A stretch of 64,000 nt of DNA, from positions 62,001-126,000 of the forward strand of contig NZ_JAODIW010000009.1 in NCBI RefSeq assembly GCF_026586625.1, in the 5' to 3' direction. The notes beneath the pieces were generated by a model, which saw only the letters and a list, made by a program, of their open reading frames with translations, had not been told where the DNA came from and ran no database searches. Position numbers and translations under genes: made by a program. The stretch's first letter is position 1, and the number at the start of each line of letters is the position of its first letter. The DNA is from Halobium salinum. Lineage in GTDB: Archaea > Halobacteriota > Halobacteria > Halobacteriales > Haloferacaceae. Below are positions 1-64,000 of this stretch, piece after piece.

Positions 1-151
1 GGCCGACGCGTCCCGCGCGGGCGACCCGAATCGACAGTCGCCACACTCGACCGACCTCGACCGCCGACGGCTGGGGGGTTGTCGGCGGTCGCGTCGGCCG
101 GTTCGGCGGCTCACGTCGCTCCGCCGTCGTGGCGGCGGCGACGCGGACGTT

Positions 152-180
152 CCGGGCCGTGCTGGGGGGCACCAGCCCGG
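152..180. terminator. Hairpin just past the lipoprotein gene, possible terminator
   Basis: An inverted repeat CCGGGC/GCCCGG encloses a second stem GTGC/GCAC with a six-base loop. It begins 24 bases beyond the stop codon of the minus-strand lipoprotein gene. There is no U tract, so a terminator role is only a guess. Confidence 0.25.
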
Positions 181-203
181 CAGTCTCGTTCTCGACCGCG
201 ATT

Positions 204-1133
204 CTACGTCGAACCCTGGCGCCCGTCGGTGAGCGTCGCGTTCGCGGAGACCCCGTCGGTCGCGGCCGCCGCCTCGGCCTCGTCGAGCCACGCGGGCGAC
301 CGGACCCCGGTGTCGTCGACGTCGCTCAGCGACAGCGACATCCGCATCGTCGTCGCCCGCTCGCCGTCGAACGTGACCCGCAGGTCGAACGCGCGTATCG
401 TCCCGTCCGGCGTCACGCGGAGGGTGGAGCGGAACGCGGAGACTTCGCCGAAGACGGTCGTCTCGCCGTTCTCTCCCGACAGGCCCATCGCCGACGGGTC
501 GAAGGCGGCCGGCCCCGTGGCGACGAGCACCGCGACCGGTTCCCCGCCGGAGCGGTCGACCGACTCGACTGTGTACGTCGTGTTGGTGACCGCGTTCCGG
601 AGCCCCGACGGCGTCGCAGCGTCGTTCGCGTCGGGAACGACCGGGTTCTCGCCCTCCGACGGCTCGTCGGAGACGCCGTAGCTCGGCGGTGACGCGGCCG
701 GCCCGGCGACGCTGAACCGACGGTAGGTGACGTTCTCGGCGACGAACCAGGTAACGCTCGACAGCGGTGACGACTGCTCGACCAGGTACCGCCCCTCGGC
801 GCGGTCGACCCGGACGGTTCCGGTCGTGTTCATGCTCGGGGGGACCGCGGAGTCGTTGCCCGCTACCGACATCTCGGAGGTCCGGCGTGCGGTGAACGAG
901 TCCGCCGCCTCGAGGCCGTCCGCGTGCCTCGCCCAGAGCCCCTCTGAGTCGACCTCCGCCCCCAGCCCCGCGTAGGGCTCCGGCGTCGGTGTCGGCGTCG
1001 CCGCGGTCGTCGGCCCCGCCGCTGCCGTCCCCTCGCCGGCGACCCCCTCTGTGGTCACCCCGGCCGACCCCGCACAGCCGGCGACGAGGGTGAGCAGTGC
1101 GAGCACGCACGCGACTCCGAGCCGTCCATCCAT
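204..1133 (-). CDS. Haloarchaeal lipoprotein (LolA-like)
   Basis: This 309-residue protein starts with a short basic and hydrophobic signal ending in a lipobox with LVAGC at residues 16-20, so it should be lipid-anchored at Cys20 on the outer face of the membrane. A Thr/Pro/Gly-rich spacer (about residues 25-55) follows, then a mature domain of alternating beta-type stretches. The pattern (polar tether, sheet-rich domain, many acidic residues) matches the LolA/LppX-like lipoproteins common in haloarchaea, whose ligand is unknown. A TATA box lies 24-32 bases before the ATG, so the transcript is probably leaderless. It stands alone; the role is not known. Confidence 0.8.
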   Translation of the reverse strand: MDGRLGVACVLALLTLVAGCAGSAGVTTEGVAGEGTAAAGPTTAATPTPTPEPYAGLGAEVDSEGLWARHADGLEAADSFTARRTSEMSVAGNDSAVPPSMNTTGTVRVDRAEGRYLVEQSSPLSSVTWFVAENVTYRRFSVAGPAASPPSYGVSDEPSEGENPVVPDANDAATPSGLRNAVTNTTYTVESVDRSGGEPVAVLVATGPAAFDPSAMGLSGENGETTVFGEVSAFRSTLRVTPDGTIRAFDLRVTFDGERATTMRMSLSLSDVDDTGVRSPAWLDEAEAAAATDGVSANATLTDGRQGST

Positions 1134-1156
1134 GACTCGAGGTTCCGCCGAAGAAG

Positions 1157-1165
1157 TATAAAATA
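1157..1165 (-). promoter_or_regulatory. TATA box of the lipoprotein gene
   Basis: Read on the minus strand this is TATTTTATA, centred 28 bases before the ATG at 1133. That is the spacing expected for an archaeal promoter giving a leaderless mRNA. Confidence 0.6.
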
Positions 1166-1285
1166 ACGTTACTGTTCGCCGCTACAACCATCGGCTACCG
1201 TCGGTGCCGGCTCACGACCGCCGCCGGCCGGCGCTCACCGACGAACGCCGAGCGCGGCGCTTCGCACGCCGCGCTCGATACAGCG

Positions 1286-2302
1286 TTACTTCCCCGCCGA
1301 GAACCGCTTGTAGAGGGCGGCGCCGGCCTTCACCACGGGTCCGCCGCGCTCGAGGTTGTGGTAGGCCACCAGTCGCGGGCCGAACTTGGATTTGTACTCG
1401 TTCAGGCGCTTGGTGTTGGCGCCGACCATGTCGTACTGCGTGCGGTCGCGCTCGACGGCGTCGGTCATGATGTGCCAGTCGAGCAGGTCGTTCGCGGGCA
1501 CGTCCACGTCGAAGCGGACGCTCCCCTGCCAGCGGTAGACGGTGTCGCCGTCGTCGAGGGTGATCATCCCGCCGGCGAACTCGTCGTCGGCGTAGATTTC
1601 GACCGGTCGGACGTGCTCGGGGAGGCGCTCGACGAGGTCGACGACGAAGTCCTCACAGAGCATGTACTCCTTGTCCTGCTCGCCGTAGCGCTCCTCGACC
1701 CGGTTGCGGATGCGCTTTGCGGCGTCCACGTCGCCCTCGTAAGTGACGATCTCGTAGGCGTCCGCGTCGGTGTTGGTGACGTTACGCCGGGCGTCGCTGG
1801 AGAACTCGGCGAGCATCGCGTCGTGGTCCTCGTCGAGGTCGACCCGGTAGGTGTAGCCGGGGGTCGCCTCAAAGCCGGCCCAGCGGTACGGCCGGAGGTC
1901 GTCGTAGCCGACGGGCGTCGTGACGTGCGTGTACCGCGGGTCCAACTCGGCGTCGATCCAGTCGAGCGCGCCGTCGACGAACCGGCCGTGCTGTTTCTCC
2001 GCCTTTCGGCGCTTCATCTTCTCGAAGTTGAGGAGCGCGGGTCCGAGGTAGGTGACCAGCAGGCGCGGCGGCGGCGAGAACACCGTCGTCACGCCGGCGG
2101 TCGTCTTCTCGAAGACGGGGAAGATTCCGACCGTCTCCTGGCCCTTCTTCCCGACGAGCGTGTGGAGCTCGGTTCCGGAGTGGTCGGCCAACGTTTCGAG
2201 GGCCTCGATGCGATGAAAGACGGTCCCGTGTGGCGAGCGGTCGACGTAGCTGTTCCACCGTTCGAGGTCGGCGTCGTCTGCGTGAGTGACTTCGATTCCC
2301 AT
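1286..2302 (-). CDS. FemAB/GNAT-type acyltransferase-like protein
   Basis: The product (338 residues) has the layout of FemAB-like proteins of the Acetyltransf_6 group: an N-terminal half with PHGTVFHRIEALETLA and a second GNAT-like half with FAGGMITLDDGDTVYRWQGS and a closing LNEYKSKFGPRL motif. Such proteins transfer acyl or aminoacyl groups to amines; archaea lack peptidoglycan, so the bacterial FemAB substrate does not apply. I chose the ATG at 2302 because the 26 residues in front of it are basic and unlike the family. It lies 164 bases downstream of the sugar-nucleotide genes on the same strand, where an amino sugar is probably made, and could acylate that amine (inference). Confidence 0.75.
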   Translation of the reverse strand: MGIEVTHADDADLERWNSYVDRSPHGTVFHRIEALETLADHSGTELHTLVGKKGQETVGIFPVFEKTTAGVTTVFSPPPRLLVTYLGPALLNFEKMKRRKAEKQHGRFVDGALDWIDAELDPRYTHVTTPVGYDDLRPYRWAGFEATPGYTYRVDLDEDHDAMLAEFSSDARRNVTNTDADAYEIVTYEGDVDAAKRIRNRVEERYGEQDKEYMLCEDFVVDLVERLPEHVRPVEIYADDEFAGGMITLDDGDTVYRWQGSVRFDVDVPANDLLDWHIMTDAVERDRTQYDMVGANTKRLNEYKSKFGPRLVAYHNLERGGPVVKAGAALYKRFSAGK

Positions 2303-2466
2303 GTGTTCGTGTCGTGTCTCCCGTCCCCGGCCGCCGACCGGGCACCGTGGTCGGCGGCGGTTCTGTTCGTTGCTTACCACAGCGGTTCACCTCATTGTAA
2401 TCGGTGCGCTACCGGACGGAAGGCTTCGGTTAGAAGGGTTATGCGGGTGCTATCCGGCGGCGTCGG

Positions 2467-3987
2467 CTACCGGCTCGACCCGGAGCCGTCTCCCGATTCC
2501 GGGCCGCGGCCGCCCTCGCTCCCGGCTCCCGACTCGCTTCGCTCGCCGGGACCGCCGTCGGTCCGCATCGTGGTGGCGTCCGCACCCGTCGCCTGCGCCG
2601 CGTCGGCGCGCCGGGCCCGCCCGAGTTCGTACACGCGGTGGTCCGTGCCGTCGAGGTCGAGCGTCCGGCGTCCGTCGACGACGACGAGGTCGTCGAGCGC
2701 GCTCCAGTCGAGCGCGTCGAACTCCTCGTGGTGGGTGACCATCACCGCGGCGTCGTAGTCGCCGTCCGCGACCTCGTCGAGGTCGACCGCCGTCGCGCCG
2801 TACTCGCTCGGGTCGACCATCGGGTCGACCGCGTACACCTCGGCGCCGGCCGCTTTGAGCCCCTCGATGATGGGGATGGCCGGCGAGGCGCGGGTCTCCT
2901 TGACGCCGGGTCGGTAGGTGACCCCGAGGACGAGCACGCGCGCGCCGTCTGCGTCGACGCCCTCGGCTCCGAGTTCGGCCGTCAACTGGTCGACGGTGTA
3001 CCCGGGCATCCCGTCGTTCACCTCGCGGGCGGTTCGAAGCAGCGGGGTGTCCCGCTCGACCCGCGACATGACGAAGTAGGGGTACCACGGGATGCAGTGG
3101 CCGCCGACGCCGGGACCGGGGTCGTGAATCTCACAGAACGGTTGGGTGTTCGCCACGTCGATGGCCTCGACCACGTCGATACCGAGGTCGTCGGCGAGCG
3201 TCGCCAGCTCGTTCGCGAGCGCGATGTTCACGTCGCGGTACAGCCCCTCGAACAGCTTCACGGACTCCGCGGTCGTCGCGTCGGAGACGACGAGGATGTC
3301 GTTCGAGTTGATCTCCCCGTAGATGAGCTCACAGACGGCCGCGGCCTCGGCGTCGACGCCGCCGACGACCTTCGGGTAGGCGCCGCCGATGTCCTGCAGG
3401 GCGCGCCCGCTGGAGGTGCGCTCGGGACAGAACGCGACGCCGAACTCGTCCTCGTCGAGCCCGCTGAGTTCGGCCAGCCGCGGCCGGACGTAGTCGGCGG
3501 ACGTACGCGGGGGCACGGTGCACTCGACGATGACCTGGTCACCCGGCTTCAGGCCGGTGGCGACGTCCTCGACGACCGCCTCGAGGATGGAGAGGTCCGG
3601 CTCCTTCTCGTCGGTGATGGGCGTCGGGACGATGACGACGTGGACGCGCGCCTCGGCGGCGGCCTCCTGCAGGTCGGTCGTCGCCCGGAGCGCGCCGGCC
3701 TCGACGCGTTCGGCGATGAGTTCGGGCAGGTCGGGTTCGTTGTCGACGTGACACTCGCCGGCGTTGACCGACTCCACCACGTCGGGGTTCACGTCGACGC
3801 CGATGACGTTGTTCGACGCCTCGCTGTAGGCCGCCGCGAGCGGCAGGCCCATCTTCCCCAGGCCGTAGACGGCGACCGGGACGCGCCCGCCGGTGAACGC
3901 CTCGCGGCGGTCCGCCGGACGCAGGTCGCTGCCGTAGAGGCCGACCGTGTCGGCCTCGGTCTCGACACCTGTGGCCGCGTCTACCAC
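2467..3987 (-). CDS. Nucleotide-sugar 6-dehydrogenase (UDP-GlcNAc/ManNAc dehydrogenase type)
   Basis: A 506-residue NAD-dependent enzyme oxidising C6 of a UDP-sugar to the uronic acid. It shows the Rossmann motif GLGKMG (42-47), the FCPER motif (about 187-191) and the catalytic cysteine in GGHCIP (Cys298), in the order of the UDP-glucose/GDP-mannose dehydrogenase family. FCPER and GGHCIPWYP look most like UDP-HexNAc dehydrogenases (WecC/WbpA). It overlaps the upstream oxidoreductase gene by seven bases, so the two are surely co-transcribed. The last 50 or so residues are a Gly/Ser/Glu-rich tail beyond the usual C-terminus, encoded by hairpin-rich DNA. The exact sugar cannot be told. Confidence 0.9.
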   Translation of the reverse strand: MVDAATGVETEADTVGLYGSDLRPADRREAFTGGRVPVAVYGLGKMGLPLAAAYSEASNNVIGVDVNPDVVESVNAGECHVDNEPDLPELIAERVEAGALRATTDLQEAAAEARVHVVIVPTPITDEKEPDLSILEAVVEDVATGLKPGDQVIVECTVPPRTSADYVRPRLAELSGLDEDEFGVAFCPERTSSGRALQDIGGAYPKVVGGVDAEAAAVCELIYGEINSNDILVVSDATTAESVKLFEGLYRDVNIALANELATLADDLGIDVVEAIDVANTQPFCEIHDPGPGVGGHCIPWYPYFVMSRVERDTPLLRTAREVNDGMPGYTVDQLTAELGAEGVDADGARVLVLGVTYRPGVKETRASPAIPIIEGLKAAGAEVYAVDPMVDPSEYGATAVDLDEVADGDYDAAVMVTHHEEFDALDWSALDDLVVVDGRRTLDLDGTDHRVYELGRARRADAAQATGADATTMRTDGGPGERSESGAGSEGGRGPESGDGSGSSR

Positions 3988-4991
3988 TCGGCCACCTCCT
4001 CCATCCCCTCGACGTCGTCCAACTCCGGCGACGGCTGCGACGTGGCCTTGACGGCCTCGTCGATGCGGATGGCGACTTCGAGGGCGCGGATGGCGTCCTC
4101 GGCGGTGACGACCGGCTGGCGGTCGCCCGTCGCCGCGTCGACGAACGCCCGCAGTTCGCGCTTGAGGGGTTCGCCGCTCTCGACCATCGGCGTCTCGACG
4201 ACGCTCTCGTGGCGGTAGCGCATCTCGTTTTCCTTCTCGACGTACTCGGGGAACGAGCTACGGTGAATCTCCAGGGACTGGTTCGTGTAGTCCACGTCCA
4301 CGAGGCAGTCCTCGGCGGTGACGTTCATGGTGCGCACCTTCTTCTGGGTGATGCGGCTCGCGGTCAGGCGGCCGATGACGCCGTTCTCGAAGCGCAGCAG
4401 CGCGGTGGCGTGCTGGCCGTCGTGGGTGCCGGTCGCGGCCACGAAGTCGAGCTCGCTGTCGACGAGCGACAGCAGGATGTCGATGTCGTGGATCATCAGG
4501 TCCAACACGACGCTGTCGTCGATCTGCCGGTCGATGGGCGGACCCAGTCGCTGTGCGTCGACCGCTTTGATGCCGAGGTCCGGCGAGAGGTCGGTCAGCC
4601 CCTGCACCGCCGGGTTGAACCGCTCGATGTGGCCGACCTGAATCATCACGCCGGCCTCCTCGGCCTCGCGCACGAGTTCGCGGCCGACCTCGGGGTCGTC
4701 GACGAACGGCTTCTCGACGAGCACGTCGACGCCCGCCTCGATACACGAGCGCACGAGCGGGGCGTGGAACTGCGTCGGCACCGCGACGGTGACCACGTCG
4801 GCGACGGAGAGCAGGTCCTCGGCCTCCAGCGACTCGGTGTCGAACTCCTCGGCCACCGAGGCGGCGGCCTCCCGGTCCTTGTCGGAGACGCCGACCAGTT
4901 CGACGCCGGCGAGCTCGCCGTAGACGCGCGCGTGGTTCCGACCCATGCGGCCGACCCCGATGACGCCTGCCTTCACGGTCGCCTCAGACAT
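3981..4991 (-). CDS. Gfo/Idh/MocA family oxidoreductase (WbpB-like)
   Basis: The 336-residue protein opens with the nucleotide-binding motif GVGRMG (12-17) and has the EKP motif at 93-95, whose lysine is the catalytic base in this family. Length and domain order (N-terminal Rossmann, C-terminal alpha/beta) are standard. Between a nucleotide-sugar 6-dehydrogenase and a DegT aminotransferase, it most likely oxidises C3 of the UDP-sugar as WbpB does, giving the keto group that the aminotransferase uses (inference from neighbourhood). It overlaps both neighbours, by seven and eight bases. Confidence 0.85.
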   Translation of the reverse strand: MSEATVKAGVIGVGRMGRNHARVYGELAGVELVGVSDKDREAAASVAEEFDTESLEAEDLLSVADVVTVAVPTQFHAPLVRSCIEAGVDVLVEKPFVDDPEVGRELVREAEEAGVMIQVGHIERFNPAVQGLTDLSPDLGIKAVDAQRLGPPIDRQIDDSVVLDLMIHDIDILLSLVDSELDFVAATGTHDGQHATALLRFENGVIGRLTASRITQKKVRTMNVTAEDCLVDVDYTNQSLEIHRSSFPEYVEKENEMRYRHESVVETPMVESGEPLKRELRAFVDAATGDRQPVVTAEDAIRALEVAIRIDEAVKATSQPSPELDDVEGMEEVAEW

Positions 4992-6093
4992 CGGCGGTCA
5001 CCTCCGTGGCCGCGCGGACGGCGTCCGCGACGGCCTCGACCTCCTCCTCGGTGAGTGCCGGATGCACCGGTAGCGACAGCGTCTCCTCGGCGGCCCGGTC
5101 GGCCTCGGGGCAGTCGCCACCGAACTCGCCGTCGAGGTACGCCGGCTGGCGGTTGATCGGTTTGGGGTAGTACACCCCGCTCCCGACCCCGCGCTCCTCG
5201 AGGGCGGCCTGGAGCGCCTCGCGGTCGTCCGTCCGGACCGTGTACTGGTGGTACACGTGCGTGTACCCCTCGGGTTCCACGGGCGTCTCGACGGGGGCGT
5301 CTTCGAGTCGCTCCGTGAGCCGGGCGGCGTTCTGCCGTCGGCGCTCGTTGAACCGGGGGAGCTTCTCGAGCTGTGCGCGGCCGATGGCGGCGGCGATGCT
5401 CGTCATTCGGAAGTTGTGTCCGAGGGAGGCGTGCTCGTAGCCGCCTCCGGGGCCGCTCTCGCGGCCGTGGTTGATGTAGCTCGCGGCGGCGGCGGCGACG
5501 GCCTCGTCGTCGGTGACGACCATCCCGCCCTCGCCCGTGGTCATGTTCTTCGTCGGGTAGAAGGAGAAACAGGCGGCGTCGCCGAAGGAGCCGACGCGCC
5601 GGCCGTCGATTTCGGCCCCGTGGGCCTGGCAGGCGTCCTCGACGACCTTGAGGTCGTACTGTTCGGCCAGCTCCACGATGCGCGGCATGTCGGCCGCGAG
5701 CCCGTAGAGGTGGACCGGGACGACCGCCGTCACGTCGTCGCGCTCCGCGAGGAGCGCCTCGAGCGCGTCGGGGTCGACGTTGTACGTCTCGGGGTCGATA
5801 TCTACGAACACGGGCGTCGCACCCGCGAGGCGGATGGCGTTCGCGCTCGCGACGAAGGAGAACGGCGAGGTGACCACCACGTCCCCCTCGCCGACACCCA
5901 CCGCCTCGAGCGCCGCGTGGAGCGCGGTCGTCCCGTTCGAGGTGGCGACCCCGTGGGCGACCCCGCAGTAGGCGGCGAACTCCTCCTCGAACGAGCGCAC
6001 CTCCGGCCCGTCCGCGAGCATCCCGCTCTCCAACACCGCATCGACGGCGTCCCGCTCCGCCTGGCCGATTTCGGGCGAGGCGATGTCGATCAT
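4984..6093 (-). CDS. DegT/DnrJ/EryC1/StrS aminotransferase (WbpE-like)
   Basis: A PLP enzyme of 369 residues. The PLP lysine is Lys182 in the YPTKNMTTGEGG motif, and Asp153 in VEDACQAHGA should hold the pyridine nitrogen; both fit the sugar aminotransferase family. It is the first gene of a minus-strand operon with the two dehydrogenases, overlapping the next by eight bases. By analogy with WbpA/WbpB/WbpE it should transaminate a 3-keto-UDP-sugar to a 3-amino sugar. The acetyltransferase that normally follows (WbpD type) is not seen here. Confidence 0.88.
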   Translation of the reverse strand: MIDIASPEIGQAERDAVDAVLESGMLADGPEVRSFEEEFAAYCGVAHGVATSNGTTALHAALEAVGVGEGDVVVTSPFSFVASANAIRLAGATPVFVDIDPETYNVDPDALEALLAERDDVTAVVPVHLYGLAADMPRIVELAEQYDLKVVEDACQAHGAEIDGRRVGSFGDAACFSFYPTKNMTTGEGGMVVTDDEAVAAAAASYINHGRESGPGGGYEHASLGHNFRMTSIAAAIGRAQLEKLPRFNERRRQNAARLTERLEDAPVETPVEPEGYTHVYHQYTVRTDDREALQAALEERGVGSGVYYPKPINRQPAYLDGEFGGDCPEADRAAEETLSLPVHPALTEEEVEAVADAVRAATEVTADV

Positions 6094-6434
6094 GCGTCGT
6101 TCCCCCCCGTCGTTCGCGCACCGTTCGGCACCACGCTCGCTCCCCGGCGCCGGCTGTGGGCTCCGTGAGCGTCCATCTGGAGACGGTCGGTGACCGCTCC
6201 GTCCGATTGGCGGTTCATGTAGGACTCTGTGAGTAAAGTGTCGGCTGTAGGGCTTTGTTATCCGTCACCTTCCCGAGGAGTATGGAACGCCTTCCCGACG
6301 ATACCGCCTCGTATCGCTCCATACGACGCACCTTCTAGCCGGGTAGCGAGCGGTTAGCAAAGGCCGGTACTAGTGAAAGGGTAAACCATGGTTGCGGGAC
6401 GGAGCACACACGGCGAAACGGAAGTGGTGTCGGG
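6094..6434. other. Divergent intergenic region
   Basis: No gene is seen. A TATA-like CTTTACTC on the minus strand (about 6231-6238) could serve the sugar-nucleotide operon with a leader of about 110 bases. AT-richer segments near 6355-6390 may hold the promoter of the plus-strand DUF7344 gene. Confidence 0.4.
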
Positions 6435-6989
6435 ATGAGCCGCGGCATCCGAGGAACGAACGACGTATCGCGAGCGGACCTGTTCGACTCGCTCTGTAAC
6501 GTCCGTCGTCTCCACATCCTCGACTATCTCTCGGAGCGGGGCCCGAAGGCCGAGCTCGGCACGCTCGTCGAGCACGTCGCGGCCGCCGAGTACGAGAAGG
6601 AGGCGTCGGCGGTCAGCCGGTCGGAGCGTCGACGGGTGTACGTCTCGTTGTATCAGACACATCTCCCGAAACTCGAAGAGCAGGGGCTCGTCGAGTGGGA
6701 CCGGGACGACAACGAGATCACGCTCGTCGCACGAGGGTCGGTTGACGCCGTCCTGGACACCGACGAGCCGGCGGCGGCCACCCCGTGGCACCGCTACTAC
6801 CTCGCGCTCGCGGTCGCCAGCGGGCTCCTGTTCGCGCTCGTCCTCGGCGGGGTCCGCCCGTTCTCGACGGTCGCCCCGCAACACTACGCGCTCGTGTTCG
6901 TGTTCGCGTTCCTCGTGCTCTCGGTCACTCAGTGGGCCAGCGGTCACCCCTCGACCGCTCGCCTGGGCGAGCGTCTCATCCCGAAGTAG
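6435..6989 (+). CDS. DUF7344 winged-helix protein with two membrane segments
   Basis: The 184-residue protein has a winged-helix domain (about 12-105) with the family signature RRRVYVSLYQTHLPKLEEQG, then two hydrophobic segments (about 120-140 and 148-165). This matches haloarchaeal DUF7344 proteins: predicted DNA-binding head on a membrane-anchored tail. Relatives occur in this window near 9.0, 9.6, 10.5, 38.9 and 40.9 kb. The signal sensed is unknown. Confidence 0.82.
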   Translation: MSRGIRGTNDVSRADLFDSLCNVRRLHILDYLSERGPKAELGTLVEHVAAAEYEKEASAVSRSERRRVYVSLYQTHLPKLEEQGLVEWDRDDNEITLVARGSVDAVLDTDEPAAATPWHRYYLALAVASGLLFALVLGGVRPFSTVAPQHYALVFVFAFLVLSVTQWASGHPSTARLGERLIPK

Positions 6990-7629
6990 CACGGCATCAC
7001 CGAGCCGACGAACCGGGACCCGCCGACCGCCGACCCGTCCCCCCTCTTCCTGCCCCGGGCGCGACCCCGTGGGGGCTGACCACCGCCCGGAGAGCCACCA
7101 GTTTCACCACCGTTCGGCGTTCGCTCGCTCCGTCGAGCTCCGTCGAGCGCGCGCCCACGCGTCCGCGCGCCGAATCACTCCGTTCACTCCCCCGCCCCCG
7201 ACTCCGCCGCTGTCGACGACCCGTCCTCGCGAACCGTCGGATCGCGAGGACGGGCGCTCGACCGCATCGACACCGACTACCGGGAGCCGCAGCTCTCCAC
7301 ACGAGCCGTGGGCGCCGGACCCCGACGAGCGCCGTCACGCCCGCGCGCTGGCGCGCCCGACCGCTCCCAGTCTCTCTGCCGTTCGTCCCGGACCGCAGGT
7401 CTTAGTTGTCCCCTCCAGGGTAGGACACCGCCCGTCGGGCGTCGCCGTCAGGTCACACGTGACTGTCGTGTGTACGGGGTCGCCAGCGCGGACGACGGCG
7501 TCGGCTCCCGGGGGATGAAACGTATCGGTCGAGAACGAGTACGCGTGTGTCGAGAACGAGTACGCGTGTAGTGAGACGATTCGGTCGTCGCGTGGCTGTT
7601 CGGTCGCCGTGTGCCTGCGAGCGCGTCGG
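6990..7629. other. Gene-free stretch between convergent genes
   Basis: All open frames here are basic, Arg/Pro/Ser-rich and lack family motifs, unlike the acidic proteins of this genome, so I call none. The only structure seen is a 21-base tandem repeat near its right end (7529-7570). Confidence 0.5.
7529..7570. repeat. Two-copy 21-bp tandem repeat
   Basis: Two adjacent 21-base units (7529-7549 and 7550-7570) differ at one position; the core is GAGAACGAGTACGCGTGT. It lies about 60 bases beyond the stop codon of the PadR-like gene. It could be a protein-binding site or slippage; nothing favours either. Confidence 0.6.
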
Positions 7630-7905
7630 TTACAGGTCGACGTACCGGTTCTCCCAGTCCCGCCGGTCCCGCAACTGCGACAGGCCACTCTCCGTGATGT
7701 CGTAGAAGTTGGTCCGCCGGTCGATCTCACCCTTCTCGACGAGGCTCCGATTGACGAGCGTGTCGAGGTTTGGATACAACCGTCCGTGGTTGATCTCGTT
7801 GGGGTAGTACTTCTCCAGCTCCTCTTTGATGTCCTGTCCGGACGGCTGGTCGGCGCCAGCGATCACGTACAGGAGATCCCGTTGAAATCCGGTTAGTTCG
7901 AACAT
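7630..7905 (-). CDS. PadR family winged-helix regulator
   Basis: A 91-residue protein consisting of a single PadR-type winged helix: FELTGFQRDLLYVI start, recognition region INHGRLYPNLDTLVNRSLV, and the wing with RTNFYDITESG. It lacks the C-terminal coiled coil of long PadR proteins, as is usual for the short haloarchaeal group. It should be a cytoplasmic repressor; no target is obvious because its neighbours are other regulators. Confidence 0.85.
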   Translation of the reverse strand: MFELTGFQRDLLYVIAGADQPSGQDIKEELEKYYPNEINHGRLYPNLDTLVNRSLVEKGEIDRRTNFYDITESGLSQLRDRRDWENRYVDL

Positions 7906-7982
7906 CGACCCTCTATCGAACCCTGAAGAGAAGCAACCTATTTGTTATCTGTACCATACGTCCTCGGAGAACGAATTATGGA

Positions 7983-8477
7983 CTACCTGAACTTCGAGTC
8001 GGTGAACCCATCGAGCCAGCGCGAGGTGAGGTCCTCGACGACTTCCTCGGTGAGCGACAGCTTGACCGTGAGCTCTCTGCCGTCGAGGCTCGTCTCCACG
8101 TCGTCGAAGGGGAGTTTCTCGAGGAGGGCGACCACCGCGGAGGTGACCTGCCCGTACTCGTGGGGCTCCACGACGCACTCCCCCTCGTCGAAGCTCACGT
8201 CGAAGTGTTCGAAGGTGGCTTCGTACACCTTGGTCTGTTTCGAGTCCCCGTCGAAGGCGACGCGCTCGTCGAGCAGGCCGAGGTCGAGCAGGTGGTTGAT
8301 GCGACGGTAGACGGTGCTCGGCGAGGCGTCACTCCGACGCGTGAGCTCTTTCGAACTGACGGGCCCCTCGCTGGCGGCCGCGAGGATGGCGCGCGAGTGC
8401 TCGTCGCCGAGCACGTCGAGCAGTTCCTCGGTCGTCCCCTCCTCTCTAGCCGGCATGTCGGTGATTTCGGATGACAT
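7983..8477 (-). CDS. ArsR-like winged-helix transcriptional regulator
   Basis: The N-terminal half of this 164-residue protein is a winged helix (LLDVLGDEHSRAILAAASEG, then SSKELTRRSDASPSTVYRRI as recognition helix). The C-terminal half is an acidic alpha/beta domain with no motif I know, likely for dimerisation. It resembles single-domain ArsR-type regulators common in haloarchaea. A perfect 16-base palindrome at 8695-8710, 218 bases before the start codon, is a candidate operator for this gene or the divergent side. Confidence 0.82.
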   Translation of the reverse strand: MSSEITDMPAREEGTTEELLDVLGDEHSRAILAAASEGPVSSKELTRRSDASPSTVYRRINHLLDLGLLDERVAFDGDSKQTKVYEATFEHFDVSFDEGECVVEPHEYGQVTSAVVALLEKLPFDDVETSLDGRELTVKLSLTEEVVEDLTSRWLDGFTDSKFR

Positions 8478-8934
8478 GATGGTGTTCTCCCTTGCGGCAG
8501 CCGTCCCGAGGTCGATGTCCGGGACCGAAACGCGGTGGTCGGCCCGGTGGACCGTGACGAACCGCGGCCCCTCGTCGGTGTTCGGTCGCGTCCGCTCACG
8601 TAAGCGACTTCTGACTCCGGTCCGTCACCGGCAATCAGTCGTTGGCACCGGCGTCGCGGACACTCGCTCTGCCGTCGTATCTATTTCAACTATCCAGTAC
8701 TTAAGTACTGCGTGAATAGTGGTTCGCAACGTCCTACTCCGGAGACAGTGCAGACCGTTCACGTCCGTTATCGCGCGGCTGGTGACGCCACGAGCCGATT
8801 TTCGGTCTTCGGTGAGTTCCCGGGTATCGACCCGACAGCGCGTCGAATCCGTCGAGTAAAGCCAGTGTTACGCGCTCGTCGGCGACGTGAACGATGAGTA
8901 ACGGTCCGCCCGCTTTACCCCGCGGTGGGCCCCG
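8478..8934. other. Divergent intergenic region with palindrome
   Basis: No coding sequence is supported. The region separates the minus-strand ArsR-like gene from the plus-strand DUF7344 gene and carries the palindrome at 8695-8710. CTTTACC near 8912-8918 is a weak TATA candidate for the plus-strand gene; if it is used, the second ATG at 8947 would be the true start. Confidence 0.4.
8695..8710. promoter_or_regulatory. Perfect 16-bp palindrome, candidate operator
   Basis: CAGTACTTAAGTACTG is a perfect inverted repeat in an AT-richer patch, about midway between the divergent ArsR-like and DUF7344 genes. Its TTAA centre could overlap a TATA box. A dimeric winged-helix protein, such as the neighbouring regulator, would fit. 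Confidence 0.45.
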
Positions 8935-9507
8935 ATGGTTGACGACATGTCACACGGCCGGTCGGCGAGTGCGGAGGTCGGCGGCGGTGACGGGTCGGCG
9001 CCCGCGCGGCTCTCGCCGTCCAACGTGTTCCACGTCCTGCAGAACGGACGGCGCCGGGCGACGCTCCGTCACCTCGCGGACCGGGGGGAGTCGGTCGAAA
9101 TCGGCGCACTAGCCGAGCACGTGGCTGCGGTCGAGGAGGGGTGTACGCCCGAGAACGTTTCGGCGGACGCACGCCGACGGGTGTACGTCTCGCTTCACCA
9201 GACCCACCTCGGGACGCTGTCGGAGCGCGGTATCGCGCGGTACGAACGCGGCACCGTCACGCCCGGGCCGGCGCTCGACCAGTTCGAGCCGTACCTGTTC
9301 GAGAGGCGGCGACTCCCCTGGAAGCAGTTCGTCCGGATCGGCGGGCTCGGCTGGGTGATGGGGACGCTCGTGACCCTCACTACCGCCCGCTACCTCCCTC
9401 TCTCGACGGTAGCTGTCCTCTCACTTCTCGTCGGCGTCGGCGCCGCCGCGGCGACACGGGTCACACGGCTCGTCCGTACGTCGACCGAGCCGACCGGAGA
9501 GCGGTGA
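8935..9507 (+). CDS. DUF7344 winged-helix membrane protein
   Basis: In this 190-residue protein the winged-helix part runs from about residue 25 to 115 and contains ARRRVYVSLHQTHLGTLSERG, the family signature. A segment with FVRIGGLGWVMGTLVTLT and another with VAVLSLLVGVGAAAAT (about 145-180) are likely membrane helices. A second ATG four codons in (8947) is also possible. It is followed at 79 bases by another, more divergent, member. Confidence 0.8.
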   Translation: MVDDMSHGRSASAEVGGGDGSAPARLSPSNVFHVLQNGRRRATLRHLADRGESVEIGALAEHVAAVEEGCTPENVSADARRRVYVSLHQTHLGTLSERGIARYERGTVTPGPALDQFEPYLFERRRLPWKQFVRIGGLGWVMGTLVTLTTARYLPLSTVAVLSLLVGVGAAAATRVTRLVRTSTEPTGER

Positions 9508-9544
9508 CAAGCTATCAAGAATGGGACCGATTCGCGAGACCGTC

Positions 9545-9552
9545 GATTTAAG
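9545..9552 (+). promoter_or_regulatory. TATA-like box before the divergent DUF7344 relative
   Basis: GATTTAAG, 34-41 bases before the ATG at 9586, in the only AT-rich patch of this gap. It would give a very short leader. Confidence 0.4.
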
Positions 9553-9585
9553 ACCACAGCCGGCGACGAGTGTTACGAGCACGGT

Positions 9586-10176
9586 ATGAGTTCAGACAGC
9601 CTCCGACGCGTAGTCGGGTCTCTCCTCTCCGGGCATCTCCTCTCGCGGTCGCCGGATTCGAATGTGAACGGGGACGCCGGCGCCGCCGACGGCGTAACGG
9701 ACAGCGCGAACGACGGGACCGTTCGAGCGGAGCGTTCGAGCGTGACGGCGAACGGCGACGACGCGCCGACCGACCGCATCTCCGTCGATCGGCTCGCGGC
9801 CGAGGTGGCCTCACACGTCGACGGTTCGACGGACGACGCCGTCCTCCGCGAGAGCATCGGACTGTTCCTGAGACAGAGCCTCTCCAGCCGGGAGCACGCA
9901 CCGGAGGTAGAGCTCGACGAGGCGAGCGACACCGTCGTGATGCGGGGTACGGACCTCGTGCTCCGACACGACCCGTCCCCCATCAGCGGGTGGAACTGGC
10001 GTCGGTACTATTCGCTCGTCTCGCTGGTGGGTGTCAATCTCCTGTTGCTCAACCGACTCGACGGGCCCCTGTCGGCGCTGTTCGACGCGACCAGCGTCCT
10101 GCTCCTCACCTTCGTCCTCCTCTTCGTCGGCTCGGTTTACCAGGGGTATCTCCGGCAGGGACGGGCGTTGACGTAA
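9586..10176 (+). CDS. Divergent DUF7344-like membrane protein
   Basis: A 196-residue protein whose C-terminal half keeps the layout of its neighbours (a WRRYYSLV segment and two hydrophobic helices, about 140-158 and 163-183). The N-terminal 75 residues are low-complexity and the RRRVYVSLxQTHL signature is degraded to RESIGLFLRQSL. The first helix of the winged-helix fold is not recognisable, so DNA binding may be lost. It sits between two intact family members and looks like a diverged tandem copy. Confidence 0.65.
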   Translation: MSSDSLRRVVGSLLSGHLLSRSPDSNVNGDAGAADGVTDSANDGTVRAERSSVTANGDDAPTDRISVDRLAAEVASHVDGSTDDAVLRESIGLFLRQSLSSREHAPEVELDEASDTVVMRGTDLVLRHDPSPISGWNWRRYYSLVSLVGVNLLLLNRLDGPLSALFDATSVLLLTFVLLFVGSVYQGYLRQGRALT

Positions 10177-10442
10177 CCTCGCGGTTCTTGTCGGACGGTC
10201 CGTGGTCGTTCGAGCGTGGACGCACGACGAAGACACGGTCCTCGCCCCCGGAAAGCGCGTGTTTCGACCCGTGAATCCTGGGTTTCCACGTTCGGACTCG
10301 GCGGCGTTCTCCCGGCGGGCTGCTGATAAACGACTTCGATTCCCAAGCCCAACCGCTATGCCGTGAGATAGCTAGAGTCTCCACTGGTGGGCGCCACGCG
10401 AACGCGCGATGGGGCCGAACAAGACGGAGTTTCGCCCCGCTC

Positions 10443-10955
10443 ATGTCACAAAACCCAAGCATAGAACGAACACTCGAGGAAGCAACGATATTTCACATCC
10501 TCGGAAACGACCGACGCCGGGAGGTCATCCTCCAAGCGACGCAGAACGGCACGGTGAGCGTCTCCGAGCTCGCACAGCACATCGCGGAGAAGGAAGCGTC
10601 CGGCGAGACGACGGCCGACGAGCTGTACAAGAGCGTCTACGTGTCGCTCCAACAGACCCACCTGCCGAAGCTCTCCGAGAAGGAGGTCGTGGACTACGAC
10701 TCCGAGACGAAGACAATCCGCCCGGGAGCACGTCTCGACGAGGTGGAGGTGTACATCAACCGCGGCCGACTCCGGGGGAGTGGGTTCTCGGTTCCCTTCG
10801 CCGTCAGCGTCGTCGGGCTGGTGGTGACGGTCGGGGTCGTGCTCGGTCTCCCCGGTCTCGCACAGTTCGACGTCGGTCTCTGGGGGATTCTCGTCCTCCT
10901 GTTGGTCGTCGTCAGCCTCGCCGTCACCCCGGCACGCCTTCAGCGACTGCTGTGA
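10443..10955 (+). CDS. DUF7344 winged-helix membrane protein
   Basis: The winged helix (about 8-105) of this 170-residue protein starts with EEATIFHILGNDRRREVILQ and contains YKSVYVSLQQTHLPKLSEKE, the best-kept signature of the group here. Two hydrophobic segments (about 118-138 and 143-163) follow directly, with almost no C-terminal tail. It is the last of the local cluster of four. A membrane-tethered regulator is the likely role, by family. Confidence 0.82.
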   Translation: MSQNPSIERTLEEATIFHILGNDRRREVILQATQNGTVSVSELAQHIAEKEASGETTADELYKSVYVSLQQTHLPKLSEKEVVDYDSETKTIRPGARLDEVEVYINRGRLRGSGFSVPFAVSVVGLVVTVGVVLGLPGLAQFDVGLWGILVLLLVVVSLAVTPARLQRLL

Positions 10956-11014
10956 TGGCTTTACAGCTGTAATAACATAAAGTAAAGAGACTATTTAGAA
11001 ACCCAACCTGTAGT

Positions 11015-11233
11015 TTACTCGGTCTCGAACTCCTCAACGTCGGGGAGGTCGGCCACATTCCGGTCGACGCCGACGTACTCGGCGTCCTCGACGGCGGTCC
11101 GGAACGCGTCGACGGACGGGTACTCGCGCACACACAGCACCCGGCCTTCGGCGGTTTCGAACACGATCTCGCGGGAGCCGTCCGCGTGTCGATACTCGTC
11201 CCCGCGGTCGACCCCCTCCTCGCTATCACCCAT
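11015..11233 (-). CDS. Small acidic haloarchaeal protein
   Basis: This 72-residue acidic protein has no family I can name. The core (SREIVFETAEGRVLCVREYP followed by a helix with DAFRTAVEDAEYVGV) looks like a small beta-beta-alpha fold. A leaderless-type TATA box 24-34 bases before the ATG supports expression as a real gene. Confidence 0.6.
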   Translation of the reverse strand: MGDSEEGVDRGDEYRHADGSREIVFETAEGRVLCVREYPSVDAFRTAVEDAEYVGVDRNVADLPDVEEFETE

Positions 11234-11699
11234 ACGGCAGTCGGTTTGGCGGTCTGGGTATTAAAACGGCGGGGCCGGAGGTGACTCGACCGGCGCGTAC
11301 GGACGGTCCGCTCGTGGGTCGCCGCACCTGCCGAGCGGTGACAGCCGCCGACCGCGTGGCGTGGCTCCCCGACACCGGGTGTCGCGGCGCTCGACGGTGC
11401 TCGAGTCCCGGGAGAACGGTGGGGGAACGGGAGAAGGTCCGGGTGTGTCAGACGCCCCCGTCTCTACGGACGGCCCAGAGCCGCTTTGTTACTCGTCACG
11501 TACGCACGACGCCGTTCGGCCCGAGGTCGTCCCCGCCGTCCCGGTCGTCGGGCGCCCCGGACGCGACACGGCGGGTCGGTGCGACGGCCGCCCCTTCTCG
11601 CCGCTAGGTCGCGGTTTCGAGAGCTGTCGAGGGGCTCCTCGGTGCGGCCGCGGCGTCCCGTGACCGCCCGACCGGCCGGGTGTCGAGGGCTCCTCGCTC
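11234..11699. other. Gene-free stretch
   Basis: Apart from the TATA box at 11257-11267 I see no gene, repeat or strong hairpin. The open frames are basic and overlap one another in all frames, which is typical of GC-rich non-coding DNA. Confidence 0.45.
11257..11267 (-). promoter_or_regulatory. TATA box of the small acidic gene
   Basis: GTTTTAATACC on the minus strand, 24-34 bases before the ATG at 11233. The position fits a leaderless archaeal promoter. Confidence 0.55.
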
Positions 11700-12494
11700 T
11701 CAGATGGCCGTCCAGCCGCCGTCGACGTAGAACAGCTCCCCCGTCACGTAGCCGGCGTCCTCGCTCGCGAGGAAGAGCGTGGGACCGGCGCAGTCCTCGG
11801 GGAACCCGGCGCGCCCGAGCGGGACGGGTTTGATGAACCCCTCGCCGCCCTCGCCGGCCATCCGCTGGGCTTCCTCGGACCACCCCTCCTCGAACTCCGT
11901 GGCGATCTGGCCGGGGGCGACGGCGTTCACCCGGACCCCGTACTCGGCGAGTTCGAGGGCGGCGCCCCGGGTGAGCATCTTGATGGCGCCCTTCGTCGCG
12001 TCGTACTGCACCTGGTCGTGCTGGGCGTCCTCCGAGGAGATGGAGGCGACGTTGACGACGTTCCCCTCGACGCCGCGCTCGATCATGTCGTTCGCGGCGA
12101 CCTGCGTGCCGAAGAACATCCCCCGGACGTTGACGCCGTAGAGCTTGTCGAGGGCGTCGGGCGACACCGTCCGGAAATCCTCGGGGTGCTGGACGGCGGC
12201 GTTGTTCACGAGCACGTCGACGCCGCCGTACTCCCGCGCTTCGGTCATCAGGTTCTCGATGTCGTTGTAGTTCGAGAGGTCCGTCTCGACGTAGGCGGCG
12301 TCGCCGCCGGCCTCCTCGATTAGCTCGTGGGTGGTCAGCTCGGCGTCCTCGGCCTTCGGGTCCTCGCTGTGGTCGGCGACGAGGACGGTCGCGCCCGCCT
12401 CGCCGAACCGCGTGGCGATGGCGCGTCCGATGCCGCTCGACGCGCCCGTCACGATGACCGTGTCGCCGTCGAAGTCGAACCTTGTTGAACCCAT
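11700..12494 (-). CDS. Short-chain dehydrogenase/reductase (SDR)
   Basis: A classical SDR of 264 residues with the cofactor motif TGASSGIG near the N-terminus, NNAA, and the catalytic Ser-Tyr-Lys set in NVASISSEDAQ and YDATK. Length and C-terminal YVTGELFYVDGGW fit 3-oxoacyl reductase or sugar dehydrogenase types. The ATG at 12494 is preferred because upstream residues are basic and outside the family. No metabolic partner lies next to it, so the substrate cannot be named. Confidence 0.85.
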   Translation of the reverse strand: MGSTRFDFDGDTVIVTGASSGIGRAIATRFGEAGATVLVADHSEDPKAEDAELTTHELIEEAGGDAAYVETDLSNYNDIENLMTEAREYGGVDVLVNNAAVQHPEDFRTVSPDALDKLYGVNVRGMFFGTQVAANDMIERGVEGNVVNVASISSEDAQHDQVQYDATKGAIKMLTRGAALELAEYGVRVNAVAPGQIATEFEEGWSEEAQRMAGEGGEGFIKPVPLGRAGFPEDCAGPTLFLASEDAGYVTGELFYVDGGWTAI

Positions 12495-13029
12495 CTCGCC
12501 TCGGAGTGCACCCGTGAGCGGGTTACGCCTGACGGCCACCGACGACCGTCGACGGGAGCGTGCCGACGTCGGCGGCCGACACGATTAAATAGTGTGCCGT
12601 GGTAACATGTGTCGAGTCTCGGGTCGAGAGGCTCCGGCGTGAACCAGCGCCGATTTCCCGGGTGACGAACCGCGAGCGCACCACGAAGCCCCCATGCCTG
12701 CAGGCTTCGGACCGACGATGCAGCCCTTTTCGTCGGGGGCTTTTTGACGAACCCCTCACCGAGTCACAGCGAACGTCCGGAGTCACGGGTGTCTGCGGAG
12801 CTCCCCGGCCGCGATAACCACGGCAGCGTCCGGACCGTCCGTCGTATCCCCGTCCGTGCATCCGGTCCCGGGACGTCCGATACTCCGCCGTTCGTCGCAG
12901 GATACCGTCGTTCTCGTCCCCGTCCACTGCCCCCGAAACTGGTGCTCCGACGGTGACGTTTCACCCGTCGAACCGTCCTTCGGAACCGAACGCTCAGGGC
13001 ACACCCGGTGCCGAATGGTTCCGTTCGAC
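12495..13029. other. Intergenic region with structured-RNA candidate
   Basis: No protein gene is supported. It contains the hairpin group at 12684-12745 and an ATTAAAT patch near 12584-12590 that could be a promoter on either strand. Confidence 0.4.
12684..12745 (+). ncRNA. Candidate structured RNA with terminator-like end
   Basis: Two local hairpins, CGAAGCC/GGCTTCG (12684-12690 with 12703-12709) and CCGACGA/TCGTCGG (12712-12718 with 12730-12736), are followed by TTTTT at 12741-12745. A competing long-range stem, AGCCCCC/GGGGGCT (12687-12693 with 12735-12741), would exclude both and ends at the T run. Such alternative pairing is typical of attenuators or small RNAs. Nothing shows it is transcribed. 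Confidence 0.35.
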
Positions 13030-13911
13030 CTACTCCTCCCGCTCGTGCTCCCTGAGGTCCTTCGGCCGAACCACCCCCGGTCGACCCACCTCCAAGCGGT
13101 CGCCGATTCGGATCACCTCCGTCACACGCGGATACTCGTAGGACGCGAGGTCCTCGTGGAGGCTCTTGGGGTCCGCGCCCACCCCCTTCCACATGTCCCA
13201 GTGCACGGGCGCGAACCGCTCCAGTCCGAGTTGGTTCACCGCCTCCGCAATCCCCGCGCCGTCGTTGTACCACGTCGTGACCTGCGTCTCGGTCGGGTCG
13301 GCTTCGGTCTCGACGATCTTCCCCGTCGTGCCGAACGGGAGCACGCCGAGGTCGAGGTCGAACTCGTCGGCCACGTCTGCGAAGCCGTCCCACGGGCGCG
13401 TGTCGCCGCCGGCGAAGAACGTCCCGGAGTCGTGTTCGACGACGTACGTCACGGGCTCGACCGCGTCGGGGTCGTTCGCCCCGCGGACGTGGACCGTCAG
13501 GTCGCCGACCTCGAACGCGTCGCCCGGAGCGACCGTGTGCTTCCGGTCGTCGCTCACGTCCACGTCGCCGTCGTAGTCCGCGTCGGTGTACGACGCCTCG
13601 GGCGCGTAGAGGTCGGCCCCGAGGTCGTCGACCAGCGGGGCGAACGACGGCGGATGCATGTGGTCGATGTGTTCGTGGGTGACGAGAACGGCGTCGCAGT
13701 CGGTGGCGTCCGCCGGGTCCATCGGCACCGGAATCATCCGGACGATACGCGGCGGGTTCCCGTCGCCGAAGTACGGGTCGAGATACAGCGTCGCCTCCGC
13801 GGTGCGCAGGACGTACCCGTTGCAGCCGAGATACCAGACGGAGAGCCCCTCCGGTTCGCTCGCCTCTACCTCCCCGCGGACGAACCAGTCGCCCCAGGTG
13901 GCGTGTACCAT
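13030..13911 (-). CDS. UlaG-like metallo-beta-lactamase-fold hydrolase
   Basis: The product has 293 residues. The metal motif is HEHIDH (HxHxDH), and FFAGGDTRPWDG and FAPVHWDMW supply further ligands typical of UlaG-type proteins (L-ascorbate-6-phosphate lactonase group). A Zn- or Mn-dependent cytoplasmic hydrolase acting on a cyclic ester or phosphate is likely. No sugar transport genes adjoin it, so the ascorbate substrate should not be assumed. Confidence 0.85.
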   Translation of the reverse strand: MVHATWGDWFVRGEVEASEPEGLSVWYLGCNGYVLRTAEATLYLDPYFGDGNPPRIVRMIPVPMDPADATDCDAVLVTHEHIDHMHPPSFAPLVDDLGADLYAPEASYTDADYDGDVDVSDDRKHTVAPGDAFEVGDLTVHVRGANDPDAVEPVTYVVEHDSGTFFAGGDTRPWDGFADVADEFDLDLGVLPFGTTGKIVETEADPTETQVTTWYNDGAGIAEAVNQLGLERFAPVHWDMWKGVGADPKSLHEDLASYEYPRVTEVIRIGDRLEVGRPGVVRPKDLREHEREE

Positions 13912-13992
13912 GGGGGCGCTTCTCGGGGGTCGGGCAAAAAAGGACTCGCCGACGGCGATGCCGGAGAGGAGGTCGCTGTCGGTGACGCGCGG

Positions 13993-15150
13993 TCAGGCGC
14001 CGGCGTCGACCCGACCCGTCGGGATGCCGGTCCACGCCGGTGGCGTGGCGGCGCCGAACCAGTTGTCCGCCACGTCGACGACGGTCGCGTCCCGGCCGAC
14101 GGCGTCGACGACCACGGCGTCGCCCGGCCGCCCCGGCCCCACGGGAGCGACCGCGTGGGCGAACCAGTTGTGGTCGACCCGTGAGCGAGTGAGGGGGACG
14201 CCGCGGACGACCACCGCCGACACCGGGCGGCCGTCGGCGCCGTAGGTCGCACGGAAGACGTTGTGGTGGACGTCGAGGTACCGGCCGGCCTGCCGGCCGA
14301 GCGCCGGGTGGACCTCCTCGCCGCGGTGCATGTCGACGACGTGTGCGTACGTCCGCGGCCCGAAGTAGCTGTTCAACAGCTCGTACCCCGCGTCACGGGC
14401 GCCGATACAGGCGACCGCGTGCCGGTTGCCGTCGGCGTAGAGAAACTGCAACAGCGCCTCGCCGTGGCGGACGACGACCCCGTAGCCCAACCCCGAGAGC
14501 GCGTTGTCGAGGAGCTGACAGTGGTGGACGTGCGTCCCGGACACCGTCCCGTCGCGGCCGACTTCGACGCCGGCGTGGCCCCACCCGCGGAGCAGACACC
14601 GGTCGACCTCGACCCGGCTCCCGACGACCCCGGCGCCGGCCGACTCCAGACGCCAGTCGTACGCCGTCGGTCCCGACAGTGGCCCCTCGATTCGGAGTCC
14701 CGTCAGTCGGCTTCCCGCTTCGAGTCGGAGCAGCGGGCGGGGGGAACGTCGCGTGAAGAGGCGGGCGCCCGGCCGTCCGCTCCCGCGGTCGGAGGCGAGC
14801 ACACAACGACGGGGGAGGCGGAGTCCCCGCTCCGCCGTACAGTCGACCTCGCAGTCGCCGTCGACCCAGAGGGTCTCGCCCGGTCGGAGCGCCCCGAGGG
14901 CCTCGCCGAGCGACCGCCCGTCACCGGGCTGGAGAACGTCGTCCGCGTCGTCCTGGCCGACCGACCCCCCGACCGGCCACACGCGGCCCCACAGTGGGCG
15001 GACCGAACCGGGCGGTCCCTGCAGTCGGCGCCCGCTCGTCCCGCCCACCCCGCCGACCCCGGGCAGGTCGCCGGCGCTCACCACACCGCCGCTCCGGCCG
15101 CGTCCGACGAGACCGACACCGACGACGCCGAGGAACCGACGCCTGTCCAT
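13993..15150 (-). CDS. Exported right-handed beta-helix protein, copy 1
   Basis: At 385 residues, it begins with MDRRRFLGVVG, a Tat-like double-arginine signal with a short hydrophobic stretch. From about residue 120 it has short repeating turns such as GLRIEGP, GVVGSRVEVDRCLLRGWGHA, GTHVHHCQLLDNALSGLGYG and GRYLDVHHNVFRATYG, typical of parallel beta-helix (PbH1) repeats in polysaccharide lyases and surface proteins. It is a clear paralogue of the next gene upstream. The start was set at the DRRRF motif. Catalytic activity is not demonstrable from sequence. Confidence 0.78.
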   Translation of the reverse strand: MDRRRFLGVVGVGLVGRGRSGGVVSAGDLPGVGGVGGTSGRRLQGPPGSVRPLWGRVWPVGGSVGQDDADDVLQPGDGRSLGEALGALRPGETLWVDGDCEVDCTAERGLRLPRRCVLASDRGSGRPGARLFTRRSPRPLLRLEAGSRLTGLRIEGPLSGPTAYDWRLESAGAGVVGSRVEVDRCLLRGWGHAGVEVGRDGTVSGTHVHHCQLLDNALSGLGYGVVVRHGEALLQFLYADGNRHAVACIGARDAGYELLNSYFGPRTYAHVVDMHRGEEVHPALGRQAGRYLDVHHNVFRATYGADGRPVSAVVVRGVPLTRSRVDHNWFAHAVAPVGPGRPGDAVVVDAVGRDATVVDVADNWFGAATPPAWTGIPTGRVDAGA

Positions 15151-15536
15151 GCTTCTCCTCGGCGCGGAGCACGCTTCACGACGGCGTAACCCCCCCGAAG
15201 CCACCCGGTGGAAACCACCCGGAGGGAATCGGCTTTCCAGCGCGTCACCCGCCTACCGACGGGGAGCCGACGCATCGACGGCGGGACGGGTCACCCGGTC
15301 GGTCGAGGGAGGGGTTTCGGCGGGTCGACGGCGCCGACCGCCCGCACCGCGGCCGTTACCGGTCGGCGACGAGGTGAGCCGACCCACCGGGGCTACCAGC
15401 CGGTGACCACGCTACGTCGCTCTCACGGCTCCACGCGGGGGGAACCACCGTACCGAGGTTACCCGCCCCGACGAAACCGCCGTATCGAGGGGCGGCGACG
15501 ACACCACCCGTCGTACTGAGGCTAGGTTCTGAGGTA
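15151..15536. other. Gap between the beta-helix paralogues with degenerate repeats
   Basis: No gene is seen. The left part is rich in CCACCGG-like words. The right part holds three related 16-base elements about 31-32 bases apart (15443-15521). Confidence 0.4.
15443..15521. repeat. Three degenerate direct repeats, 31-32 bp apart
   Basis: Units AACCACCGTACCGAGG (15443), AACCGCCGTATCGAGG (15475) and ACCCGTCGTACTGAGG (15506) match each other at 12-14 of 16 positions. They end just past the stop codon of beta-helix copy 2. They look like the remains of a short tandem array. Confidence 0.45.
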
Positions 15537-16904
15537 TCAGGCGGGTGTGGTCAGCGCGTTGGGGGGTCTGCGGCCGCCGAAGCGGTTGCCGTCGACGGCC
15601 ACGTCCGCCGCCCGGAGGTCCGGCACGGAGAAGTAGAACGCGTCGCCCGGGGCGCCGACCCCCGTCGGCGACGCCTCGTGGGCGAACCAGTTGTCGACGA
15701 CTCGGGCACCCTCGACGGGTCGGCCGCGGACGAACACGGCCGTCTGGGGCTCGCCGGTGGTCACCCGCCGCGTCGCGCGGAAGACGTTGTGGTGAACGTC
15801 GAGGTACCGGCCGGCCTGCGAGCCGCCGCGGCGCCCCGACTCGTCGCCGCTGTGCATGTCGACGGACTGGAGCACCGTCCGCGGGCCGAACACGTTGTAC
15901 CGCGCCTCGTAGCCCGCGTCGGCGTACCCCGAGCAGGCGACCCCGTGGCGGTTGTCGTCGAGGTAGTTGTGCTGGAACAGCGCCTCGCCGTGGAACAGCG
16001 CGGCGCCGTAGCCTAGGTCGGTCATGAGGTTGTCGACGAGGTCACAGCCGTGGACGTGCGCGCCCGACACCGGCCCGTCGCGGCCGATTTCGACGCCGGC
16101 GTGGCCCCAGCCGCGCAGGACACAGCGGTCGACTTCGACGCCGTCGCCGACGACCGCGACGCCGGTCCCTTCCCGGCGCCACGAGTAGGGGCCGAAGCTC
16201 GTCCGCGGCCCCTCGACTCGGAGCCCCGTCAGTCGGCTCCCATCGTCGAGACGGAACAGCGGGGCCGGGTCGTCCTCGACGACGATACGCGCGCCCGCGC
16301 CACCCGACCCGCCAGACTCGCTCGGTTCGCCCGAGCCGTCCGACTCGCCCGGTTCGCCCGCCAGGCTCGACCCGTCCGGCTCGACCGGCCCACCCGACGC
16401 GAGGGTCACGCCGGGCGGAACGCCCAGCCCCTCGTAGCCGGTCAGGTCGAGCGTCAGGTCGGCCGGGAGACGGACCACGTCTCCCGGACGGGCGCTCCGG
16501 AGGGCGACGACGAGGTCGGTCGCGGTGTCGACGACGACGCCCTCGCCGGGGTCGCGCGGGCCGACCGGCCACGACTCGTCGGCGTCGACGAGCGACTCGG
16601 GGTCGACGACACTGCGCACGCCGACGCTCGGGAACGCGTCGAGCACGTCCGGGAGCGGGTACGCGTATCCGGGGTCTACGTCGGCTCGGTTCGCTCCACC
16701 CGACTCCGCGGTGTCGACGCGTTCGGTGTCGTCGTCGCCGGCGGCGCCGCTGTCGGCGCTCGCGCCGTCGGAGGGGCGGTCGGCTCGCGACCCGTTCGGG
16801 GCGGCGGTCGTCTCTCGGTTCGATATCTCGCCTCGCGGCGGCGACCGACCGGCACAGCCGGCGACGCCCGCACCGAGGAGGGCGAGGAGGCGGCGTCGTC
16901 GCAC
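15537..16904 (-). CDS. Exported right-handed beta-helix protein, copy 2
   Basis: From a GTG start this encodes 455 residues. VRRRRLLALLGAGVAGC gives an arginine-rich lipoprotein signal with a lipobox cysteine at residue 17. A Ser/Gly/Asp-rich tether is followed by beta-helix turns matching copy 1: GLRVEGP, RCVLRGWGHAGVEIGRDG, GRYLDVHHNVFRAT. Two further Gly/Ser/Glu-rich inserts (about 185-215) are absent from copy 1. I chose the GTG because upstream in-frame residues are basic and proline-rich with no family match. It is probably a surface-bound polysaccharide-active or adhesive protein. Confidence 0.75.
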   Translation of the reverse strand: MRRRRLLALLGAGVAGCAGRSPPRGEISNRETTAAPNGSRADRPSDGASADSGAAGDDDTERVDTAESGGANRADVDPGYAYPLPDVLDAFPSVGVRSVVDPESLVDADESWPVGPRDPGEGVVVDTATDLVVALRSARPGDVVRLPADLTLDLTGYEGLGVPPGVTLASGGPVEPDGSSLAGEPGESDGSGEPSESGGSGGAGARIVVEDDPAPLFRLDDGSRLTGLRVEGPRTSFGPYSWRREGTGVAVVGDGVEVDRCVLRGWGHAGVEIGRDGPVSGAHVHGCDLVDNLMTDLGYGAALFHGEALFQHNYLDDNRHGVACSGYADAGYEARYNVFGPRTVLQSVDMHSGDESGRRGGSQAGRYLDVHHNVFRATRRVTTGEPQTAVFVRGRPVEGARVVDNWFAHEASPTGVGAPGDAFYFSVPDLRAADVAVDGNRFGGRRPPNALTTPA

Positions 16905-17131
16905 GCGCCCGCCTTTCGGGACCGGGGTGAAAGGAAATTGTACGGTACCGTGACTGTACGCTCGCGCTACTGGACGGGCGGGGCGAGCCTTCCGGCGGTA
17001 GGCCGCCCACCGCACGCCGTAAGCGGTCGTTTTCGTCCGGCCGAGGGGGACTCGGGAGCGAGGAGGGTCGTCGCGGTCCGGCGGCGTCGGCCGGTTCGCT
17101 GAAGCCGGCCGGTCGTGTATGCCGGGACGCA

Positions 17132-17410
17132 ATGTCAGCCGACTCCGACGAGGCACGCTTCGAGGTGTATCTCCACCCGGCGGAGGGTGGCCCGGAACTC
17201 GACTCTCCGCTCACGACCGACTACATCCACTACTACGAGTCCGGCGTCTGGCTCGACCACGCCGACGGCCAGGCGTTCTTCCCCTACGGGGAGGTCCGGA
17301 CCATCGTCGACCACGAAGAGGAGATGGGCGAGTACGCCGGCCGCGACGAGGGTGTGGAAGGCGAAGCGGAAGCCGAGGACGAGGTGGCCGAGGAAGACGA
17401 CGAGGAGTAG
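17132..17410 (+). CDS. Small acidic haloarchaeal protein
   Basis: The first two thirds of this 92-residue protein (FEVYLHPAEGG, DYIHYYESGVWLDHADGQAF, FPYGEVRTIVDHEEE) look like a compact beta domain, and the rest is an acidic Glu/Ala/Asp tail. I do not recognise the family. It is transcribed away from the beta-helix pair, with about 230 bases between them that contain the small palindrome ACGGTACCGT at 16942-16951. Confidence 0.65.
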   Translation: MSADSDEARFEVYLHPAEGGPELDSPLTTDYIHYYESGVWLDHADGQAFFPYGEVRTIVDHEEEMGEYAGRDEGVEGEAEAEDEVAEEDDEE

Positions 17411-17455
17411 CGACGAACGGTCGTCGTGCCGGTATCGGCGGCCGAGAGACGGTCG

Positions 17456-18625
17456 CTACTCGTACACGCGGCCGCCGTTGCGGTTATTCTGGATGTAGTC
17501 CCAGTCGTACTCGACGCCGAGGCCCGGTCCGTCGGGGACGGGGACGGTGCCGTCGTCGTCGATTGAGTCGAGTTGGTCGTCGTAGTCGCCGGCGTACACC
17601 GGCGCCGTCGTGTTCTCGCAGTCGGGGTGGACCAGCGCCATCTCGTAGTAGTTCGCGTTGCGGATGGCGGCGATGACGTGGCGCTGGGCCGGGCCGGGCG
17701 AGTGAACCTCCACGTCGAGGCCGTGGCCCTCGGCGACGTGGGCGATCTTCATCGCGCCGGTGATGCCGGCGTCGTACTCGGGGTCGGCGCGAACGAAGTC
17801 GGTGGCGTCGTTGTCGATGAAGTCCGTATGGCTCTCCAGTCCACGAACGTGCTCGGTCTGCAGCAGCGGCGTGTCGATGTTCTCGCGGAGCTTCCGGTGG
17901 GCGTGCTGGGAGATGCCGCCGTCGCGGTAGGGGTCCTCGTACCAGTAGAACTCCTGTCTATCACACTCCCGACCGACCTGCAGCGCGTCGGCGAACGTCT
18001 CGTACTCGCAGGCGGGGTCTATCATCAGGTCCAGCTCGTCGCCGACGCGCTCGCCGACGGCCCGGACCGTCTCCACCTCGCGGTCGATGTCGCGGGCGAC
18101 GTCGCTGCCGCCCCAGCCGTGTATCTTGAACCCGCCGTACCCCATGTCGGCACACTGCTCGGCGAAGTCGGCGTACGCCTCCGGACCGTCGAGACCGCCG
18201 TTGTCGTCGGCGTGGTACGTCGAGGCGTACGTCGGGAGTCGAGTGCGGTAGCTGCCGAGCAGTTCGTGGATGGGGGCGTCGTAGTGCTTGCCCGCGAGGT
18301 CCCACAGCGCGATGTCGACCGGGCCCATCCCCATCCGGTCGTACTTCCGGAGGCCGCGTTTGATCTCGCTCCAGTGGCGCTCCCGTCGGAGGGGGTCGCG
18401 GCCGATGAGGTAGTCCGCGATTTCGTGGAACTCGGCGAACGCGGGGGAGTTGCCGCCGACGAACCGGCCGGTGACGTCCTCGTTCGTGTGGACTTCGATG
18501 GCGAACAGTCGCCGTTCGGTCGTCGACCCCGGCTCGTAGACGAGGTTGAACCCCTCGTCCTTCCCGACGTCGTCCAGGGGGTAGGAGAACTCGGTCGTCT
18601 CGATGCGCGTAATTTCGAGCGACAT
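17456..18625 (-). CDS. Enolase-superfamily (mandelate racemase/dehydratase-like) enzyme
   Basis: A 389-residue enzyme with the expected barrel residues: Lys in GGFKIHGWGG, metal ligands Asp in LMIDPACEYE, Glu in YWYEDPYRDG and Glu in LLQTEHVRG, and a general-base His in EVHSPGPAQRH. An N-terminal capping domain with GMGPVDIALWDLAGK is present. Such enzymes dehydrate or racemise sugar acids. Haloarchaeal relatives act on xylonate or gluconate, but the substrate here cannot be fixed. No sugar-acid pathway gene adjoins it. Confidence 0.85.
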   Translation of the reverse strand: MSLEITRIETTEFSYPLDDVGKDEGFNLVYEPGSTTERRLFAIEVHTNEDVTGRFVGGNSPAFAEFHEIADYLIGRDPLRRERHWSEIKRGLRKYDRMGMGPVDIALWDLAGKHYDAPIHELLGSYRTRLPTYASTYHADDNGGLDGPEAYADFAEQCADMGYGGFKIHGWGGSDVARDIDREVETVRAVGERVGDELDLMIDPACEYETFADALQVGRECDRQEFYWYEDPYRDGGISQHAHRKLRENIDTPLLQTEHVRGLESHTDFIDNDATDFVRADPEYDAGITGAMKIAHVAEGHGLDVEVHSPGPAQRHVIAAIRNANYYEMALVHPDCENTTAPVYAGDYDDQLDSIDDDGTVPVPDGPGLGVEYDWDYIQNNRNGGRVYE

Positions 18626-18683
18626 GTGCGGGGAGACTCCCGTCGCCGACGTAAGTGTACGGGGACCTGACGGTCCCGCCAGG

Positions 18684-19733
18684 CTACAGCCACCGGCTCA
18701 TCGCCTCGCGGTGGAACGCCACGGCGTCGTCGCCGTCGACCTCCGGGTACAGGGGTCGGGTCACGACACCTCGCCCGTCGACGGCCGACCTGACGACCGC
18801 GACGAGCCGGTAGACCGCCGGGACCTCGGGGTAGTCGCGGTGCTCGCGGTACCCCTCGCGGAACGCCTCACGCAGACGGTCACGCTCCCCGGGGACGTAC
18901 CAGTCCGCGACGAGGTGTTCGACCTTCGCGACCGCGAGCCCGGGGTCGGCCGCGAGCGGACCGTCCCAGTCGAGAAACGCCGTAACCTCGCCGCCGGCGA
19001 CGAGGGCGTTCCCCGGCCGGAGGTCCCACGGGTAGAGCCGCGACGGCGGTCGGCTCGGGAGCTCCGCCCCGTCCACCGCCGTCACGACGGCATCCCGGAG
19101 GTCGTCGAACGGTGCCGGGAGCGCCCTCGCGCCCGCCCGCGCGTACGTGTCGAACCACGTCCGCCACTCGGTCTCGGTCGCCTGCCCGTCCGCCCCGTCC
19201 GCCCGCCACCTCCGCTCGCCCACCGCGTCGTCGTGGACGGTGACCGGACCGTACCCCTCGAAGTCGAACGCTTCGTGGAGCTCTGCGAGCGACCGTCCGA
19301 ACACGGCGGCGATGCGACGCCGGGCCTCGGCGTCGAGGTCGACGAACCGTTCGTGGAGGTCCTCGCCGGGGACGCGTTCGAGGACGACGTACTGCCGGGC
19401 AGGCTCGTCCCCTCGGCTCTCGCTCGGGGCCGTCTCCGCCGGTGGGTCCGCGGCCGAGAGCCACCCTTCGGCGAGCACGCGCGGCACCGGAATCGAGGTG
19501 CGCTCGCGGACGCCCCGAAGCAGCGTCGCCGCGGTACGGAGGTCGGCTCCGTCCCCGGCCCCGACTTGCACGACGACGCTCTCCCCGTCGGCGAACGTCA
19601 CGAGGGCGGTCGACTTGGTGTTGCCGCGGGCGGCCGGCCGCGTCGCCACCGCCTCGCGGTCCGGGAACTCGCGGGCGAGGACGGCGAGGGTCTGGGCGTC
19701 GGGTCGGCCGTCCCACCGCCGCTCGCCGGTCAT
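18684..19733 (-). CDS. APH-family phosphotransferase
   Basis: A 349-residue aminoglycoside-phosphotransferase-fold protein. VVVQVGAGDGADLRTAATLL corresponds to the nucleotide-binding lobe; the catalytic loop reads LYPWDLRPGNALV, with Asp and Asn kept but the usual histidine replaced by tyrosine; the metal loop is FLDWDG. It begins inside the stop codon of the HAD gene (ATGA overlap at 19730-19733), so translation is coupled. A small-molecule kinase paired with a phosphatase is the likely context; antibiotic resistance is not implied. Confidence 0.82.
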   Translation of the reverse strand: MTGERRWDGRPDAQTLAVLAREFPDREAVATRPAARGNTKSTALVTFADGESVVVQVGAGDGADLRTAATLLRGVRERTSIPVPRVLAEGWLSAADPPAETAPSESRGDEPARQYVVLERVPGEDLHERFVDLDAEARRRIAAVFGRSLAELHEAFDFEGYGPVTVHDDAVGERRWRADGADGQATETEWRTWFDTYARAGARALPAPFDDLRDAVVTAVDGAELPSRPPSRLYPWDLRPGNALVAGGEVTAFLDWDGPLAADPGLAVAKVEHLVADWYVPGERDRLREAFREGYREHRDYPEVPAVYRLVAVVRSAVDGRGVVTRPLYPEVDGDDAVAFHREAMSRWL

Positions 19734-20434
19734 CCGTCCGGCCCGCCCACCCCGAGCGCGTCGCCGAGGTCGTTCAGGTGTCGCAGGACGTAGTCCGGGC
19801 GGTCGTCGTCGGGGTCCGGGCGGCCGTCCCCGTCCCCGTCCGTCCCGCCGACGTACCACGCGGCCCGGAGCCCGGCCGCTCTCGCGCCGGCGACGTCGTA
19901 CTCGAATGAGTCGCCGACGTGGAGCGCCGCGACGGGGTCGACGCCGAGAGCGTCGAGCGCGCGGTCGAACGGCTCGCGGTGGGGTTTCCGCCGGGGGAGG
20001 TCGCCGGCGAACACGACCGCGTCGAAGGCGTCGCCGAGGTCCAGCGCCGTCAGTTTCGTCGCCTGCCGGTGCTCGGGACCGTTCGTCACGAGGCCGACCG
20101 GACCGTTCTCGCGCGCCGACGAGAGCGCTGCCGGAGCGCCGGGGAGCACGGAGACGGCGGTGTTGTCGACGGTCGCGAGAAAGCCGTCGGCCAGGGCGTC
20201 GGCGTCGACGGTGTGGCCGTGGTGGTCGGCGACGGCGGCGAACCCTCGGGCGAGGTAGGTCGCCTCGTCGTTCGGCGTGGGCGGGCCGTCGAGCGACGCC
20301 CACAGCTCGTCGGGCCGGCCGAACGGTTCGACGCCGGCGGCCTCGAACGCGCCGCGGTAGAGGGTCTCGCCGGATTGGTCGCCCCGACAGAGCGTTCCGT
20401 CGAGGTCGAAGAGGACGGCGTCGAAGTCACTCAC
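19730..20434 (-). CDS. HAD-family phosphatase
   Basis: The 234-residue protein shows motif I DLDGT after MSDFDAVLF, motif II in LVTNGP, Lys in motif III near PRRKPHREPF, and motif IV HVGDSFEYDVAGARAAG. This is the layout of subfamily I HAD hydrolases with an alpha-helical cap (phosphoglycolate phosphatase-like). The APH-type kinase gene overlaps its stop codon by four bases. The substrate is unknown, but kinase and phosphatase may act on the same metabolite. Confidence 0.88.
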   Translation of the reverse strand: MSDFDAVLFDLDGTLCRGDQSGETLYRGAFEAAGVEPFGRPDELWASLDGPPTPNDEATYLARGFAAVADHHGHTVDADALADGFLATVDNTAVSVLPGAPAALSSARENGPVGLVTNGPEHRQATKLTALDLGDAFDAVVFAGDLPRRKPHREPFDRALDALGVDPVAALHVGDSFEYDVAGARAAGLRAAWYVGGTDGDGDGRPDPDDDRPDYVLRHLNDLGDALGVGGPDG

Positions 20435-20539
20435 GGGCGTAGTACGTCTCCTGACGGCAAAAACGTCGTACGACGGCCGCGGCTGGCGGGTAGGTCGGTG
20501 GGCGCCGTTCGACAGCTCCCGGTCGTCGCCCCCGCTGGT

Positions 20540-20794
20540 TCAGCGGTTCGACGGCAGGCCGGTGACACGCCAGCAGTTGCCGCGGCCGCCGACTCGCTCG
20601 AGTTCGAGGGGGACGCTCGCTCCGGCCGGGAGCTGTGCGAGCGTCTCCTTCAGGTCGCCGTCCGCGTACTCGACGACGTGTCTGGTGTCGTTGGTCGCCG
20701 TCGCCTCGACGGTCATCGCACCGTGGTCGTTCATCGATCGGACGACGGATACCGTCGTGGGTTCGATCCGCGCTTTGGATTGGGTCTGCATCAT
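20540..20794 (-). CDS. Small haloarchaeal protein of unknown function
   Basis: This 84-residue protein carries VVRSMNDHGAMTVEATATND and LKETLAQLPAGASVPLELER, which suggest a small alpha/beta fold; it ends with NCWRVTGLPSNR. I placed the start at the first of two ATGs at 20794 because a GGGAGGAG Shine-Dalgarno stretch lies just before it and the upstream reading has no support. The family resembles short conserved haloarchaeal proteins without assigned function. Confidence 0.68.
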   Translation of the reverse strand: MMQTQSKARIEPTTVSVVRSMNDHGAMTVEATATNDTRHVVEYADGDLKETLAQLPAGASVPLELERVGGRGNCWRVTGLPSNR

Positions 20795-21124
20795 GGTGTT
20801 CTCCTCCCGTTCCGGTCGCCCCCTGTCCCCCGGCGCCGACGACGTGCTGCCTACGTCGCCGGCGGGGCGCCCGGCGTCGATTCCGATTACGAGAGCATGG
20901 TTATGAACCTCGCGACCGTTGGCACCGATTTCAAGCGCGACTGACATCTAAATGGCTGATTAACCGTCGATTCGGCGGCTGTCGGGTTTGCTACCTCGTG
21001 AACGTTCGTGAAGAAACGGCTGTGGCGCGCGCCGAGAACTCCGGACGCGGTGGTGTCCGGTCGGCGCGGTTGGGGGTGGCGACGGGGTTGCGTTCGGCGT
21101 CGGTCTCCCGTTTCTATTGATTCG
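20795..21124. other. Divergent intergenic region
   Basis: No gene is seen. The Shine-Dalgarno site of the small minus-strand gene is at its left end. AT-rich patches near 20945-20970 and 21110-21124 may hold promoters, but no clear box is placed at the usual distance from 21125. Confidence 0.4.
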
Positions 21125-22981
21125 ATGTCATTTACAATACGGCTACGGGCTGACAGACAGGGAGTGACCGGACCACGTGACTGGGCGACACGCTGGGGGT
21201 TCGTAGCTGGCCTAGCCGGCGCCGCGGTGGTGGGCAAGGGCGGTGCAGCACACGGGCTCCCGGAGGATGCGGATTCGAACGGGATGCTCGTTTTCACGTA
21301 CGACGACGGACACGACGACGATTACACGAAGCTCTACCAGGGGGCTCATCGGCCGGAGGGGGCGCCGGCCTGCACGGCGGTGGTCACGAACCGTATCGGC
21401 ATCGACGACTTCCTGAGCGGCGAACAGCTGCGTGAGATGCAGGACGAAGGCGGTTGGGGAGTCCTCTCACACACGCATCGGCATCGGTGGCTGGCTCCAG
21501 TCGACCTCACACGGGACGCCCGAGCCGGAGATACGCGGCTCTACACGGAGACGTGGCAGCACGGTAAACTCTCCGGAGACCCGATCGAGGTCACCGACGG
21601 GGCTCGAAGCGAGGTCGTCCGCGTGGCGGGTGCGGACAGAGACGTGCCGTTCGTCGAGCTTCGGGAGCCACTCCAGAACGACTACCGGGTCGCCGACGGC
21701 GCGTACGAGCGGTACGACCCCTCGTTCGTCGACGCGACGTTCGCCGAGTCGCGACAGACGCTGCGGCGGGCGTTCGGTCCGGGCGCGGGGAACCACCTCG
21801 TGCTCCCGTACAGCCAGTACGGCCCCTCGACGCGGGGCCTCGTCGGGGAGCACTTCGTCGGTGTCACCGACGCGGGCTCACACGCCGCGTACGACGTCAA
21901 GGGACTGAACCCCGTCGACCGCATCGAGCTCCCGAACCTGTCGCGGGAGTACTTCTCCGAGCGACGGATGACCGACGCGCAACTCGGTGCGTGGCTCGAC
22001 GAACTCGCGGCCCGCGACGCGCTCGGTATCCTCGGGAGCCACTCGTGGGACGAGACGCTCCCGGTGGAGCGGGTTCGGTGGACGATTCGGCAGGCGAGGG
22101 CCCGTGGAATAGATATCGTCACGCTCTCGGAGGCGCTCTCGCGACTGGGGCTGATGACGGGGGAATCGGCGCCGTCGACAACCGAGACGAAGACGCCCGA
22201 GACGACGACGACCAGGACGACCGGAACGACGGAGACGACGACCGGGACGCCCGAGACGACGGAGACGACGACGCCCGAGACGACGGCGGGGTCGTCTTCG
22301 CCGGCGACCGTCACTTCGGAGCCGACGACGTCCCCGGAGACGCCGGCCAGCGAGGAAGAAGACACGAAGCCGGACGACGACGGGTCGGACGGCCGCGGAG
22401 CCAGCGGTGGTGGCGGTGGCGGTGTCGACGTGAGCCAAGAGGGAGGACTCGGCATCCGGAACGTCGACGTCGCGAACACGACGCTGCTGGTCGGCGACGA
22501 GGTTCTCGTTACGGTCACCGTCTCCAACACGGACGTCATCCCTCGCTCTCGGACGTTCGAGCTGACGCTCGGCGGGACCGCTCTCGACGCCGAACGCGTC
22601 TTCGCCGACAGCGGCGAGGAGCGGACGTTCGAACTCGCCGGTCGGGTCACCTCGCCGGGCGAGTACGAGCTAGCCGTCGGCGCTCAGACGACGACCGTTC
22701 TCGTCGAGGGGCGCGACGACCCGACCTCCCAGGTCACGACCGAACTCACACCGACGCCGACCACGGTCCGTCCCTCCCCGAGCGCGACGACCGAGCGGGT
22801 GGCGGAGGCGGGACTCCAGGACGCGACGGAGCCGGGGACGGCCTCGGACGAGCGGAGCATCACCACCCGAGACGGCGACGCACTCTCCCTTCCGCTCGAG
22901 ATACTCGCCGTCGTCGTCGGACTCGGGAGCGCGGCGGCGTACCTCTTCTCTCGTCGGGGCGGGGACGGTCCGGAGGAGTAG
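21125..22981 (+). CDS. Membrane-anchored polysaccharide deacetylase-like protein
   Basis: The 618-residue protein has an Arg-containing leader with a hydrophobic stretch (about 20-40), then a NodB-like domain: FTYDDGHDDD (TFDDG motif) and GVLSHTHRHRW (HxxxH metal motif). A long Thr/Glu/Pro linker with repeated PETTETTT-like units, a glycine run, an Ig-like domain of CARDB type (about 430-530), a second Thr/Pro stretch and a final transmembrane helix (LEILAVVVGLGSAAAYLF) with a basic end follow. It should face outside and remove acetyl or other N-acyl groups from surface glycans. I chose the ATG at 21125 because the 39 residues before it are basic and unrelated. Confidence 0.8.
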   Translation: MSFTIRLRADRQGVTGPRDWATRWGFVAGLAGAAVVGKGGAAHGLPEDADSNGMLVFTYDDGHDDDYTKLYQGAHRPEGAPACTAVVTNRIGIDDFLSGEQLREMQDEGGWGVLSHTHRHRWLAPVDLTRDARAGDTRLYTETWQHGKLSGDPIEVTDGARSEVVRVAGADRDVPFVELREPLQNDYRVADGAYERYDPSFVDATFAESRQTLRRAFGPGAGNHLVLPYSQYGPSTRGLVGEHFVGVTDAGSHAAYDVKGLNPVDRIELPNLSREYFSERRMTDAQLGAWLDELAARDALGILGSHSWDETLPVERVRWTIRQARARGIDIVTLSEALSRLGLMTGESAPSTTETKTPETTTTRTTGTTETTTGTPETTETTTPETTAGSSSPATVTSEPTTSPETPASEEEDTKPDDDGSDGRGASGGGGGGVDVSQEGGLGIRNVDVANTTLLVGDEVLVTVTVSNTDVIPRSRTFELTLGGTALDAERVFADSGEERTFELAGRVTSPGEYELAVGAQTTTVLVEGRDDPTSQVTTELTPTPTTVRPSPSATTERVAEAGLQDATEPGTASDERSITTRDGDALSLPLEILAVVVGLGSAAAYLFSRRGGDGPEE

Positions 22982-23415
22982 CGGGTCGGTGCCGGGGAGG
23001 GGGACCGCTCTTCTCACCCCGCCTCGTTCCGATTAGTCACCGATACTCCGGTTGGACCGACGTATCGTAGCGCCATTTAAATACCGCGCCGAACGTCGTG
23101 CGACGGAATCCCACACAATAGTTAATACATATCCGCCTGCAAATGTTGCCATGGACGCCGTCAGTCCGACCGACGTCCGCACCGTACGCAGGGGAGCGCG
23201 AGAATCCCACGCATCGGTACTGGGGACAGGACTGGCGACGGCTCGGGGACCGACACCGAGTGCGGCAGGGGACGGCGGTCGACGGACCCGGACCGAGGGA
23301 GCGCCGTGAACGGCCCTCGCCCGCGGTGACAGTGCCAGACACCGGTCCGCGAACGCGGCGGCGCCGCGCCTCGCGGTCCGAGAGCCACAGCCACAGACAC
23401 CTGGACCGACCCACC
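22982..23415. other. Upstream region of the E1 alpha gene
   Basis: Two strong TATA-like patches, CATTTAAATACC (23074-23085) and AGTTAATACATAT (23120-23132), lie about 285-340 bases before the E1 alpha start. The frames between are basic and match no family, so a long untranslated leader is more likely than an N-terminal extension. Confidence 0.45.
23120..23132 (+). promoter_or_regulatory. TATA-like box, probable promoter of the E1 alpha transcript
   Basis: AGTTAATACATAT is the best TATA-type sequence upstream of the E1 alpha gene. Transcription would start near 23150, leaving a leader of about 265 bases. Confidence 0.45.
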
Positions 23416-24519
23416 ATGAGCGTACTCGACGACGGACCCGACGAATCGCCCTCGATCAGCTACCTCGACGGGGAGGGGCTCCCGACCGAGACCCCCATCG
23501 ACGTCGACGACGAGACGCTCCTCGGCGTCTACAAGCACATGCGGCTGGCTCGCCGGTTCGACGAGCGGGCGCTCTCCTGGCAGCGTCAGGGGCGAATCGC
23601 GACGTACGCCCCGATGCGTGGACAGGAGGCCGCACAGGTCGCGAGCGCCTACGCCCTCGACCGCGAGGACTGGCTCTTCCCGACCTACCGGGACCACATC
23701 GCGAAGGTCGTCCACGGGATGGAGCTCTCCCAGCTTCTGACGACGCTGCGCGGCGTCGGCGACGGGTACGCCGTTTCGGAGGGTGTCAACGTCATGCCGG
23801 AGTACATCCCTATCGCCACCCAACTCCCACACGCGGTCGGCATGGGGATGGCCTCGAACTACCGGGACGACGACCGGGTCGTCCTCGCCTACCACGGCGA
23901 CGGCGCGACCAGCGAGGGGGACTTCCACGAGGGACTGAACTTCGCGGGCGTGTTCGACGCGCCCGTCGTGTTCTTCTGCAACAACAACCAGTGGGCCATC
24001 TCCGTCCCGCGCGAACGCCAGACAGCGGCGCCGACCATCGCGCAGAAAGCACAGGCCTACGGCTTCGAGGGTGTCCGCGTCGACGGGACCGACCCCATCG
24101 CCGTCTACGCGGCCACCCGTGACGCCGTCGAGAAGGCGCGGAACCCCGGTCCCGGTGAAGCCCGCCCGACGCTCATCGAGGCGGTTCAGTACCGACTCGG
24201 CGCCCACACCACCGCCGACGACCCCTCTGTCTACCGGGACGGCGTCCCCGAGGAGTGGGCCGAGAAGGACCCGCTCCCGCGCTTCGAGACGTTCCTCCGG
24301 GAGACCGGCCGGCTCGACGACGAGCTGGACGACGCCATCCGCGGCTGGGCCGAGACGGAGGTCGCCGAGGCCATCGAGGCGGCCGAGACCGCCACCGACT
24401 CGCCGGCGGACCTCTTCGAGCACATGTACGACGAACTGCCGGCCGCCCAGCAGGAGCAGCTCGCCGAACTGCAGGCGCTCGTCGAGGAGTACGGCGAAGA
24501 CGCGCTGACGCGCGAGTAG
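23416..24519 (+). CDS. 2-oxoacid dehydrogenase E1 component, alpha subunit
   Basis: A 367-residue TPP enzyme subunit like pyruvate or branched-chain dehydrogenase E1 alpha. The TPP/Mg motif begins with GDGATSEGDFHEG and closes with FFCNNNQWAIS; the phosphorylation-loop region reads RLGAHTTADDPSVYR. The family works as an alpha2beta2 tetramer with an E1 beta subunit and E2/E3, but no beta, E2 or E3 gene is next to it; a PaaI thioesterase with its own promoter follows. The subunit must pair with a product made elsewhere. The ATG at 23416 is chosen because upstream residues are Arg-rich. Confidence 0.88.
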   Translation: MSVLDDGPDESPSISYLDGEGLPTETPIDVDDETLLGVYKHMRLARRFDERALSWQRQGRIATYAPMRGQEAAQVASAYALDREDWLFPTYRDHIAKVVHGMELSQLLTTLRGVGDGYAVSEGVNVMPEYIPIATQLPHAVGMGMASNYRDDDRVVLAYHGDGATSEGDFHEGLNFAGVFDAPVVFFCNNNQWAISVPRERQTAAPTIAQKAQAYGFEGVRVDGTDPIAVYAATRDAVEKARNPGPGEARPTLIEAVQYRLGAHTTADDPSVYRDGVPEEWAEKDPLPRFETFLRETGRLDDELDDAIRGWAETEVAEAIEAAETATDSPADLFEHMYDELPAAQQEQLAELQALVEEYGEDALTRE

Positions 24520-24534
24520 AGCCGTCGCGCGCCG

Positions 24535-24543
24535 GTTTTTAAG
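24535..24543 (+). promoter_or_regulatory. TATA box of the PaaI thioesterase gene
   Basis: TTTTTAAGT lies 24-32 bases before the ATG at 24567, as in leaderless archaeal genes, and just past the E1 alpha stop codon. Confidence 0.6.
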
Positions 24544-24566
24544 TGAGAGCCGCTCGACCCCCGAGC

Positions 24567-24947
24567 ATGGACATCGAGGAGTTCTTCGAGACGATGCCGT
24601 TCGCCGACCTCGTCGGCGTCGAACTGACGAGCGTCGAGGACGGCCACGCGGAGGGTCGCGTCGAGATGCGCGAGGAGCTCTCCTGGAACGCCGACCGGCA
24701 GATGGCCCACGGCGGCGTCACGTTCACCCTCGCGGACACCGTCGGCGGCGCCGCGCTCGTCTCGGTAGTCGACCAGCCGGTACCGACCATCGACATGCGT
24801 ATCGACTACCTCAGCGCCGGCACCGGCGACCTCACCGCCGAGGCCGACGTGGTCCGAGTCGGCGGCGACGTGGGCGTCGTCGACGTCTCGGTGTACGTCG
24901 ACGACGAACACGCCGCCGAGGCCCGCGGTGTGTACAAGACGGGGTAA
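24567..24947 (+). CDS. PaaI-type hot-dog thioesterase
   Basis: A single hot-dog domain of 126 residues. The catalytic region MAHGGVTFTLADTVGGAALV carries the HGG motif and the acidic residue (Asp) of PaaI-like acyl-CoA thioesterases, and TIDMRIDYLSAG is the matching beta strand. It should hydrolyse aryl- or acyl-CoA in the cytoplasm as a tetramer. It follows the E1 alpha gene, which makes acyl-CoA, but has its own TATA box. Confidence 0.88.
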   Translation: MDIEEFFETMPFADLVGVELTSVEDGHAEGRVEMREELSWNADRQMAHGGVTFTLADTVGGAALVSVVDQPVPTIDMRIDYLSAGTGDLTAEADVVRVGGDVGVVDVSVYVDDEHAAEARGVYKTG

Positions 24948-25219
24948 TCGGGTACGACCGAGGCCACTGTTTGTTCAGGGAACGTGAGTGATGGGGCGGT
25001 GACCACGGCCCTCGGAAGCCCCACCCACGATGGTTGGCTGGGCCGGTCGTCGTCACTCCTCTCGAACGCGAACCTTCTTGTCCGAAAACGGAACCACGGC
25101 CTCGTGTGTCCTGACCCGGGCGCGAGGTCGGCTTCGGCGGGTGTGCGGCGCGCCGCCTCGTGATATCCGACGCCACGCGCCGCCTGCTCGCCCCTTTAGG
25201 ACCGCACCGAGCGACCGTC

Positions 25220-26242
25220 CTATCGCACCTCGGGGGCGACCTCCGCTCCCAGTCGCTCCACGCAGTCGACCATCCGGTCCGTGCCGACGCCGGGGAAGTA
25301 CGTGCGGAAGACGAAGTGCACGTCCTCGTCGTCGACGCCGGCGTCGGCGAGCGCCTCGCGGTACTCGTCGAGCCCCGCGACCACCTCCTCCGGCGTGCCG
25401 AATATCGCCTGCTCCTTCAGTTCGGCCTTCCGTTCGTCGTCGAGTTCCTCGACCGCCTCGCCGGAGAATATCTCGGCGTACCGACGCTGGAGGTAGAAGT
25501 AGCCGTCTCTCATCGCCTCCCACGCCTCGTCCTCGGAGTCGCCGACGAACCCGTGCTGGAGCACGTAGTACGTGAAGTCGCCGTCGAGGCCCTCCTCCTC
25601 GCGCACGTTCCGAATGTCGGCGGCGCGCTTGCGGACGCCGTCGACCGAGAGCGCCGAGGGCGCACACCAGGCGTCGGCCTCGCGGGCGGCCCGGCGGACG
25701 GCGGGTCTGGCGGAGCCGCCGAGCATGATCGGCACCTCGCCGTCTGGTTTCGGCGTCACCGACGTGTCGGCCGAGATTGCGTGGAACTCGCTGTCGTAGT
25801 CGAGCGGGCCTGCGGACCACGCGCCGCGGAGCACCGACACCGTGTCGGCGAGGCGTTCCGCCCGCTCCTCCCGCGGGACGCCGAACTCCGCGAACTCCCG
25901 GGGGTTGGAGCCGATGGCGAGTCCGAGCGTCAGGCGTCCGTCGGACAGGAGGTCGACCGTCGCGGCGTCCTCCGCGAGGCGGACGGCGTCGTACAGCGGC
26001 GCGAGCGCGATGCAGGAGCCGATCTCGATCTCCTCCGTCGCGGCGGCCAGCGCGCCGAGCGCCGGCATCGTCCCCGAGAGGTAGCCGTCGTCGAGGAAGT
26101 GGTGCTCCGAGACCCACGCGCTGTCGAGACCGGCGTCCTCGATGGCGTCGGCGAGCGTGAGCATCTCGTCGTACAGGTCGCTCGTCGGTCGGTCGTCGTC
26201 CGGGCGTCGCTGACAGGTGAACAGCCCCGTCCCGATGTCCAT
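25220..26242 (-). CDS. Luciferase-like (LLM class) flavin-dependent oxidoreductase
   Basis: This 340-residue monooxygenase of the bacterial luciferase fold shows the N-terminal barrel strand MDIGTGLFTCQRR, WVSEHHFLDDGYLSG (the EHH motif), LTLGLAIGSNPREFAEFG and VPIMLGGSARPAVRRAAREA, all family features. Such enzymes use F420 or reduced flavin to oxidise a small substrate; in F420-containing haloarchaea either is possible. It is isolated between the thioesterase and a divergent SOUL gene, so no pathway is indicated. Confidence 0.88.
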   Translation of the reverse strand: MDIGTGLFTCQRRPDDDRPTSDLYDEMLTLADAIEDAGLDSAWVSEHHFLDDGYLSGTMPALGALAAATEEIEIGSCIALAPLYDAVRLAEDAATVDLLSDGRLTLGLAIGSNPREFAEFGVPREERAERLADTVSVLRGAWSAGPLDYDSEFHAISADTSVTPKPDGEVPIMLGGSARPAVRRAAREADAWCAPSALSVDGVRKRAADIRNVREEEGLDGDFTYYVLQHGFVGDSEDEAWEAMRDGYFYLQRRYAEIFSGEAVEELDDERKAELKEQAIFGTPEEVVAGLDEYREALADAGVDDEDVHFVFRTYFPGVGTDRMVDCVERLGAEVAPEVR

Positions 26243-26353
26243 GGTCGACCGTCCGGTGGCTCCGGCTTAGTCCTTCCTCCGCGGGGCCGCCCCCGGCAGT
26301 CGCAACGTTCGCCGACGCGCGACTTTTTGCCCTCGCCGCCCCTCTCTGTGGCC

Positions 26354-26995
26354 ATGCGAACAGTCACGAAAGCGGCGGTCGTCGCCCTCGGTGCGGTCGG
26401 TGTCTGGTCGGCGTACCGGACCTACTCCGACCGGCAGACGGAGTCGGTCGACTACGAGGTCGTCGACCACCTCGGTCGGGTCGAACTCCGGCGCTATCCC
26501 GACACCGTCGTCGTCGAGACGACGGCCTCGGGCGACGGCACCGCCTTCCGGCGCCTGTTCCGATACATCGCCGGCGACAACGTCGTCGACGAGGAGATTT
26601 CGATGACGACGCCGGTCGCGACGGAGTCGACGGAGGCGGCCGAGGACGGTTCGACCGAGATACCCATGACGACGCCGGTCGCGACGGAGTCGGCGGAGTC
26701 GGGCGTTCGGATGCAGTTCTTCCTCCCGAAGCACTACACCGCCGAGTCGGCGCCGAAGCCGACCGACGACTCGGTGACGGTGCGGGCGATTCCCGGCCGG
26801 ACGGTCGCGGTCCTCCCGTTCACGTGGTACGCGACGGACCGCCGCGTCGAGAAGAAGACCCGCGACCTGCTCGCGACGCTGACCGAACACGGCGTCTCGC
26901 CGACCGGCGAGCCGTTCGTCATGCAGTACGAGGGGCCGGGGACGCCGCCGTTCATGCGTCGCAACGAGGTCGCCGTCGAGGTACCGACTCGCTGA
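26354..26995 (+). CDS. SOUL/HEBP-family protein with N-terminal membrane anchor
   Basis: At 213 residues, the SOUL heme-binding-like domain is clear: VDYEVVDHLGRVELRRYPDT, AFRRLFRYIAGDN, ISMTTPVATE, FFLPKHYT and the C-terminal RNEVAVEV. The first 20 residues (VTKAAVVALGAVGVWSAY) form one membrane helix, so the domain is probably anchored. The MTTPVATES segment occurs twice 21 residues apart, with 27 identical bases, extending a motif that often occurs doubled in this family. Heme binding is inferred from the family only. Confidence 0.85.
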   Translation: MRTVTKAAVVALGAVGVWSAYRTYSDRQTESVDYEVVDHLGRVELRRYPDTVVVETTASGDGTAFRRLFRYIAGDNVVDEEISMTTPVATESTEAAEDGSTEIPMTTPVATESAESGVRMQFFLPKHYTAESAPKPTDDSVTVRAIPGRTVAVLPFTWYATDRRVEKKTRDLLATLTEHGVSPTGEPFVMQYEGPGTPPFMRRNEVAVEVPTR

Positions 26996-27038
26996 CCGAC
27001 TCGAACGAGCCGACGCGGGGTGGGTCGACCCGGCCGAT

Positions 27039-28313
27039 TCAGTAGTCGATTCGCGTGATTTCCTCCACCGGCCACTGGCTCAGCACCTCGACGCCGTTCT
27101 CGCGGACGACGACCATCTCCTCCACCCTGACGCCCTGCCGGCCGGCCGGCTCCTGTGTCTCGACGGCCATCGTCATCCCCTCCTCGATTTCGATGGGGTG
27201 GTCGGGGGAGAGCCCGCGCCAGACGAGGGGAACTTCGTACAACTGGAGCCCCAGCCCGTGTGCCCAGTGATTCGTCGTCAGCTGCCAGTGTTCGTCCGCG
27301 TCGTAGAAGTCGGCGTGTTCGCCCTCCATATCCGGGAACCCCCGGGCGATGTCGTCCGTGGTGGCCCCCGGCTCGATTCGTTCGAGTACGTCGTAGAGGT
27401 TGTCGCGGGCGGTCTCGTAGGCGTCTCGCTGCTCCTGCGTAGGTTCGCCCATCGAGAACGTCCGGTAGTAACACGAGCGGTAGCCGAGGTAGCCGATGTT
27501 GTAGAAGTCGGCGTAGACGAGGTCACCCGGTCGAATCATTCGGTCGGTGGTGTTCGCCTGATGCTTCGGCCAGGTGTTCGGTCCCGAGGTGAGGTAGCCG
27601 CCCTGGGCCATCGCCCCGTGACGCCACAGTTCGCGGACGGCGTCGCCCCACACCTCGGACTCGCGCTTCCCGGGTTCGGCTTCGTTCTTGATGGCCTGGA
27701 ACCCGGCTTCGCAGATGGCGGCCACCTGCCGGAGACACTCGATTTCGTCGCGCGTCTTCGTCTTGCGGGCGTCCTCCATCACCGCGGCACACTCGGCGGG
27801 GCGGAGGTCGACCCCCTGTGATTCGAGCGCGTCGTGGAGGCCGGCGTGGCCCACGTCGATGCCGACCGGTTCCTTCGCGTACCCGTACTCCTCCAGGGCC
27901 GAAGCGACACCTTCGGCCATGGTCTCGAGGAGGAACTCCCGGGCGGAGTCGCGCCCGGACGCGCGCGGGACGTTTCCGAGCGCGGGGCAGGCGTACCGAA
28001 CGTCGGCAAGCCACGGGCAGTTGAACCGCTGGTTGGAGGCGTGGTCGGCGGTGTCCCAGTGGACGACCTGCCCGTCTTCGAGCAGGAGGGAGTAGTGGTC
28101 CGCGCCGCTTCCGCCGGTCATCGCGAGGCCGGTGACGTACCGGATGTTCGGGTCGTCGAGGAGGAGCATCGCGCCGAGGCCCGCCTCGTCCATGCGTTCG
28201 AGCGCGCGCTCGCGGCGCTCCTCGCGCAGGCGTTTCACGTCGATGCGCTCCTCCCAGTCGACGGCCATCGTCCCGCGGGTACCCTCCATGAACGACCGCT
28301 CGTACAGCGACAT
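27039..28313 (-). CDS. M24-family (creatinase/aminopeptidase P fold) protein
   Basis: A 424-residue pita-bread-fold protein. The N-terminal creatinase-like domain has NIRYVTGLAMTGG. Of the five metal ligands of M24 peptidases I see Asp269 in VYADFYNIG, His352 in HWAHGLGLQ, Glu385 in MAVETQEPAG and Glu398/399 in VRVEEMVVV, but the second aspartate position (normally a YxSD-type motif) reads GYRSCYYRTF with Cys281. A prolidase with altered metal site, or a non-peptidase relative, is therefore likely. It is read toward the SOUL gene and away from the EthD gene. Confidence 0.8.
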   Translation of the reverse strand: MSLYERSFMEGTRGTMAVDWEERIDVKRLREERRERALERMDEAGLGAMLLLDDPNIRYVTGLAMTGGSGADHYSLLLEDGQVVHWDTADHASNQRFNCPWLADVRYACPALGNVPRASGRDSAREFLLETMAEGVASALEEYGYAKEPVGIDVGHAGLHDALESQGVDLRPAECAAVMEDARKTKTRDEIECLRQVAAICEAGFQAIKNEAEPGKRESEVWGDAVRELWRHGAMAQGGYLTSGPNTWPKHQANTTDRMIRPGDLVYADFYNIGYLGYRSCYYRTFSMGEPTQEQRDAYETARDNLYDVLERIEPGATTDDIARGFPDMEGEHADFYDADEHWQLTTNHWAHGLGLQLYEVPLVWRGLSPDHPIEIEEGMTMAVETQEPAGRQGVRVEEMVVVRENGVEVLSQWPVEEITRIDY

Positions 28314-28616
28314 GGGTTCGGCTTCTTGTGGGTGTGTAATGAATGTACGCCGTAATTCGGTTTCGTCGTCCCGGGTGTCGTCTTGTGAGTTGCGCTTGCC
28401 GACGCTTCCGACACGGCCGGAGTGACCTTCGGAAGCGCCCGGCCCCTTTCGGAACCCCCCGACGGCTGTTCGGTGTTCGTCGTCGCCGCGGGGCGTTCTA
28501 GGGACGAACCAACACCACCGTGTCCGCAGAAAAACCGCACGAGGGCGCCGGAGCCGACGGCCGCCGTTCGTGTCGCCCTCGGGTTTTATGCTCGGCCGCG
28601 ACCAGCCTCAGAGCGG
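28314..28616. other. Divergent intergenic region
   Basis: No gene is seen. TTTTATG at 28584-28590 is a TATA candidate for the plus-strand EthD gene; TGAATGTACG-like AT-richer sequence near 28335-28345 may serve the minus-strand M24 gene. Confidence 0.4.
28584..28590 (+). promoter_or_regulatory. TATA box of the EthD-duplication gene
   Basis: TTTTATG, 27-33 bases before the ATG at 28617, fits a leaderless promoter. Confidence 0.5.
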
Positions 28617-29336
28617 ATGTACAAGCACGTCGCGCTACTGGTACGTAAACCGGGGATGAGCCACGAGGAGTTCGTCGACTACTGGCAGACGAACCACACG
28701 CCCATCGCCCGGGAGATAGAGGCCGTCGTCAAGTACGCGACGGTCCAGCCGGTCACCCCCGAAGCCGCGGAGTTCGACGGGCTCGCCGAGCTGTACTTCG
28801 AGGACCTGGACGCCCTGCACGCCGCTCTCGGCTCCGACGGGAACCGCGACTACGACCCGGCGAAGGGGAAAGCGAAGGAAGCGCGCGAGGACGTGGACAA
28901 CTTCCTCGACATCGAGAGCCGACCGCGGTTCATCGGCGAGGTCGTAACTCAGAAAGACGAGGTCGACGGCGACACCGACGGCCTCTACAAGCACTCGGCG
29001 TTCCTCGTCCGCAAAGAGGGGATGAGCCACGAGGAGTTCGTCGACCACTGGCAGAACGAGCACACGCCCATCGCTCGGGAGATTGAGGGCGTCGTCAAGT
29101 ACGACACCGTTCTCCCGGTCGACGCACCCCACGCCGAGTTCGACGGCATCGCGGAACTGTACTTCGAGGACCTGGACGCGCTGCACGACGCACTCGGGTC
29201 GGAGGGCTCCCGCGATTACGACCCGGCGAAGGGGAAGGCCAAGGAGGCCAGAGAGGACGTGAACAACTTCCTCGCCATCGACGAGCGCCCCCGATTCATC
29301 GGTCGTGAAACCGTCCAGAAGGACGAGACGCGGTGA
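28617..29336 (+). CDS. Tandem EthD-domain protein
   Basis: This 239-residue protein has two EthD (dimeric alpha-beta barrel) units, about 1-115 and 122-235. Each has MSHEEFVDxW, HTPIAREIE, VVKY, LYFEDLDALH and DYDPAKGKAKEAREDV, so the halves are close duplicates. EthD proteins normally dimerise; here one chain can supply both halves. Members assist oxidative or quinone chemistry. The start is the ATG with a TATA box 27-33 bases upstream. A single-domain relative sits at 35.3 kb. Confidence 0.85.
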   Translation: MYKHVALLVRKPGMSHEEFVDYWQTNHTPIAREIEAVVKYATVQPVTPEAAEFDGLAELYFEDLDALHAALGSDGNRDYDPAKGKAKEAREDVDNFLDIESRPRFIGEVVTQKDEVDGDTDGLYKHSAFLVRKEGMSHEEFVDHWQNEHTPIAREIEGVVKYDTVLPVDAPHAEFDGIAELYFEDLDALHDALGSEGSRDYDPAKGKAKEAREDVNNFLAIDERPRFIGRETVQKDETR

Positions 29337-29346
29337 TTCCGCGCCG

Positions 29347-29964
29347 ATGAGCGACACCGACTCCGACTCGGACCCCGTCGCCGCCTACCGCGAGCAGGTC
29401 GAGGCCGCCTTCCCGGAACTCGCCGACGTCGAGGACGAGACGTTGCGCGAGCAGGTCGTCGAGGCGTGGTGTCTCGGCCTCGACCGCGGGGGGTGGCGAG
29501 ACGTCGAGGACATCCCCTACGCGTGGAACATCGACGAGGTGAGCAACGTCGAGCACGTTCGGGGGGTGACCCGCATCGCCATCCGTATCGCCGAAGAACA
29601 GCGCGAGTTCCACGGCGCCGACCCGGACCTCGACACCGTTCGGGCCGCCTGCCTACTCCACGACGTGGGAAAGTGCTACGAGTACGTCGCCCACGTCGAC
29701 GCCGACCTCGTGGACCCGGACCCCGAGTACGCGACCGAGGAGGTGCCCCACTCCATGTCGGGGTACGCACTGGCCCACGAGGTGGGCTGTCCGCTCGCGG
29801 TCCAGCGGGCCATCCCGCACTTCATCGGCGAGATTCCGAAGCGCACGCTCGAAGCCGAACTCGTGACGAGCGCGAACTCGGCGTCCTCGAACGCCATCAC
29901 ACAGGCGACGATGGGTCTCTCGCTGAAGGAGTGGGTGAAGAAGTACTCACAGACACAGGAGTAG
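29347..29964 (+). CDS. HD-domain phosphohydrolase-like protein
   Basis: A 205-residue protein. The HD pair is in ACLLHDVGKCYEYV; an upstream His is in VEHVRGVTRIAIRIAEE and later His residues in HSMSGYALAHEVG and PHFIG complete a metal-type site. This is the layout of small HD phosphohydrolases acting on nucleotides or phosphate esters. It starts 10 bases after the EthD stop codon, so the two genes form an operon, but no shared pathway is evident. Confidence 0.82.
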   Translation: MSDTDSDSDPVAAYREQVEAAFPELADVEDETLREQVVEAWCLGLDRGGWRDVEDIPYAWNIDEVSNVEHVRGVTRIAIRIAEEQREFHGADPDLDTVRAACLLHDVGKCYEYVAHVDADLVDPDPEYATEEVPHSMSGYALAHEVGCPLAVQRAIPHFIGEIPKRTLEAELVTSANSASSNAITQATMGLSLKEWVKKYSQTQE

Positions 29965-30034
29965 GCGGTCGTCGGCGCGGTCGAGGTCACGACGGCCACC
30001 CGGCTTCTTCTCGCCCGCGTCCGAAAGCCAGTCG

Positions 30035-30433
30035 ATGGCAGAGTCACCCGAGACGCCGACGAAGCTCAACCTGAACAGCGTCGAAGCCCGCGACCTCGAC
30101 GAGTTCGACCCCCGACTGAAGGCCGTCGGCTACGAACTCCGACCCGAGGAGATGCGCCCGTCCGTCTGGCAGTTCGACCCCGACGAGCGGATGAACCGTC
30201 ACTACCACGAGGAGCAGGAGGAACTGTACCACGTCCTCTCCGGGCGGTTCGTCCTCGAACTCGGGGAGAGCGGCGAAGAAGAGATGGAACTTGAGGCCGG
30301 CGACGTGACCGTCGTCGCTCCCGAGACGGTCCGGCAACTTCGGTGCGTCGAGCCAGGCGAGGTGTTCGTCGTGGGGGCGCCGCCGGTGAAAGACGACGGC
30401 GTGGTTCTGGAGCACGCCGGCGGGGGAGAGTAG
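30035..30433 (+). CDS. Cupin-domain protein
   Basis: The product is a single beta-barrel cupin of 132 residues. Motif 1 includes MNRHYHEEQEELYHVLSG with two His and Glu as probable metal ligands; motif 2 is in EAGDVTVVAPETVRQL, where the usual His is missing. Such small cupins bind a metal and often a sugar or organic acid. It lies 70 bases behind the HD gene. The function is unknown. Confidence 0.82.
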   Translation: MAESPETPTKLNLNSVEARDLDEFDPRLKAVGYELRPEEMRPSVWQFDPDERMNRHYHEEQEELYHVLSGRFVLELGESGEEEMELEAGDVTVVAPETVRQLRCVEPGEVFVVGAPPVKDDGVVLEHAGGGE

Positions 30434-30470
30434 TCGAGAGCCGACTACGGAGACGACAGGGGAGAAGACA

Positions 30471-30476
30471 TTTATC
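30471..30476 (+). promoter_or_regulatory. TATA box of the first Tat lipoprotein gene
   Basis: TTTATC, 22-27 bases before the ATG at 30498, preceded by purine-rich sequence. It is placed for a leaderless start. Confidence 0.5.
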
Positions 30477-30497
30477 GGGTGCCGGAAGTGGGGCCGT

Positions 30498-31196
30498 ATG
30501 CACTCCCGCCGCGACGCCCTCCACGCGCTCGCTGTGACCGCCGGCGCCGGCGCTCTCACCGGTCTCGCCGGCTGTGCCGGTGACGCGCCCGCCGGTTCGG
30601 GGCCGGGGTCGACGACCGCGTCGGCGCCGACCACCGAGTCGACGACGACCCACTCGACCGACGCGCCTGCACCGACTACGACGACGAGCCGTTCGGCGAC
30701 CGCCGAACCGTCGTCGCCGACCGACCTCGTCGTCACGGAGACCGCTCCGGCGGGCGCCCCATCGCCGCCGAGCGGGGTGGCGACCGGCGACGCTCCCGAC
30801 GGTCCGGTCGTGGCGTCGCTCGCGGTCACCGGCCCCGACAGTCGGGACCTCCTCGACGGCAACCCACCGCACTCGCTGTGGGTGGTGAACGCGACGGACC
30901 GGCCCCGGGACGTGTCGTTCCGGCTCTCGACGCGCGGGGAGCCGGTCGTCGAGCGGACGGCGACGTTCCCGTCCGGCGGCCGGGCGTTCCTCGAACTCCG
31001 GGCGCCGGCGAGCTACGAGGTCGCCGTCGAGTCGGCGGGGAACGCGCTTCGGGAGGCTATCGACGAGTCGTGGTTCGACTGCAACCGCTCGTCGTCGACG
31101 GTCGCGGTCGGACCGGATGACGTCGAGATGGAGAGCGTCTCGACGATGCTCGAGTGCGTGTCCGTGACGCCCGACGGGCGGATAGGTGGGCGATGA
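30498..31196 (+). CDS. Tat lipoprotein, paralogue 1
   Basis: At 232 residues, it carries twin arginines in MHSRRDALH, a hydrophobic stretch and the lipobox LAGC near residue 26, so Tat export and lipid anchoring are expected. A Thr/Ser/Pro tether (about 30-75) leads to a beta-rich domain with GPVVASLAVTGPDSRDLL, PPHSLWVVNA, VVERTATFPSGGRAFLELRA and a final SWFDCNRSS with two cysteines. The next gene is a clear paralogue whose ATG overlaps this stop codon. The role is unknown. Confidence 0.8.
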   Translation: MHSRRDALHALAVTAGAGALTGLAGCAGDAPAGSGPGSTTASAPTTESTTTHSTDAPAPTTTTSRSATAEPSSPTDLVVTETAPAGAPSPPSGVATGDAPDGPVVASLAVTGPDSRDLLDGNPPHSLWVVNATDRPRDVSFRLSTRGEPVVERTATFPSGGRAFLELRAPASYEVAVESAGNALREAIDESWFDCNRSSSTVAVGPDDVEMESVSTMLECVSVTPDGRIGGR

Positions 31197-31855
31197 CGCG
31201 CCGGTCGCCTCGGCCACCTCTGCCGGTTCGCGCGACCCGCCGGTCGCTGCTCCGCGGCGTCGGCCTCGCGACCGTCGCCGGTCTCGGCGGCTGTCTCACC
31301 GCGCGCCGGCTGTCGGTCGAACACGGTCTCGTCGGCGCCGACGACCTCCTCGTGACCGAGATTTCCGAACCCGAAGGGTTGCCGATGCTCCCACCCGGTG
31401 TGGACGACGGTAAGGGCGGCGGCGACGGCGACGCCGAGGGCGAGGACGGTGTCGGCGGCGTCGACGGCCGCCCCGAGGGTCCCGTGGTCGCGTCGCTCGC
31501 GGTGGCGGGTCCCGACGGCCGGAGCCTCCTCGGCGACGACCCGCCACATTCGCTGTGGGTCGTCAACGCCGCGGGCGAGGCGCGCGCGGTCACCGCCCGG
31601 CTCTCGACCGGCGGGGAGTCGGTCGTCGAGCGGACGGCGACGTTCCCGGCCGGCGGCCGGGCGTTCCTCGAACTCCGGGTGCCGGCGAGCTACGAGTTCG
31701 TCGTCCGGTCCGGCGGTTCGGAGCGCCGCGAGGACGTGGCCGAGTCGTGGTTCGACTGCAACAGTTCCTCGCAGGTGGTCGTCGTCACCGGGGACGGTAT
31801 CGAAGCGGCCGGCGTCTCGACGCAGATGGGCTGTCCGTCGCTCCCGTGGGTGTGA
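31193..31855 (+). CDS. Tat lipoprotein, paralogue 2
   Basis: The 220-residue product starts in an ATGA overlap with the previous gene. The signal has RATRRSLLRGVG (twin arginine) and lipobox LGGC. The mature domain repeats the features of its neighbour: GPVVASLAVAGPDGRSLL, PPHSLWVVNAAGEARAV, VVERTATFPAGGRAFLELRV, SWFDCNSSS. The tether is Gly/Asp-rich instead of Thr/Pro-rich. The pair likely acts together at the cell surface, perhaps as a hetero-complex (inference from coupling and similarity). Confidence 0.78.
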   Translation: MTRRSPRPPLPVRATRRSLLRGVGLATVAGLGGCLTARRLSVEHGLVGADDLLVTEISEPEGLPMLPPGVDDGKGGGDGDAEGEDGVGGVDGRPEGPVVASLAVAGPDGRSLLGDDPPHSLWVVNAAGEARAVTARLSTGGESVVERTATFPAGGRAFLELRVPASYEFVVRSGGSERREDVAESWFDCNSSSQVVVVTGDGIEAAGVSTQMGCPSLPWV

Positions 31856-31879
31856 CCCGTTTCGAGTGCGCGGCGTGAC

Positions 31880-32845
31880 TCAGACCGGGTCCATCCCGGC
31901 GTCCCGTCTGAGGGTGTTGACGTACTGGCGGAAGCCGCTCTCGAGGTCGTATTCGGGGTCGTAGCCGAGGTCTTCCCGGGCGGCGGTCATGTCCAGCTTC
32001 TGGGTCCACGGGAGTTCGCCCTCGTCGCTGACGGTGAGGTCGGCGTCGGGCATGATTTTCCGCATCGCCTCGACGGCCTCGCGGATGGTGGCGAGTTCGC
32101 CGCGGACGTTGTAGATTCGCTTCGAGAGGCGGTTCTCGTCGGTGAACGCCGCGCGGCGGAACGCCTGGGCGATGTCGGCGACGTGCTGCCAGTCGACGTG
32201 TTGGTCGCCGTACTCGACGGCGAACGACTCCCCCATCGCGGGTTTCTCGACGATGTTCGCGAGGAACGCCGACCCGCCCGTCTCGCGGTAGGCGCCGTAG
32301 GCGACCGTCGGGCGCAGGCCGACGTGGGAGACGTCGTGGTCCTCGAAGTACACCCGCGCCTGGTGTTCGTTGTACTCCTTCGTCGCGCCGTACAGCGTGT
32401 CGGGGTAGACGAGGTCCTCCTCGTCGACCCACCAGTCGCCGCCGTCGTCGTAGTTCGTCGGGGGGGCGTAGACGGCCGCCGAGGAGGCCCACGCGACGCG
32501 CTCGACCTGGTCGTCGAGGATACGCGCGGCCTCGAACACGTTGTTCGTCCCCTGGATGTTCACGTCCTGGGCGAGTCGAGGATTCTCGCGGGCGGTGGTC
32601 GTGAGGAGCGCGGCGAGGTGGACGACGTGGGTCGCGCCGGTCTCCCGAATCGCGCGAAGCACGTCCGTCGGGTCGCTCACGTCGCCGCGGCGAATCGTCA
32701 CATCGTCTTCGACGTCCAGTTTCTCGAGGATGCGGGGGTCGGTCGAGAGGTCGTAGGCGACCACGTCGTGGCCCGCCTCGACGAGGTCCGCCGCGGTGTA
32801 CGAGCCGATGAAACCGGTCCCGCCGGTGACTAGAACCGTTGCCAT
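31880..32845 (-). CDS. NAD-dependent sugar epimerase/dehydratase (extended SDR)
   Basis: A 321-residue extended SDR with TGGTGFIG at the N-terminus, VVHLAALLTT, and the active-site tyrosine and lysine in YGATKEYNE. Closest in layout are UDP-glucose 4-epimerase-like and related nucleotide-sugar enzymes; the C-terminal lobe is typical in length. It likely modifies a nucleotide sugar, but it is far from the 2.5-6 kb block. It converges with the lipoprotein pair. Confidence 0.85.
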   Translation of the reverse strand: MATVLVTGGTGFIGSYTAADLVEAGHDVVAYDLSTDPRILEKLDVEDDVTIRRGDVSDPTDVLRAIRETGATHVVHLAALLTTTARENPRLAQDVNIQGTNNVFEAARILDDQVERVAWASSAAVYAPPTNYDDGGDWWVDEEDLVYPDTLYGATKEYNEHQARVYFEDHDVSHVGLRPTVAYGAYRETGGSAFLANIVEKPAMGESFAVEYGDQHVDWQHVADIAQAFRRAAFTDENRLSKRIYNVRGELATIREAVEAMRKIMPDADLTVSDEGELPWTQKLDMTAAREDLGYDPEYDLESGFRQYVNTLRRDAGMDPV

Positions 32846-33091
32846 ACCGGACGGGCGGGCGATTCGATGAAAAAGGTTTCCCGTTATCGTTCGTGTGGTT
32901 CTCGGCTGCAGTCGAGTTCGCGGTTACTCGCGGAGCCGATACTGTCGTACTATCGGCCCCTTTCGGAGCTCCACCCACCGCGCCGTGCCACACCCTCCCC
33001 AGCCGACTCCGTCGCTCCCATCGGTCGCTCGGTCGTCCCTCGCACGCCGCTGCCTCGCCGACGAGACGGCTCGCCAGCGCGCGCCACTTCT

Positions 33092-33475
33092 CTACTCCAA
33101 CTCGCGAACCTCGCTCGCCAACTCGCTCTCGACGCCACCGGTGTTCTCCGTGCCCGAGGGTTCGAACAATAACATCTCCGCCGTCGGCTCCGCCACGGGG
33201 CGGTGCTCCACACTACGCGGCACCACCAGCAGTTCACCCGCCTCCAGCACTACGTCGTCGGCCTCGCGGAACTCGATGCGGAGGCGACCGTCGGTCACCA
33301 GAAACATCTCGTCCGCGTCCTCGTGCTCGTGCCAGACGAACTCGCCCTCAGCCTTCGCGAGCTTCACTTCCTGGCCGTTCAACGCGCCCGCCAGCCGCGG
33401 CGACCAGGGTTCGTCGAACGAATCGAAGGCGTCGTCGAGGGTCACTTTCTCCACGGAACCGACGAGGCACCCCAC
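33092..33475 (-). CDS. Cupin-domain protein
   Basis: A single cupin of 127 residues with motif 1 GEFVWHEHEDADEMFLVTDG (two His and a Glu for metal) and motif 2 GELLVVPRSVEHRPVAE with the third His. All four usual ligands are present, unlike the cupin at 30.0 kb. It ends 23 bases before the TPP-enzyme gene end and is read the same way, so it may be the last gene of that cluster. A GTG or ATG start some codons inside is also possible. Confidence 0.8.
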   Translation of the reverse strand: MGCLVGSVEKVTLDDAFDSFDEPWSPRLAGALNGQEVKLAKAEGEFVWHEHEDADEMFLVTDGRLRIEFREADDVVLEAGELLVVPRSVEHRPVAEPTAEMLLFEPSGTENTGGVESELASEVRELE

Positions 33476-33497
33476 GGAGAAGAGCCTGCCCGCCGCC

Positions 33498-35297
33498 CTA
33501 CTCGTGAAGCCCGCCCACCTCGTCGTAGAACGACGAGGAGAGCGTCGCCGCCATGTCCTGTTCGCGGTCGATGCGGACGTCGACGACGACGGGGTGGTCC
33601 GCGGCCTTCCCGTCCGACAGCGCGTCGCCGAGGGCGTCGGGGTCGTCGACGCGGATGCCCTCCGCGCCGAACCCCTCGGCCACCCTGACGAAGTCGGTGT
33701 CGTGGAACTCGACGCCGGCGATGTCTCCCTCCTCGCCCTGCATCTGACGCACCATCCCGAGGCTGGTGTCGTTGAGCACGACGAACGTCGGCGCGACGCC
33801 GTACTCGACGGCCGTCTCGACGGCGGTCATCGTCATCGCGAACCCGCCGTCGCCGGCGACCGCCAGCACGTCCTTCTCGGTCGCCATCGCGGCGGAGACG
33901 GCGGCAGGGTTCGCCCACCCCATCCCGCCGACGCCGCCGGAACCGAAGTAGGTTCGAACCGCGGGCGTCTGGAGGTAGTTCAGCAGCCAGAAACGGTTGT
34001 TCCCGGAGTCGGCCGTCACCAGGGTGTCCTCGTCGACGACGGCCTCTATCTCCTTCACGGCGCGCTGGGGGAGGATGGGACTCGCGTCCGACTCGCACTC
34101 GGGCGCCGAGAACGACTCCCGGGCCTCGGCGGCGCGTTCGGCGGCCCAGCCGGTCGGCTCCCGTCGACCAGCCGCCGCGAGGTCCGAGAGCGTCTCCGCG
34201 GCGTCGCCGATCAGTCCCACGTCGGCGGGGTACACCCAGCCCGCGTTCCGGGTGTCGATGTCGGCGTGGATAATCGTCTGCTCGTCGGGCCGGATGAACG
34301 AGGGCGACTGCCAGTTCGTGTCCATCGGGTTGAGCCGACAGCCGACCACGAGGAGGGCGTCGGCCTCGCTGACGACCTGATTCGCCCCCTCGTGCCCGAA
34401 CGAGCCGATGACGCCCGCCGCCCGCGCGTCGGTCTCCGGGAACGTCGACTTCCCGAGGTACGAGGTGACGACGGCGGCGTCGTACGCCTCCGCGACGGCG
34501 GCGAGTTCGTCGTAGGCCTGCGCCGCGTGAACTCCGTCGGAGCGCCGCTCCGACGAGCCCCCGCTCGCTGCGTCGCCGGCGGTACTACCGCCGGCTGCAA
34601 GCGGGACCTTCGGTCCCGACCCGCTCGCGTGGACGCCGTTTCCGGCGATTATCACGGGTCGCTCCGCGTTCTCCAGCACCTCGACCGCGGCGGCGACGTC
34701 CTCGGCGGTCGGGCGCGACTGCCAGGTTCGGGTCTGCTCCCGGGCGTCCCAGACGGGCGGCGTCGACTCCTCGGGGAACGCCTCGACGACGGCGTTGCCG
34801 TCGAGGACGACGGCCGTCGGCCCTGGACGCCCGGCGACGGCGTGTTTGAACGCGAGTTGGACCGAGCGCAGGGTCTCGGTGGGCGTGCGCGGGAACCAGT
34901 GTTCCTTCGTCACGCCGTCCAGAACTTTGGGAAGCGAGAGCCCGCCGTAGTCGCCGCGGGCCTGCTGGTACGGCGCCAGCGTCGAGTAGTCCCCGCGTTC
35001 GCTGGCCTCGGTGAGGACGACCATCGGCGAGGAGGCGAGCGAGGCCTCCATCTGGCCGATGAGCCCCAGGCTGCCTATCCAGGGTCCCTGTCCGGAGAGG
35101 ACGCCGGGTTGCCCCGTCAGGCGGCCGTGGACCTCGGCCATCACGCTCGCCTCGCGCTCGTCGCGCGGGCGCACGAGGTCGACCTCGGAGTCGGGCAGGT
35201 GGTCGAACAGCTCGATGACGCGCCCGCCGGGGTAGCCGAAGACGCGCTCGACGCCGAGCTCCTCGAGTGTCTCGACGATGGCTTCGGCGGTGTGCAT
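33498..35297 (-). CDS. TPP-dependent enzyme of the acetolactate synthase group
   Basis: A 599-residue protein with the three POX/ALS domains: N-terminal pyrimidine-binding part with VFGYPGGRVIELFDHL and probable catalytic Glu47 in RPRDEREAS, a central domain, and the C-terminal TPP/Mg motif GDGGFAMTMTAVETA with VLNDTSLGM. It could be an acetolactate synthase-like, benzoylformate decarboxylase-like or related C-C enzyme; no regulatory subunit adjoins it. Residues about 225-258 are an extra Gly/Ser/Ala/Arg segment encoded by three hairpins. Its ATG overlaps the EthD stop codon by one base (TGATG). Confidence 0.85.
   Translation of the reverse strand: MHTAEAIVETLEELGVERVFGYPGGRVIELFDHLPDSEVDLVRPRDEREASVMAEVHGRLTGQPGVLSGQGPWIGSLGLIGQMEASLASSPMVVLTEASERGDYSTLAPYQQARGDYGGLSLPKVLDGVTKEHWFPRTPTETLRSVQLAFKHAVAGRPGPTAVVLDGNAVVEAFPEESTPPVWDAREQTRTWQSRPTAEDVAAAVEVLENAERPVIIAGNGVHASGSGPKVPLAAGGSTAGDAASGGSSERRSDGVHAAQAYDELAAVAEAYDAAVVTSYLGKSTFPETDARAAGVIGSFGHEGANQVVSEADALLVVGCRLNPMDTNWQSPSFIRPDEQTIIHADIDTRNAGWVYPADVGLIGDAAETLSDLAAAGRREPTGWAAERAAEARESFSAPECESDASPILPQRAVKEIEAVVDEDTLVTADSGNNRFWLLNYLQTPAVRTYFGSGGVGGMGWANPAAVSAAMATEKDVLAVAGDGGFAMTMTAVETAVEYGVAPTFVVLNDTSLGMVRQMQGEEGDIAGVEFHDTDFVRVAEGFGAEGIRVDDPDALGDALSDGKAADHPVVVDVRIDREQDMAATLSSSFYDEVGGLHE
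34524..34637 (-). repeat. Palindromic in-frame insert in the TPP-enzyme gene
   Basis: Three hairpins stand in a row: CGTCGGAGCG/CGCTCCGACG (34535-34555, one-base loop), GCCGGCGGTA/TACCGCCGGC (34575-34595, one-base loop) and GGGACC/GGTCCC (34603-34617). On the coding strand they are flanked by imperfect repeats GGCGTCCACGCG and GGAGTTCACGCG (10 of 12), giving GVHA at both protein ends. The length keeps the reading frame. Confidence 0.65.
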
Positions 35298-35650
35298 CAG
35301 TTCGGCCCGTCCGTCCCGTCGGCGTCGCTTCCGGTCTCGTCCAGTTGGACCGTCTCCTCCAGGTACAGCGTCGGCCCCTCGTCCCCGTCGACGAACTCCG
35401 CGGCGTCGGCCATCACCTGCTGGCCGATTTCGCTGTCGAACGCGGCCTTCAGCGCCGCCATGTCGTCGAAGTAGAGTTCGACCACGCCGTCGTACGCCGA
35501 CCGCTCGGGGTCCGTCGGTACCGACGTGGTGTACTTCCGGAGTCCGGGCAGCTGGCGCGCGAGTTCGGCGTGCGGTCCCTCCCAGCGCTCGACGAACGCC
35601 TCGTGGGTGAGGTCGTCCCGCCGGACGAGCAGGTTCACCATCTTCATCAT
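35297..35650 (-). CDS. EthD-domain protein
   Basis: The product is a single EthD-type dimeric alpha-beta barrel of 117 residues: KMVNLLVRRDDLTHEAFVER, GPHAELARQLPGLRKY, and VVELYFDDMAALKAAF. I start at the double ATG at 35650 because the family begins with a short strand at this point; an ATG four codons earlier is possible. It is translationally linked to the TPP enzyme (TGATG) and divergent from an IclR regulator, which suggests a regulated catabolic unit. Confidence 0.82.
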   Translation of the reverse strand: MMKMVNLLVRRDDLTHEAFVERWEGPHAELARQLPGLRKYTTSVPTDPERSAYDGVVELYFDDMAALKAAFDSEIGQQVMADAAEFVDGDEGPTLYLEETVQLDETGSDADGTDGPN

Positions 35651-35730
35651 CGTCCGTGGCATCCGGCGGGCACACCTTCGCTCTGTCGGTGGGTTCGACC
35701 GCGTCGCGACGCGGTTCGGCCGGCGTCTCC

Positions 35731-35766
35731 GTCACCACTCGTTGCCGTAACTCGAACAACAATTAA
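35731..35766 (+). promoter_or_regulatory. Promoter of the IclR gene
   Basis: An AATTAA TATA-like box (35761-35766) ends 25 bases before the ATG at 35791, fitting a leaderless start. Just upstream, GTCACCACTCGTTG (35731-35744) is identical to a stretch at the same distance before phaR. Confidence 0.5.
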
Positions 35767-35790
35767 GTGGTCGCCGCGGGCAGAACCTAC

Positions 35791-36621
35791 ATGGACGACT
35801 CTGCTTCCGGCGGCTCCACGGACCGGTCGGCCGACACGGCCGGCGACGGGACGGAGCCGCGACCCGTGACGACCACCGCGACTTCGTTCGAGGTTCTCGA
35901 ACAACTCCGGACGAGCGACGACCCCCTCGGTCCGGCCGCGTTGGGCCGCCGGCTCGACCTCGCGCGGAGTACGGTCCACCGCCACCTCGCCACGCTGGAA
36001 CGGTTGGGGGCCGTCGTCCGCGCCGGGGACGACCGTCGCGACGGCTACCGCGTCGGGCTTCGACTGCTCGACTTCGGGCTGGGGGCCCGCGAGGCTCATC
36101 GACTCTACCCCCTCGCTGCCCCGAAGGTGGACGAACTCGCCGAGGAGACCGGCGAGAAGGTGTGGTGTATCGTCCCAGAGGGGTCCCGGAGCGTCCACCT
36201 CTACGGCGCCGCCGGACGCCGCTCGGTCCGCACCGGTGTCCGGGAGGGGTCTCGGGGGTACCTCCACCAGCACGCCGCCGGGAAGGCGATTCTCGCACAC
36301 CTCCCCGCGGACAGGGTCCGAGAAATCGTCGACACCGAGGGACTACCGGCGCAGACGCCGGAGACGGTCACCGACGAGTCGGAGCTGTTCGAGCAGCTCG
36401 AACGAATTCGCGAGCGGGGGTACGCGTTCAACCGCGAGGAGTCGGTGCCGGGACTGCACGCTGTCGGCGCTCCGGTCCGCGACGAGTCCGGCGTGGCGGT
36501 CGGCGCCATCAGCGTCTCCGGCCCGGCGAACCGACTGAAGGGTGAGCGCCTCCACGAGGCGCTGCCCGACCTCCTGCTCGGTGCCACCAACGAGGTCGAA
36601 ATCAACCTCTCACACGGGTAG
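35791..36621 (+). CDS. IclR-family transcriptional regulator
   Basis: The product has 276 residues. An N-terminal winged helix (SFEVLEQLRTSDDPLGPAAL, then LARSTVHRHLATLERLGAVV) precedes the IclR effector domain with VHLYGAAGRRSVRTGVREG, HQHAAGKAILAHLP, ERGYAFNREESVPGLHAVGA and GAISVSGPANRLKGERL. It should bind DNA as a dimer or tetramer and respond to a small organic acid. It is divergent from the EthD/TPP enzyme pair, its most likely target. Start at the leaderless ATG. Confidence 0.9.
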   Translation: MDDSASGGSTDRSADTAGDGTEPRPVTTTATSFEVLEQLRTSDDPLGPAALGRRLDLARSTVHRHLATLERLGAVVRAGDDRRDGYRVGLRLLDFGLGAREAHRLYPLAAPKVDELAEETGEKVWCIVPEGSRSVHLYGAAGRRSVRTGVREGSRGYLHQHAAGKAILAHLPADRVREIVDTEGLPAQTPETVTDESELFEQLERIRERGYAFNREESVPGLHAVGAPVRDESGVAVGAISVSGPANRLKGERLHEALPDLLLGATNEVEINLSHG

Positions 36622-36653
36622 GACCCGACTCTCGTCCCCGTTCGCGGCGCCCC

Positions 36654-36722
36654 GTTCGAACGGTCGGCCCGGTTCGAGTGGTTCGAGCGCTTCGGGCTGT
36701 CACGTAGTTCGAGGAGTTCGAA
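36654..36722. promoter_or_regulatory. Array of GTTCGA direct repeats
   Basis: Five GTTCGAR copies start at 36654, 36672, 36681, 36707 and 36716. The last four form two pairs of 9-base period set exactly 35 bases apart. The array lies after the IclR gene and before the hydrolase gene, and could be a binding site for a regulator such as the IclR protein. Confidence 0.45.
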
Positions 36723-36892
36723 CGCCTGCCGGACTTTACGAGCGTAATCGTGTAACGGCCGGCCGGGGCTCGGAGCGGTGGGCGGACTACACCGATGGGC
36801 GTGTCGACACGCGTGGCAGTCGCTACGCGATACGCCGGACGGCGGGTACCCCGACACGTGGAACCAAGTCGCCGACGCGAGTAGGCGTCGCC

Positions 36893-37585
36893 ATGCAGTT
36901 CGACGCCTTCGGCGACCCGGACGACACGCCCCTCCTCTTCCCGCTCGGGTGGGGGAACCGCCCCGACCACGAGAACGTCGCGTGGCTCGTCGACCGCCTC
37001 GTCGACGCCGGCTACCACGTCCACACGGCGACGATTCCGACGACGGTCACCGACTTCGAGCGGGCGTACCTGCGGCCCGTCGCGCGCTACGCCGACGCGA
37101 ACCCGCCGGCCGCGCTGCTCTCACACAGCACGGGCGGGCTCATCGCCGCCCACCTCGACCGGGCGGTCCCCCGCGTCTACCTCAGCCCGTGGTGGGGCAT
37201 CGCGGGCGGCACCGGCGGCCTGCGAGGGCTCCTCCTCCGACTTCCGACCGCCCGGTCGGTGCTCCCGGTGCCGACCGACGGCGACGCCATCGGCGACCTC
37301 GCGACCGACCGGCAGCTCCGGGAGGGGCCGGACGGTATCGCGCCGGCGTTCCTCCGGACAGTCCACGAGGCACAGAAGCGCCTGCCGCCGCTCCGCGAGG
37401 ACAGCGTCGTGTTCTGTACGCTCACCGACCAGGTAGTGAGCGTGCGCGCCATCGGCGAACGGACGCCCGCCTCCCGAGTCCGGGTGTACGACGGCGGCCA
37501 CGAGTTCTTCTCCTCGTCGGGGCGCGGTGCGGTCGCCGACCGGGTAATCGACGCGCTCTCGCGGTCGGACCCCGGGGCGGTCTGA
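36893..37585 (+). CDS. Alpha/beta-hydrolase-like protein
   Basis: The 230-residue protein has the nucleophile elbow LLSHSTGGLIAAHL (SxSxGG-like, Ser in HSTG), with TLTDQVVS and DGGHEFF giving the acid and the catalytic His. The fold order matches small alpha/beta hydrolases or lysophospholipase-like esterases. An N-terminal LLFPLGWGNRPDHENVAWLV holds the oxyanion region. It follows the IclR gene at 270 bases across the GTTCGA array. Confidence 0.75.
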   Translation: MQFDAFGDPDDTPLLFPLGWGNRPDHENVAWLVDRLVDAGYHVHTATIPTTVTDFERAYLRPVARYADANPPAALLSHSTGGLIAAHLDRAVPRVYLSPWWGIAGGTGGLRGLLLRLPTARSVLPVPTDGDAIGDLATDRQLREGPDGIAPAFLRTVHEAQKRLPPLREDSVVFCTLTDQVVSVRAIGERTPASRVRVYDGGHEFFSSSGRGAVADRVIDALSRSDPGAV

Positions 37586-37777
37586 CGGGCCGATGCGTTC
37601 GAAATCGGCGTCTTCGACGGGTCAGCCCCGGATGCCGAGCGGGCGAACTGGTTCGACCGTCTCGGATGTACAAACCGTCTCAACTAGTTCGTCTGTCACA
37701 ACCTGACACGGCGGCCGAGGGTTCTTTTCCGGACGGACACAACTGTTATCAGGTATCACGACACACCTGCATGCACT

Positions 37778-38698
37778 ATGGGAGGAACGAACTCTGTCGG
37801 GAAGATTCCAACCGGCCCCGACGCGGCGGCGGACGGCTGTCGCATCGTGGGCGACTGCGCCGGCTGGGACCCTGCGGCGCTACTCGCGGTCCTCTTCTGG
37901 ACGGGCGTGCTCTGTGTCCTCGTCTTCGGTTCGCTCTCGTACGTGCCGAGCGCCCGGTCCCTGCTCTCGAACGAGCGCGAGACCACCCGACGCGAGCGGG
38001 ACGCCTTCGAGGCGTTCGCCGACCGCGTCGGGGGGCTCTCCGTTCGGGCGCCGACCGCCGTCGCCGCCGGGCCACAGACGCTCGTCGGCGTCGGCGACGC
38101 TGGGGGCGGCGACGGCGGACTGGAACAGGTCCGGCGGGCGTACCGCGAGACCGTGATGTCGATGGCGCACTACGACGAGGAGTACGGGGAGTCACTCGAG
38201 ACCAACATGGCCGCCGAGTTCTCCGAGGAGCTGGCGGCGGTGGTCGCGACCGGACCCGCGTTCAGCCCGCAGGTCCAACAGGCGCTGGTGGCTGGCTCAC
38301 ACGAGGCCGGCAACGAACGGGACGCGTTCCTGCGGACGCTCGACGCGGAGGCCGAGGAGGTGTGTGACGCCCAGTCGATTCTCTCGCGGACCGACCGAAA
38401 GTGCGCCGAGATTCGCTCGCGCCACCTCGAGCTGTCGTCGTACGCCGAACTGCGGGAGGCGTGGGAGAAGCTGGACGAACTGGAGGCGGCGTGCGAGCGC
38501 TGTCTCGCCGACCGACAGTCGTCGATTCACGACGGCTACACGCTCGGCTTCCGGGCGGGCGACAGCGAGACGTTCCACTCGTACCTCTACCGGTCGCTCG
38601 ACGTGTCGTACCCGGTGCTCGCCGACGGCGCGAACGTCCTTGAGTCGCTCCGGGAGACCCGGCGACAGGTGACGGCGGCGGCGTCGAGCCGCGTGTAG
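37778..38698 (+). CDS. Haloarchaeal membrane-anchored helical protein (DUF7260-like)
   Basis: A 306-residue protein with one transmembrane helix near the N-terminus (AALLAVLFWTGVLCVLVFGS), followed by a long helical region with many charged residues (NERETTRRERDAFEAFADRV and later EAEEVCDAQSIL, LRETRRQVTAAAS). The pattern agrees with DUF7260 proteins of haloarchaea, whose function is unknown. Four cysteines are spread in the C-terminal helices (VCDAQ, KCAEI, CERCL). Confidence 0.7.
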   Translation: MGGTNSVGKIPTGPDAAADGCRIVGDCAGWDPAALLAVLFWTGVLCVLVFGSLSYVPSARSLLSNERETTRRERDAFEAFADRVGGLSVRAPTAVAAGPQTLVGVGDAGGGDGGLEQVRRAYRETVMSMAHYDEEYGESLETNMAAEFSEELAAVVATGPAFSPQVQQALVAGSHEAGNERDAFLRTLDAEAEEVCDAQSILSRTDRKCAEIRSRHLELSSYAELREAWEKLDELEAACERCLADRQSSIHDGYTLGFRAGDSETFHSYLYRSLDVSYPVLADGANVLESLRETRRQVTAAASSRV

Positions 38699-38765
38699 AA
38701 ACGTCCTCGTCGGTTCTCTCTCTCTCTCTCTCGCTCTTCGATTCTTTCTGTTCTCGTCGTCCGCT

Positions 38766-39155
38766 TCAGACGAGACGTTGCGCGATGCGCCCGTCGACGG
38801 CGACGAACACGCCGTCCTCGCGGTCGAGGGAGACGATGTCGTCCGCGTCCAGGGCGGGCAGGTGGTGCTCGTAGAGGTCGGCGACGACCCGGTCGAACCG
38901 CTCCTCGGTCACCTTCGGGGGCGGGAGGTCGGCCTCCTGCGAGGCGACGCGGCGCGCGAGGTCGTCCAACTCCAGCGTCGGTCCGGCGGCGGCGAGCACG
39001 TCGAGGGTCGCCCGCCGGCGGGCGTCCGCGAGGTGGCCGCTCAGGGCGGCCGGCGGACCGGCGTCGGTCGCCGAGTCGGTCGGCTCGTTCGGGTCGACGG
39101 GGTCGGTCGTCTCCTCTGCGGCTGCGGTCGTGTCGGGGCTGTGATTGTCGAGCAT
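38766..39155 (-). CDS. DUF7344 winged-helix protein without membrane part
   Basis: The product has 129 residues. After an acidic N-terminus the winged helix begins at SGHLADARRRATLDVLAAAG and includes DRVVADLYEHHLPALDADDI, a version of the family signature, then a wing with LDREDGVFVAVD. The two membrane helices of the other copies are absent, so it should be a soluble DNA-binding protein. The start at 39155 is chosen because upstream residues do not fit the family. Confidence 0.78.
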   Translation of the reverse strand: MLDNHSPDTTAAAEETTDPVDPNEPTDSATDAGPPAALSGHLADARRRATLDVLAAAGPTLELDDLARRVASQEADLPPPKVTEERFDRVVADLYEHHLPALDADDIVSLDREDGVFVAVDGRIAQRLV

Positions 39156-39376
39156 CTGATTGGCTCTGTGGGGGCGAACGGCATAGGCGGTCTTCCAAAA
39201 GAGATAGGCACGCCCGCTCGGGGTGGCCGCCGGCACCGGACGCCCCGCCCACGAACGACCTAATTCGACGGCCCCGGTCGCGGCGGCCGGCCGCGGAACC
39301 TGTGACGGCCGACCGTCCGACCGTCCCTCCGAAGCCGCCACAAGCCCTTTCGGTGGCCCGCTGTTACCCGACGACG

Positions 39377-39574
39377 ATGCCGGAATGCCACCCAGTAGCT
39401 ACGCGTGCCGTCTCGTTCGGTGTCGCCGACGCGCCGAACCGCACGACCGACCAGGACGGCGGGAGCGCCGCCACACGGACCGTCGAACGCCGCGGCGCGC
39501 TCGCCGTCGCCGACGCCTCGAAGTCCGAACCCGGAGCCGAACCGGTCGCCGACGGAGGTGTCGACGATGAGTGA
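39377..39574 (+). CDS. Possible small protein overlapping the TFB gene
   Basis: A 65-residue frame (MPECHPVATRAVSFGVADAP at the start) that overlaps the TFB start by eight bases, with the Shine-Dalgarno sequence GGAGG for TFB near its end. It is acidic enough to be haloarchaeal but has no known motif. It could be a real small gene coupled to TFB or just leader sequence. Confidence 0.35.
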   Translation: MPECHPVATRAVSFGVADAPNRTTDQDGGSAATRTVERRGALAVADASKSEPGAEPVADGGVDDE

Positions 39575-40583
39575 GTCCGTCCGCGAGCGAGGCGGGCGGG
39601 CGGACCGCTCGGAGCCCGAACGGGCCGACCGAGCGGACGCGGACCACCCGGGTCGGACGGCGGGGACCGAGGAGACGACCGACGCCGCCGGCGTCGACCC
39701 CGAGGACCTCGACCCGGACGAACTCACGCGGACGGCCGAGGGCGAACTCGTCCACGAGGAGACCGGACTCGTCGTCGACGAGGACCGGGTCGACCGCGGG
39801 CCGGAGTGGCGCGCGTTCGACCAGTCCGAGCGCGACTCGAAGTCCCGGGTCGGCAGTCCGCTGACGAAGGCGCGCCACGACGAGGGGCTGACGACGGAAA
39901 TCGGCTGGCGCGACGAGGACGCGAACGGACGGGCGCTCTCCCAGGAGAAGCGCCGCCGGATGCAACGTCTGCGAACGTGGCAGGACCGGATTCGAACGCA
40001 GGACGCCGGCGAGCGAAACCTCCAGTTCGCGCTGGGCGAGGTCGCTCGGATGTGTTCGGCGCTCGGCGTCCCCGACGGCGTCAGGGAGATGGCCGCGGTC
40101 GTCTACCGGCGGGCGCTCGACGAGGACCTCATCCGGGGGCGCTCCATCGAAGCGATGGCGACCGCCGCGCTGTACGCCGCCTGCCGCGAACAGGGCGTCC
40201 CGCGGAGCCTCGACGAGTTGGGGAACGCCTCCCGCGTCGGCCGCGACGAGGTCGGCCGGGCGTACCGCTACGTCTCACAGGAGTTGGGACTGGAGGTCGC
40301 GCCCGCCGACCCGGCGGACTACGTCCCCCGCTACTGCTCCGAACTGGACCTGAGCGAGACGGTCGTCCGGACCGCGGAGGAGCTCGTCGGCGCCGCCGCC
40401 GAGGAGGGGCTCCACGCCGGGAAGTCGCCGACGGGGTACGCCGCGGGCGCGGTGTACCTCGCGTCGATGCTGTGTGACGAGAAGCGCACCCAGAACGAGG
40501 TCGCCGAGGTCGCCGACGTGACCGAGGTGACGGTGCGAAACGGCTACCAGGAGCAGCTCCAGGTGGCCGACGGCGTCGCCTGA
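39567..40583 (+). CDS. tfb: Transcription factor B paralogue lacking zinc-ribbon ligands
   Basis: The product has 338 residues. The B-reader/linker region DRGPEWRAFD and GSPLTKARHDEGLTTEIGW and both cyclin folds (RNLQFALGEVARMCSALGVP and VPRYCSELDLSETVVRTAEE) are intact, so TATA/TBP binding should remain. In the N-terminal zinc ribbon the CPEC position reads DPED (44-47) and the VCxxCG position reads VHEETG (62-67), so all four cysteines are gone. The ribbon normally recruits RNA polymerase, so this TFB may be an altered or inhibitory factor (inference). A GGAGG stands about ten bases before the ATG. Confidence 0.88.
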   Translation: MSESVRERGGRADRSEPERADRADADHPGRTAGTEETTDAAGVDPEDLDPDELTRTAEGELVHEETGLVVDEDRVDRGPEWRAFDQSERDSKSRVGSPLTKARHDEGLTTEIGWRDEDANGRALSQEKRRRMQRLRTWQDRIRTQDAGERNLQFALGEVARMCSALGVPDGVREMAAVVYRRALDEDLIRGRSIEAMATAALYAACREQGVPRSLDELGNASRVGRDEVGRAYRYVSQELGLEVAPADPADYVPRYCSELDLSETVVRTAEELVGAAAEEGLHAGKSPTGYAAGAVYLASMLCDEKRTQNEVAEVADVTEVTVRNGYQEQLQVADGVA

Positions 40584-40626
40584 ACGGTCCGACCGTGGGG
40601 GAGCGTGCGACCGAAGTAGCGCGCTC

Positions 40627-41283
40627 TCAGAAGCGGGAGCGCCGCGAGTCGCCGAGGAGGCCGCGAGCCAGCCGGGCGACCCCGGCGGCGACGAGTCCGA
40701 CTCCGACGAGGAGCGGGGTGGCGGCCGCGAGGCGGGCTCGCGTCGTCTCGGGGAGCGCCCGCAGGGCGCCCGACAGGAGTACCGAGAGGAGGCCAGCCCC
40801 CACCAGCACGCCACCCGATGGGCCGTCGGTCCCTCGGTCGCCGGCCCTCTCCTCGGTCGGTGTCCCGTCGTCGGTCCGTCTCCCGTCGCCGACTGTGGCT
40901 TCCCCCTCGGTCGTCGTCCCGCCCGGGTGCAGGTAGGGTTCGACCGTCGACACCGGGAGCGCGAGGCGGACGGTCTCGCCCTCGCGCACCCACGCGACGA
41001 ACCCGTCGTCGACGAGCCTCGGGAGGTGCTGGTGTCTGAGCGCCGTCTCGACGCGCCGGCGCTCCTCGGACGTCACGTCCTCGACCGGCTTCCCCGCCTC
41101 CGCGGCGACGACGGTGTCGGCTACGTCGTCGACGTCGACCTCGTCGCCGCCGAGAAGCCGGTCGAGGACGCGTCGCCGGCGGCTGTGACTGAGCACCCCG
41201 TACAGCGTATCCAGGGGCACGTCGTCTCCGTCGATGTCGTCTCGGTCGTCGTCCGGCCTCCGGCCTCCGTCGGTCTGGCTCAT
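40627..41283 (-). CDS. DUF7344 winged-helix membrane protein
   Basis: At 218 residues, the winged helix (about 22-118) has LYGVLSHSRRRRVLDRLLGG and SEERRRVETALRHQHLPRLV, a signature matching the other copies. A variable Thr/Gly/Asp linker leads to two hydrophobic helices (GVLVGAGLLSVLLSGAL and LAAATPLLVGVGLVAAGVA). It ends 43 bases from the TFB gene in convergent orientation. It is the longest family member in the window. Confidence 0.8.
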   Translation of the reverse strand: MSQTDGGRRPDDDRDDIDGDDVPLDTLYGVLSHSRRRRVLDRLLGGDEVDVDDVADTVVAAEAGKPVEDVTSEERRRVETALRHQHLPRLVDDGFVAWVREGETVRLALPVSTVEPYLHPGGTTTEGEATVGDGRRTDDGTPTEERAGDRGTDGPSGGVLVGAGLLSVLLSGALRALPETTRARLAAATPLLVGVGLVAAGVARLARGLLGDSRRSRF

Positions 41284-41591
41284 GTTCCACCCGTCGAGCC
41301 GGTATCAGATAACTATTGTAAGAATAATGACTACATGGGTCGCCCAGAGGCGGGCACAGGCGGCGCCAGAAGCGGAACCGGCGGTCTCGACGTGCCGCCC
41401 TCCACCCCACGACCGCGAACCGCCGGTCACTCGGTGTCCCCGACCACCCCTGGACAGGCGCGAGCGGCGCGTCGACGCGTCCCTCACGTTTCCCCGACCG
41501 TACGTCGGGGTGGAGCCCGACCGGTCGGTCGGGTTCGCTTCGCCCCCGAATCCGCCACAAGTATCAAGTAGTACGAAAGTAATGATATCTT
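41284..41591. other. Divergent promoter region
   Basis: No gene is seen. The right end (AAGTATCAAGTAGTACGAAA, about 41560-41580) is AT-rich and likely holds the promoter of the Mrr-like gene at the leaderless distance. ATAACTATTGTAAGAATAAT near 41309-41328 may be the promoter of the minus-strand DUF7344 gene. Confidence 0.45.
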
Positions 41592-42053
41592 ATGCACGCA
41601 GGGGAGTTCCGCAACTGGGCGAACGGGGTGACGCCGTCGGAGTTCGAGGCGGCGGTGCGCGAGATTCACGAAGCGGCCGGCTGGGACGTCGAGCCGGCGA
41701 GCGAGACGGCGACCGGTATCGACTACCACCTCACCCGGCCGCGACGGTATCGGGTGGTGTCGGTGCGACGCTGGAGCGGCCGCGAGTCGACGGCGGCCGG
41801 GTCGGCGGCGGTCCAGCGGGTCGCGGGCGCGGCGCTCGAACACGGGGCCTCGGAGGCGGCGGTCGTCTCGAGCGGCCCGTGTTCGGTGGAGGCGCGCACC
41901 ACCGCCCGACGAATCACGCAGCAGAGCGCCCTCGACGCGGAGGCGGTCTCCGTCGACGACCTCCACGACTTCGTCCGACAGGAGGGTCTCGAAGCCGTCG
42001 TCGCCGACTACGAGCCGTCCTCGGGCATCGAGACCGCCGGCGCCTTCGACTGA
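41592..42053 (+). CDS. Mrr-like restriction-endonuclease-fold protein, probably inactive
   Basis: The N-terminal helix (VTPSEFEAAVREIHEAAGWD) and strand of this 153-residue protein resemble Mrr-cat nucleases. The first acid is present in ATGIDYHL, but the strand that normally reads QxK is VVSVRRW, so the catalytic lysine is replaced. A second half with STAAGSAAVQRVAGAALEHG and AARRIT-like helices follows the family layout. It may bind DNA without cutting. No methylase or other restriction gene adjoins it. Confidence 0.65.
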   Translation: MHAGEFRNWANGVTPSEFEAAVREIHEAAGWDVEPASETATGIDYHLTRPRRYRVVSVRRWSGRESTAAGSAAVQRVAGAALEHGASEAAVVSSGPCSVEARTTARRITQQSALDAEAVSVDDLHDFVRQEGLEAVVADYEPSSGIETAGAFD

Positions 42054-42405
42054 GCGACACGTCCGCCCGTCGGCCCGCGGTGCCACGACGGCGCGACGAG
42101 GCGGCCGGTTCGTCCGGTGAGACTGCCGACCGGGCCACCATCCGGCTGTAAATAGGGGATTGTCCGGCTCCCGACGCGTCCCGAGCACTCCGTAGCCGAT
42201 TACAGTACTACTGGTGTAATTCAACGCTCGTTTCGGCGACGACACCGCCGCCACTCCGAGTAATCCAATATTTCCACGGAGAAACGGCGGTGGAATACGA
42301 CCGAGTCGGTGTGGACTCGCGCCACGACGGGGGTCCCAGAGGCGTTCCGGGCCGGACCCGTCACCCCGCCGGTAGGGTATTGGTCCCGCTCCCGCCAACA
42401 CACGT
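42054..42405. other. Intergenic region with two-tier hairpin
   Basis: No gene is seen. It carries the large inverted repeat at 42243-42292 and two AT-rich patches, GTAAATAGG near 42148 and ATTACAGTACTACTGGTGTA near 42200. Confidence 0.4.
42243..42292. other. Two-tier inverted repeat with AT-rich loop
   Basis: CACCGCCG (42243-42250) pairs with CGGCGGTG (42285-42292), a symmetric 3x3 internal loop follows, then CTCCG pairs with CGGAG, leaving an 18-base AT-rich loop (42259-42276). It lies 114 bases before the next start codon. It may be an operator or an RNA structure in a 5 prime leader. Confidence 0.5.
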
Positions 42406-43044
42406 ATGGAGTCAGACCGGCGGTGGCCGACCGTCCCCGAGACGACACTCGAGGCGGGCGGCTGGGAGCTGTACGACCGACGCGAGGAGTCGCTGTTCCG
42501 CTCGCCGACGGCGCGCGTCGACGGCTACACCCTCGTCTACGAGGACGACGCGTTGCGGGAGGCGGTTCGCGGCGCCACGGACGGGGCGCTCGACCGGCCG
42601 TGGCGCTTCGTCTTTCTCACGCGGCTCTCGTTCACCCCGCCGCTGGCTCCCGGCGTCGGCCCCGCGACCTGGCTTCCGACGATTCGACGCGAGGCCCGAC
42701 GGGCCTTCGCGGACGACCTCGAGGAACGGGGATTCGTCGACGTGACCCGGGCGCGCGGGTCGTCGTTCGACGCCGGGGGGCGCCCGTCCGGCCTCGGCGG
42801 GCGTCGGCCGGACCGTTTCACTGCCACACACGTCGTCGAGCGCGGGGGGGAGCGGACGCCGGTTCGGGTCGAGGCGTGGCTGACCGTGGCGGTCGAGCGC
42901 GGGTCGTTCCGGCTCGCCGGCGGCGCCTACCCCGCCCGCGACTTCGACCAGGTGTTCACCGACGCCGAACGGGCGCCGCTCCCGTCGCTCGACGCCGAGC
43001 GGTTCCGGCGCGAACTGTTCGAGCTACTCCGGGACGACGACTGA
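42406..43044 (+). CDS. Conserved haloarchaeal protein of unknown function
   Basis: In this 212-residue protein the features visible are an alpha/beta start (TLEAGGWELYDRREESLFRS), FVFLTRLSFTPPLAPGVGP, RFTATHVVERGGERTPVRVE and AGGAYPARDFDQVF. There is no signal peptide or membrane helix. I do not recognise the family; the pattern resembles uncharacterised soluble haloarchaeal proteins. It converges with the UspA gene. Confidence 0.65.
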   Translation: MESDRRWPTVPETTLEAGGWELYDRREESLFRSPTARVDGYTLVYEDDALREAVRGATDGALDRPWRFVFLTRLSFTPPLAPGVGPATWLPTIRREARRAFADDLEERGFVDVTRARGSSFDAGGRPSGLGGRRPDRFTATHVVERGGERTPVRVEAWLTVAVERGSFRLAGGAYPARDFDQVFTDAERAPLPSLDAERFRRELFELLRDDD

Positions 43045-43064
43045 GGTCGGCCCCGGCTCGGCGC

Positions 43065-43484
43065 TCACGCGACGAGCACCGGCCGGTCGACGCTCCGGAG
43101 CACGCGGTCGGCGACGCTGCCGAGCCGACCCGGTCGTCGGTGGCTCTGTCCCTGGAACCCGACGACGACGAGGTCGGCGTCGACGGCGTCAGCGTGGGCG
43201 ACGATTTCGTCGGCGGGGTCGCCGTGACAGACCCGGGGTTCGACGGCGACGCCAATGTTGTCGGCGCGGTCCATCAGCTCCTCCAACAGGTCGTGACCGC
43301 GGGCCTCCAACTCGTCGACGACGAGTTCGGTGCTGCTCAGCGCCGGCTCGCCGTAGCGGTGGGTGTCGACGACGTGGATGGCGTGAATCGCCGCGTCGAA
43401 GCGTTCTGCGAGCTCGAAGGCGTGTTCGACTGCCCGATTCGACGGGTCGCTCCCGTCGACCGGGACGAGGATGGTATCGTACAT
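43065..43484 (-). CDS. UspA-type universal stress protein
   Basis: The product is a single UspA domain of 139 residues: MYDTILVPVDGSDPSNRAVE at the start and the ATP motif GFQGQSHRRPGRLGSVAD, which keeps the G-x2-G-x9-G-S spacing, so nucleotide binding is expected. It works as a dimer in the cytoplasm. It lies just left of the PHA island, which has another UspA on its right. Confidence 0.9.
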   Translation of the reverse strand: MYDTILVPVDGSDPSNRAVEHAFELAERFDAAIHAIHVVDTHRYGEPALSSTELVVDELEARGHDLLEELMDRADNIGVAVEPRVCHGDPADEIVAHADAVDADLVVVGFQGQSHRRPGRLGSVADRVLRSVDRPVLVA

Positions 43485-43643
43485 CGGTGGCCTCCGGGGG
43501 AGAGTCGGTGGGGCGAGGCCATAACCGTCGACGCTGGTTCTCGAAGGTGAAGAACGAGGACGGCGAGAAACGGCGTGTGGCCCGACCGGCTGTCGTCGGG
43601 TCGTGGAACGGCCCGGCGGGCGAGAAGTCGGCCGGCCACTCGA

Positions 43644-43961
43644 TCAGTCGGCCGTGCCGGCCGCCCCGGCGCCGCCGAACGCATCCTCGGCGGGCACGTA
43701 GCGGTCGTCCTCGCGGCGGAGCAGCCCGCGGTCGAGGAGGGTCCGAAGGTGCGGGAACAGCGAGAGCTTCGTCAGGCGTAGCGACTCGGCGAGCTCTTCG
43801 GCGCTGCAGGCGCCGCGCTGGCGGACGTAGAGGTAGACGAGCTTCGCCTCCGCCGAGCTGACGCCGCCCGGGAGCGTCTCGGGGACGGCGGGCGCGTTCG
43901 AGTGGCTGTCGTCGGTCGATTCACGGGTCGTCGGGGTCGTGGTGGATTGCTGAGCGTTCAT
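43644..43961 (-). CDS. Small winged-helix regulator (TrmB/MarR-like)
   Basis: At 105 residues, after a Thr/Ser-rich N-terminus the winged helix is clear: SSAEAKLVYLYVRQRGACSA, then EELAESLRLTKLSLFPHLRT as the recognition region, and LLRREDDRYVPAED as wing. No effector domain is present. It follows the phaB gene on the same strand by 115 bases, so it may be co-transcribed and regulate PHA genes (inference). Confidence 0.8.
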   Translation of the reverse strand: MNAQQSTTTPTTRESTDDSHSNAPAVPETLPGGVSSAEAKLVYLYVRQRGACSAEELAESLRLTKLSLFPHLRTLLDRGLLRREDDRYVPAEDAFGGAGAAGTAD

Positions 43962-44076
43962 GATGGGTCGGGTTATCGGCGGCAGTCGGTCGGCGAGTCG
44001 GTGCGAGTCGGGCCTCGGGTCGAGTCGAGGACGGGTGCGAAGCGGTAGGCCGGTCGACGGGCGTGTCGGTCCCCCA

Positions 44077-44820
44077 CTACCACTCCATCCCCCCGTTGAT
44101 GCCGAGCACCTGCCCGGTCATGTAGCTCGACTCGGGGCCGGCGAGGAACGCGACCATCCCGGAGATGTCCTCGACCTCCGCGAAGCGGTCGAGCGGGATG
44201 CGCTGTCTGATCTTCCCCTGGACCTCCTCGCTCACTTCGGCGAGCATGTCCGTCTGGGTGAAGCCGGGGGCGACGCAGTTGACCGTCGCCTCGCTCTTCG
44301 CGAGCTCGAGGGCGAGCGTCCGGGTGAACCCGAACAGGCCGCTCTTGGTCGTCGCGTAGTTGGCCTGGCCGTAGTTCCCCTGTTGGCCGACGACGCTGGA
44401 GATGTTGATGATGCGGCCCCCGTCGGACTCCTTGATGTCGTCGTAGAACACCTTGGTGCAGTTGAACACGCCGCCGAGGTTCACGTCCATCACGCGGTCC
44501 CACTCCTCGCGGGTCATGTTCTTGAACGTCCGGTCGACGGTGATGCCGGCGTTGTTGACGAGCACGTCGACGGGACCGAAGGCGTCGTGGATGCGCTCGC
44601 GCATCCCCTCGACCTCCTCGCGGTCGGTCACGTCGGCCTGGACCGCGATGGCGGTGCCGCCGGCCGCCTCGATTCGGTCGACGACGTCGTACGCCTCCCC
44701 CTCCGAGGAGCGGTAGTTGACCACGACGTTCAGGCCGTCCTCGGCGAGCCGTTCGGCGATGCCGCTCCCGATTCCTCTCGAGGCGCCGGTGACGACGCAC
44801 GTCCGGGTGTTTGATGACAT
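44077..44820 (-). CDS. phaB: Acetoacetyl-CoA / 3-oxoacyl reductase of PHA synthesis
   Basis: A 247-residue classical SDR with TGASRGIG, NNAGITVD, the catalytic Ser in ISSVVGQQGNYGQ and Tyr/Lys in NYATTKSG, plus APGFTQTDM. These match PhaB/FabG reductases, which reduce acetoacetyl-CoA to (R)-3-hydroxybutyryl-CoA with NADPH. Haloarchaeal PhaB is a FabG paralogue, and the neighbourhood (MaoC hydratase and phaRPEC 1-4 kb away) supports the PHA role. A FabG function cannot be ruled out from sequence alone. Confidence 0.85.
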   Translation of the reverse strand: MSSNTRTCVVTGASRGIGSGIAERLAEDGLNVVVNYRSSEGEAYDVVDRIEAAGGTAIAVQADVTDREEVEGMRERIHDAFGPVDVLVNNAGITVDRTFKNMTREEWDRVMDVNLGGVFNCTKVFYDDIKESDGGRIINISSVVGQQGNYGQANYATTKSGLFGFTRTLALELAKSEATVNCVAPGFTQTDMLAEVSEEVQGKIRQRIPLDRFAEVEDISGMVAFLAGPESSYMTGQVLGINGGMEW

Positions 44821-45136
44821 GGTTGTGTGCTCGGCAGCGGCGGGCGCTCGGCCGTCGGAACACGGGCGGACGCTTCCTCGCGGCGCTCGTGGGAACTCCG
44901 TTCCTCCCTTCCCGACCGGGGGCTCTCGTCCCGACCGCTGCCGTTGGCGAAGCGATTGTCGATTTCGGTTAAGAGGATTGCCCTAATACCGCCTAAAACA
45001 ACTCTAAGGAAATGCCGGCTTGTGCGGTATCAATCCAGGGCTAGTCGTGACAGTAATGCACGCTCCGGGGTCGTCGAACAGTCACACCCCGAACCGGGGC
45101 TGTCGGGAACGTCGCGAAAAGGGTGGGTGGCGGACG
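44821..45136. other. Upstream region of phaB
   Basis: No gene is seen. An AT-rich patch at 44966-45016 with repeated CTAA words (CCTAATACC, CCTAAAACA, CTCTAAGG) probably contains the phaB promoter, leaving a leader of over 100 bases. Confidence 0.4.
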
Positions 45137-45619
45137 TTACGGAACCGGGGCGCCGACCGTCGTCGGGACGCCCTCCGACTCGAGTCGGTCCAGACACTCC
45201 GTCACCGAGCAGGCGCCGTCCCCGCTCCCGCAGGGGTAGAGGCGGTGGAGTTCGTCGTCGCGGTACACGGCGAGGCAGGCGACCGGGAGCGTGAGGACCT
45301 CGTACTCCTCGTCGGTCATCACCGACTCGACCGTCCGGCGCTGGAAGAGCGGGTCGAGCGACGTTCCCGTCCGCGCCGCCCACGTCTCGAACTCCTCGAC
45401 GCGGTCGAGGACCGAACGGTAGTAGGGGGTGCCCTCGAGCGGCCCGCCGAGGCGAATCTCGCGCCCCCAGACCACGACGTCGTACTCGTCGAGGGCGCCC
45501 TCCCGTTCGAGCGCCGACAGCCGTTCGACGACGCGCTGTCGCGGCCGCTCCGCACCCGGTTCCGGGTCCGCACGCAAGAACAGCGTGACGGACCGTTCCG
45601 AAGACGTATCAGTGTCCAT
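45137..45619 (-). CDS. HTH-type haloarchaeal protein near the PHA genes
   Basis: A 160-residue protein beginning with SERSVTLFLRADPEPGAERP and RQRVVERLSALEREGALDEY, a pattern I associate with a common haloarchaeal HTH-domain family of unknown function. The later part has VLTLPVACLAVYRDDELHRL and two cysteines in YPCGSGDGACSVTECL, three in all. It could be a regulator or a small binding protein. It lies between phaB and the MaoC gene on the same strand. Confidence 0.65.
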   Translation of the reverse strand: MDTDTSSERSVTLFLRADPEPGAERPRQRVVERLSALEREGALDEYDVVVWGREIRLGGPLEGTPYYRSVLDRVEEFETWAARTGTSLDPLFQRRTVESVMTDEEYEVLTLPVACLAVYRDDELHRLYPCGSGDGACSVTECLDRLESEGVPTTVGAPVP

Positions 45620-45788
45620 GACTGGCTTAACCCTCCCGTGTTACTGGGTACCAGAACAGATGCGATTGAAGCGTATTAATTCCTCGTGCTACTGGCAACG
45701 GCGGGACCCGTCCGCCGCTCGTCGCGGTCGCGGGCGCCGCCGTCGGCGCCATCGCTGTGGTCGTCGCCGTCCTCGTCGCCGTCCCCGA

Positions 45789-46541
45789 CTACCCGGCTTC
45801 GGGGTCGACGAGGACGACCGCCTCGCCCTCGATGACCGGTCGCTCCTCCGCGTCGAAGACGTCCGTCGACAGCTTGTACCGGGCGTCGCCCAGGTCCTCG
45901 TCGACCGTGACGACGGCGGTCAGCCGCCCACCGATGTCGACCGGGCGGAGGAAGCGGACGTCCTGGGAGACGTAGATGGTGAGCCCCGGGAGCCGGGCGA
46001 GCGCGGCGCTGATGAGCCCGGAGACGAGGGTACCGTGGACGATTCGCCGGCCGAAGCGGGTCCCCTCCGCGAACTCGTCGTCGAGGTGGAGCGGGTTCGT
46101 GTCCCCGCTCGCGCGGGCGAACGCGAGGACGTCGGCCTCGTCGACCGGCTTCGAGAACCGGACGCTGTCGCCGACCGCGACGGCGTCCTCGTCGTCGAGG
46201 TCGTACTCTACGTCCCAACCCGCCTCCTCGTCGCCCGCGAGGTGGGCCGCCTTCGTCGTCGCCGACATCGCGACCGACCCGGACGGGTCGACGGAGTCCG
46301 GCGACGCCGTCCCCGCTCCCGTCCCGTCCCCGTTCGTCTCCGTGCTGTCGACCCCCGACTCGGCGGACGCCGTGGCACCGTCGGCGTCGGTCGACGTACC
46401 GGCGCCGTCGAAGCCGTAGGCGGCGAGCACCGCCCGGTTCGCTTCGAGGACGCCGTTGGTCATGTGTCCCGTCGCTCGGGCCCACGTCTCCGTGGTGGTC
46501 CGCAGCCATCGCGCGTAGGGGGTCGTGCTCCCACCGTTCAT
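45789..46541 (-). CDS. MaoC-type (R)-specific enoyl-CoA hydratase
   Basis: The C-terminal 150 of 250 residues form a hot-dog hydratase-2 domain: FARASGDTNPLHLDDEFAEG with catalytic Asp and His, then FGRRIVHGTLVSGLISAAL. This is the PhaJ type, which turns trans-enoyl-CoA into (R)-3-hydroxyacyl-CoA for PHA. The first 45 residues form a helix with WARATGHMTNGVLEANRAVL, followed by a long Ser/Thr/Gly/Asp linker (about 48-95); this extra part is not needed for catalysis and might attach the enzyme to granules (inference). It is divergent from phaR. Confidence 0.85.
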   Translation of the reverse strand: MNGGSTTPYARWLRTTTETWARATGHMTNGVLEANRAVLAAYGFDGAGTSTDADGATASAESGVDSTETNGDGTGAGTASPDSVDPSGSVAMSATTKAAHLAGDEEAGWDVEYDLDDEDAVAVGDSVRFSKPVDEADVLAFARASGDTNPLHLDDEFAEGTRFGRRIVHGTLVSGLISAALARLPGLTIYVSQDVRFLRPVDIGGRLTAVVTVDEDLGDARYKLSTDVFDAEERPVIEGEAVVLVDPEAG

Positions 46542-46654
46542 ACTCCCCCCACTGGCCGCCCCTCGTATCCCTCTTGCGGTGCTCTCCGGCTCACGCCGCC
46601 CGCGAACCGGCCGCCGTCCCCGCTCGAACCGTGTGAAGCCATCTGCTGTCTTTT

Positions 46655-46690
46655 GTCACCACTCGTTGGTAACGAGGGGAAGGGTTATGT
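46655..46690 (+). promoter_or_regulatory. phaR promoter with inverted repeat
   Basis: CTCGTT-GGT-AACGAG (46662-46676) is an inverted repeat 41 bases before the ATG, with a TATA-like GTTATGT (46684-46690) 27-33 bases upstream. Its left half lies in GTCACCACTCGTTG, shared with the IclR promoter at 35.7 kb. Confidence 0.5.
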
Positions 46691-46716
46691 GTCTGTGGGT
46701 CCACGTTCGGGACGAG

Positions 46717-47046
46717 ATGAGCGACGAACGCGACGCACCGAACTGGCCGCCGGCCATGTTCGCAGAGCGGATGCAGCAGGCGGGCGAGGAGTTCACCGAC
46801 CGACAGCTCGAGCTGTTCGAACGTATGATGGGCGGCGGTCGCCGCTCCGGGAACGCGTTCTCGGACCTCGGTTCGATGGGTTCGATGAGCTTCGGCACGG
46901 CGGTGTTCAAGACGCGCGTCCAGAGCGGCGGCCGAATCAGCATCCCCGACGCCGAGCGCGAGGCGCTCGACATCGAGGAGGGTGACCTGGTGCAGACGTT
47001 CGTCGTCCCCATCAAGCGCAACCGCGAGAGTGATTCCGATGAGTGA
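46717..47046 (+). CDS. phaR: PHA regulator PhaR, AbrB-type
   Basis: A 109-residue protein. The C-terminal SpoVT/AbrB beta-hairpin domain reads VFKTRVQSGGRISIPDAERE then LDIEEGDLVQTFVVPIKR. The N-terminal half (PPAMFAERMQQAGEEFTDRQ) is helical. In Haloferax mediterranei PhaR binds PHA granules and its own promoter; the phaR-phaP order here is the same. I start at the ATG with a TATA box at leaderless distance. It overlaps phaP by eight bases. Confidence 0.88.
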   Translation: MSDERDAPNWPPAMFAERMQQAGEEFTDRQLELFERMMGGGRRSGNAFSDLGSMGSMSFGTAVFKTRVQSGGRISIPDAEREALDIEEGDLVQTFVVPIKRNRESDSDE

Positions 47047-47521
47047 CCACGACACCCCCAGCACGACCGACCCGTTCACGAGCTTCTTCGACGCACAGCG
47101 CCGCGCCGTTGAGCAGAGTCAGCGTCTCTTCCACCAGAGCGTCGAGTTCCAGCGCCGCTCGATGCGAACGATGGCCGACGGCATGGAGGCGAGTCAGTCC
47201 CTCCAGAAGAAGAGCACGGACGTGACCCGGACGGCCGTCGAGGCGTACCTCGACGCCATGGAGGCGAGCGTCCCGATGGGTGCGCCGATGTTCGAGAGCA
47301 TGCACGCGGTCGTCCGCGGGCAGTTCGAGGCGTCGAACGACATCTCCGACCAGACCTGGGACGCGATGCGCGCCGGGATGGAAGACGGTGTCGAGACCTA
47401 CGACGATCTGCTCGAGGACTACCTCGCCGCCGTCGACGACTCCGTCGAGGCGTTCGTCGGCACGCTCGACGAGTTCGACGCGAGCCGCGAGGGCCACGGC
47501 CACGCCCCCGCCGACGACTGA
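47039..47521 (+). CDS. phaP: PHA granule-associated phasin
   Basis: A 160-residue, mostly helical protein with SFFDAQRRAVEQSQRLFHQS, a Met-rich amphipathic helix MRTMADGMEASQSLQKKSTD and an acidic C-terminal helix pair. This composition fits haloarchaeal PhaP, the main granule coat protein. Its start codon lies inside the end of phaR, so the two are translationally coupled, as in Haloferax. No enzymatic motif is present. Confidence 0.88.
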   Translation: MSDHDTPSTTDPFTSFFDAQRRAVEQSQRLFHQSVEFQRRSMRTMADGMEASQSLQKKSTDVTRTAVEAYLDAMEASVPMGAPMFESMHAVVRGQFEASNDISDQTWDAMRAGMEDGVETYDDLLEDYLAAVDDSVEAFVGTLDEFDASREGHGHAPADD

Positions 47522-47612
47522 GCCGCCGAAGCGACCGACGACCGTCCCGACGTCGGCGGACCGTCGGCCGGGCGGCCGATGCGGACGCGCCGAGCACGTC
47601 GGGGCGGACAAC

Positions 47613-47621
47613 TTTCATATT
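47613..47621 (+). promoter_or_regulatory. TATA box of phaE-phaC
   Basis: TTTCATATT lies 24-32 bases before the phaE ATG at 47645 in an AT-rich patch. It shows that phaEC can be transcribed separately from phaRP. Confidence 0.6.
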
Positions 47622-47644
47622 CACGCTACTACAACACCATCCAA

Positions 47645-48202
47645 ATGTCCGAACAGAACTACGATGCGTCACCGGGGGACCAGTGGAGCTCGTTCGTCGA
47701 GGAGTCGAACCGCGCGTTCGCCGACGCGTTCGAGCGGAACGTCGAAGCCCAGAGCCGGTTCGTCGACGCCTGGCTCGACGCCGTCGAGGAGTCGACGGAG
47801 AACACGAGCGAGATGACCGAGGAGGGACTCGACGGGTACGCGAAGGCCTACGAGGTCTGGATGACCGCCTCGGAGGACGTCCTGGAGCGCGTCGCCGACG
47901 CGTTCGAGGGCGAGGAGGTCGCCGTCGAGGACTTCCGCGACATCTGGCTCAACGCCGCCAACGAGTCGTTCAAGGAAGTGATGAGCACCTCCGCGTTCGC
48001 CGCGATGACGGGCCAGCGCCTGGAGGAGACCCTGCAGCTCCAGCAGGAACTCGACGAGAGCGCCGAGGCGACGCTCCACACCCTGGGATTCGCCACCGAG
48101 GGCGACGTCCAGGAGGTCGGCAAGCGACTCGTCGAGTTGGAGCGGCGCCAGCACGCCATCGAGTCGAAGCTCGACCGCGTCATCGACGCGATGGAGGACT
48201 GA
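47645..48202 (+). CDS. phaE: Class III PHA synthase subunit PhaE
   Basis: The 185-residue product matches the length of haloarchaeal PhaE. It is acidic and helical, with [20 protein letters not shown] near the start, [20 protein letters not shown] in the middle and a C-terminal coiled region [20 protein letters not shown]. PhaE has no catalytic residues; it activates PhaC. One base separates its stop codon from the phaC ATG, so the two are produced together. Confidence 0.92.
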
Positions 48203-48203
48203 G

Positions 48204-49739
48204 ATGAACCCGTTCGTCCAGGCGCTCGACCTCCAGCGCCAGGGCCTCCAGCGGGCCGCGGGGCTGGCCGAGAAGGCCGGGAGCCTCCCCGAGCGCCCCG
48301 CCGAGATGGCGAGCGTCGACGTGGGCCAGACGCCGAGTGAGGTCGTCTACGAGGAGAACAAGCTCAAACTCCTCCACTACGAATCCCGCACCGAAGAGCA
48401 GTACGACGTCCCCATCCTCATCACCTACGCGCTCATCAACAAGCCGTTCGTGCTCGACCTCCAGCCCGACCGGAGCGTCGTCCGCACGCTGCTCGACCAG
48501 GGGTTCGACGTGTACATGATCGACTGGGGGGAGCCCTCGACGCTCGACGTCCACCTCACGCTCGACGACTACGTCAACCGCTACATCGACAACTGCGTCG
48601 ACGTGGTGCGCGAGCGCTCCGGGCAGGACGCCATCAACGTGCTCGGCTACTGCATGGGCGGGACGATGAGCGCGATGTACGCCTCGCTCCACCCCGAGAA
48701 GGTGCGCAACCTCGCGCTGATGGCCGCCGGGCTCTGTTTCACCGGCGGCGGCGGCCTGCTCGAACTCTGGGGCGAAGAGGAGTACTACTCCCCCGAGGCG
48801 GTGACGGAGACGTTCGGCAACGTCCCCGCGGAGTTCCTCGACGTGGGGTTCGCGCTGATGGACCCCGTCGACAACTTCGTCACGAAGTACGTCCGGCTGT
48901 ACGACAACGTCGAGAACGACGAGTTCACCGAGAACTTCGCCCGGATGGAGCGCTGGCTGAGCGAGGGCATCGACGTCGCCGGCGCGACCTACCGGCAGTT
49001 CCTCGAGGACATCTACCAGGAGAACAAGCTGGCGAACAACGAACTCGAACTGGACGGGAAGCGCGTCGACCTCGGGAACATCGACATGCCCGTCCTCCAG
49101 ATCGTCGGCGAGTACGACCACCTCATCCCGCCGGAGGCCAGCACCCCGTTCAACGAACTCGTCGGCAGCGACGACGTGGAGACGTTCGAGTTCCCGACCG
49201 GCCACATCGGCCTGTCGGTCTCCTCGAAGTCCCACGCACAGCTCTGGCCGCAGGTGTGTGACTGGTTCGCCGAGCGCTCCGGCGCCGACGTCGAGGGCGA
49301 CGGGGAGCACGAGGCCGAGGACGGCGCCGAAGCGAGCCTCGAAGCCGAGGTCGAGACCGTCGAGGACGCCGACGACGTGTCCGAGGCGGCCGACCCCGGC
49401 GAGATGGCCGCCGAGGAGGAGGTCGTCGAACGGGCGACCGAAGGCGAGAGTGAGACGGAGAGCGGGGGCGAGACCGACGCCGACCTCGACGACTACGCCG
49501 AAGGCGACGTCGACGAGACGGACCTCGAGGTCGTGAAGGGCATCGGCGACTCCTACGCGACCCGCCTCCGCGAGGCCGACGTGGTCGACGTGGCGGCGCT
49601 CGCACAGGCCGACCCGGCCGCGCTCGCCGAGACCATCGACGTTTCCGAGGACCGGGTCCGCGCGTGGGTCGAGGACGCGAGGACACGCACCGGACGCGCC
49701 GACGCCGAGGGCCACGACGGCAACGAACACGACGAGTAG
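48204..49739 (+). CDS. phaC: Class III PHA synthase catalytic subunit PhaC with HhH tail
   Basis: The product has 511 residues. The alpha/beta-hydrolase core carries the lipase-like box GYCMGG with nucleophile Cys150, Asp305 in [10 protein letters not shown] and His334 in [10 protein letters not shown]. It polymerises (R)-3-hydroxyacyl-CoA at the granule surface together with PhaE. The core ends near residue 360; an acidic linker (about 360-438) leads to a helix-hairpin-helix-like domain ([20 protein letters not shown] to AWVEDART). Haloarchaeal PhaC is known to have a longer C-terminus than bacterial class III, but the HhH motif is worth noting. Confidence 0.93.
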
Positions 49740-49788
49740 TCGGCGCCGGCCGAACCGTTCACGTCCCTCCGACTCGCTTCTCCTCTCG

Positions 49789-50610
49789 ATGGCTACGTTA
49801 CCCGTCGACGGCGGGACACTCTGGTACGAAGAACGCGGCGAGGGCGTCCCGCTCGTGTTCGTCCACGGCGGCTGGTCGAACGGGGACGCCTGGCGCGCAC
49901 AACTCCGGCACTTCGCCGACTCGCACCGGGTCGTCACGCTGGACCTGCGAGGGCACGGTCGGACCGGCGCCACCGACCGCGCGTCCTACTCCGTCGAGCT
50001 GTTCACCGAAGACCTCCGACGCCTGCTCACCCACCTCGACGCGACGCGCCCGGTGCTTTGTGGCATCTCGCTCGGCTCGATGGTCGTCCAGGAGTACCTC
50101 GCCCGGCACCCCGAGTCCGTCCGTGGAGCGGTGTTCGCGGGGGCGATACAGTCGATGCCCCCCGTCGCGCTCCCGGCCGGGGTGAAGCCGTTCCTGTCGC
50201 CGCTGCCGGCGCTGTCGCTGTCGCTCTCGACGACCGGGCCGCGAACGACGTTCCGGACCATGCTCGCCTCGATTCGGACCGCGACGGGCGGCCCGTGGCT
50301 CTCGCTCGACCCGGCCGTCCGCGCCCGGGCGATGGACGCCGTCGGCGACGTCTCCCACGAGGAGTTCCTGAAGGTCTTCGACGCGCTGTACGACTACGAA
50401 TCGTCGGCGCTGTCGGGCGTCGAGACCCCGGCGCTCGTCGTCCACGGGGCGTCGGAGGCGGCTCCCGTCAAGCGCCAGAGCGCACGTCTCGCGGCGGCGG
50501 TGGCGGACGGCGACCCGACGTCGATTCCGGCGGCGGCACACCTCGTCAACGAGGACAACCCTCGGGCCTTCAACACGGTCTGTGAGGAGTTCTTCGGGCG
50601 ACTCGACTGA
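49789..50610 (+). CDS. Alpha/beta hydrolase
   Basis: A 273-residue hydrolase. The nucleophile Ser is in CGISLGSMVVQEYL (GxSxG), the oxyanion motif is FVHGGWSNGDAWR, and VVHGASEAAPVKRQ plus AAHLVNEDNPRAF give the acid region and the catalytic His. The length and the LDLRGHGRTG strand fit the haloperoxidase/esterase type of the fold. It starts 49 bases after phaC on the same strand and could be co-transcribed. A PHA depolymerase or oligomer hydrolase role is possible but unproven. Confidence 0.85.
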   Translation: MATLPVDGGTLWYEERGEGVPLVFVHGGWSNGDAWRAQLRHFADSHRVVTLDLRGHGRTGATDRASYSVELFTEDLRRLLTHLDATRPVLCGISLGSMVVQEYLARHPESVRGAVFAGAIQSMPPVALPAGVKPFLSPLPALSLSLSTTGPRTTFRTMLASIRTATGGPWLSLDPAVRARAMDAVGDVSHEEFLKVFDALYDYESSALSGVETPALVVHGASEAAPVKRQSARLAAAVADGDPTSIPAAAHLVNEDNPRAFNTVCEEFFGRLD

Positions 50611-50640
50611 CCTCGGCGCGTGGACCCCTGCATAGGCCCC

Positions 50641-51063
50641 TCAGACTGTGAGGACCGGCACCTCCGACACCTCGGACACCTCGTCGACACAGCCCATGAG
50701 GTGTGGCCGGCGTTCGGGCACCATCCCGTGGTGGCCCATCACGATGACGTCGATGTCGTGTTCGCGGGCGTAGTGCAGGATGACTTCGCAGGGGTCCCCC
50801 CGGATACAGGCCGGGAGGGCCTCCAGTCCCTGAGCACGCGCCTGCGCGACGACCTCGCCGAGAAACGTCTCCGCCCCCTGTTCGACCGTCTCGAGGTACA
50901 GCTCGTCGCTGCTGAGCGCCGGCGTCGTCCCGTGAACCCGTTCGTCGACCACGTACAGGGCGTGGAGGGTCGCGCCGTGCTCCGCCGCCAGGTCGAGTGC
51001 GTGGTCGACGCCGCGCTGTGCGCCTTTGCTCCCGTCCGTCGGAATCAGGATGGACTCGTACAT
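50641..51063 (-). CDS. UspA-type universal stress protein
   Basis: The product is a 140-residue single UspA domain: MYESILIPTDGSKGAQRGVD at the start, VIVMGHHGMVPERRPHLMGC at the end. The nucleotide motif deviates (G-x2-G then ten residues to G-C instead of nine to G-S), so ATP binding may be weak. A TATA box and an 11-base hairpin stand directly upstream. Confidence 0.87.
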   Translation of the reverse strand: MYESILIPTDGSKGAQRGVDHALDLAAEHGATLHALYVVDERVHGTTPALSSDELYLETVEQGAETFLGEVVAQARAQGLEALPACIRGDPCEVILHYAREHDIDVIVMGHHGMVPERRPHLMGCVDEVSEVSEVPVLTV

Positions 51064-51093
51064 CGCTCTCGGGAGAGGGGAGGCCCCCGACCA

Positions 51094-51103
51094 GCATTAA
51101 ACC
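51094..51103 (-). promoter_or_regulatory. TATA box of the UspA gene
   Basis: On the minus strand GGTTTAATGC, 31-40 bases before the ATG at 51063. The hairpin at 51110-51137 abuts it upstream. Confidence 0.5.
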
Positions 51104-51109
51104 GCCACC

Positions 51110-51137
51110 CCGTCCCCTCAGGCAGGTGAGGGGACGG
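51110..51137. promoter_or_regulatory. 11-bp inverted repeat, candidate operator
   Basis: CCGTCCCCTCA pairs perfectly with TGAGGGGACGG around a six-base spacer. Relative to the minus-strand UspA gene it lies directly upstream of the TATA box, where archaeal activators usually bind. Confidence 0.5.
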
Positions 51138-51352
51138 CCCGGAGCGCGCCGACCGAAACGGCAGAAATCGGGGATTGTCGGCGTGCCGCGCCGGCGCTCC
51201 CGCCGCCGGTTCCCCGCAGGTCCGTGGTCCCTCTACCCGAGGTCGAGGTTCGAAGGGCGCTCCGGTCGTCCGTAACAGAACGTTTCCGCCCACCGTTTCG
51301 ACCGTCCCTCTCCGTTCCGCCCCGCTTTACAGGCGTATTGGTGTAATTGGCG

Positions 51353-52168
51353 TCAGTCGAACGTGGGGAGTTCGGTCGCCGTGTCGGCCATGTTGACGTT
51401 CACCTCGATGACGTTGGCGGCGTTCGTCACGTGTTCGACGACGGAGTCGTGGTACTCCGGTTCGCGCATCCGGTTGACGGGGCCGGACACCGACACCGAG
51501 CCGAGGATTCGGCCCGTCGCGTCGCGGACGGGGGCGCCGACCGCCTGGAGCCCCTTGACCTCCTCCTCGTCGTTCGTCGAGTAGCCGCGCTCGCGGACGC
51601 GCTCCAGGTCGTCGAACAGCGCGTCGCGGTCGGTGATGGTGTGCTCGGTCTTCCGCTCCAGTCCGTAGCGGTCGATAATCCGGTGGACGCGCTCTTCGGG
51701 GAGGTGGGCGAGAATCGCCTTCCCCGTCGCGGAGAAGTGGAGGAAGTCCGGACGCTGGAGCTTCGAGGTCTGGTAGTCGCTGCCGACGGCCTTCTCGCCG
51801 CGCACCTTGTAGAGGTTCACGCTCAGCCCGTGTTGCTCGGTCGCGAGGTGGGCGTACTCCCCCGTTTCCTCGGCGAGTCCCTCCAGTTCGCGCTTCCCGT
51901 GTCGGTACAGCTGGTGGCGGTTCCGGACGTACTCCCCGAGCAGGAGGAACCCGAGGCTCAGCTCGTAGGTGTGGCCGTCCTTGACGACGAAGCGCTCCTC
52001 CCGGAGCGTCGTGAGGTGGCTGTAGACGGCGCTCTTCGACATCCCCAGTCGCTCCGCGAGTTCGGTGACGCCGGCGCCGTCTAGTTCTTCCAGCGCGCGC
52101 ACGACGTCGAAGGCGTGCTGGACCGTGGTGAGGGTGCGCGCCTCCGCCGGCGGGTCGCGGTCGGTCAT
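51353..52168 (-). CDS. IclR-family transcriptional regulator
   Basis: At 271 residues, it has a winged helix with HAFDVVRALEELDGAGVTEL and LGMSKSAVYSHLTTLREERF, then an effector domain with FLHFSATGKAILAHLPEERV, RERGYSTNDEEEVKGLQAVG and SVSVSGPVNRMREPE. It should control a nearby catabolic gene; the M20 hydrolase follows upstream on the same strand and the Dpp transporter lies beyond. The start was placed at 52168 because the extra upstream residues are basic and unrelated to the family. Confidence 0.88.
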   Translation of the reverse strand: MTDRDPPAEARTLTTVQHAFDVVRALEELDGAGVTELAERLGMSKSAVYSHLTTLREERFVVKDGHTYELSLGFLLLGEYVRNRHQLYRHGKRELEGLAEETGEYAHLATEQHGLSVNLYKVRGEKAVGSDYQTSKLQRPDFLHFSATGKAILAHLPEERVHRIIDRYGLERKTEHTITDRDALFDDLERVRERGYSTNDEEEVKGLQAVGAPVRDATGRILGSVSVSGPVNRMREPEYHDSVVEHVTNAANVIEVNVNMADTATELPTFD

Positions 52169-52404
52169 ACGCGGACTTTGCGTGCGCGGCACAAAGGCGT
52201 TTGCTATGCGCGAACGTCTTTGACCGGCGCTACACCGCCAACCGCCGAGGCTCTGCGTGGTTCGTATTCTACGCTCCGTGAAAGCGTCACTTTCGAGGCT
52301 CGAATCCGGCGTCGAGACGTCACGTCCGATACCAAGTCGTTCGCGAGGTGAGAACAGAGCGGTAGGGCGCTCAGAGAGAGAGGAAATCGTGGCGAGCGTC
52401 CGGT

Positions 52405-53646
52405 TCAGTCCGAGGCGAGTTCGGCGACGGCGCCGGCGAGCACCTCGGCCGCGGCCGCACAGTCGGCCCAGTCGGTCCACTCACGGGGCGTGTGAGAGAG
52501 TCCGTCGCGGGAGGGGGCGAAGAGGAGGCCGGCGTCGGTGGCGTTCGCGAAGTGCATCGTGTCGTGGGCGGCGCCGGAGTGGAGGTCGGCCGTGTCGATT
52601 CCCCGGTCCGCACCCGCGACGTGGAACGCCTCCCGGACGCGGTCGCTCATCGGCACCGGTCGGCGGTCCCACGGCCGGTCGAGGCTCGTCTCGACGCCGC
52701 GCTCGCGTTCGAGACGGTCGAGGCTGTCGCGGGCGGCGGCGACGATGGTCTCTACGGAGTCGTACTCCACGTCCCGCACGTCGACGGTGAGGTCGACCCG
52801 GCCGGGGATGACGTTCGGCGCGTTCGGTGCGGCCTCGACGTGGCCGACGGTGCCGACCGCCGACGCGGACGACTCGGTGCGAGCCTCCGCGGCGCGCTCC
52901 ACGTCGAGGACGAACTCGCTGGCGGCGGCGAGCGCGTCGGTCCGGCCGCCCATCGGCGTCGTTCCGGCGTGGTCCGCTTCCCCGCCGATTTCGACGGCAC
53001 ACCGGGTCAGCCCCGTGATACTGGTGACGACCCCCGCCGGGACGCCGGCTGTCTCCAGTCGCTCCCCCTGTTCGATGTGGAGTTCGAGCCAGGCGTCCCA
53101 CTCGCTCGCGTCGACGACCCCGTCGCCCTGGTAGCCGATGCCGGCGAGCGCCTCTTCGAGGGTCTCTCCGTCGTCTTCGAGCGACAGCGCGGCTTCGAGC
53201 GACATGTCGCCGGCGGCGACCGAGCTGCCGACCAGCCCGCCGCCGAAGCGCTGGCCCTCCTCCTCGGTGAGGTTCACGACCTCCACCGGCCGGGCGAGGT
53301 CGGCGCCGTCCTCTTTCAGCGCACGGACCGCTTCGAGGGCAGCGTACACTCCGAGCGGGCCGTCGAAGATGCCGCCCTCGGGTACGGAGTCGAGGTGGCT
53401 CCCGGCGGCGACCGGGGCGGCGGTCGGGTCGGCGTCGTCGGGAGTGTAGCGGCCGACGACGTTACCGACCGCGTCGACGCGGACGGCGAGGCCCGCGTCC
53501 TCCAGTCGGTCGACGAAGTGGTCTCTCGCGGCACGGTCGGCGTCGCTCCCGGTGAGTACAGTGCGGCCGTGTCCCGGCCCCTCGACGGCCCCGAAGGAGC
53601 CGTTGGCTTCGAGGTCGTCGCGGAGCCGAGCCTCTCGAACGGGCAT
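52405..53646 (-). CDS. M20-family amidohydrolase (N-carbamoyl amino acid hydrolase/allantoate type)
   Basis: A 413-residue zinc hydrolase. Metal ligands are seen in AAGSHLDSVPEGGIFDGPLG (His and Asp), NLTEEEGQRFGG (Glu) and LELHIEQGERLE (His), and SGAAHDTMHFANAT near the C-terminus provides a late His. This matches the hydantoinase/carbamoylase branch of M20, which cleaves N-carbamoyl amino acids or ureido compounds. It lies between an IclR regulator and a divergent peptide-type ABC importer, which suggests uptake and breakdown of an amide substrate (inference). Confidence 0.87.
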   Translation of the reverse strand: MPVREARLRDDLEANGSFGAVEGPGHGRTVLTGSDADRAARDHFVDRLEDAGLAVRVDAVGNVVGRYTPDDADPTAAPVAAGSHLDSVPEGGIFDGPLGVYAALEAVRALKEDGADLARPVEVVNLTEEEGQRFGGGLVGSSVAAGDMSLEAALSLEDDGETLEEALAGIGYQGDGVVDASEWDAWLELHIEQGERLETAGVPAGVVTSITGLTRCAVEIGGEADHAGTTPMGGRTDALAAASEFVLDVERAAEARTESSASAVGTVGHVEAAPNAPNVIPGRVDLTVDVRDVEYDSVETIVAAARDSLDRLERERGVETSLDRPWDRRPVPMSDRVREAFHVAGADRGIDTADLHSGAAHDTMHFANATDAGLLFAPSRDGLSHTPREWTDWADCAAAAEVLAGAVAELASD

Positions 53647-53796
53647 ATCTCCCGCCTTTCGAGGGGCCGTACTTCACGATTTCGCCACTTGCAGCGGATA
53701 TGACAGTTTCCAAATAAGTGTGTTCGGCGCTCGCCCGCGTGCGCCCGAAGCGGCCGATGTCGGCGGCTACGTCACCGCTGTGGCAGGTTTCCATAA

Positions 53797-53804
53797 TTTT
53801 ATTA
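53797..53804 (+). promoter_or_regulatory. TATA box of the ABC importer operon
   Basis: TTTTATTA, 24-31 bases before the ATG at 53828, within the AT-rich stretch CATAATTTTATTAGCC. It fits a leaderless promoter. Confidence 0.65.
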
Positions 53805-53827
53805 GCCGCTGTCCGGTTGGTGGTACC

Positions 53828-55507
53828 ATGCGGCGGGATAGCAATCGGTCCGACAGCGACGACAGCGACAGCCACGGCGGGTTCGCTCGCCGGCAGTTCC
53901 TCGCGACGGCGTCGGCGGGCACCCTCGGACTGGGGCTCGCCGGCTGCCTCGCGGGCGACGACACCGGGAGTTCCGGTAACGGGAGCGGTGGGACGGGCAC
54001 CGACTCCGGCTCCGGCACGGGCAACGAGAGCGCCTCGGGGTCGGGGGCCGGCGGCGCCAAGTCCGGCGGGACGCTCCAGTGGGGCGGCGCCGTGCCGGTG
54101 CAGGGGCTCGACCCGCATCTCGACACCGCCGCGGCCTCGAAGCGGGTGCTCGAGAACATCGTCGAGGGGCTCGTCCGGCTCCAGCCGGACTACACGTTCG
54201 AACCGCTCCTCGCGAAGGAGATGACCACCTCCGAGGACAACACGAAGCTCTCCTTCACGCTCCACGAAGGGGTCACGTTCCACAACGGCGAGGAGATGAC
54301 CTCGGCGGACGTGAAGGCCTCCTTCGAGCGAGTCCAGGGCAACGAGAAGTTCGTCGCCAACGGGTTCATGCAGAAGGTCGACTCGATGTCGGCGCCGAGC
54401 GACTACGAGTTCTCGGTGACACTGACCGAACCGTTCGCCCCCTTCATCGCCAAGATGTCGACGGCCGAACTCGCGGTGTTGCCGGCGGCCGAGGCGGAGA
54501 AGAGCGAAATCAAGGAGCCCATCGGCACCGGCCCCTACCAGTTCGACAGCCGGGAGATCGAATCCTCGTTCACGATGACGAAGTTCGAGGACTACTGGGG
54601 GGCCGACTCGGTCGAGGGGCCGTACATCGACAAGATCGTCAAGTCCGAGATTACGGACCCGAGCGTCCGCCTCCAGTCGTTCATGGCGGGCGAGTACGAC
54701 TTCATCAACGGCATCCCTCCGAAGGACGTCCAGCGGGTGCAACAGGACGGGTCGGTGCGCTTCGAGAAGAACTTCCCCAAGTCGCTCGTCTACCTCGGGC
54801 TCAACTGCGAGGAGGAGCCGTTCAGCGACAAGAACGCCCGCCTCGCGCTCGACTACGCCTTCGACAAGGCCGAGGTGGCCGAGGCGGCGCTGTACGGCAC
54901 TGGCCAGGCGACGGCGAGCCCGGCGACCCCCGGGAGCCCGTGGGTGAACGAGGACGTCCAGCCCCGGCCCCGCGACCTCGACAAAGCCCAGGAGCACCTC
55001 GAGAAGGCGGGGATGCCGGACGGGTTCTCCGTCTCCTTCAAGATTCCGCAGTCCTACCCCGCGCAGGTGCAGGCCGCACAGGTCATCGCCGACCAGGCGA
55101 GCGAGGCGGGTATCGAACTCAACATCCAGAAGATAACGTGGAGTTCGTGGCTCAGCGACGTGTACTCGAAGCAGAACTTCGAGGCGACGACCTCGTCGTA
55201 CCTCGCGCTGTACTACCCCGACGTGTCGTTCTACAAGTTCCTCCACCCGGACGGGGCGTTCTTCTTCACCGGCTGGACGAACGAAGAGTACAACGCGAAG
55301 GTCGAGGAGGCGCGTCACCTGTACGACGAGTCGAAGCGGGCTGAGCTGTACAAGGAGGCGACGCAGATCATGCACGACGAGCGCGCCGGCCACCTGCTGC
55401 TGTTCTGGCAGGCGAACCTCTACGGGGCACAGCCCGACTACAAGGGGAAGATCGGCACCCCCGACGGGTCGTCGCTGCGCTTCAACGACAACTGGCTCGA
55501 CCGCTAG
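53828..55507 (+). CDS. Peptide/nickel-type ABC transporter substrate-binding lipoprotein
   Basis: The product has 559 residues. FARRQFLATASAGTLGLGLA is a Tat signal with lipobox LAGC; a Ser/Gly tether follows. The SBP family 5 fold is clear: GGTLQWGGAVPVQGLDPHLD, PLLAKEMTTSEDNTKLSFTL, FHNGEEMTSADVKASFERV, PIGTGPYQF and LALDYAFDKAEVAEAALYG. It should capture peptides or related amides outside the cell for the permeases that follow three bases later. Confidence 0.92.
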   Translation: MRRDSNRSDSDDSDSHGGFARRQFLATASAGTLGLGLAGCLAGDDTGSSGNGSGGTGTDSGSGTGNESASGSGAGGAKSGGTLQWGGAVPVQGLDPHLDTAAASKRVLENIVEGLVRLQPDYTFEPLLAKEMTTSEDNTKLSFTLHEGVTFHNGEEMTSADVKASFERVQGNEKFVANGFMQKVDSMSAPSDYEFSVTLTEPFAPFIAKMSTAELAVLPAAEAEKSEIKEPIGTGPYQFDSREIESSFTMTKFEDYWGADSVEGPYIDKIVKSEITDPSVRLQSFMAGEYDFINGIPPKDVQRVQQDGSVRFEKNFPKSLVYLGLNCEEEPFSDKNARLALDYAFDKAEVAEAALYGTGQATASPATPGSPWVNEDVQPRPRDLDKAQEHLEKAGMPDGFSVSFKIPQSYPAQVQAAQVIADQASEAGIELNIQKITWSSWLSDVYSKQNFEATTSSYLALYYPDVSFYKFLHPDGAFFFTGWTNEEYNAKVEEARHLYDESKRAELYKEATQIMHDERAGHLLLFWQANLYGAQPDYKGKIGTPDGSSLRFNDNWLDR

Positions 55508-55509
55508 CG

Positions 55510-56478
55510 ATGTCGATGCTCAGCTATCTCGTCCGGCGGGTGGGGTTCCTCGCGGTCACCCTGCTGTTCGTGACGCTCATCACGTTCGTCGTCACGAACG
55601 TCCTGCCGGGCGACGTTGCGGTGCTCATCCTCGGGCCGAACGCCAGCGAGGCGAGTCTGCAGGCGTTGCGGGCGGACCTCGGGCTGAACCAGCCGCTGTG
55701 GGTGCAGTACCTCGACTGGCTGTGGGCGCTGTTCCAACTCGACATGGGGCAGTCGCTGCGCTTCGGCGAACCCGTCTGGGGGCTCATCATGGACAAGCTC
55801 CCGCGCTCGCTGCTGCTCGCGGTCGCGGCCACGGCGTTCGCCGTCGTGCTCTCCCTGCCGCTGGGCGTCATCGCCGCGGTGAAGCAGAACGAACCCGCCG
55901 ACGTGGCCGCCTCGATGTTCGGCTTCGTCGGCGTCTCCATCCCCATCTTCCTCTGGGGGCTGGTGTTCATCCTCGTCTTCGCCGTCTGGTTGAACCTGTT
56001 CCCGACCGGCGGGTTCGTCGCACCGAGCCAGGCCGAGAACGGCTGGATGACCACCATTCGACACCTCGTGTTGCCCGCCACGTCGATGGGGTTCGCCCTG
56101 ACGGCGTACGTGATGCGGATGACCCGGTCGTCGATGCTCGAAGAACTGGGCGACGAGTACGTCAAACTCGCCCGGGCGAAGGGGATGAGCGAGCGCGTCG
56201 TCGTCATCCGTCACGCCTTCCGTAACGCCGTCATCCCGGTCATCACGGTCATCGCCTTCCAGTTCGCGTACGCCTTCGGCGGCATCGTCGTCCTCGAACA
56301 GGTGTTCTTCTGGCCGGGGATGGGGAAGCTCACGCTCACCGCCATCCAGTCGCGGGACATCCCGCTGCTGCAGGGGTGTATCATCGTCGTCGCCATGATG
56401 TACATGCTGTCGAACCTCGCGGCCGACGTCCTGTACGCCTACTTCGACCCGCGCATCCGCTACGGGGGTGAGAACTGA
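55510..56478 (+). CDS. ABC transporter permease, DppB type
   Basis: The 322-residue product has about six membrane helices, beginning with YLVRRVGFLAVTLLFVTLIT and FVVTNVLPGDVAV. The coupling (EAA) loop is DEYVKLARAKGMSERVVVIR HA-like, followed by AVIPVITVIAFQFAYAFGGI and VVLEQVFFWPGMGK, features of DppB/OppB permeases. Its stop codon overlaps the next start by one base. It pairs with the DppC-type gene to form the pore. Confidence 0.92.
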   Translation: MSMLSYLVRRVGFLAVTLLFVTLITFVVTNVLPGDVAVLILGPNASEASLQALRADLGLNQPLWVQYLDWLWALFQLDMGQSLRFGEPVWGLIMDKLPRSLLLAVAATAFAVVLSLPLGVIAAVKQNEPADVAASMFGFVGVSIPIFLWGLVFILVFAVWLNLFPTGGFVAPSQAENGWMTTIRHLVLPATSMGFALTAYVMRMTRSSMLEELGDEYVKLARAKGMSERVVVIRHAFRNAVIPVITVIAFQFAYAFGGIVVLEQVFFWPGMGKLTLTAIQSRDIPLLQGCIIVVAMMYMLSNLAADVLYAYFDPRIRYGGEN

Positions 56479-57392
56479 TGGCGACCGACGCGGGAACCGA
56501 AACGAAGCGGGCGGACTCCTCGTTCCGCATCACGACGGCCCAGAAGGAGCGCTACGCCCGCCTCTGGCGCCAGTTCCGACACAACACGAAGGCGATGGTC
56601 GGGCTGGCCATCGTGCTGACGCTCGTCGTCGTCGCGCTGTTCGCGCCGCTCATCGCGCCGTACTCGGTGTCGGAGACGAACATCGACGCCCGTTCGGAGG
56701 CGCCCTCGCTCCAACACCCCTTCGGCACCGACGAACTCGGGCGCGACATCTTCAGCCGCGTCGTGCTCGGCAGCCGTATCTCGCTGTACGTCGGCTTCGG
56801 CTCCATCGTCGGCGCGCTCGCCGTCGGGACGACCGTCGGCGTCGTCTCCGGGTACGCCGGCGGGATGGTCGACGAGGTGTTGATGCGCGTGATGGACGCC
56901 GCGATGGCGTTCCCACCCATCCTCCTCGCGCTGACCGTCATGGTCGTCCTCGGGCCGAATCTCAACAACGTCATCCTCGCGCTGGCGTTCGTCTACACGC
57001 CGTACATCGCCCGCGTCGGGCGGTCGGCGGCGCTCTCCGAACGCAACGAGGAGTACGTCGAGTCGGCCGTCTCCCGCGGGGAGTCGGACGGCTACATCGT
57101 GTTCAAGGAGGTGCTGCCCAACTGTATGGCGCCCCTCCTGGTGCAGGCGTCCATCAACGTCGCCTTCGCGATGCTCGCGGAGGCGTCGCTGTCGTTCCTC
57201 GGTCTCGGCGCGCAACCCCCCAAGCCGTCGTGGGGGCTGATGATCAACTCCGGCCGGGGGTTCATGCAGACCGCACCGTGGATGATTATCTTCCCCGGGC
57301 TGGCCATCGCCTTCGCCGTCATCGGCTTCAACATGCTCGGCGACGGCCTGCGCGACGTGCTCGACCCGAAGGTCGACACGGTGGAGAGCTAA
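56478..57392 (+). CDS. ABC transporter permease, DppC type
   Basis: A 304-residue permease with a cytoplasmic N-terminal region, a first helix (MVGLAIVLTLVVVALFAPLI), the DppC-type segment HPFGTDELGRDIFSRVVLGS and the coupling loop near EYVESAVSRGESDGYIVFK. SWGLMINSGRGFM and LGDGLRDVLDP near the end are typical. It joins the DppB-type protein to form the channel; one base separates it from the ATPase gene. Confidence 0.92.
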   Translation: MATDAGTETKRADSSFRITTAQKERYARLWRQFRHNTKAMVGLAIVLTLVVVALFAPLIAPYSVSETNIDARSEAPSLQHPFGTDELGRDIFSRVVLGSRISLYVGFGSIVGALAVGTTVGVVSGYAGGMVDEVLMRVMDAAMAFPPILLALTVMVVLGPNLNNVILALAFVYTPYIARVGRSAALSERNEEYVESAVSRGESDGYIVFKEVLPNCMAPLLVQASINVAFAMLAEASLSFLGLGAQPPKPSWGLMINSGRGFMQTAPWMIIFPGLAIAFAVIGFNMLGDGLRDVLDPKVDTVES

Positions 57393-57393
57393 C

Positions 57394-59562
57394 ATGAGCC
57401 GGACACAGTCCACCGCGACCGACGTGGCATCGACCGCCGACACCGACACCCCACTGCTCGACGTGCGCGACCTGCGCACGCAGTTCAGCACGGACGCCGA
57501 CCCCGTCGTCGCCGTCAACGACGTGTCGTTCACCCTCTCGCGGGGGGAGACGATGGGCATCGTCGGCGAGTCCGGCGCCGGCAAGTCCGTCACCGCCCGC
57601 TCCGTCATGGGGCTCATCGACCACCCCGGCGAAATCGTCGGCGGGGAGATTCTGTTCGACGGCGAGGACCTCGCTGCGAAGTCCGAAAAGGAGATGCAGA
57701 CGGTACGGGGGAATCGCATCGCGCTCGTCCCGCAGGACCCGATGCGCTCGCTCAACCCCGTTCTCACGGTCGGAAGTCAGATAGTCGAGACGGTCGAGCG
57801 CCACCAGAACGTGAGCGAGACGGAGGCCAAGGAGATCGCAATCGACGCGATGGCCGAGACCGGCATCCCCGACGCCGCCGACCGCTTCTCGGACTACCCC
57901 CACGAGTTCTCCGGCGGGATGCGCCAGCGCGTGCTCATCGCCATCGGCCTCGCCTGCGAACCCGACCTCATCATCGCCGACGAGCCGACGACGGCGCTCG
58001 ACGTGACGACGCAGGCGAAGATTCTCGACCTCCTCAACGAGCTGCAGGAGGAGCGCGGGATGGGTATCCTGATGATCACCCACAACCTCGGCGTGGTCGC
58101 CCAGACCTGCGACACCGTCGGCGTGATGTACGCCGGCAACCTCGTCGAGAAGGCCGAACTGGAGGCGCTGTTTGAACGCCCGACTCACCCCTACACCCGC
58201 GGGCTCATCGACTCCATCCCGGAGACCGACCGCGAGTACGACGAACTCCCGACGCTCGACGGGGCGATGCCGGACCTCACCGAACTCCCCACGGGCTGTA
58301 ACTTCGCCCCGCGCTGTCCGTACGCCGAGGAGGCGTGTCGGACGGCGGGCGACCCCGAACTCCGGGGGGTCGAGGGGACGCCGTCGGCGGCGGCCTGCAT
58401 CCGCGCCGACGAGTTGGACCTCTCCGAGGGTCGCGTGCCGGACGCCGCCGGCCTCGGCAAGTCGGTCGACCGCTCCGGCGACCCGCTCCTCCGCGTGGAG
58501 GGGCTGAAGAAGCACTTCTCGGCCGGCGACGGCGTGCTGGGTGGTCTCACGCTCGACCGCTCCGGCGGCGGGTTCCCGAAACTGAAACGCCAGTCGGTGA
58601 AGGCCGTCGACGGGGTCGACTTCGACATCTACCCCGGCGAGACCGTCGGGCTGGTCGGCGAGTCCGGTTGTGGGAAGTCCACCGTCGCCCGCACGGTGCT
58701 CCAGCTACTGGAGCCGACGGACGGCGGGGTGTACTTCGACGACCAGCCGCTCCACGAGTTGGGAAGCAGCGAGATTCGGAGCCTCCGGGCGGAGATGCAG
58801 ATGATTTTCCAGGACCCGGGCTCCTCACTGAATCCGAGAAAGACCGTCGGCGGCATCATCGGCCGCGCGATGGAGAAACACGGCGTGGCCTCGGGTGAGG
58901 AGAAACACGAGCGTGTCGGCGAACTCCTCGAACGGGTCGGCCTCTCGGCGGGCGCCGCCGGGAAGTACCCCCACGAGTTCTCCGGGGGCCAGCAGCAGCG
59001 CGTCGCCATCGCCCACGCCCTCGCGGTCGAGCCCCGGCTCATCGTCTGTGACGAGCCGGTGTCCGCGCTCGACGTCTCCGTGCAGGCCCAGATTCTCAAC
59101 CTCCTCAACGAGATTCAGGCCGAGGAGGGTATCGCCTACCTGTTCATCTCGCACAACATCGGCGTCGTCAAGCACATCTGCGACCGTCTCGCGGTGATGT
59201 ATCTCGGCGAGGTCGCCGAGTTCGGCACCGTCGAGGACGTGTTCGACGCGCCGTACCACCCCTACACGCAAGCGCTCCTCTCTGCGGTGCCCCACGCGGA
59301 CCCGACCCGGCGCACCAACCGGGTCTTGCTCGAGGGGACCGTTCCGAGCCCCATCGACCCGCCCTCGGGCTGTTCGTTCCGCACGCGCTGTCCGAAGAAG
59401 ATCGGCGACGTCTGCGAGCGCGAGGACCCCGAACTGGCGGACGCGGGCGACGGCCACCACATCGCCTGCCACCTCTCGCGCGAGGAGATGTCCGAACCGG
59501 TCGGCGAGGGCCACGCAGGCGACGCCCGGAGCGTCGAGTCGGGCGCACGCTCGGACGACTGA
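57394..59562 (+). CDS. Fused DppD-DppF ATPase of the peptide ABC importer
   Basis: The 722-residue protein joins two complete ABC ATPases. Unit 1: Walker A GESGAGKS, signature SGGMRQRV, Walker [13 protein letters not shown]. Unit 2: Walker A GESGCGKS, signature SGGQQQRV, Walker [13 protein letters not shown]. Each ends with the oligopeptide-transporter C-terminal cysteine region ([15 protein letters not shown] and [16 protein letters not shown]). In bacteria these are two genes; the fusion ensures a 1:1 ratio. The long joint between the units (about 330-380) includes [17 protein letters not shown]. Confidence 0.93.
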
Positions 59563-59859
59563 GCCGCCCCGCGGCTCCGCGTCGGGAGCGTGCCCGTTCG
59601 ACCCCGGTTCGGGGTATCTGGCCCGGCCAGAGCCCGCGAAACGGCCCCTTTACGCCTGCGTCACGACCGTTGCTACCGCGGGAGAACGCGAAGGAGAGCG
59701 TAATCGTGCAATTACCAGCAGGACATAATTTCAGGCAATCAAGTATGTATGTCGAGAGTTCGTGTCTTACTACCAGAAATTCTTAAAGCTGTGAATTTAT
59801 AAACTGTATCCTCGCCAAGGTGTGTTCGAGTCCGGCGCCGAAACCCGGACAGATCACAC
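59563..59859. other. Promoter region of the SipW/TasA-like cluster
   Basis: No gene is seen. The right half is the most AT-rich part of the window, with AATTTATAAA at 59794-59803 as TATA box and further AT patches (GGACATAATTTCAGG, GAAATTCTTAAAG) that may bind regulators. Confidence 0.45.
59794..59803 (+). promoter_or_regulatory. TATA box of the SipW/TasA-like cluster
   Basis: AATTTATAAA, 57-66 bases before the ATG at 59860, implying a leader of about 30 bases. It is one of the best TATA matches in the window. Confidence 0.6.
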
Positions 59860-61227
59860 ATGGCAGACGACAACCTCAACATCTCGCGGCGGTCGGTGCT
59901 CGCAGGCCTCGGAACCATCGGTATCGCAAGCGCGGGTGCCGGCCTGGGCACGTCCGCGTACTTCAACGACACGGAAGAGTTCGACGGGAACACGCTGACG
60001 GCTGGGGAGCTCGACCTCCTCGTCGGATACAAGGCGTACTACTTCGGCGCGAAGAACGGCAGGGGGTCGCGCCACGAGTTCGCCAAGGTCAAGAACGGCG
60101 ACGAAGGCGACCTTTCGGCGAACCTCTCGGACATCAAGCCAGGCGACGCGCTCGCGGCGGAGTTCTGCTTCAAAATCCGGAACAACCCGGCGTACCTCTG
60201 GATGTGCGGCGAACTGACCGCGGACGACGAGAACGGCCGGAACGAACCGGAGAAGCACGTCGACGACTCCGCACACGACGGCGAACTCGCCGAGCGGATG
60301 ATGGCGCGCGTGGCCTACACGAAGGGTCACGGCACGGACGGGTACCAGGGCCCCCACAGTGTCGGCGACGTCTCGTACTACCACGACTCCGTGGACGACA
60401 GCCTGCTGGTGGAGGGGACCCTCCGCGAGGTTCTGGACGCGCTCCGCATGGGCATCCCGCTCGACGGCGACGGCGACGTCACCCCGCCGAAGAAGAACCG
60501 CAACTGCTTCGACAAGGCGGGCGACGGCGACGAGTACGCGGACGCCCACGTCGTGGTGGAGACCTGGCTCCCCGCGTCGGTCGGTAACGAGGTCCAGTCC
60601 GATTCCGTGGAGTTCGACCTGAAGTTCTACGCCGAGCAGTGTCGCCACAACGACGGCGCCGACAACCCGTGCGTGAACGTCACGACGAAGCGCGGTCGCG
60701 GGTGGCCGTTCACGACCGACAAGTGGTCGCCGCAGGCCATCGCCGGCAGCCGCGGTGCGACCGAACTCCGCTTCGAGAGCCCGGACGGCCTCGAGACGCA
60801 GGACCTGAACACGAACTACGGCTACGCGAGCCCCTCGGAGTGGTTCTACAACACGGGCTACGACTTCGAGCTGACCTTCGACGGCGACGACGAGGCGACC
60901 ATGACGGTGTACCACGACGACGGCTCGACGTCCATCACTAACACGGTACCCGGCGCGGGCGACAAGCTCGGTCTGGTCGCCAAGTCCAGCGACGACTTCG
61001 ACTTCGAGATTCGCGAGGTGACCGTCGACGACGGCATCGACAGCGGCCCGACGAGCGTCATGGCCCCCGCGGAGAACGGCGACGACAAGAAGCACCTCCT
61101 CGTCGAGGGCGCGACGCTCGGCGACGGGTTCACCGTCACCGGGACGTTCGAGTTCGTCAACGACTCGAAGAGCGGCCGAGTCGAGCAGGTCGGCAACTAC
61201 GGGATGAACATCCTCGTCAAGTACTGA
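59860..61227 (+). CDS. TasA-like secreted protein with SipW-type signal peptide
   Basis: The product has 455 residues. The N-terminus ISRRSVLAGLGTIGIASAGA, then TSAYFNDTEEFDGNTLTAGE, is the hallmark of SipW-dependent (TasA/camelysin-like) signal peptides, with cleavage expected near the FND motif. The first half shares FCFKIRNNPAYL and FYAEQCRHNDG with the second cluster protein. The second half is an added beta-rich domain (WPFTTDKWSP, ATMTVYHDDGSTSITNTVPG). A dedicated signal peptidase gene follows two genes later. It likely forms or decorates a surface fibre (inference). Confidence 0.8.
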   Translation: MADDNLNISRRSVLAGLGTIGIASAGAGLGTSAYFNDTEEFDGNTLTAGELDLLVGYKAYYFGAKNGRGSRHEFAKVKNGDEGDLSANLSDIKPGDALAAEFCFKIRNNPAYLWMCGELTADDENGRNEPEKHVDDSAHDGELAERMMARVAYTKGHGTDGYQGPHSVGDVSYYHDSVDDSLLVEGTLREVLDALRMGIPLDGDGDVTPPKKNRNCFDKAGDGDEYADAHVVVETWLPASVGNEVQSDSVEFDLKFYAEQCRHNDGADNPCVNVTTKRGRGWPFTTDKWSPQAIAGSRGATELRFESPDGLETQDLNTNYGYASPSEWFYNTGYDFELTFDGDDEATMTVYHDDGSTSITNTVPGAGDKLGLVAKSSDDFDFEIREVTVDDGIDSGPTSVMAPAENGDDKKHLLVEGATLGDGFTVTGTFEFVNDSKSGRVEQVGNYGMNILVKY

Positions 61228-61452
61228 AGACGCTTCGGCGAGGTTCCTTCCCGGACCCACACCGGTGCCACGACCGTCGCTGTTCGCGACGGACGTAGAC
61301 GCGGTCGCCATCGCGTCTCGGCGGTTCGACTCCGCCGGTGGGTTTCATCCGAGGGCGGCGGCACTCGGAACGGACATACACACGATTCACATGATACACA
61401 CGCACGACACAGGCGGGGACGGGGGAGCGACTCTCGGCGGGGGTGAGTCACG

Positions 61453-62649
61453 GTGAGCGGCGACGACATCTCCCGGCGCCGCCTCCTGCTCGGTCTCGGC
61501 AGCGCCGGCGCAGTCGGGTTCGCCAGCGGAACCGGGACGCGTGCGGCGCTGTTCGACCGCGAGACGGTCGCCGACAACCGGCTCCGTGCCGGCAACGTCG
61601 ACCTCGAACTCGCCACGACGTGGCTCCGCCGCCGCCCCGACGAGGAGTGGACGGCATGGGACGACCGAACGGAGAGCTGGACGCCGTACGACGGCTCCGG
61701 GTTCGACGGCGTCAGCTACGCCACCGAGTCGCGCGTCCGGCCCGTCGTCGACGAGGTTCGCGAGGGCCACGAGGGGTACGTCTGGACGGCGTTTCGCGTC
61801 TGTGACAACCCGGCCACCGTCGAGGTTCGACTGGACGGGACTGCGGACGGCGACGACGACGGCGAGGACCTGGTCGACCGCGTCGAGGGGACGCTGTACT
61901 ACGCGGACTCGCTCGACGCGTTGACGGACCCGACGGGTGCGACGACGCTCGCAACCGGGTCGTTGCGTGACCTGCTCGGCGGGTCGTACCACCTCGGGCC
62001 GGGGGCAACGGGCGGTACGACCGGCGGCACGACCGACGACCCGATTGCGCTCGGGAAACTCGAGTTCGACGAGAACGAGGGCGGCGTCCTCGACATCTCG
62101 CTCGAAGGGACGAGCCAGTCGTGGAGCGGCACCTACGACGCCGGCGTCGAAGAGTTCGCTCCGGCCGACCCGCCGACCTTCGAGTTCGACGGGCCTGACG
62201 GGGCCGTGACGGTCGAACTGACGCGGTTCTACGTGAAGGACGCCGACGGCGACGACCGCGAGGTGTACGCCTTCGACTTTGAGACGACCGCCGGGTCGGT
62301 GTGTCGAGTCGAGGTGAAGGGCGGTACGGGGACGAACGTCTCTGGGACGGACGAACTCGGTCCGAACGGGGGGACGGCGCTCCGACCGCCGGAGAACAAC
62401 GGCGGCAAGCAGGCGGCCATCAGCAACGTCGTCTTCTCCACCTGTCCGGGTTCGGGGGACGACCCGGAGCCGCCGGGCTGTCTGCCGGCCTGCGAGCCGG
62501 CGTACCTCGGGCTGGCGTGGACGTTCCCCGATGAAGGGGGACCGGACGACGGCTGGCTCGGCGACCGCGTCGACTTCACGCTGACGTTCGACGCCGTCCA
62601 GTGTCGCCACCACGACGGGGCGGGCGGCGAGGGAGGTCGGTCGGCGTGA
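61453..62649 (+). CDS. Second TasA-like secreted protein with SipW-type signal
   Basis: From a GTG start with a GGGGGTGAG stretch just upstream this encodes 398 residues. DISRRRLLLGLGSAGAVGFA and TRAALFDRETVADNRLRAGN correspond to the SipW-type signal and first strand of the previous protein; FRVCDNPATVEVRL and FDAVQCRHHDGAGG also match it. An inserted region in the middle (about 210-335) has its own beta pattern and cysteines (SVCRVEV, FSTCPG, LPACEPAYLG). It overlaps the peptidase gene by four bases (GTGA). Confidence 0.78.
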   Translation: MSGDDISRRRLLLGLGSAGAVGFASGTGTRAALFDRETVADNRLRAGNVDLELATTWLRRRPDEEWTAWDDRTESWTPYDGSGFDGVSYATESRVRPVVDEVREGHEGYVWTAFRVCDNPATVEVRLDGTADGDDDGEDLVDRVEGTLYYADSLDALTDPTGATTLATGSLRDLLGGSYHLGPGATGGTTGGTTDDPIALGKLEFDENEGGVLDISLEGTSQSWSGTYDAGVEEFAPADPPTFEFDGPDGAVTVELTRFYVKDADGDDREVYAFDFETTAGSVCRVEVKGGTGTNVSGTDELGPNGGTALRPPENNGGKQAAISNVVFSTCPGSGDDPEPPGCLPACEPAYLGLAWTFPDEGGPDDGWLGDRVDFTLTFDAVQCRHHDGAGGEGGRSA

Positions 62650-63569
62650 ACCGACCGGGGCTACCGGTGCCCGAGCGAACCACGCACGCTCTCGCGCTCC
62701 TCCTCGTCGTCGGACTCGTCGCCCCGTTCGTCGTCTTCGCGGCGCCGGGGCTCGTCGGCGCACAGCACAGCTTCGTCGTGCTCTCGGGGAGCATGGAGCC
62801 GGCCATCGACACCGGCGACGCGGTGCTCGTCGAGCGGGTCGACCCGACCGCCGTCGAGGCGGGCGACGTCGTCACGTTCCGCGACGGCGGCGCGTCGACG
62901 CCGGTCACCCACCGGGTCGTCGAGGTCCGCGAGGGTGAGTTCGGCCGCCAGTTCGTCACCAAGGGCGACGCGAACGAGGACTCCGACCCCGGCGTCGTCA
63001 CCGAGAGTGAACTTCTCGGGCGGGTCGCGTTCACGCTTCCGCTCGTCGGCTACGTGGTCGGGTTCGGCGGGACGCCCGCCGGCGTCGTCGCACTCGTCGT
63101 CGTCCCGTTCGGGCTGTTGCTCGCGACGGAGCTCCGCAGCGTGGTCTCGGGGGCGACCCGGGGACGGCGCGAACCGGACGACGTGGACGATACGGACGGG
63201 CCGAACGGGGTGGGCGAGGCCGAACGAGCGAACGGGACGGAGGGGACGGAGGGGACGGCCAGGACGGACGAGACGATGGATACGACAGCGACACGAACGG
63301 CGGCAGGCACTGTGACGCCCGACGAACCGACGGGCGGAATCACACTCGCACCGGGGGAGCTCCGAATCGGACTCGGGGTGCTCCTCTGTGCCGGTCCGTA
63401 CACCGCGTGGGTCGCCTACGTGACGACCGCCGGCTGGGCGGTCGCCGCGGCGGTCGCCGCCAACGCCTCGCTCGCACTGGCCGCGGCGCTCTACCTGAGC
63501 GGCCGCGACGAGGCCGCCGAGTCGGGTCCGACCGACGCCCCGACGGGAGGTGTCGACGATGGCCGGTAG
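62646..63569 (+). CDS. SipW/Sec11-like signal peptidase I
   Basis: Using the GTG in the GTGA overlap, the product has 307 residues. An N-terminal helix (HALALLLVVGLVAPFVVFA) precedes the catalytic Ser49 in VLSGSMEPAIDTGD, His89 in PVTHRVVEV (archaeal/ER/SipW type, instead of lysine) and Asp108 in VTKGDANEDSDPG. A helix follows at about 137-160, then a long Thr/Gly/Asp/Asn segment and two more helices near the C-terminus. It most likely cleaves the TasA-like proteins encoded on both sides. Confidence 0.88.
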   Translation: MNRPGLPVPERTTHALALLLVVGLVAPFVVFAAPGLVGAQHSFVVLSGSMEPAIDTGDAVLVERVDPTAVEAGDVVTFRDGGASTPVTHRVVEVREGEFGRQFVTKGDANEDSDPGVVTESELLGRVAFTLPLVGYVVGFGGTPAGVVALVVVPFGLLLATELRSVVSGATRGRREPDDVDDTDGPNGVGEAERANGTEGTEGTARTDETMDTTATRTAAGTVTPDEPTGGITLAPGELRIGLGVLLCAGPYTAWVAYVTTAGWAVAAAVAANASLALAAALYLSGRDEAAESGPTDAPTGGVDDGR

Positions 63570-63993
63570 TCACCGAGCGACGTACGTGCTCGTCGCGGTG
63601 CTCGTCGCCGCCGTCGTCGTAGCGGCGCCGGCGGGAGAGGTCACGCTCGCCTCGTTCACCGACACGGAGCGCGTCGAGGGGAGCCTCGTCGCCGTCGACG
63701 GTACGGGTCAGTCGAGCCAGCCCGGTCAGTCGGAGACGGGGGTCAGCTCGGCGACCGTCGGTGGTGCGAACGGGGCCGACGACCCGGGAACGGCCACGTC
63801 GGAGGGCGCCGCGAGTGAAACGACGGCGGGCGGCGACGCGAGCGAGGCGCCGAACGGGAGTGCGAACGGAACGACGACGCCCACTCCCACGCCGGTACCG
63901 ACCGGCGACGGGGAGTCGGCCGAAACCGGAGCGAACGGGACGGCCCCGACGAACGCGTCGGCCGTCGCGGCCGTCGCGGGGTGGTCGCGATGA
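63559..63993 (+). CDS. Short secreted protein with SipW-type signal
   Basis: At 144 residues, the N-terminus HRATYVLVAVLVAAVVVAAP then VTLASFTDTERVEGSLVAVD resembles a SipW-dependent signal with the FTDTE motif in place of FND. The rest is Gly/Ala/Thr/Ser-rich with a TPTPTPVPTG tether and many NGT-type glycosylation sites. It starts eleven bases before the end of the peptidase gene and overlaps the next start by four bases, so it belongs to the operon. It may be a minor surface subunit. Confidence 0.7.
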   Translation: MAGSHRATYVLVAVLVAAVVVAAPAGEVTLASFTDTERVEGSLVAVDGTGQSSQPGQSETGVSSATVGGANGADDPGTATSEGAASETTAGGDASEAPNGSANGTTTPTPTPVPTGDGESAETGANGTAPTNASAVAAVAGWSR

Positions 63994-64000
63994 CCGGACG
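63990..64000 (+). CDS. Start of the next gene of the operon, cut by the window end
   Basis: An ATG overlaps the previous stop codon (ATGA), a coupling used elsewhere in this operon. Only three codons are visible, so the product cannot be named. Confidence 0.4.

Follow-up and report, generated by a model that had tools for sequence, protein, structure and literature searches.

A candidate plus-strand RNA element with competing stems and a T tract in a haloarchaeal intergenic gap

Introduction

In bacterial terminator/antiterminator attenuators, one RNA can adopt alternative pairings, one of which ends in a T tract. A 62-base element in the haloarchaeal window studied here (the whole 64-kb stretch of DNA that was analysed) raises the question of whether similar pairing belongs to a functional RNA, to an ordinary terminator or to sequence that does nothing. 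A preliminary description had read the element as two 7-bp hairpins competing with a 7-bp long-range stem that runs into TTTTT, and had favored a stand-alone RNA over a leader. Our analysis presents it as a well-formed candidate whose function is putative and whose interpretation is partly supported. We give a probability of about 45% to the reading that the element forms the 3′ half of an RNA transcribed from the plus strand, about 130 nt long and reaching from approximately 12616 to the T5 tract, and that this RNA is a lineage-specific intergenic small RNA.

Results

Genomic setting of the element

The element lies in a gene-free gap of 535 bases (12495–13029), in agreement with the more than 500 bases first described. 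The gap is bounded by two genes with Pfam support:

11700–12494, minus strand: short-chain dehydrogenase gene (Pfam PF13561, E 1.8e-54)
13030–13911, minus strand: metallo-beta-lactamase-fold hydrolase gene (Pfam PF12706, E 4.8e-14)

The element overlaps no gene on either strand of the gap. As had been claimed, no plus-strand gene lies directly downstream of it, and a leader is unlikely because the next gene, 13030–13911, has the opposite orientation. Of the possible translations of the gap, seven were compared with Pfam and gave no credible match. The sole match, at E 0.031 and under the cut-off, was to an animal channel domain and was taken as chance, and a pseudogene or small protein in the gap was set aside. 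Relatives of the hydrolase turned up at 29 loci of the named genome collection, every one of them haloarchaeal by title.

Farther along the window is an enolase-superfamily gene that resembles sugar-acid dehydratases and reached no NCBIfam equivalog at the cut-off. Two adjacent minus-strand frames, 13993–15204 and 15537–17156, are placed between the hydrolase and enolase-family genes, which adjoin each other in several relatives. The two frames are identical at 176 of 403 aligned positions (44%); neither matched NCBIfam and the longer one had no Pfam match. The pair looks as if an unnamed protein had been duplicated.

Architecture of the element

The pairing elements and the T tract are the following:

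12684–12709, plus strand: hairpin A, 7 bp with a 12-nt loop, −10.1 kcal/mol alone
12712–12736, plus strand: hairpin B, 7 bp with an 11-nt loop, −11.3 kcal/mol alone
12686–12742, plus strand: long-range stem AAGCCCCC/GGGGGCTT, 8 bp, 12686–12693 with 12735–12742
12741–12745, plus strand: T5 tract, from its sequence a putative archaeal terminator, among 7 such tracts that the window contains

Direct reading places the arms of hairpin A, CGAAGCC and GGCTTCG, at 12684–12690 and 12703–12709, and those of hairpin B, CCGACGA and TCGTCGG, at 12712–12718 and 12730–12736, so that the two 7-bp hairpins of the preliminary description are borne out. The long-range stem and the T5 tract into which it runs are also present, but the stem measures 8 bp rather than 7. 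The first two bases of the tract double as the closing bases of this stem, and the tract sits in intergenic sequence with GAC directly after it. Pairing between the loops, CTGCA (12698–12702) with TGCAG (12719–12723), is feasible and by our estimate of a size that chance provides.

The element also contains nested inverted repeats and, by eye, a perfect 10-bp palindrome, GCCTGCAGGC, at 12696–12705. A 9-base direct repeat, TGACGAACC, is found on both sides of it (12663–12671 and 12745–12753) and possibly reflects chance or a target-site duplication. On the plus strand, a 17-codon frame (ATG..TGA, 12694–12747) is open and covers most of the element including the T tract; the 34-residue stretch that holds it matched no Pfam family, and is too short for this to be a strong test.

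Folding energies and exclusion between the folds

When the 62-base element was constrained to both hairpins, its predicted energy was −22.9 kcal/mol, and with the long stem it was −25.4 kcal/mol; the two states are thus close in energy. An intact hairpin B combined with a 7-bp outer stem reached −24.7 kcal/mol, compared with −25.4 kcal/mol for the best structure. The mutual exclusion originally proposed therefore stands for hairpin A against the long stem but not for hairpin B: in these predictions, strict exclusion of the long stem would hold for hairpin A only, hairpin B being compatible with the 7-bp form.

The fold energy over 65 nt gave a z of −2.0, with 6 of 200 shuffles equally stable. 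The 133-nt putative RNA was no more stable than its shuffles (z −0.54), and a slightly longer putative transcript gave a z of −0.90. Energy per se is only mildly unusual and makes a weaker argument than the pairing statistics. In predicted stepwise folding of the growing RNA, hairpin A was complete by the time the chain reached 12709, and hairpin B by the time it reached 12739. In predictions for the full RNA, the last bases paired with upstream sequence that starts near 12625, or remained free, depending on the assumed start.

Pairing and T tract compared with chance

The pairing was compared with dinucleotide shuffles of the 64-kb window, both strands included, in a test framed once the site was known. 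The strict setting asked for a stem of at least 7 bp running into T5. Across both strands of the window, only the tract of the element, among 7, had such a stem. At least one stem into T5 was seen in 10.6% of 1000 shuffles, a stem with one competing hairpin of at least 7 bp in 7 of the 1000 (0.7%), and a stem with two competing hairpins in none. The related haloarchaeal loci used for comparison numbered 89, in part drawn from the same genomes, and totaled 397,793 bases; of their 155 T5 tracts, one had a stem of at least 7 bp and none a competing hairpin.

Relaxing the stem to 6 bp while keeping T5 gave one competing hairpin in 3.3% of 150 shuffles and two in 0 of 150; with 6 bp and T4 the figures rose to 51% and 5.3%. 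The combination of pairing and T5 is unlikely to be due to chance at the strict setting, and the case is weaker at the laxer ones.

A putative promoter upstream of the element

A promoter matrix of 30 columns was built by expectation maximisation from 91 training regions that precede ATG starts in the window and in named haloarchaeal loci. The signals recovered, A at −35/−34, a T/A-rich box from −31 to −27 and A at −12/−11, agree with the BRE, TATA box and WW element reported for haloarchaea (PMC4983044). Applied to the gap, it pointed to two features:

12584–12591, either strand: ATTAAATA, putative TATA box usable both ways, the one AT-rich site that the gap contains
12616–12745, plus strand: putative RNA of about 130 nt, with start and end predicted from the promoter score and the T tract

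Four overlapping octamers in the gap have at least 7 of 8 positions A or T, and all cover ATTAAATA. The top score in the gap was on the plus strand, for a start at 12616, which is 125 nt ahead of the T tract; at 8.4 bits it falls within the top 0.04% of window positions and below the training-region median of 11.5. An equal or better score 60–200 nt upstream on the same strand is found for 4.3% of window positions, so that the promoter counts as support rather than proof. The runner-up (6.4 bits, start 12560) uses the same box on the minus strand and would serve the dehydrogenase gene. The preference for a stand-alone RNA over a leader fits these results, because the downstream gene is on the minus strand and the gap has its best-scoring promoter on the plus strand, but the RNA itself is still putative.

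The dehydrogenase gene of the window scores −1.3 bits right at its ATG, and its better candidate promoter starts 66 bases upstream, with a TATA-like box in common with the putative plus-strand RNA. Eight relatives were scored in the same way, L100, L102 and L103 being left out and some of the loci belonging to the training set; their promoters at the ATG reached 15.2–15.9 bits in four, 12.7 bits in two, and 5.4 and 1.7 bits in one each. The dehydrogenase gene of the window has no promoter at its ATG as strong as those seen in six of these eight.

Search for relatives of the element

In its own genome of 4.46 Mb the element is single copy, and the pattern AGCCCC..GGGGCTTTT matched there only the element. 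DNA homology searches of 60 relatives, the own genome included, returned nothing besides the element itself, and those of 170 genomes of the family (none other of the same genus) and 392 of the order, the own genome counted in both, returned no homologue. There was likewise no match among plasmids and phages in a distant BLAST search at E 1e-5, nothing besides the element for an exact 26-base pattern in genome contigs, and no match for two exact patterns in viral contigs; some of the collections may omit the window's own or very near records.

At E ≤ 1 the family search gave short matches in 166 of the 170 genomes. Seven were inspected, five of the best from the family outside the own genome (L034–L038) and both such matches from the order (L094, L095), and were rejected since all lay in stop-free stretches of 274–825 codons with gene-like translations. 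Among the 392 order genomes, the pattern AAGCCCC..GGGGCTTTTT hit, besides the element, a single site in each of two genomes that belong to one genus. Because these look-alikes share a reading frame and encode a near-identical cysteine-bearing protein, they are coding sequence and not relatives.

Rfam 15 gave no match at the gathering score in the window; in the gap, its one match, on the minus strand, scored 14.2 bits (E 0.84) where the cut-off is 70. ARAGORN predicted 0 tRNA or tmRNA genes in the window. As no sequence relative was found, covariation of either fold is beyond reach and no selection on structure can be demonstrated. The preliminary description had named lack of conservation of the paired bases as a refuting observation; with the sequence absent from the searched relatives, there is no aligned pair to which this could be applied, and the absence itself speaks weakly at best against a conserved function.

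The gap in related gene clusters

Of the 58 loci searched, 6 carry the enolase-family, hydrolase and dehydrogenase genes together. The spacing between the hydrolase and dehydrogenase matches is 89 bases in Haladaptatus (L063) and 54 in two Halococcus loci (L064, L065). It is 713, 548 and 2,200 bases in L004, L005 and L066 (Halogeometricum, inferred or named), which carry other sequence there; the gap differs among these three as if it tolerated insertions. In L007 the hydrolase gene is in reversed orientation. The element is absent from all seven of these gaps (L004, L005, L007, L063–L066). In L103, a similar stretch, GGGCTTTTTG, was recognized by eye immediately upstream of the ATG of the dehydrogenase homologue, behind another gene.

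Discussion

A proposed short transcript ending at the T tract

The product we favor would end at an ordinary haloarchaeal T-tract terminator and would be either a small RNA peculiar to the lineage or a plain short transcript. Transcription would start near 12616 from the TATA-like box on the plus strand, and the emerging RNA would fold hairpin A first and hairpin B second. Once the last bases were made, GGGGGCUUUUU could pair with AAGCCCCC, pair with the upstream stretch or remain free, and the haloarchaeal RNA polymerase would terminate at T5. The structures would most likely stabilise the 3′ end and aid termination, and the RNA would act in trans or as antisense of any read-through transcript from the hydrolase to the dehydrogenase gene. 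What the analysis shows is the sequence with its possible pairings and T tract, the statistics, and the absence of relatives from the collections searched; we infer promoter, transcript, termination and any regulatory role alike.

Work in Haloferax volcanii speaks for such a transcript. Among its mapped start sites, 395 of 4749 are listed as intergenic novel (PMC4983044, Table 1), and its small RNAs are reported to span 50–1,000 nt, 30% of them having a BRE and a TATA box (PMC5892119). In a reporter assay in the same species, termination reached 95% at a T stretch and 59% at a hairpin motif taken from a coding region (PMC7237163). Against our reading stand the lack of a homologue in the collections searched, the unremarkable stability of the 133-nt RNA, the sub-median and shared promoter, the lack of an Rfam match at the gathering score and the laxer shuffles.

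Alternative explanations

The main rival, which we regard as unlikely though a serious contender, is a plain terminator: the element would stop divergent or antisense plus-strand transcription ahead of the minus-strand hydrolase gene, and any RNA would be a by-product. The T5 tract is correctly oriented, the next gene being that of the hydrolase on the opposite strand; the TATA-like box has a score in either direction; a similar stretch precedes the dehydrogenase homologue of L103; and a T stretch was 95% effective in the Haloferax volcanii reporter (PMC7237163). Against it, the T tract alone would suffice, which leaves the extra hairpins unexplained, and a stem of at least 7 bp is an exception among the T5 tracts of the related loci. 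Ranking next, and more doubtful, is neutral young intergenic sequence without function, its pairing a product of chance or of a local duplication or inversion. The failure to find a homologue in the family and order genomes speaks for it, as do the pairing frequencies at 6 bp and T4 and the gap itself, which is the variable portion of a recurring gene cluster (54–89 bases in three relatives, 548–2,200 in three). The strict setting, at which none of the 1000 shuffles reproduced the two-hairpin site, speaks against it.

The remaining possibilities appear far weaker. It is very improbable that the element works at the DNA level, as inverted repeats bound by a regulator or as the remnant of a mobile element's end. 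The palindrome with its nested repeats, the flanking copies of TGACGAACC (12663, 12745) and the other sequence in the same gap of relatives would suit such an origin, but the element is single copy in its genome, matched no plasmid or phage at E 1e-5 and no viral sequence exactly, and by our estimate repeats this short are expected in 535 bases. Slighter still is the chance of a two-state archaeal terminator in which the fold decides between a stop at 12745, giving a short RNA, and read-through into a long RNA antisense to the hydrolase gene (13030–13911); if it were true, an RNA switch would tune neighbouring metabolic genes through antisense transcription. Least probable of all is an attenuator or riboswitch-like leader of a plus-strand gene, or expression of the 17-codon frame that contains most of the element. 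Two near-isoenergetic folds and an open frame argue for this, and the minus-strand orientation of the next gene, the absence of an Rfam match at the gathering score, the failure to find a relative and the lack of a Pfam family for the residues around the frame (a weak test at that length) argue against it.

Comparison with known systems

The element resembles bacterial attenuators in having alternative pairings, one of them into a T tract. It differs from them in that no gene follows on the same strand, the polymerase is archaeal and hairpin B and the outer stem can form together. To our knowledge a true two-state terminator would be unusual for archaea, and a limited literature search gave no haloarchaeal example. 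The attenuator logic of the preliminary description finds no support beyond the base pairing itself: there is no plus-strand gene to control, hairpin B can coexist with the outer stem, a T stretch gave 95% termination in the Haloferax volcanii reporter (PMC7237163), and no sequence relative was found in which covariation could decide between the folds.

A second comparison is with the intergenic small RNAs of Haloferax volcanii (PMC4983044, PMC5892119). The candidate shares with them its intergenic position, a predicted length of about 130 nt, a TATA-like box upstream and, by inference, the host family; it differs in being recognized here from its sequence alone, with no sequence relative found. 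If transcribed, it would be one more lineage-specific small RNA beside the many reported in haloarchaea.

A third comparison is with haloarchaeal T-stretch terminators, some of which are described with hairpins (PMC7237163): here, too, a T5 ends an intergenic element and hairpins lie just upstream. The T motif described as tested in vivo in that study is T5C, whereas the T5 of the element is followed by GAC, and the element further differs from these terminators by its two hairpins together with a long-range stem. If transcribed, it would also offer a compact test case for whether RNA hairpins add to T-tract termination in archaea.

Follow-up and report, generated by a model that had tools for sequence, protein, structure and literature searches.

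The TPP-enzyme gene and its inserted segment

The window, a stretch of 64,000 nucleotides from the genome of Halobium salinum (order Halobacteriales; 4.46 Mb in 14 contigs), contains on its minus strand a gene for a thiamine-pyrophosphate (TPP) enzyme of 599 amino acids (33498-35297) with TPP_enzyme_N, M and C domains (PF02776, PF00205 and PF02775). The protein is acetolactate-synthase-like, and its nearest solved structures are those of acetolactate synthases and similar enzymes. PF00205, the M domain, is matched as two stretches, with an interruption near profile position 20, because an inserted segment splits the domain. The net insert (34524-34625, equivalently 34538-34639, minus strand) comprises 102 bp or 34 codons, encodes SGSGPKVPLAAGGSTAGDAASGGSSERRSDGVHA and is absent from orthologues; the frame is open across the insertion.

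A direct repeat of 14 bp, with 12 of 14 positions identical and a spacing of 102 bp, flanks the insert. The gene-proximal copy, ACGGCGTCCACGCG (34626-34639, minus strand), is native sequence and partly serves as the left arm of the outer stem P1, and the distal copy is ACGGAGTTCACGCG (34524-34537, minus strand). Both mismatches between the copies are synonymous (GGC/GGA and GTC/GTT), and GVHA is encoded twice. Read in the direction of the gene, that is, along the minus strand, the structure includes GAGC (34623-34626), the left half of a GARC/GYGA motif, followed by hairpin P2 (34602-34618; CGGGACC-GAA-GGTCCCG, a 6-7 bp stem with a 3-nt loop) and hairpin P3 (34575-34595; GCCGGCGGTA-G-TACCGCCGGC, a 10 bp stem with a 1-nt loop). 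The right half of the motif, GCGA (34565-34568), is followed by the right arm of P1 (34557-34564; GCGGGGGC) and by hairpin P4 (34535-34555; CGTCGGAGCG-G-CGCTCCGACG), again with a 10 bp stem and a 1-nt loop. The right arm of P1 pairs with the native left flank, GTCCACGC, at 7 of 8 positions, one of them a G-T wobble. The P3 palindrome has a single site in the window and 0 occurrences in 100 window shuffles, and the fold of the insert region is more stable than all 200 dinucleotide shuffles (z = -3.79). The three near-perfect hairpins with flanking imperfect repeats that the initial annotation had marked at 34524-34637 are thus real, with the repeat refined from 12 to 14 bp; they do not form one simple palindrome, however, but correspond to P4, P3 and P2 in a modular architecture whose outer stem P1 varies.

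Orthologues, both from plasmid records (22 records covering at least 80% of the query) and from relatives, align to the gene in two pieces and skip query positions 675-763. The prediction that an in-frame Gly/Ser/Ala-rich segment would be missing from related enzymes therefore holds for full-length homologues. On most homologues tested the two aligned pieces overlap, usually by 12-14 bases, so that the sequences on both sides of the insert claim the same stretch; such an overlap marks a duplicated stretch and is what a target duplication looks like, as had been proposed from the GVHA on both sides. Orthologous proteins have GVHA once, in the pattern AGNGVHAA-xAYDEL; the protein reads NGVHAAQAYDEL without the insert and NGVHAS...SDGVHAAQAYDEL with it. 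The added residues would form a hydrophilic loop, rich in Gly, Ser and Ala, that links a beta strand of the central domain to the helix after it. The insertion probably survived because its 102 bp are a multiple of three, free of stops in frame, and add such a loop.

A family of hairpin-built elements in Halobacteriales

BLAST searches with the insert retrieved more copies, both elsewhere in this genome and in relatives. From 17 copies, the focal one included, we built a covariance model (R1). The focal copy, itself one of the model sequences, matches it at 34553-34640 (minus strand) with 84.6 bits, and scores across the family reach 91 bits. Unrelated sequence in the GC-rich window scores at most approximately 16 bits (below 17), making scores of 30 and more safe. 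The common order is a variable outer stem P1, GAGC or GAAC, hairpin P2, the linker TGGMA or TTGCA, hairpin P3, GACGMA, GCGA or GTGA, the other arm of P1 and, often, hairpin P4; many intergenic copies likewise have a hairpin after P1 in the place of P4. P2 is commonly GCGGGACC-nnn-GGTCCCGC and P3 is GCCGGC...GCCGGC. The core with its linkers, 60-70 bp, is common to unrelated loci in many genera.

The stems covary. In the 17-copy model 13 pairs have changed on both sides, and the covariation score is 0.225, compared to 0.100 when shuffled and 0.04-0.06 with slid partners. P1 has 5.54 of 8 pairs formed versus 3.98 after permutation (maximum 4.35 in 500), a score that is lowered by some mis-anchored copies (e.g., L205 and one match in L063). 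The arms of P1 pair yet differ by locus, with 68 distinct left arms among 97 parsed copies. The halves of the motif also change together, as GAGC-GCGA or GAAC-GTGA (Fisher p = 3e-7), this value and the other pairing statistics being computed across copies without correction for relatedness.

At E<=0.1, model searches gave 24 matches in the H. salinum genome, and 11 of these reach E<=3.1e-8, which disposes of the possibility that no second genomic copy exists. Among the sampled Halobacteriales genomes, one per species, 193 of 293 have matches (E<=1e-3). Some genomes have no copy and others at least 15-18, and the matches often run up to the limit of 15 candidates scored. Hosts include Halorubrum sodomense, Halomarina rubra, Halorientalis regularis, Halolamina pelagica, Halobellus rarus, and Natronorubrum thiooxidans. 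No match was seen outside Halobacteriales in a phylum-wide sample, in which all 30 positive genomes (E<=1e-6) belong to the order. Around the core, at 20-120 bp from it, several genomes of a single copy-rich genus have a larger intergenic repeat that recurs between loci (CTGGGGAGGYGTGAGG ... GCGGGACTCRAAGGGGCAG; L051, L064, L067, L073, L111, L125, and others). A neighbouring structure at L041 (1817-1900) has the same TGGCA and GACA linkers and entirely different P2 and P3 stem sequences, suggesting that there are more subfamilies.

For two of the genes with copies, those for biotin-protein ligase (BirA) and endonuclease V, related species carry the outer insertion but lack the P2-P3 core, which makes the element modular. 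In one species BirA carries GTGACCAGA-GCGAACGAG; the sister species shares this stem-loop, with its two parts separated by 54 bp of P2-linker-P3; in another genus (L246) a plain GAGC-GAA-GCGA hairpin without the core occupies that site. The BirA loop would so be either a target hit more than once or the site of an old insertion. In the case of endonuclease V, the outer insertion lacks the core in two species and is 51 bp longer, with the core, in a third. From these comparisons the P2-P3 core appears to come and go, with sharp borders, inside an earlier insertion, gain and loss being indistinguishable here. Plain P1-GARC-nnn-GYGA-P1' hairpins number 75 in 1.05 Mb of loci, a biased and partly overlapping sample around copies, and 0 in mononucleotide-shuffled sequence. 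Such hairpins, with a GARC-nnn-GYGA apex and at least 6 paired flanking bases, are frequent in haloarchaeal DNA close to copies and resemble the element without its core; examples beside L042 and L124 sit just downstream of the model match.

Copies in protein genes and at tRNA ends

Most copies are intergenic. A codon-composition screen identified in-frame copies in five genes, encoding the TPP enzyme, an aldo/keto reductase, BirA, the anthranilate synthase TrpE, and endonuclease V. Empty orthologues exist for all five, and the reading frame is kept in each. For the aldo/keto reductase, eight congeners without the insert have FLERDGERTMG or similar, compared to FLEREGVPASRAGPEVPLETGGSAAGDEASGRQGTTDGSDRERTMG with it; four congeners lack the insert in BirA. 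Without the insert TrpE reads VATVGPASGVEVFDD and endonuclease V reads STPIEAGPDVEAPEG. All five copies are in sense orientation (p = 0.03 by simple counting), making an orientation bias suggestive only. One frame (G/E-P-x-V-P-L) is used by 4 of the 5, and endonuclease V uses another. About 3% of the collected copies lie in genes, although the genomes are mostly coding, as would be expected if coding insertions are strongly purged. We rejected the antisense ORFs of L065 and L205 as spurious frames. A small zinc-ribbon gene carries an antisense copy, in the same position across several genera (L057, L126, L166, and L220); it is not among the coding copies counted here, since in at least one case the element contains a stop codon.

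The sites of the copies are strongly skewed towards tRNA genes: 39 of 152 distinct copies (26%) lie within 300 bp of one, compared to 2 of 296 control windows placed 0.7-1.3 kb away. By strand comparison, these copies are mostly at the tRNA 3' end, and the direct repeat beside them corresponds to the final 12-15 bp of the tRNA gene, as in CGTCCTGACGGAG (tRNA-Arg), GCACCGGCCGAGA (tRNA-Gly), and GATGGACTCGCGGGG (tRNA-Ala). Several of these are orthologous loci, so the independent events at tRNA ends are fewer, perhaps six; similar placement beside tRNA-Arg is found in several genera. Over all copies, flanking direct repeats scoring at least 12 occur in 23%, versus 3% of permuted flanks. The repeat is clear in the focal gene, at the tRNA-side copies and in the degenerate TrpE copy (L255, with an exact 10 bp direct repeat, GCGACCGTGG). 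BirA has a weaker repeat and the aldo/keto reductase one of only about 7 bp, while that of endonuclease V is not clear. The tRNA copies also have an inverted copy of the repeat just after P1, with a score of at least 8 in 19% versus 4% of permuted sequences. At several loci, judged from the flanks of the model matches (L058, L103, L108, L124, L127, L130, L146, L209, and L211), the tRNA 3'-end repeat is present as T, as an inverted T' after P1, and again as T in the tRNA itself.

Origin of the element and comparison with known systems

Given the empty orthologues, the duplicated target and the dispersed copies, some of them in frame in unrelated genes, we consider it very probable that the insert represents a haloarchaeal mobile element, non-autonomous and built of hairpins, that entered the TPP-enzyme gene with a target duplication of approximately 12-14 bp and was tolerated there. 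The initial idea of a small, frame-keeping mobile palindromic element has therefore gained support. No transposase or integrase recurs within 1.5 kb of the copies, where only conserved host loci recur (e.g., a gene beside tRNA-Arg), and we found no terminal inverted repeat of a known IS; mobility is consequently inferred from the distribution and the empty sites and not from a recent strain-specific jump. The element would be moved in trans, with a recombinase or transposase of the host or of an IS recognising a folded single strand or a cruciform. The normal targets would be intergenic and tRNA-3'-end sites, with coding insertions surviving only when in frame, and the peptide probably has no role beyond being tolerated.

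That the outer stem forms anew with every insertion, as a copy of the target (T, T' inside the element, and a second T), is a speculative extension that we regard as rather unlikely. It would imply fold-back, target-templated insertion of a folded single-stranded intermediate with a preference for tRNA 3' ends. T, T', and T occur at one site at tRNA-Ala (L058), tRNA-Gly (L108 and L124), and tRNA-Arg (L103), and imperfectly in the focal gene. To our knowledge, no such transposition pathway has been described.

Compensatory stem changes, and the position of 26% of the copies beside tRNA genes, mostly at the 3' end and alike beside tRNA-Arg in several genera, would also be expected of a structured non-coding RNA or a processing signal such as a tRNA trailer element, with copies under selection and the coding copy an accident of spread. 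We nevertheless think this improbable. The covariation also fits a folded DNA substrate, the copies are at unrelated places, both intergenic and in five unrelated genes, and some genomes have none while others have at least 15-18. Moreover, no Rfam family matches the element: at ten loci, with gathering scores, only tRNA was above threshold and nothing credible fell on the element itself. Still less probable is that nothing moves at all, the hairpins being made by local template switching on quasi-palindromic DNA and the likeness between loci being GC-rich convergence. This would account for a P1 that differs at almost every locus, sometimes with the local target as one arm and an inverted copy of it as the other, and for the inverted target repeat after P1 at tRNA copies (19% versus 4%); perfect hairpins in spite of two changes in the 14-bp repeat likewise hint that one arm has corrected the other. 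However, local events cannot create a core of 60-70 bp with linkers that is common to unrelated loci in many genera and scores up to 91 bits against a background below 17. Template switching is thus largely refuted for the core, and it may renew the outer arms. Haloarchaeal proteins often have acidic, Gly/Ser-rich loop extensions, and in several orthologues of BirA the insertion site holds a longer, unrelated loop, but the idea that a low-complexity Gly/Ser/Ala loop of the enzyme has simply expanded is refuted by the duplicated target around the insert and by the matches of its DNA to intergenic copies and to other genes, one of them in another frame.

In behaviour, its closest known counterparts are the Rickettsia palindromic elements (RPEs), repeats of about 100-150 bp that are both intergenic and in frame in unrelated protein genes, where the peptide is tolerated (PMC10969869). 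Here, too, a palindromic repeat lies in frame in several unrelated genes (five) and is absent from orthologues. Unlike RPEs, the element is archaeal, GC-rich and modular, with several hairpins, covarying stems and a strong link to tRNA 3' ends, and approximately 3% of the collected copies are coding, compared to nearly half of the RPEs in R. conorii. The comparison made in the initial annotation thus stands as an analogy in behaviour and does not extend to membership in that family, homology being unlikely given the domain of life and the base composition.

REP and REPIN sequences of bacteria are short imperfect hairpins of high copy number, intergenic and moved in trans by Y1 transposases; the haloarchaeal element, by contrast, is a multi-hairpin junction and not one hairpin, with no GTAG/CGTC-type tag or RAYT gene shown. 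Casposon target duplications are about 14-15 bp. Casposons insert at tRNA 3' ends and are flanked by short duplications of the target (PMC4046053), a likeness to our element without other support: the repeat here lies inside the tRNA end, while casposon targets overlap the four to seven 3'-distal bases, and we saw neither casposon-type terminal inverted repeats nor a Cas1 or PolB gene recurring near copies. Casposon-like integration, suggested by the tRNA and duplication evidence, is only an idea.

Among haloarchaeal repeats, the PATEs (palindrome-associated transposable elements) of Haloquadratum have near-terminal palindromes related to IS605-type ends, its SMRs (small mobile repeats) have prominent terminal inverted repeats, and neither duplicates its target (PMC3119063). 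The element resembles PATEs in being transposase-free, palindrome-bearing, multi-copy, and haloarchaeal; it differs in its direct repeats of 10-15 bp (14 bp in the focal gene, 12-15 bp at tRNA copies) and in that no TnpA or TnpB recurs within 1.5 kb, and we rejected a PATE assignment on account of the duplication. An IS200/605 omega-RNA was likewise discarded, as no TnpB recurs near copies. Similar in small size are SMR-A elements (about 110 bp), which enter palindromes of other elements (compare the nested P2-P3 core here). Their assignment was also rejected: the core here is 51-54 bp, the whole element has direct repeats, and instead of constant terminal inverted repeats there are 68 distinct left arms in 97 copies. 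As for MITEs, no autonomous partner was seen within 1.5 kb of the copies.

We found no description of this family in the open-access literature searched. In-frame palindromic elements are best known from Rickettsia, and the family described here would resemble RPEs as "selfish DNA in proteins", in Archaea: an order-wide case with empty sites in several genes. The general proposition that mobile hairpins are a source of new protein loops thereby becomes testable. Stem changes that preserve pairing, tRNA 3'-end targets, and a core that is gained or lost within another insertion make up an unusual signature pointing to a putative haloarchaeal mobilisation enzyme.

The best candidates for recent moves are three nearly identical copies in one genome (L147, L148, and L149), which have approximately 70 bp of upstream sequence in common and unrelated outer flanks. 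All three also carry a longer palindrome, TTTTGGCC...AAAAGG.

Follow-up and report, generated by a model that had tools for sequence, protein, structure and literature searches.

Here we report the analysis of a gene cluster, P1 to P5, at the end of a 64,000-nucleotide window (G000:C14:62001-126000) of a 4.46-Mb haloarchaeal genome. The genes lie at the positions given for them in an earlier note on this DNA (Table 1), and the cluster runs past the window end, as that note had it. The continuation is one more gene, P5, which the note did not mention; its C-terminal half is matched by the family profile (E 4e-14) and its region holds the whole-genome search matches at G000:C14:126551-126856. 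The earlier description of genes joined by overlaps of 4-11 bases holds for P2/P3, P3/P4 and P4/P5 (4, 11 and 4 bp, respectively) but not for P1, which ends 225 bp before P2 and stands outside the overlapping string.

Table 1. Genes of the cluster and features of P1, in window coordinates unless stated otherwise.
Feature	Position	Strand	Description
P1	59860-61227	+	455 aa, candidate TasA-like fibre subunit; TIGR04088 match, 8aur fold match
P1 signal peptide, residues 1-33	59860-59958	+	Twin-arginine SRRSVL, hydrophobic stretch, SipW-type site before YFNDTEEF
P1 candidate donor strand, residues 34-46	59959-59997	+	Modelled without secondary structure and at low pLDDT; F35 corresponds to TasA F29
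P1 TasA-like beta-sandwich, about residues 47-280	59998-60699	+	Conserved core in alignments A1 and A2; Foldseek match to 8aur; Q260 corresponds to TasA Q232
P1 C-terminal ConA-like domain, residues 288-455	60721-61224	+	VIA-align Z 12.0 to concanavalin A
P2	61453-62649	+	398 aa, TasA-like paralogue; inserted region at about residues 200-335; twin-arginine signal
P3	62646-63569	+	307 aa, archaeal/ER-type signal peptidase I (Ser-His-Asp), putative dedicated SipW-like peptidase
P4	63559-63993	+	144 aa, short predicted exported protein with SipW-like cleavage site
P5	63990-64000 (part in the window); whole gene L002:4991-5878	+	295 aa, TasA-type paralogue

The surroundings of the cluster are described here for completeness. 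Directly upstream (window 53828-59562) lies what reads as a complete dipeptide/oligopeptide-type ABC transporter operon, consisting of a binding protein, two permeases and fused ATPases. Past the cluster there are genes for a TatA-like protein, a surface protein of the Hvo_1808 family, a protease of the Lon type and two TatC-like proteins; the Tat and Lon assignments were read off the sequences. The TatA-like gene and the two TatC-like genes (L002:6542-6877 and 12282-15541) are situated at most 10 kb downstream of a cluster whose subunits carry Tat-type signals. The Hvo_1808-family protein (L002:6999-8825, minus strand; 463 bits against a cut-off of 200) adjoins the cluster just beyond the window and contains an HExxH motif, and is possibly a surface metallopeptidase. 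A viral origin was considered and rejected, as no relative turned up when viral contigs were scanned.

Signal peptides and TasA-like folds

The earlier note had proposed three SipW-type signal peptides in the window. That of P1 scores well with the profile TIGR04088 (32.2 bits against a cut-off of 19) and that of P4 is borderline, with 14.8 bits, while P2 is missed by the profile and is counted as SipW-type only through homology, ALFDRET replacing AYFNDTE. Across the whole 4.46-Mb genome P1 and P4 are the only TIGR04088 matches with E <= 0.1, and the SipW-type signals are therefore not background. The exact cut site in P1 is probably that of TasA, whose chain in the structure 8aur begins at A28-F29, aligned with the P1 site.

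In profile searches P1 falls outside several catalogued families. The only Pfam match is to Peptidase_M73 (camelysin, PF12389), with 19.6 bits against a gathering score of 22.5 (E 8.5e-4) over residues 24-56. The TasA equivalog NF046066 (17.3 bits against 450), the choice-of-anchor W model (24.3 against 45) and the general Tat model TIGR01409 all stay under their cut-offs. By these scores P1 is TasA-like, being neither a catalogued camelysin nor TasA itself.

Searching the solved structures by sequence alone, with a profile of the P1 family, gave nothing significant, and structure prediction was therefore used. Mature P1, modelled from a 54-sequence alignment (pLDDT 77.5, pTM 0.76), finds its best solved match in 8aur, a TasA fibre structure from cryo-EM (Foldseek E 1.1e-4, prob 1.00), the sole match with E <= 1e-3, with a modest whole-chain TM-score of 0.47 by target. 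The last ~170 residues resemble concanavalin A (VIA-align Z 12.0, rmsd 2.9, 150 residues), and AbpA of the archaeal bundling pili is not among the 50 fold matches listed for P1. For the model of mature P2 (pLDDT 78.6, pTM 0.61), VIA-align ranks 8aur first of 980 chains (Z 8.6, rmsd 4.2, 159 residues) and finds no other chain with Z >= 8; the match of P2 to TasA by Foldseek is weak (E 0.1, prob 0.92). The P1 and P2 families are homologous to each other (profile comparison 99.9%, E 2.4e-37). Judged from these models, the TasA-like fold appears clear for P1 and moderate for P2. The TasA-like folds anticipated for the two long proteins were borne out, in that 8aur is top for P1 by Foldseek and for P2 by VIA-align, and the two do share Cys and NPA motifs. 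Each also carries a different extra region, located after the TasA-like domain in P1 and inside it in P2. It is plausible that P1 and P2 are the putative major and minor subunits of a fibre, as the earlier note supposed; the ConA-like domain and the Tat-type signals described below had gone unremarked there.

The relationship to TasA can also be followed in the sequences, using a TasA comparison sequence identical to 8aur over residues 28-261. A profile of the haloarchaeal core scores 15.8 bits against mature TasA, the best of 1000 shuffles reaching 8.9, and hhalign of TasA against the haloarchaeal family gives P 2.1e-5. In the profile alignment, LKPGD and NKYQGNSIKLQFSFEATQ of TasA are paired with KPGD and the NEIQ...DSV...FYAEQ segments of the family. 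TasA residues F29 and Q232 are among the most conserved of that protein and lie within the protomer interface (PMC10151520). P1 F35, equivalent to the donor-strand residue F29, is kept in 53 of the 54 aligned sequences (the remaining one has a gap), and P1 Q260, equivalent to the interface residue Q232, is kept in all 54. That F35 and Q260 are so conserved is, among the computational results, the best pointer to donor-strand assembly, short of proving polymerisation.

A twin-arginine pair stands upstream of the SipW-type site in 238 of 239 unique subunit N-termini (those in which such a site was found), and the motif [STG]R[RK]xxL in 237. Of 170 other proteins encoded at these loci that begin with a hydrophobic stretch, only 6 have a comparable motif; the subunit and control patterns are not identical, the contrast being too large to hinge on that. 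Among P4-like proteins the motif is present in 1 of 31. The natural reading is that the subunits would be exported by Tat and P4 by Sec. Haloarchaea use Tat widely, so its use for these subunits is unsurprising by itself; the literature searched gave no instance of TasA-like subunits that combine a Tat-type signal and a SipW-type site. Such signals raise the question of how donor-strand exchange could follow export in the folded state, to which the self-complemented TasA monomer (PMC9674648) offers a possible answer.

P4 is built from a Sec-type signal, a LASFTDTERVEGSL segment and a low-complexity tail. It aligns with 31 small proteins encoded directly downstream of the peptidase in other loci, and FSDEVTVQGNF-type N-termini recur in 31 loci. 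By analogy, P4 is possibly a fibre starter or anchor, that is, a putative TapA-like accessory protein.

The signal peptidase and its conserved neighbourhood

The Ser-His-Asp signal peptidase recognised in the cluster by the earlier note is well supported. P3 scores 107 bits with TIGR02228 against a cut-off of 51.85 and matches SEC11C (7p2q) with E 1.4e-14, and an alignment of 57 sequences shows no variation at its Ser49, His89 and Asp108/Asp114, bar one truncated row at the Ser. Its score with the Bacillus SipW equivalog NF046067 is 90.5 bits, under the cut-off of 190; we regard P3 as putatively SipW-like in its working, without filing it as SipW. The genome holds three TIGR02228 matches over the cut-off, P3 being the best and the other two lying elsewhere.

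A relative of P1 occurs in 102 of 170 sampled genomes of the host's family. In a neighbourhood search of 73 named haloarchaeal loci with a P1 relative, drawn from many genera, a P3-type peptidase lay within the fetched stretch in 55, on the same strand as the subunit genes and downstream of them, and in about half of these 55 the peptidase gene begins 1-8 bp before the end of the gene ahead of it. A P2-like gene precedes the peptidase in most loci, and the usual order is two or more subunits, a P5-like gene, a P2-like gene, the peptidase and a P4-like gene; in the window P5 is positioned differently, after P4. Of 60 genomes searched for P3, 32 have P1 relatives and 28 do not; strong P3 matches occur in 31 of the former and in 0 of the latter (Fisher p 2.8e-16, a value that overstates independence, as the genomes are related; 28 genera were sampled). 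The threshold for a strong match was chosen after viewing the table, in which the per-genome best hits leave a clear gap from about 1e-28 to 1e-9. The linkage of the peptidase with its presumed substrates, on which the earlier note had staked its proposal, is therefore conserved across many genera, with near-perfect co-occurrence. In the two closest relatives by P1 the peptidase does not adjoin P1; in one of them, G080, the locus is split between two contigs (L162, G080:C2, and L035, G080:C1), one with P1 and a P5-like gene and the other with the peptidase and a P2-like gene.

Two further observations concern these neighbourhoods. Members of a winged-helix-like regulator family (VLPAEQVYAILANERRR) are found in 60 of the 73 loci (L055-L127), often upstream of subunit genes, and could regulate the locus; the window contains four members, none of them adjoining the cluster. 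A related locus on a Halorubrum ezzemoulense megaplasmid (L168), with two vWA-annotated proteins in its gene row, lies near a recombinase and an IS6 transposase, and the system may be mobile.

A proposed fibre system and its relatives

We consider it likely that the cluster is a TasA-type extracellular fibre system, known here from genes and models, in which subunits are exported by Tat, trimmed by a dedicated peptidase and joined by donor-strand exchange. The computations support the fold match, the homology, the peptidase family with its catalytic residues, the conserved gene order and co-occurrence and the conserved Phe and Gln; Tat export, cleavage, polymerisation and the roles of P4 and P5 are steps that we infer. 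P1 and P2 would be made with Tat-type signal peptides bearing a SipW-type cleavage site, and would leave the cell probably folded and self-complemented, as does the TasA monomer (PMC9674648). P3 would then cut just ahead of the YFNDTE or LFDRET segment, removing the signal, and the freed flexible N-terminal strand (YFNDTEEF in P1, unstructured in the model) could insert into the beta-sandwich of the next subunit, a donor-strand exchange of the kind performed by Bacillus TasA. As decorations of the fibre, the ConA-like domain in P1 and the insert in P2 would confer binding properties, as might the choice-of-anchor W or VWA-type domains found in some paralogues at other loci. P4, with a donor-strand-like N-terminus and no sandwich domain, may start the fibre by supplying its first strand, or else anchor it, as TapA does. 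We further raise, as a tentative idea in which we have somewhat less than even confidence, that Tat-exported folded subunits become competent for exchange only once the dedicated SipW-like peptidase frees the donor strand, so that proteolysis at the membrane, and not a chaperone or Sec-coupled folding, would gate how a fibre decorated with modular lectin-like and VWA-type domains is assembled.

Other explanations of the same genes were weighed. P1 and P2 might be secreted monomeric or S-layer-associated adhesins, with a TasA-like scaffold, a glycan-binding ConA-like domain and release by the peptidase, and no fibre. The ConA-like domain of P1 and the VWA-type domains of some paralogues would suit such a function, which we nevertheless think unlikely, since the donor-strand Phe and the interface Gln are kept most strictly while the decorations vary between paralogues, and since both the several subunit types per locus and the strand-only P4 proteins accord with an assembled fibre. 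It is extremely improbable that P1 and P2 are secreted camelysin-type metalloproteases and not structural subunits. Although Peptidase_M73 is the one Pfam family that P1 touches, below its gathering score, the match is confined to the region at or just past the signal peptide, and HExxH is absent from P1, P2, P5 and all 54 aligned relatives; on the same two grounds, camelysin protease activity was itself thought unlikely. To our knowledge, the catalytic motif of camelysin is not settled.

With respect to P3, a general signal peptidase present here by chance, with no special tie to P1 and P2, might be expected to do as P3 does in exceeding the cut-off of the general archaeal family TIGR02228 comfortably while falling under that of the Bacillus SipW equivalog. 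However, the genome has its two other over-cut-off matches to that family elsewhere, and the distribution of P3-type genes over genomes with and without P1 relatives (31/32 against 0/28) leads us to reject a chance linkage of peptidase and subunits, and we consider a general peptidase at this place very unlikely. The reading that we favour remains that of a TasA-type fibre with its own peptidase.

Discussion of adhesion and biofilms in haloarchaea usually centres on type-IV pili. If our proposal is true, a further fibre system, unrelated to these pili and served by a peptidase of its own, is present in 102 of 170 sampled genomes of the family; this would change the view of haloarchaeal biofilms and add a large group of archaea to the range of TasA-type matrix fibres. 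The idea is testable, since TIGR04088 also finds a match in the genetically tractable Haloferax volcanii. Annotation pipelines assign these proteins no function: some are named "SipW-dependent-type signal peptide-containing protein", others "vWA domain-containing protein", and others again are entered as hypothetical. No TasA-like or SipW system of haloarchaea was found in the literature searched, which excluded most subscription papers and all bioRxiv preprints, and absence is unproven. TasA homologues have been reported in various archaeal branches (PMC10151520), and archaeal TasA relatives as such are therefore not new. The present analysis adds a coherent haloarchaeal locus that co-occurs with a dedicated peptidase, together with the Tat-type signals of its subunits, the domains that decorate them and the P4 class.

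The closest comparison is with the tapA-sipW-tasA operon of B. subtilis (8aur for the fibre, 5of1/5of2 for the monomer), which has in common with the haloarchaeal locus the TasA-like fold, the SipW-type signal peptide, the donor-strand Phe, the interface Gln and a linked ER-type signal peptidase. In B. subtilis tapA overlaps sipW (PMC10151520), and here the putative accessory gene P4 likewise overlaps the peptidase gene P3. In contrast, the haloarchaeal subunits have Tat-type twin-arginine signals where TasA has an MKKK-type signal, the locus contains several subunit paralogues with extra ConA-like, choice-of-anchor W or VWA-type domains, the core is only about 20% identical to TasA, and P4 is likened to TapA by its putative role. 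The sipW-calY/tasA locus (camelysins) of Bacillus cereus likewise has one peptidase and more than one TasA-like substrate (PMC10151520), whereas the haloarchaeal subunits precede the peptidase and carry extra domains and twin-arginine signals. Among archaea, the threads of Sulfolobus acidocaldarius (Saci_0406) are also donor-strand fibres, with a subunit that signal peptidase I processes; they differ in a predicted use of Sec, a YYY motif and a proposed isopeptide Asp, and SipW is not mentioned in that report (PMC9715654). The bundling pili of Pyrobaculum, as described in papers citing that work (PMC9674648, PMC9715654), are a solved, TasA-related archaeal donor-strand fibre, likened here by that description, from a hyperthermophilic and distantly related archaeon.
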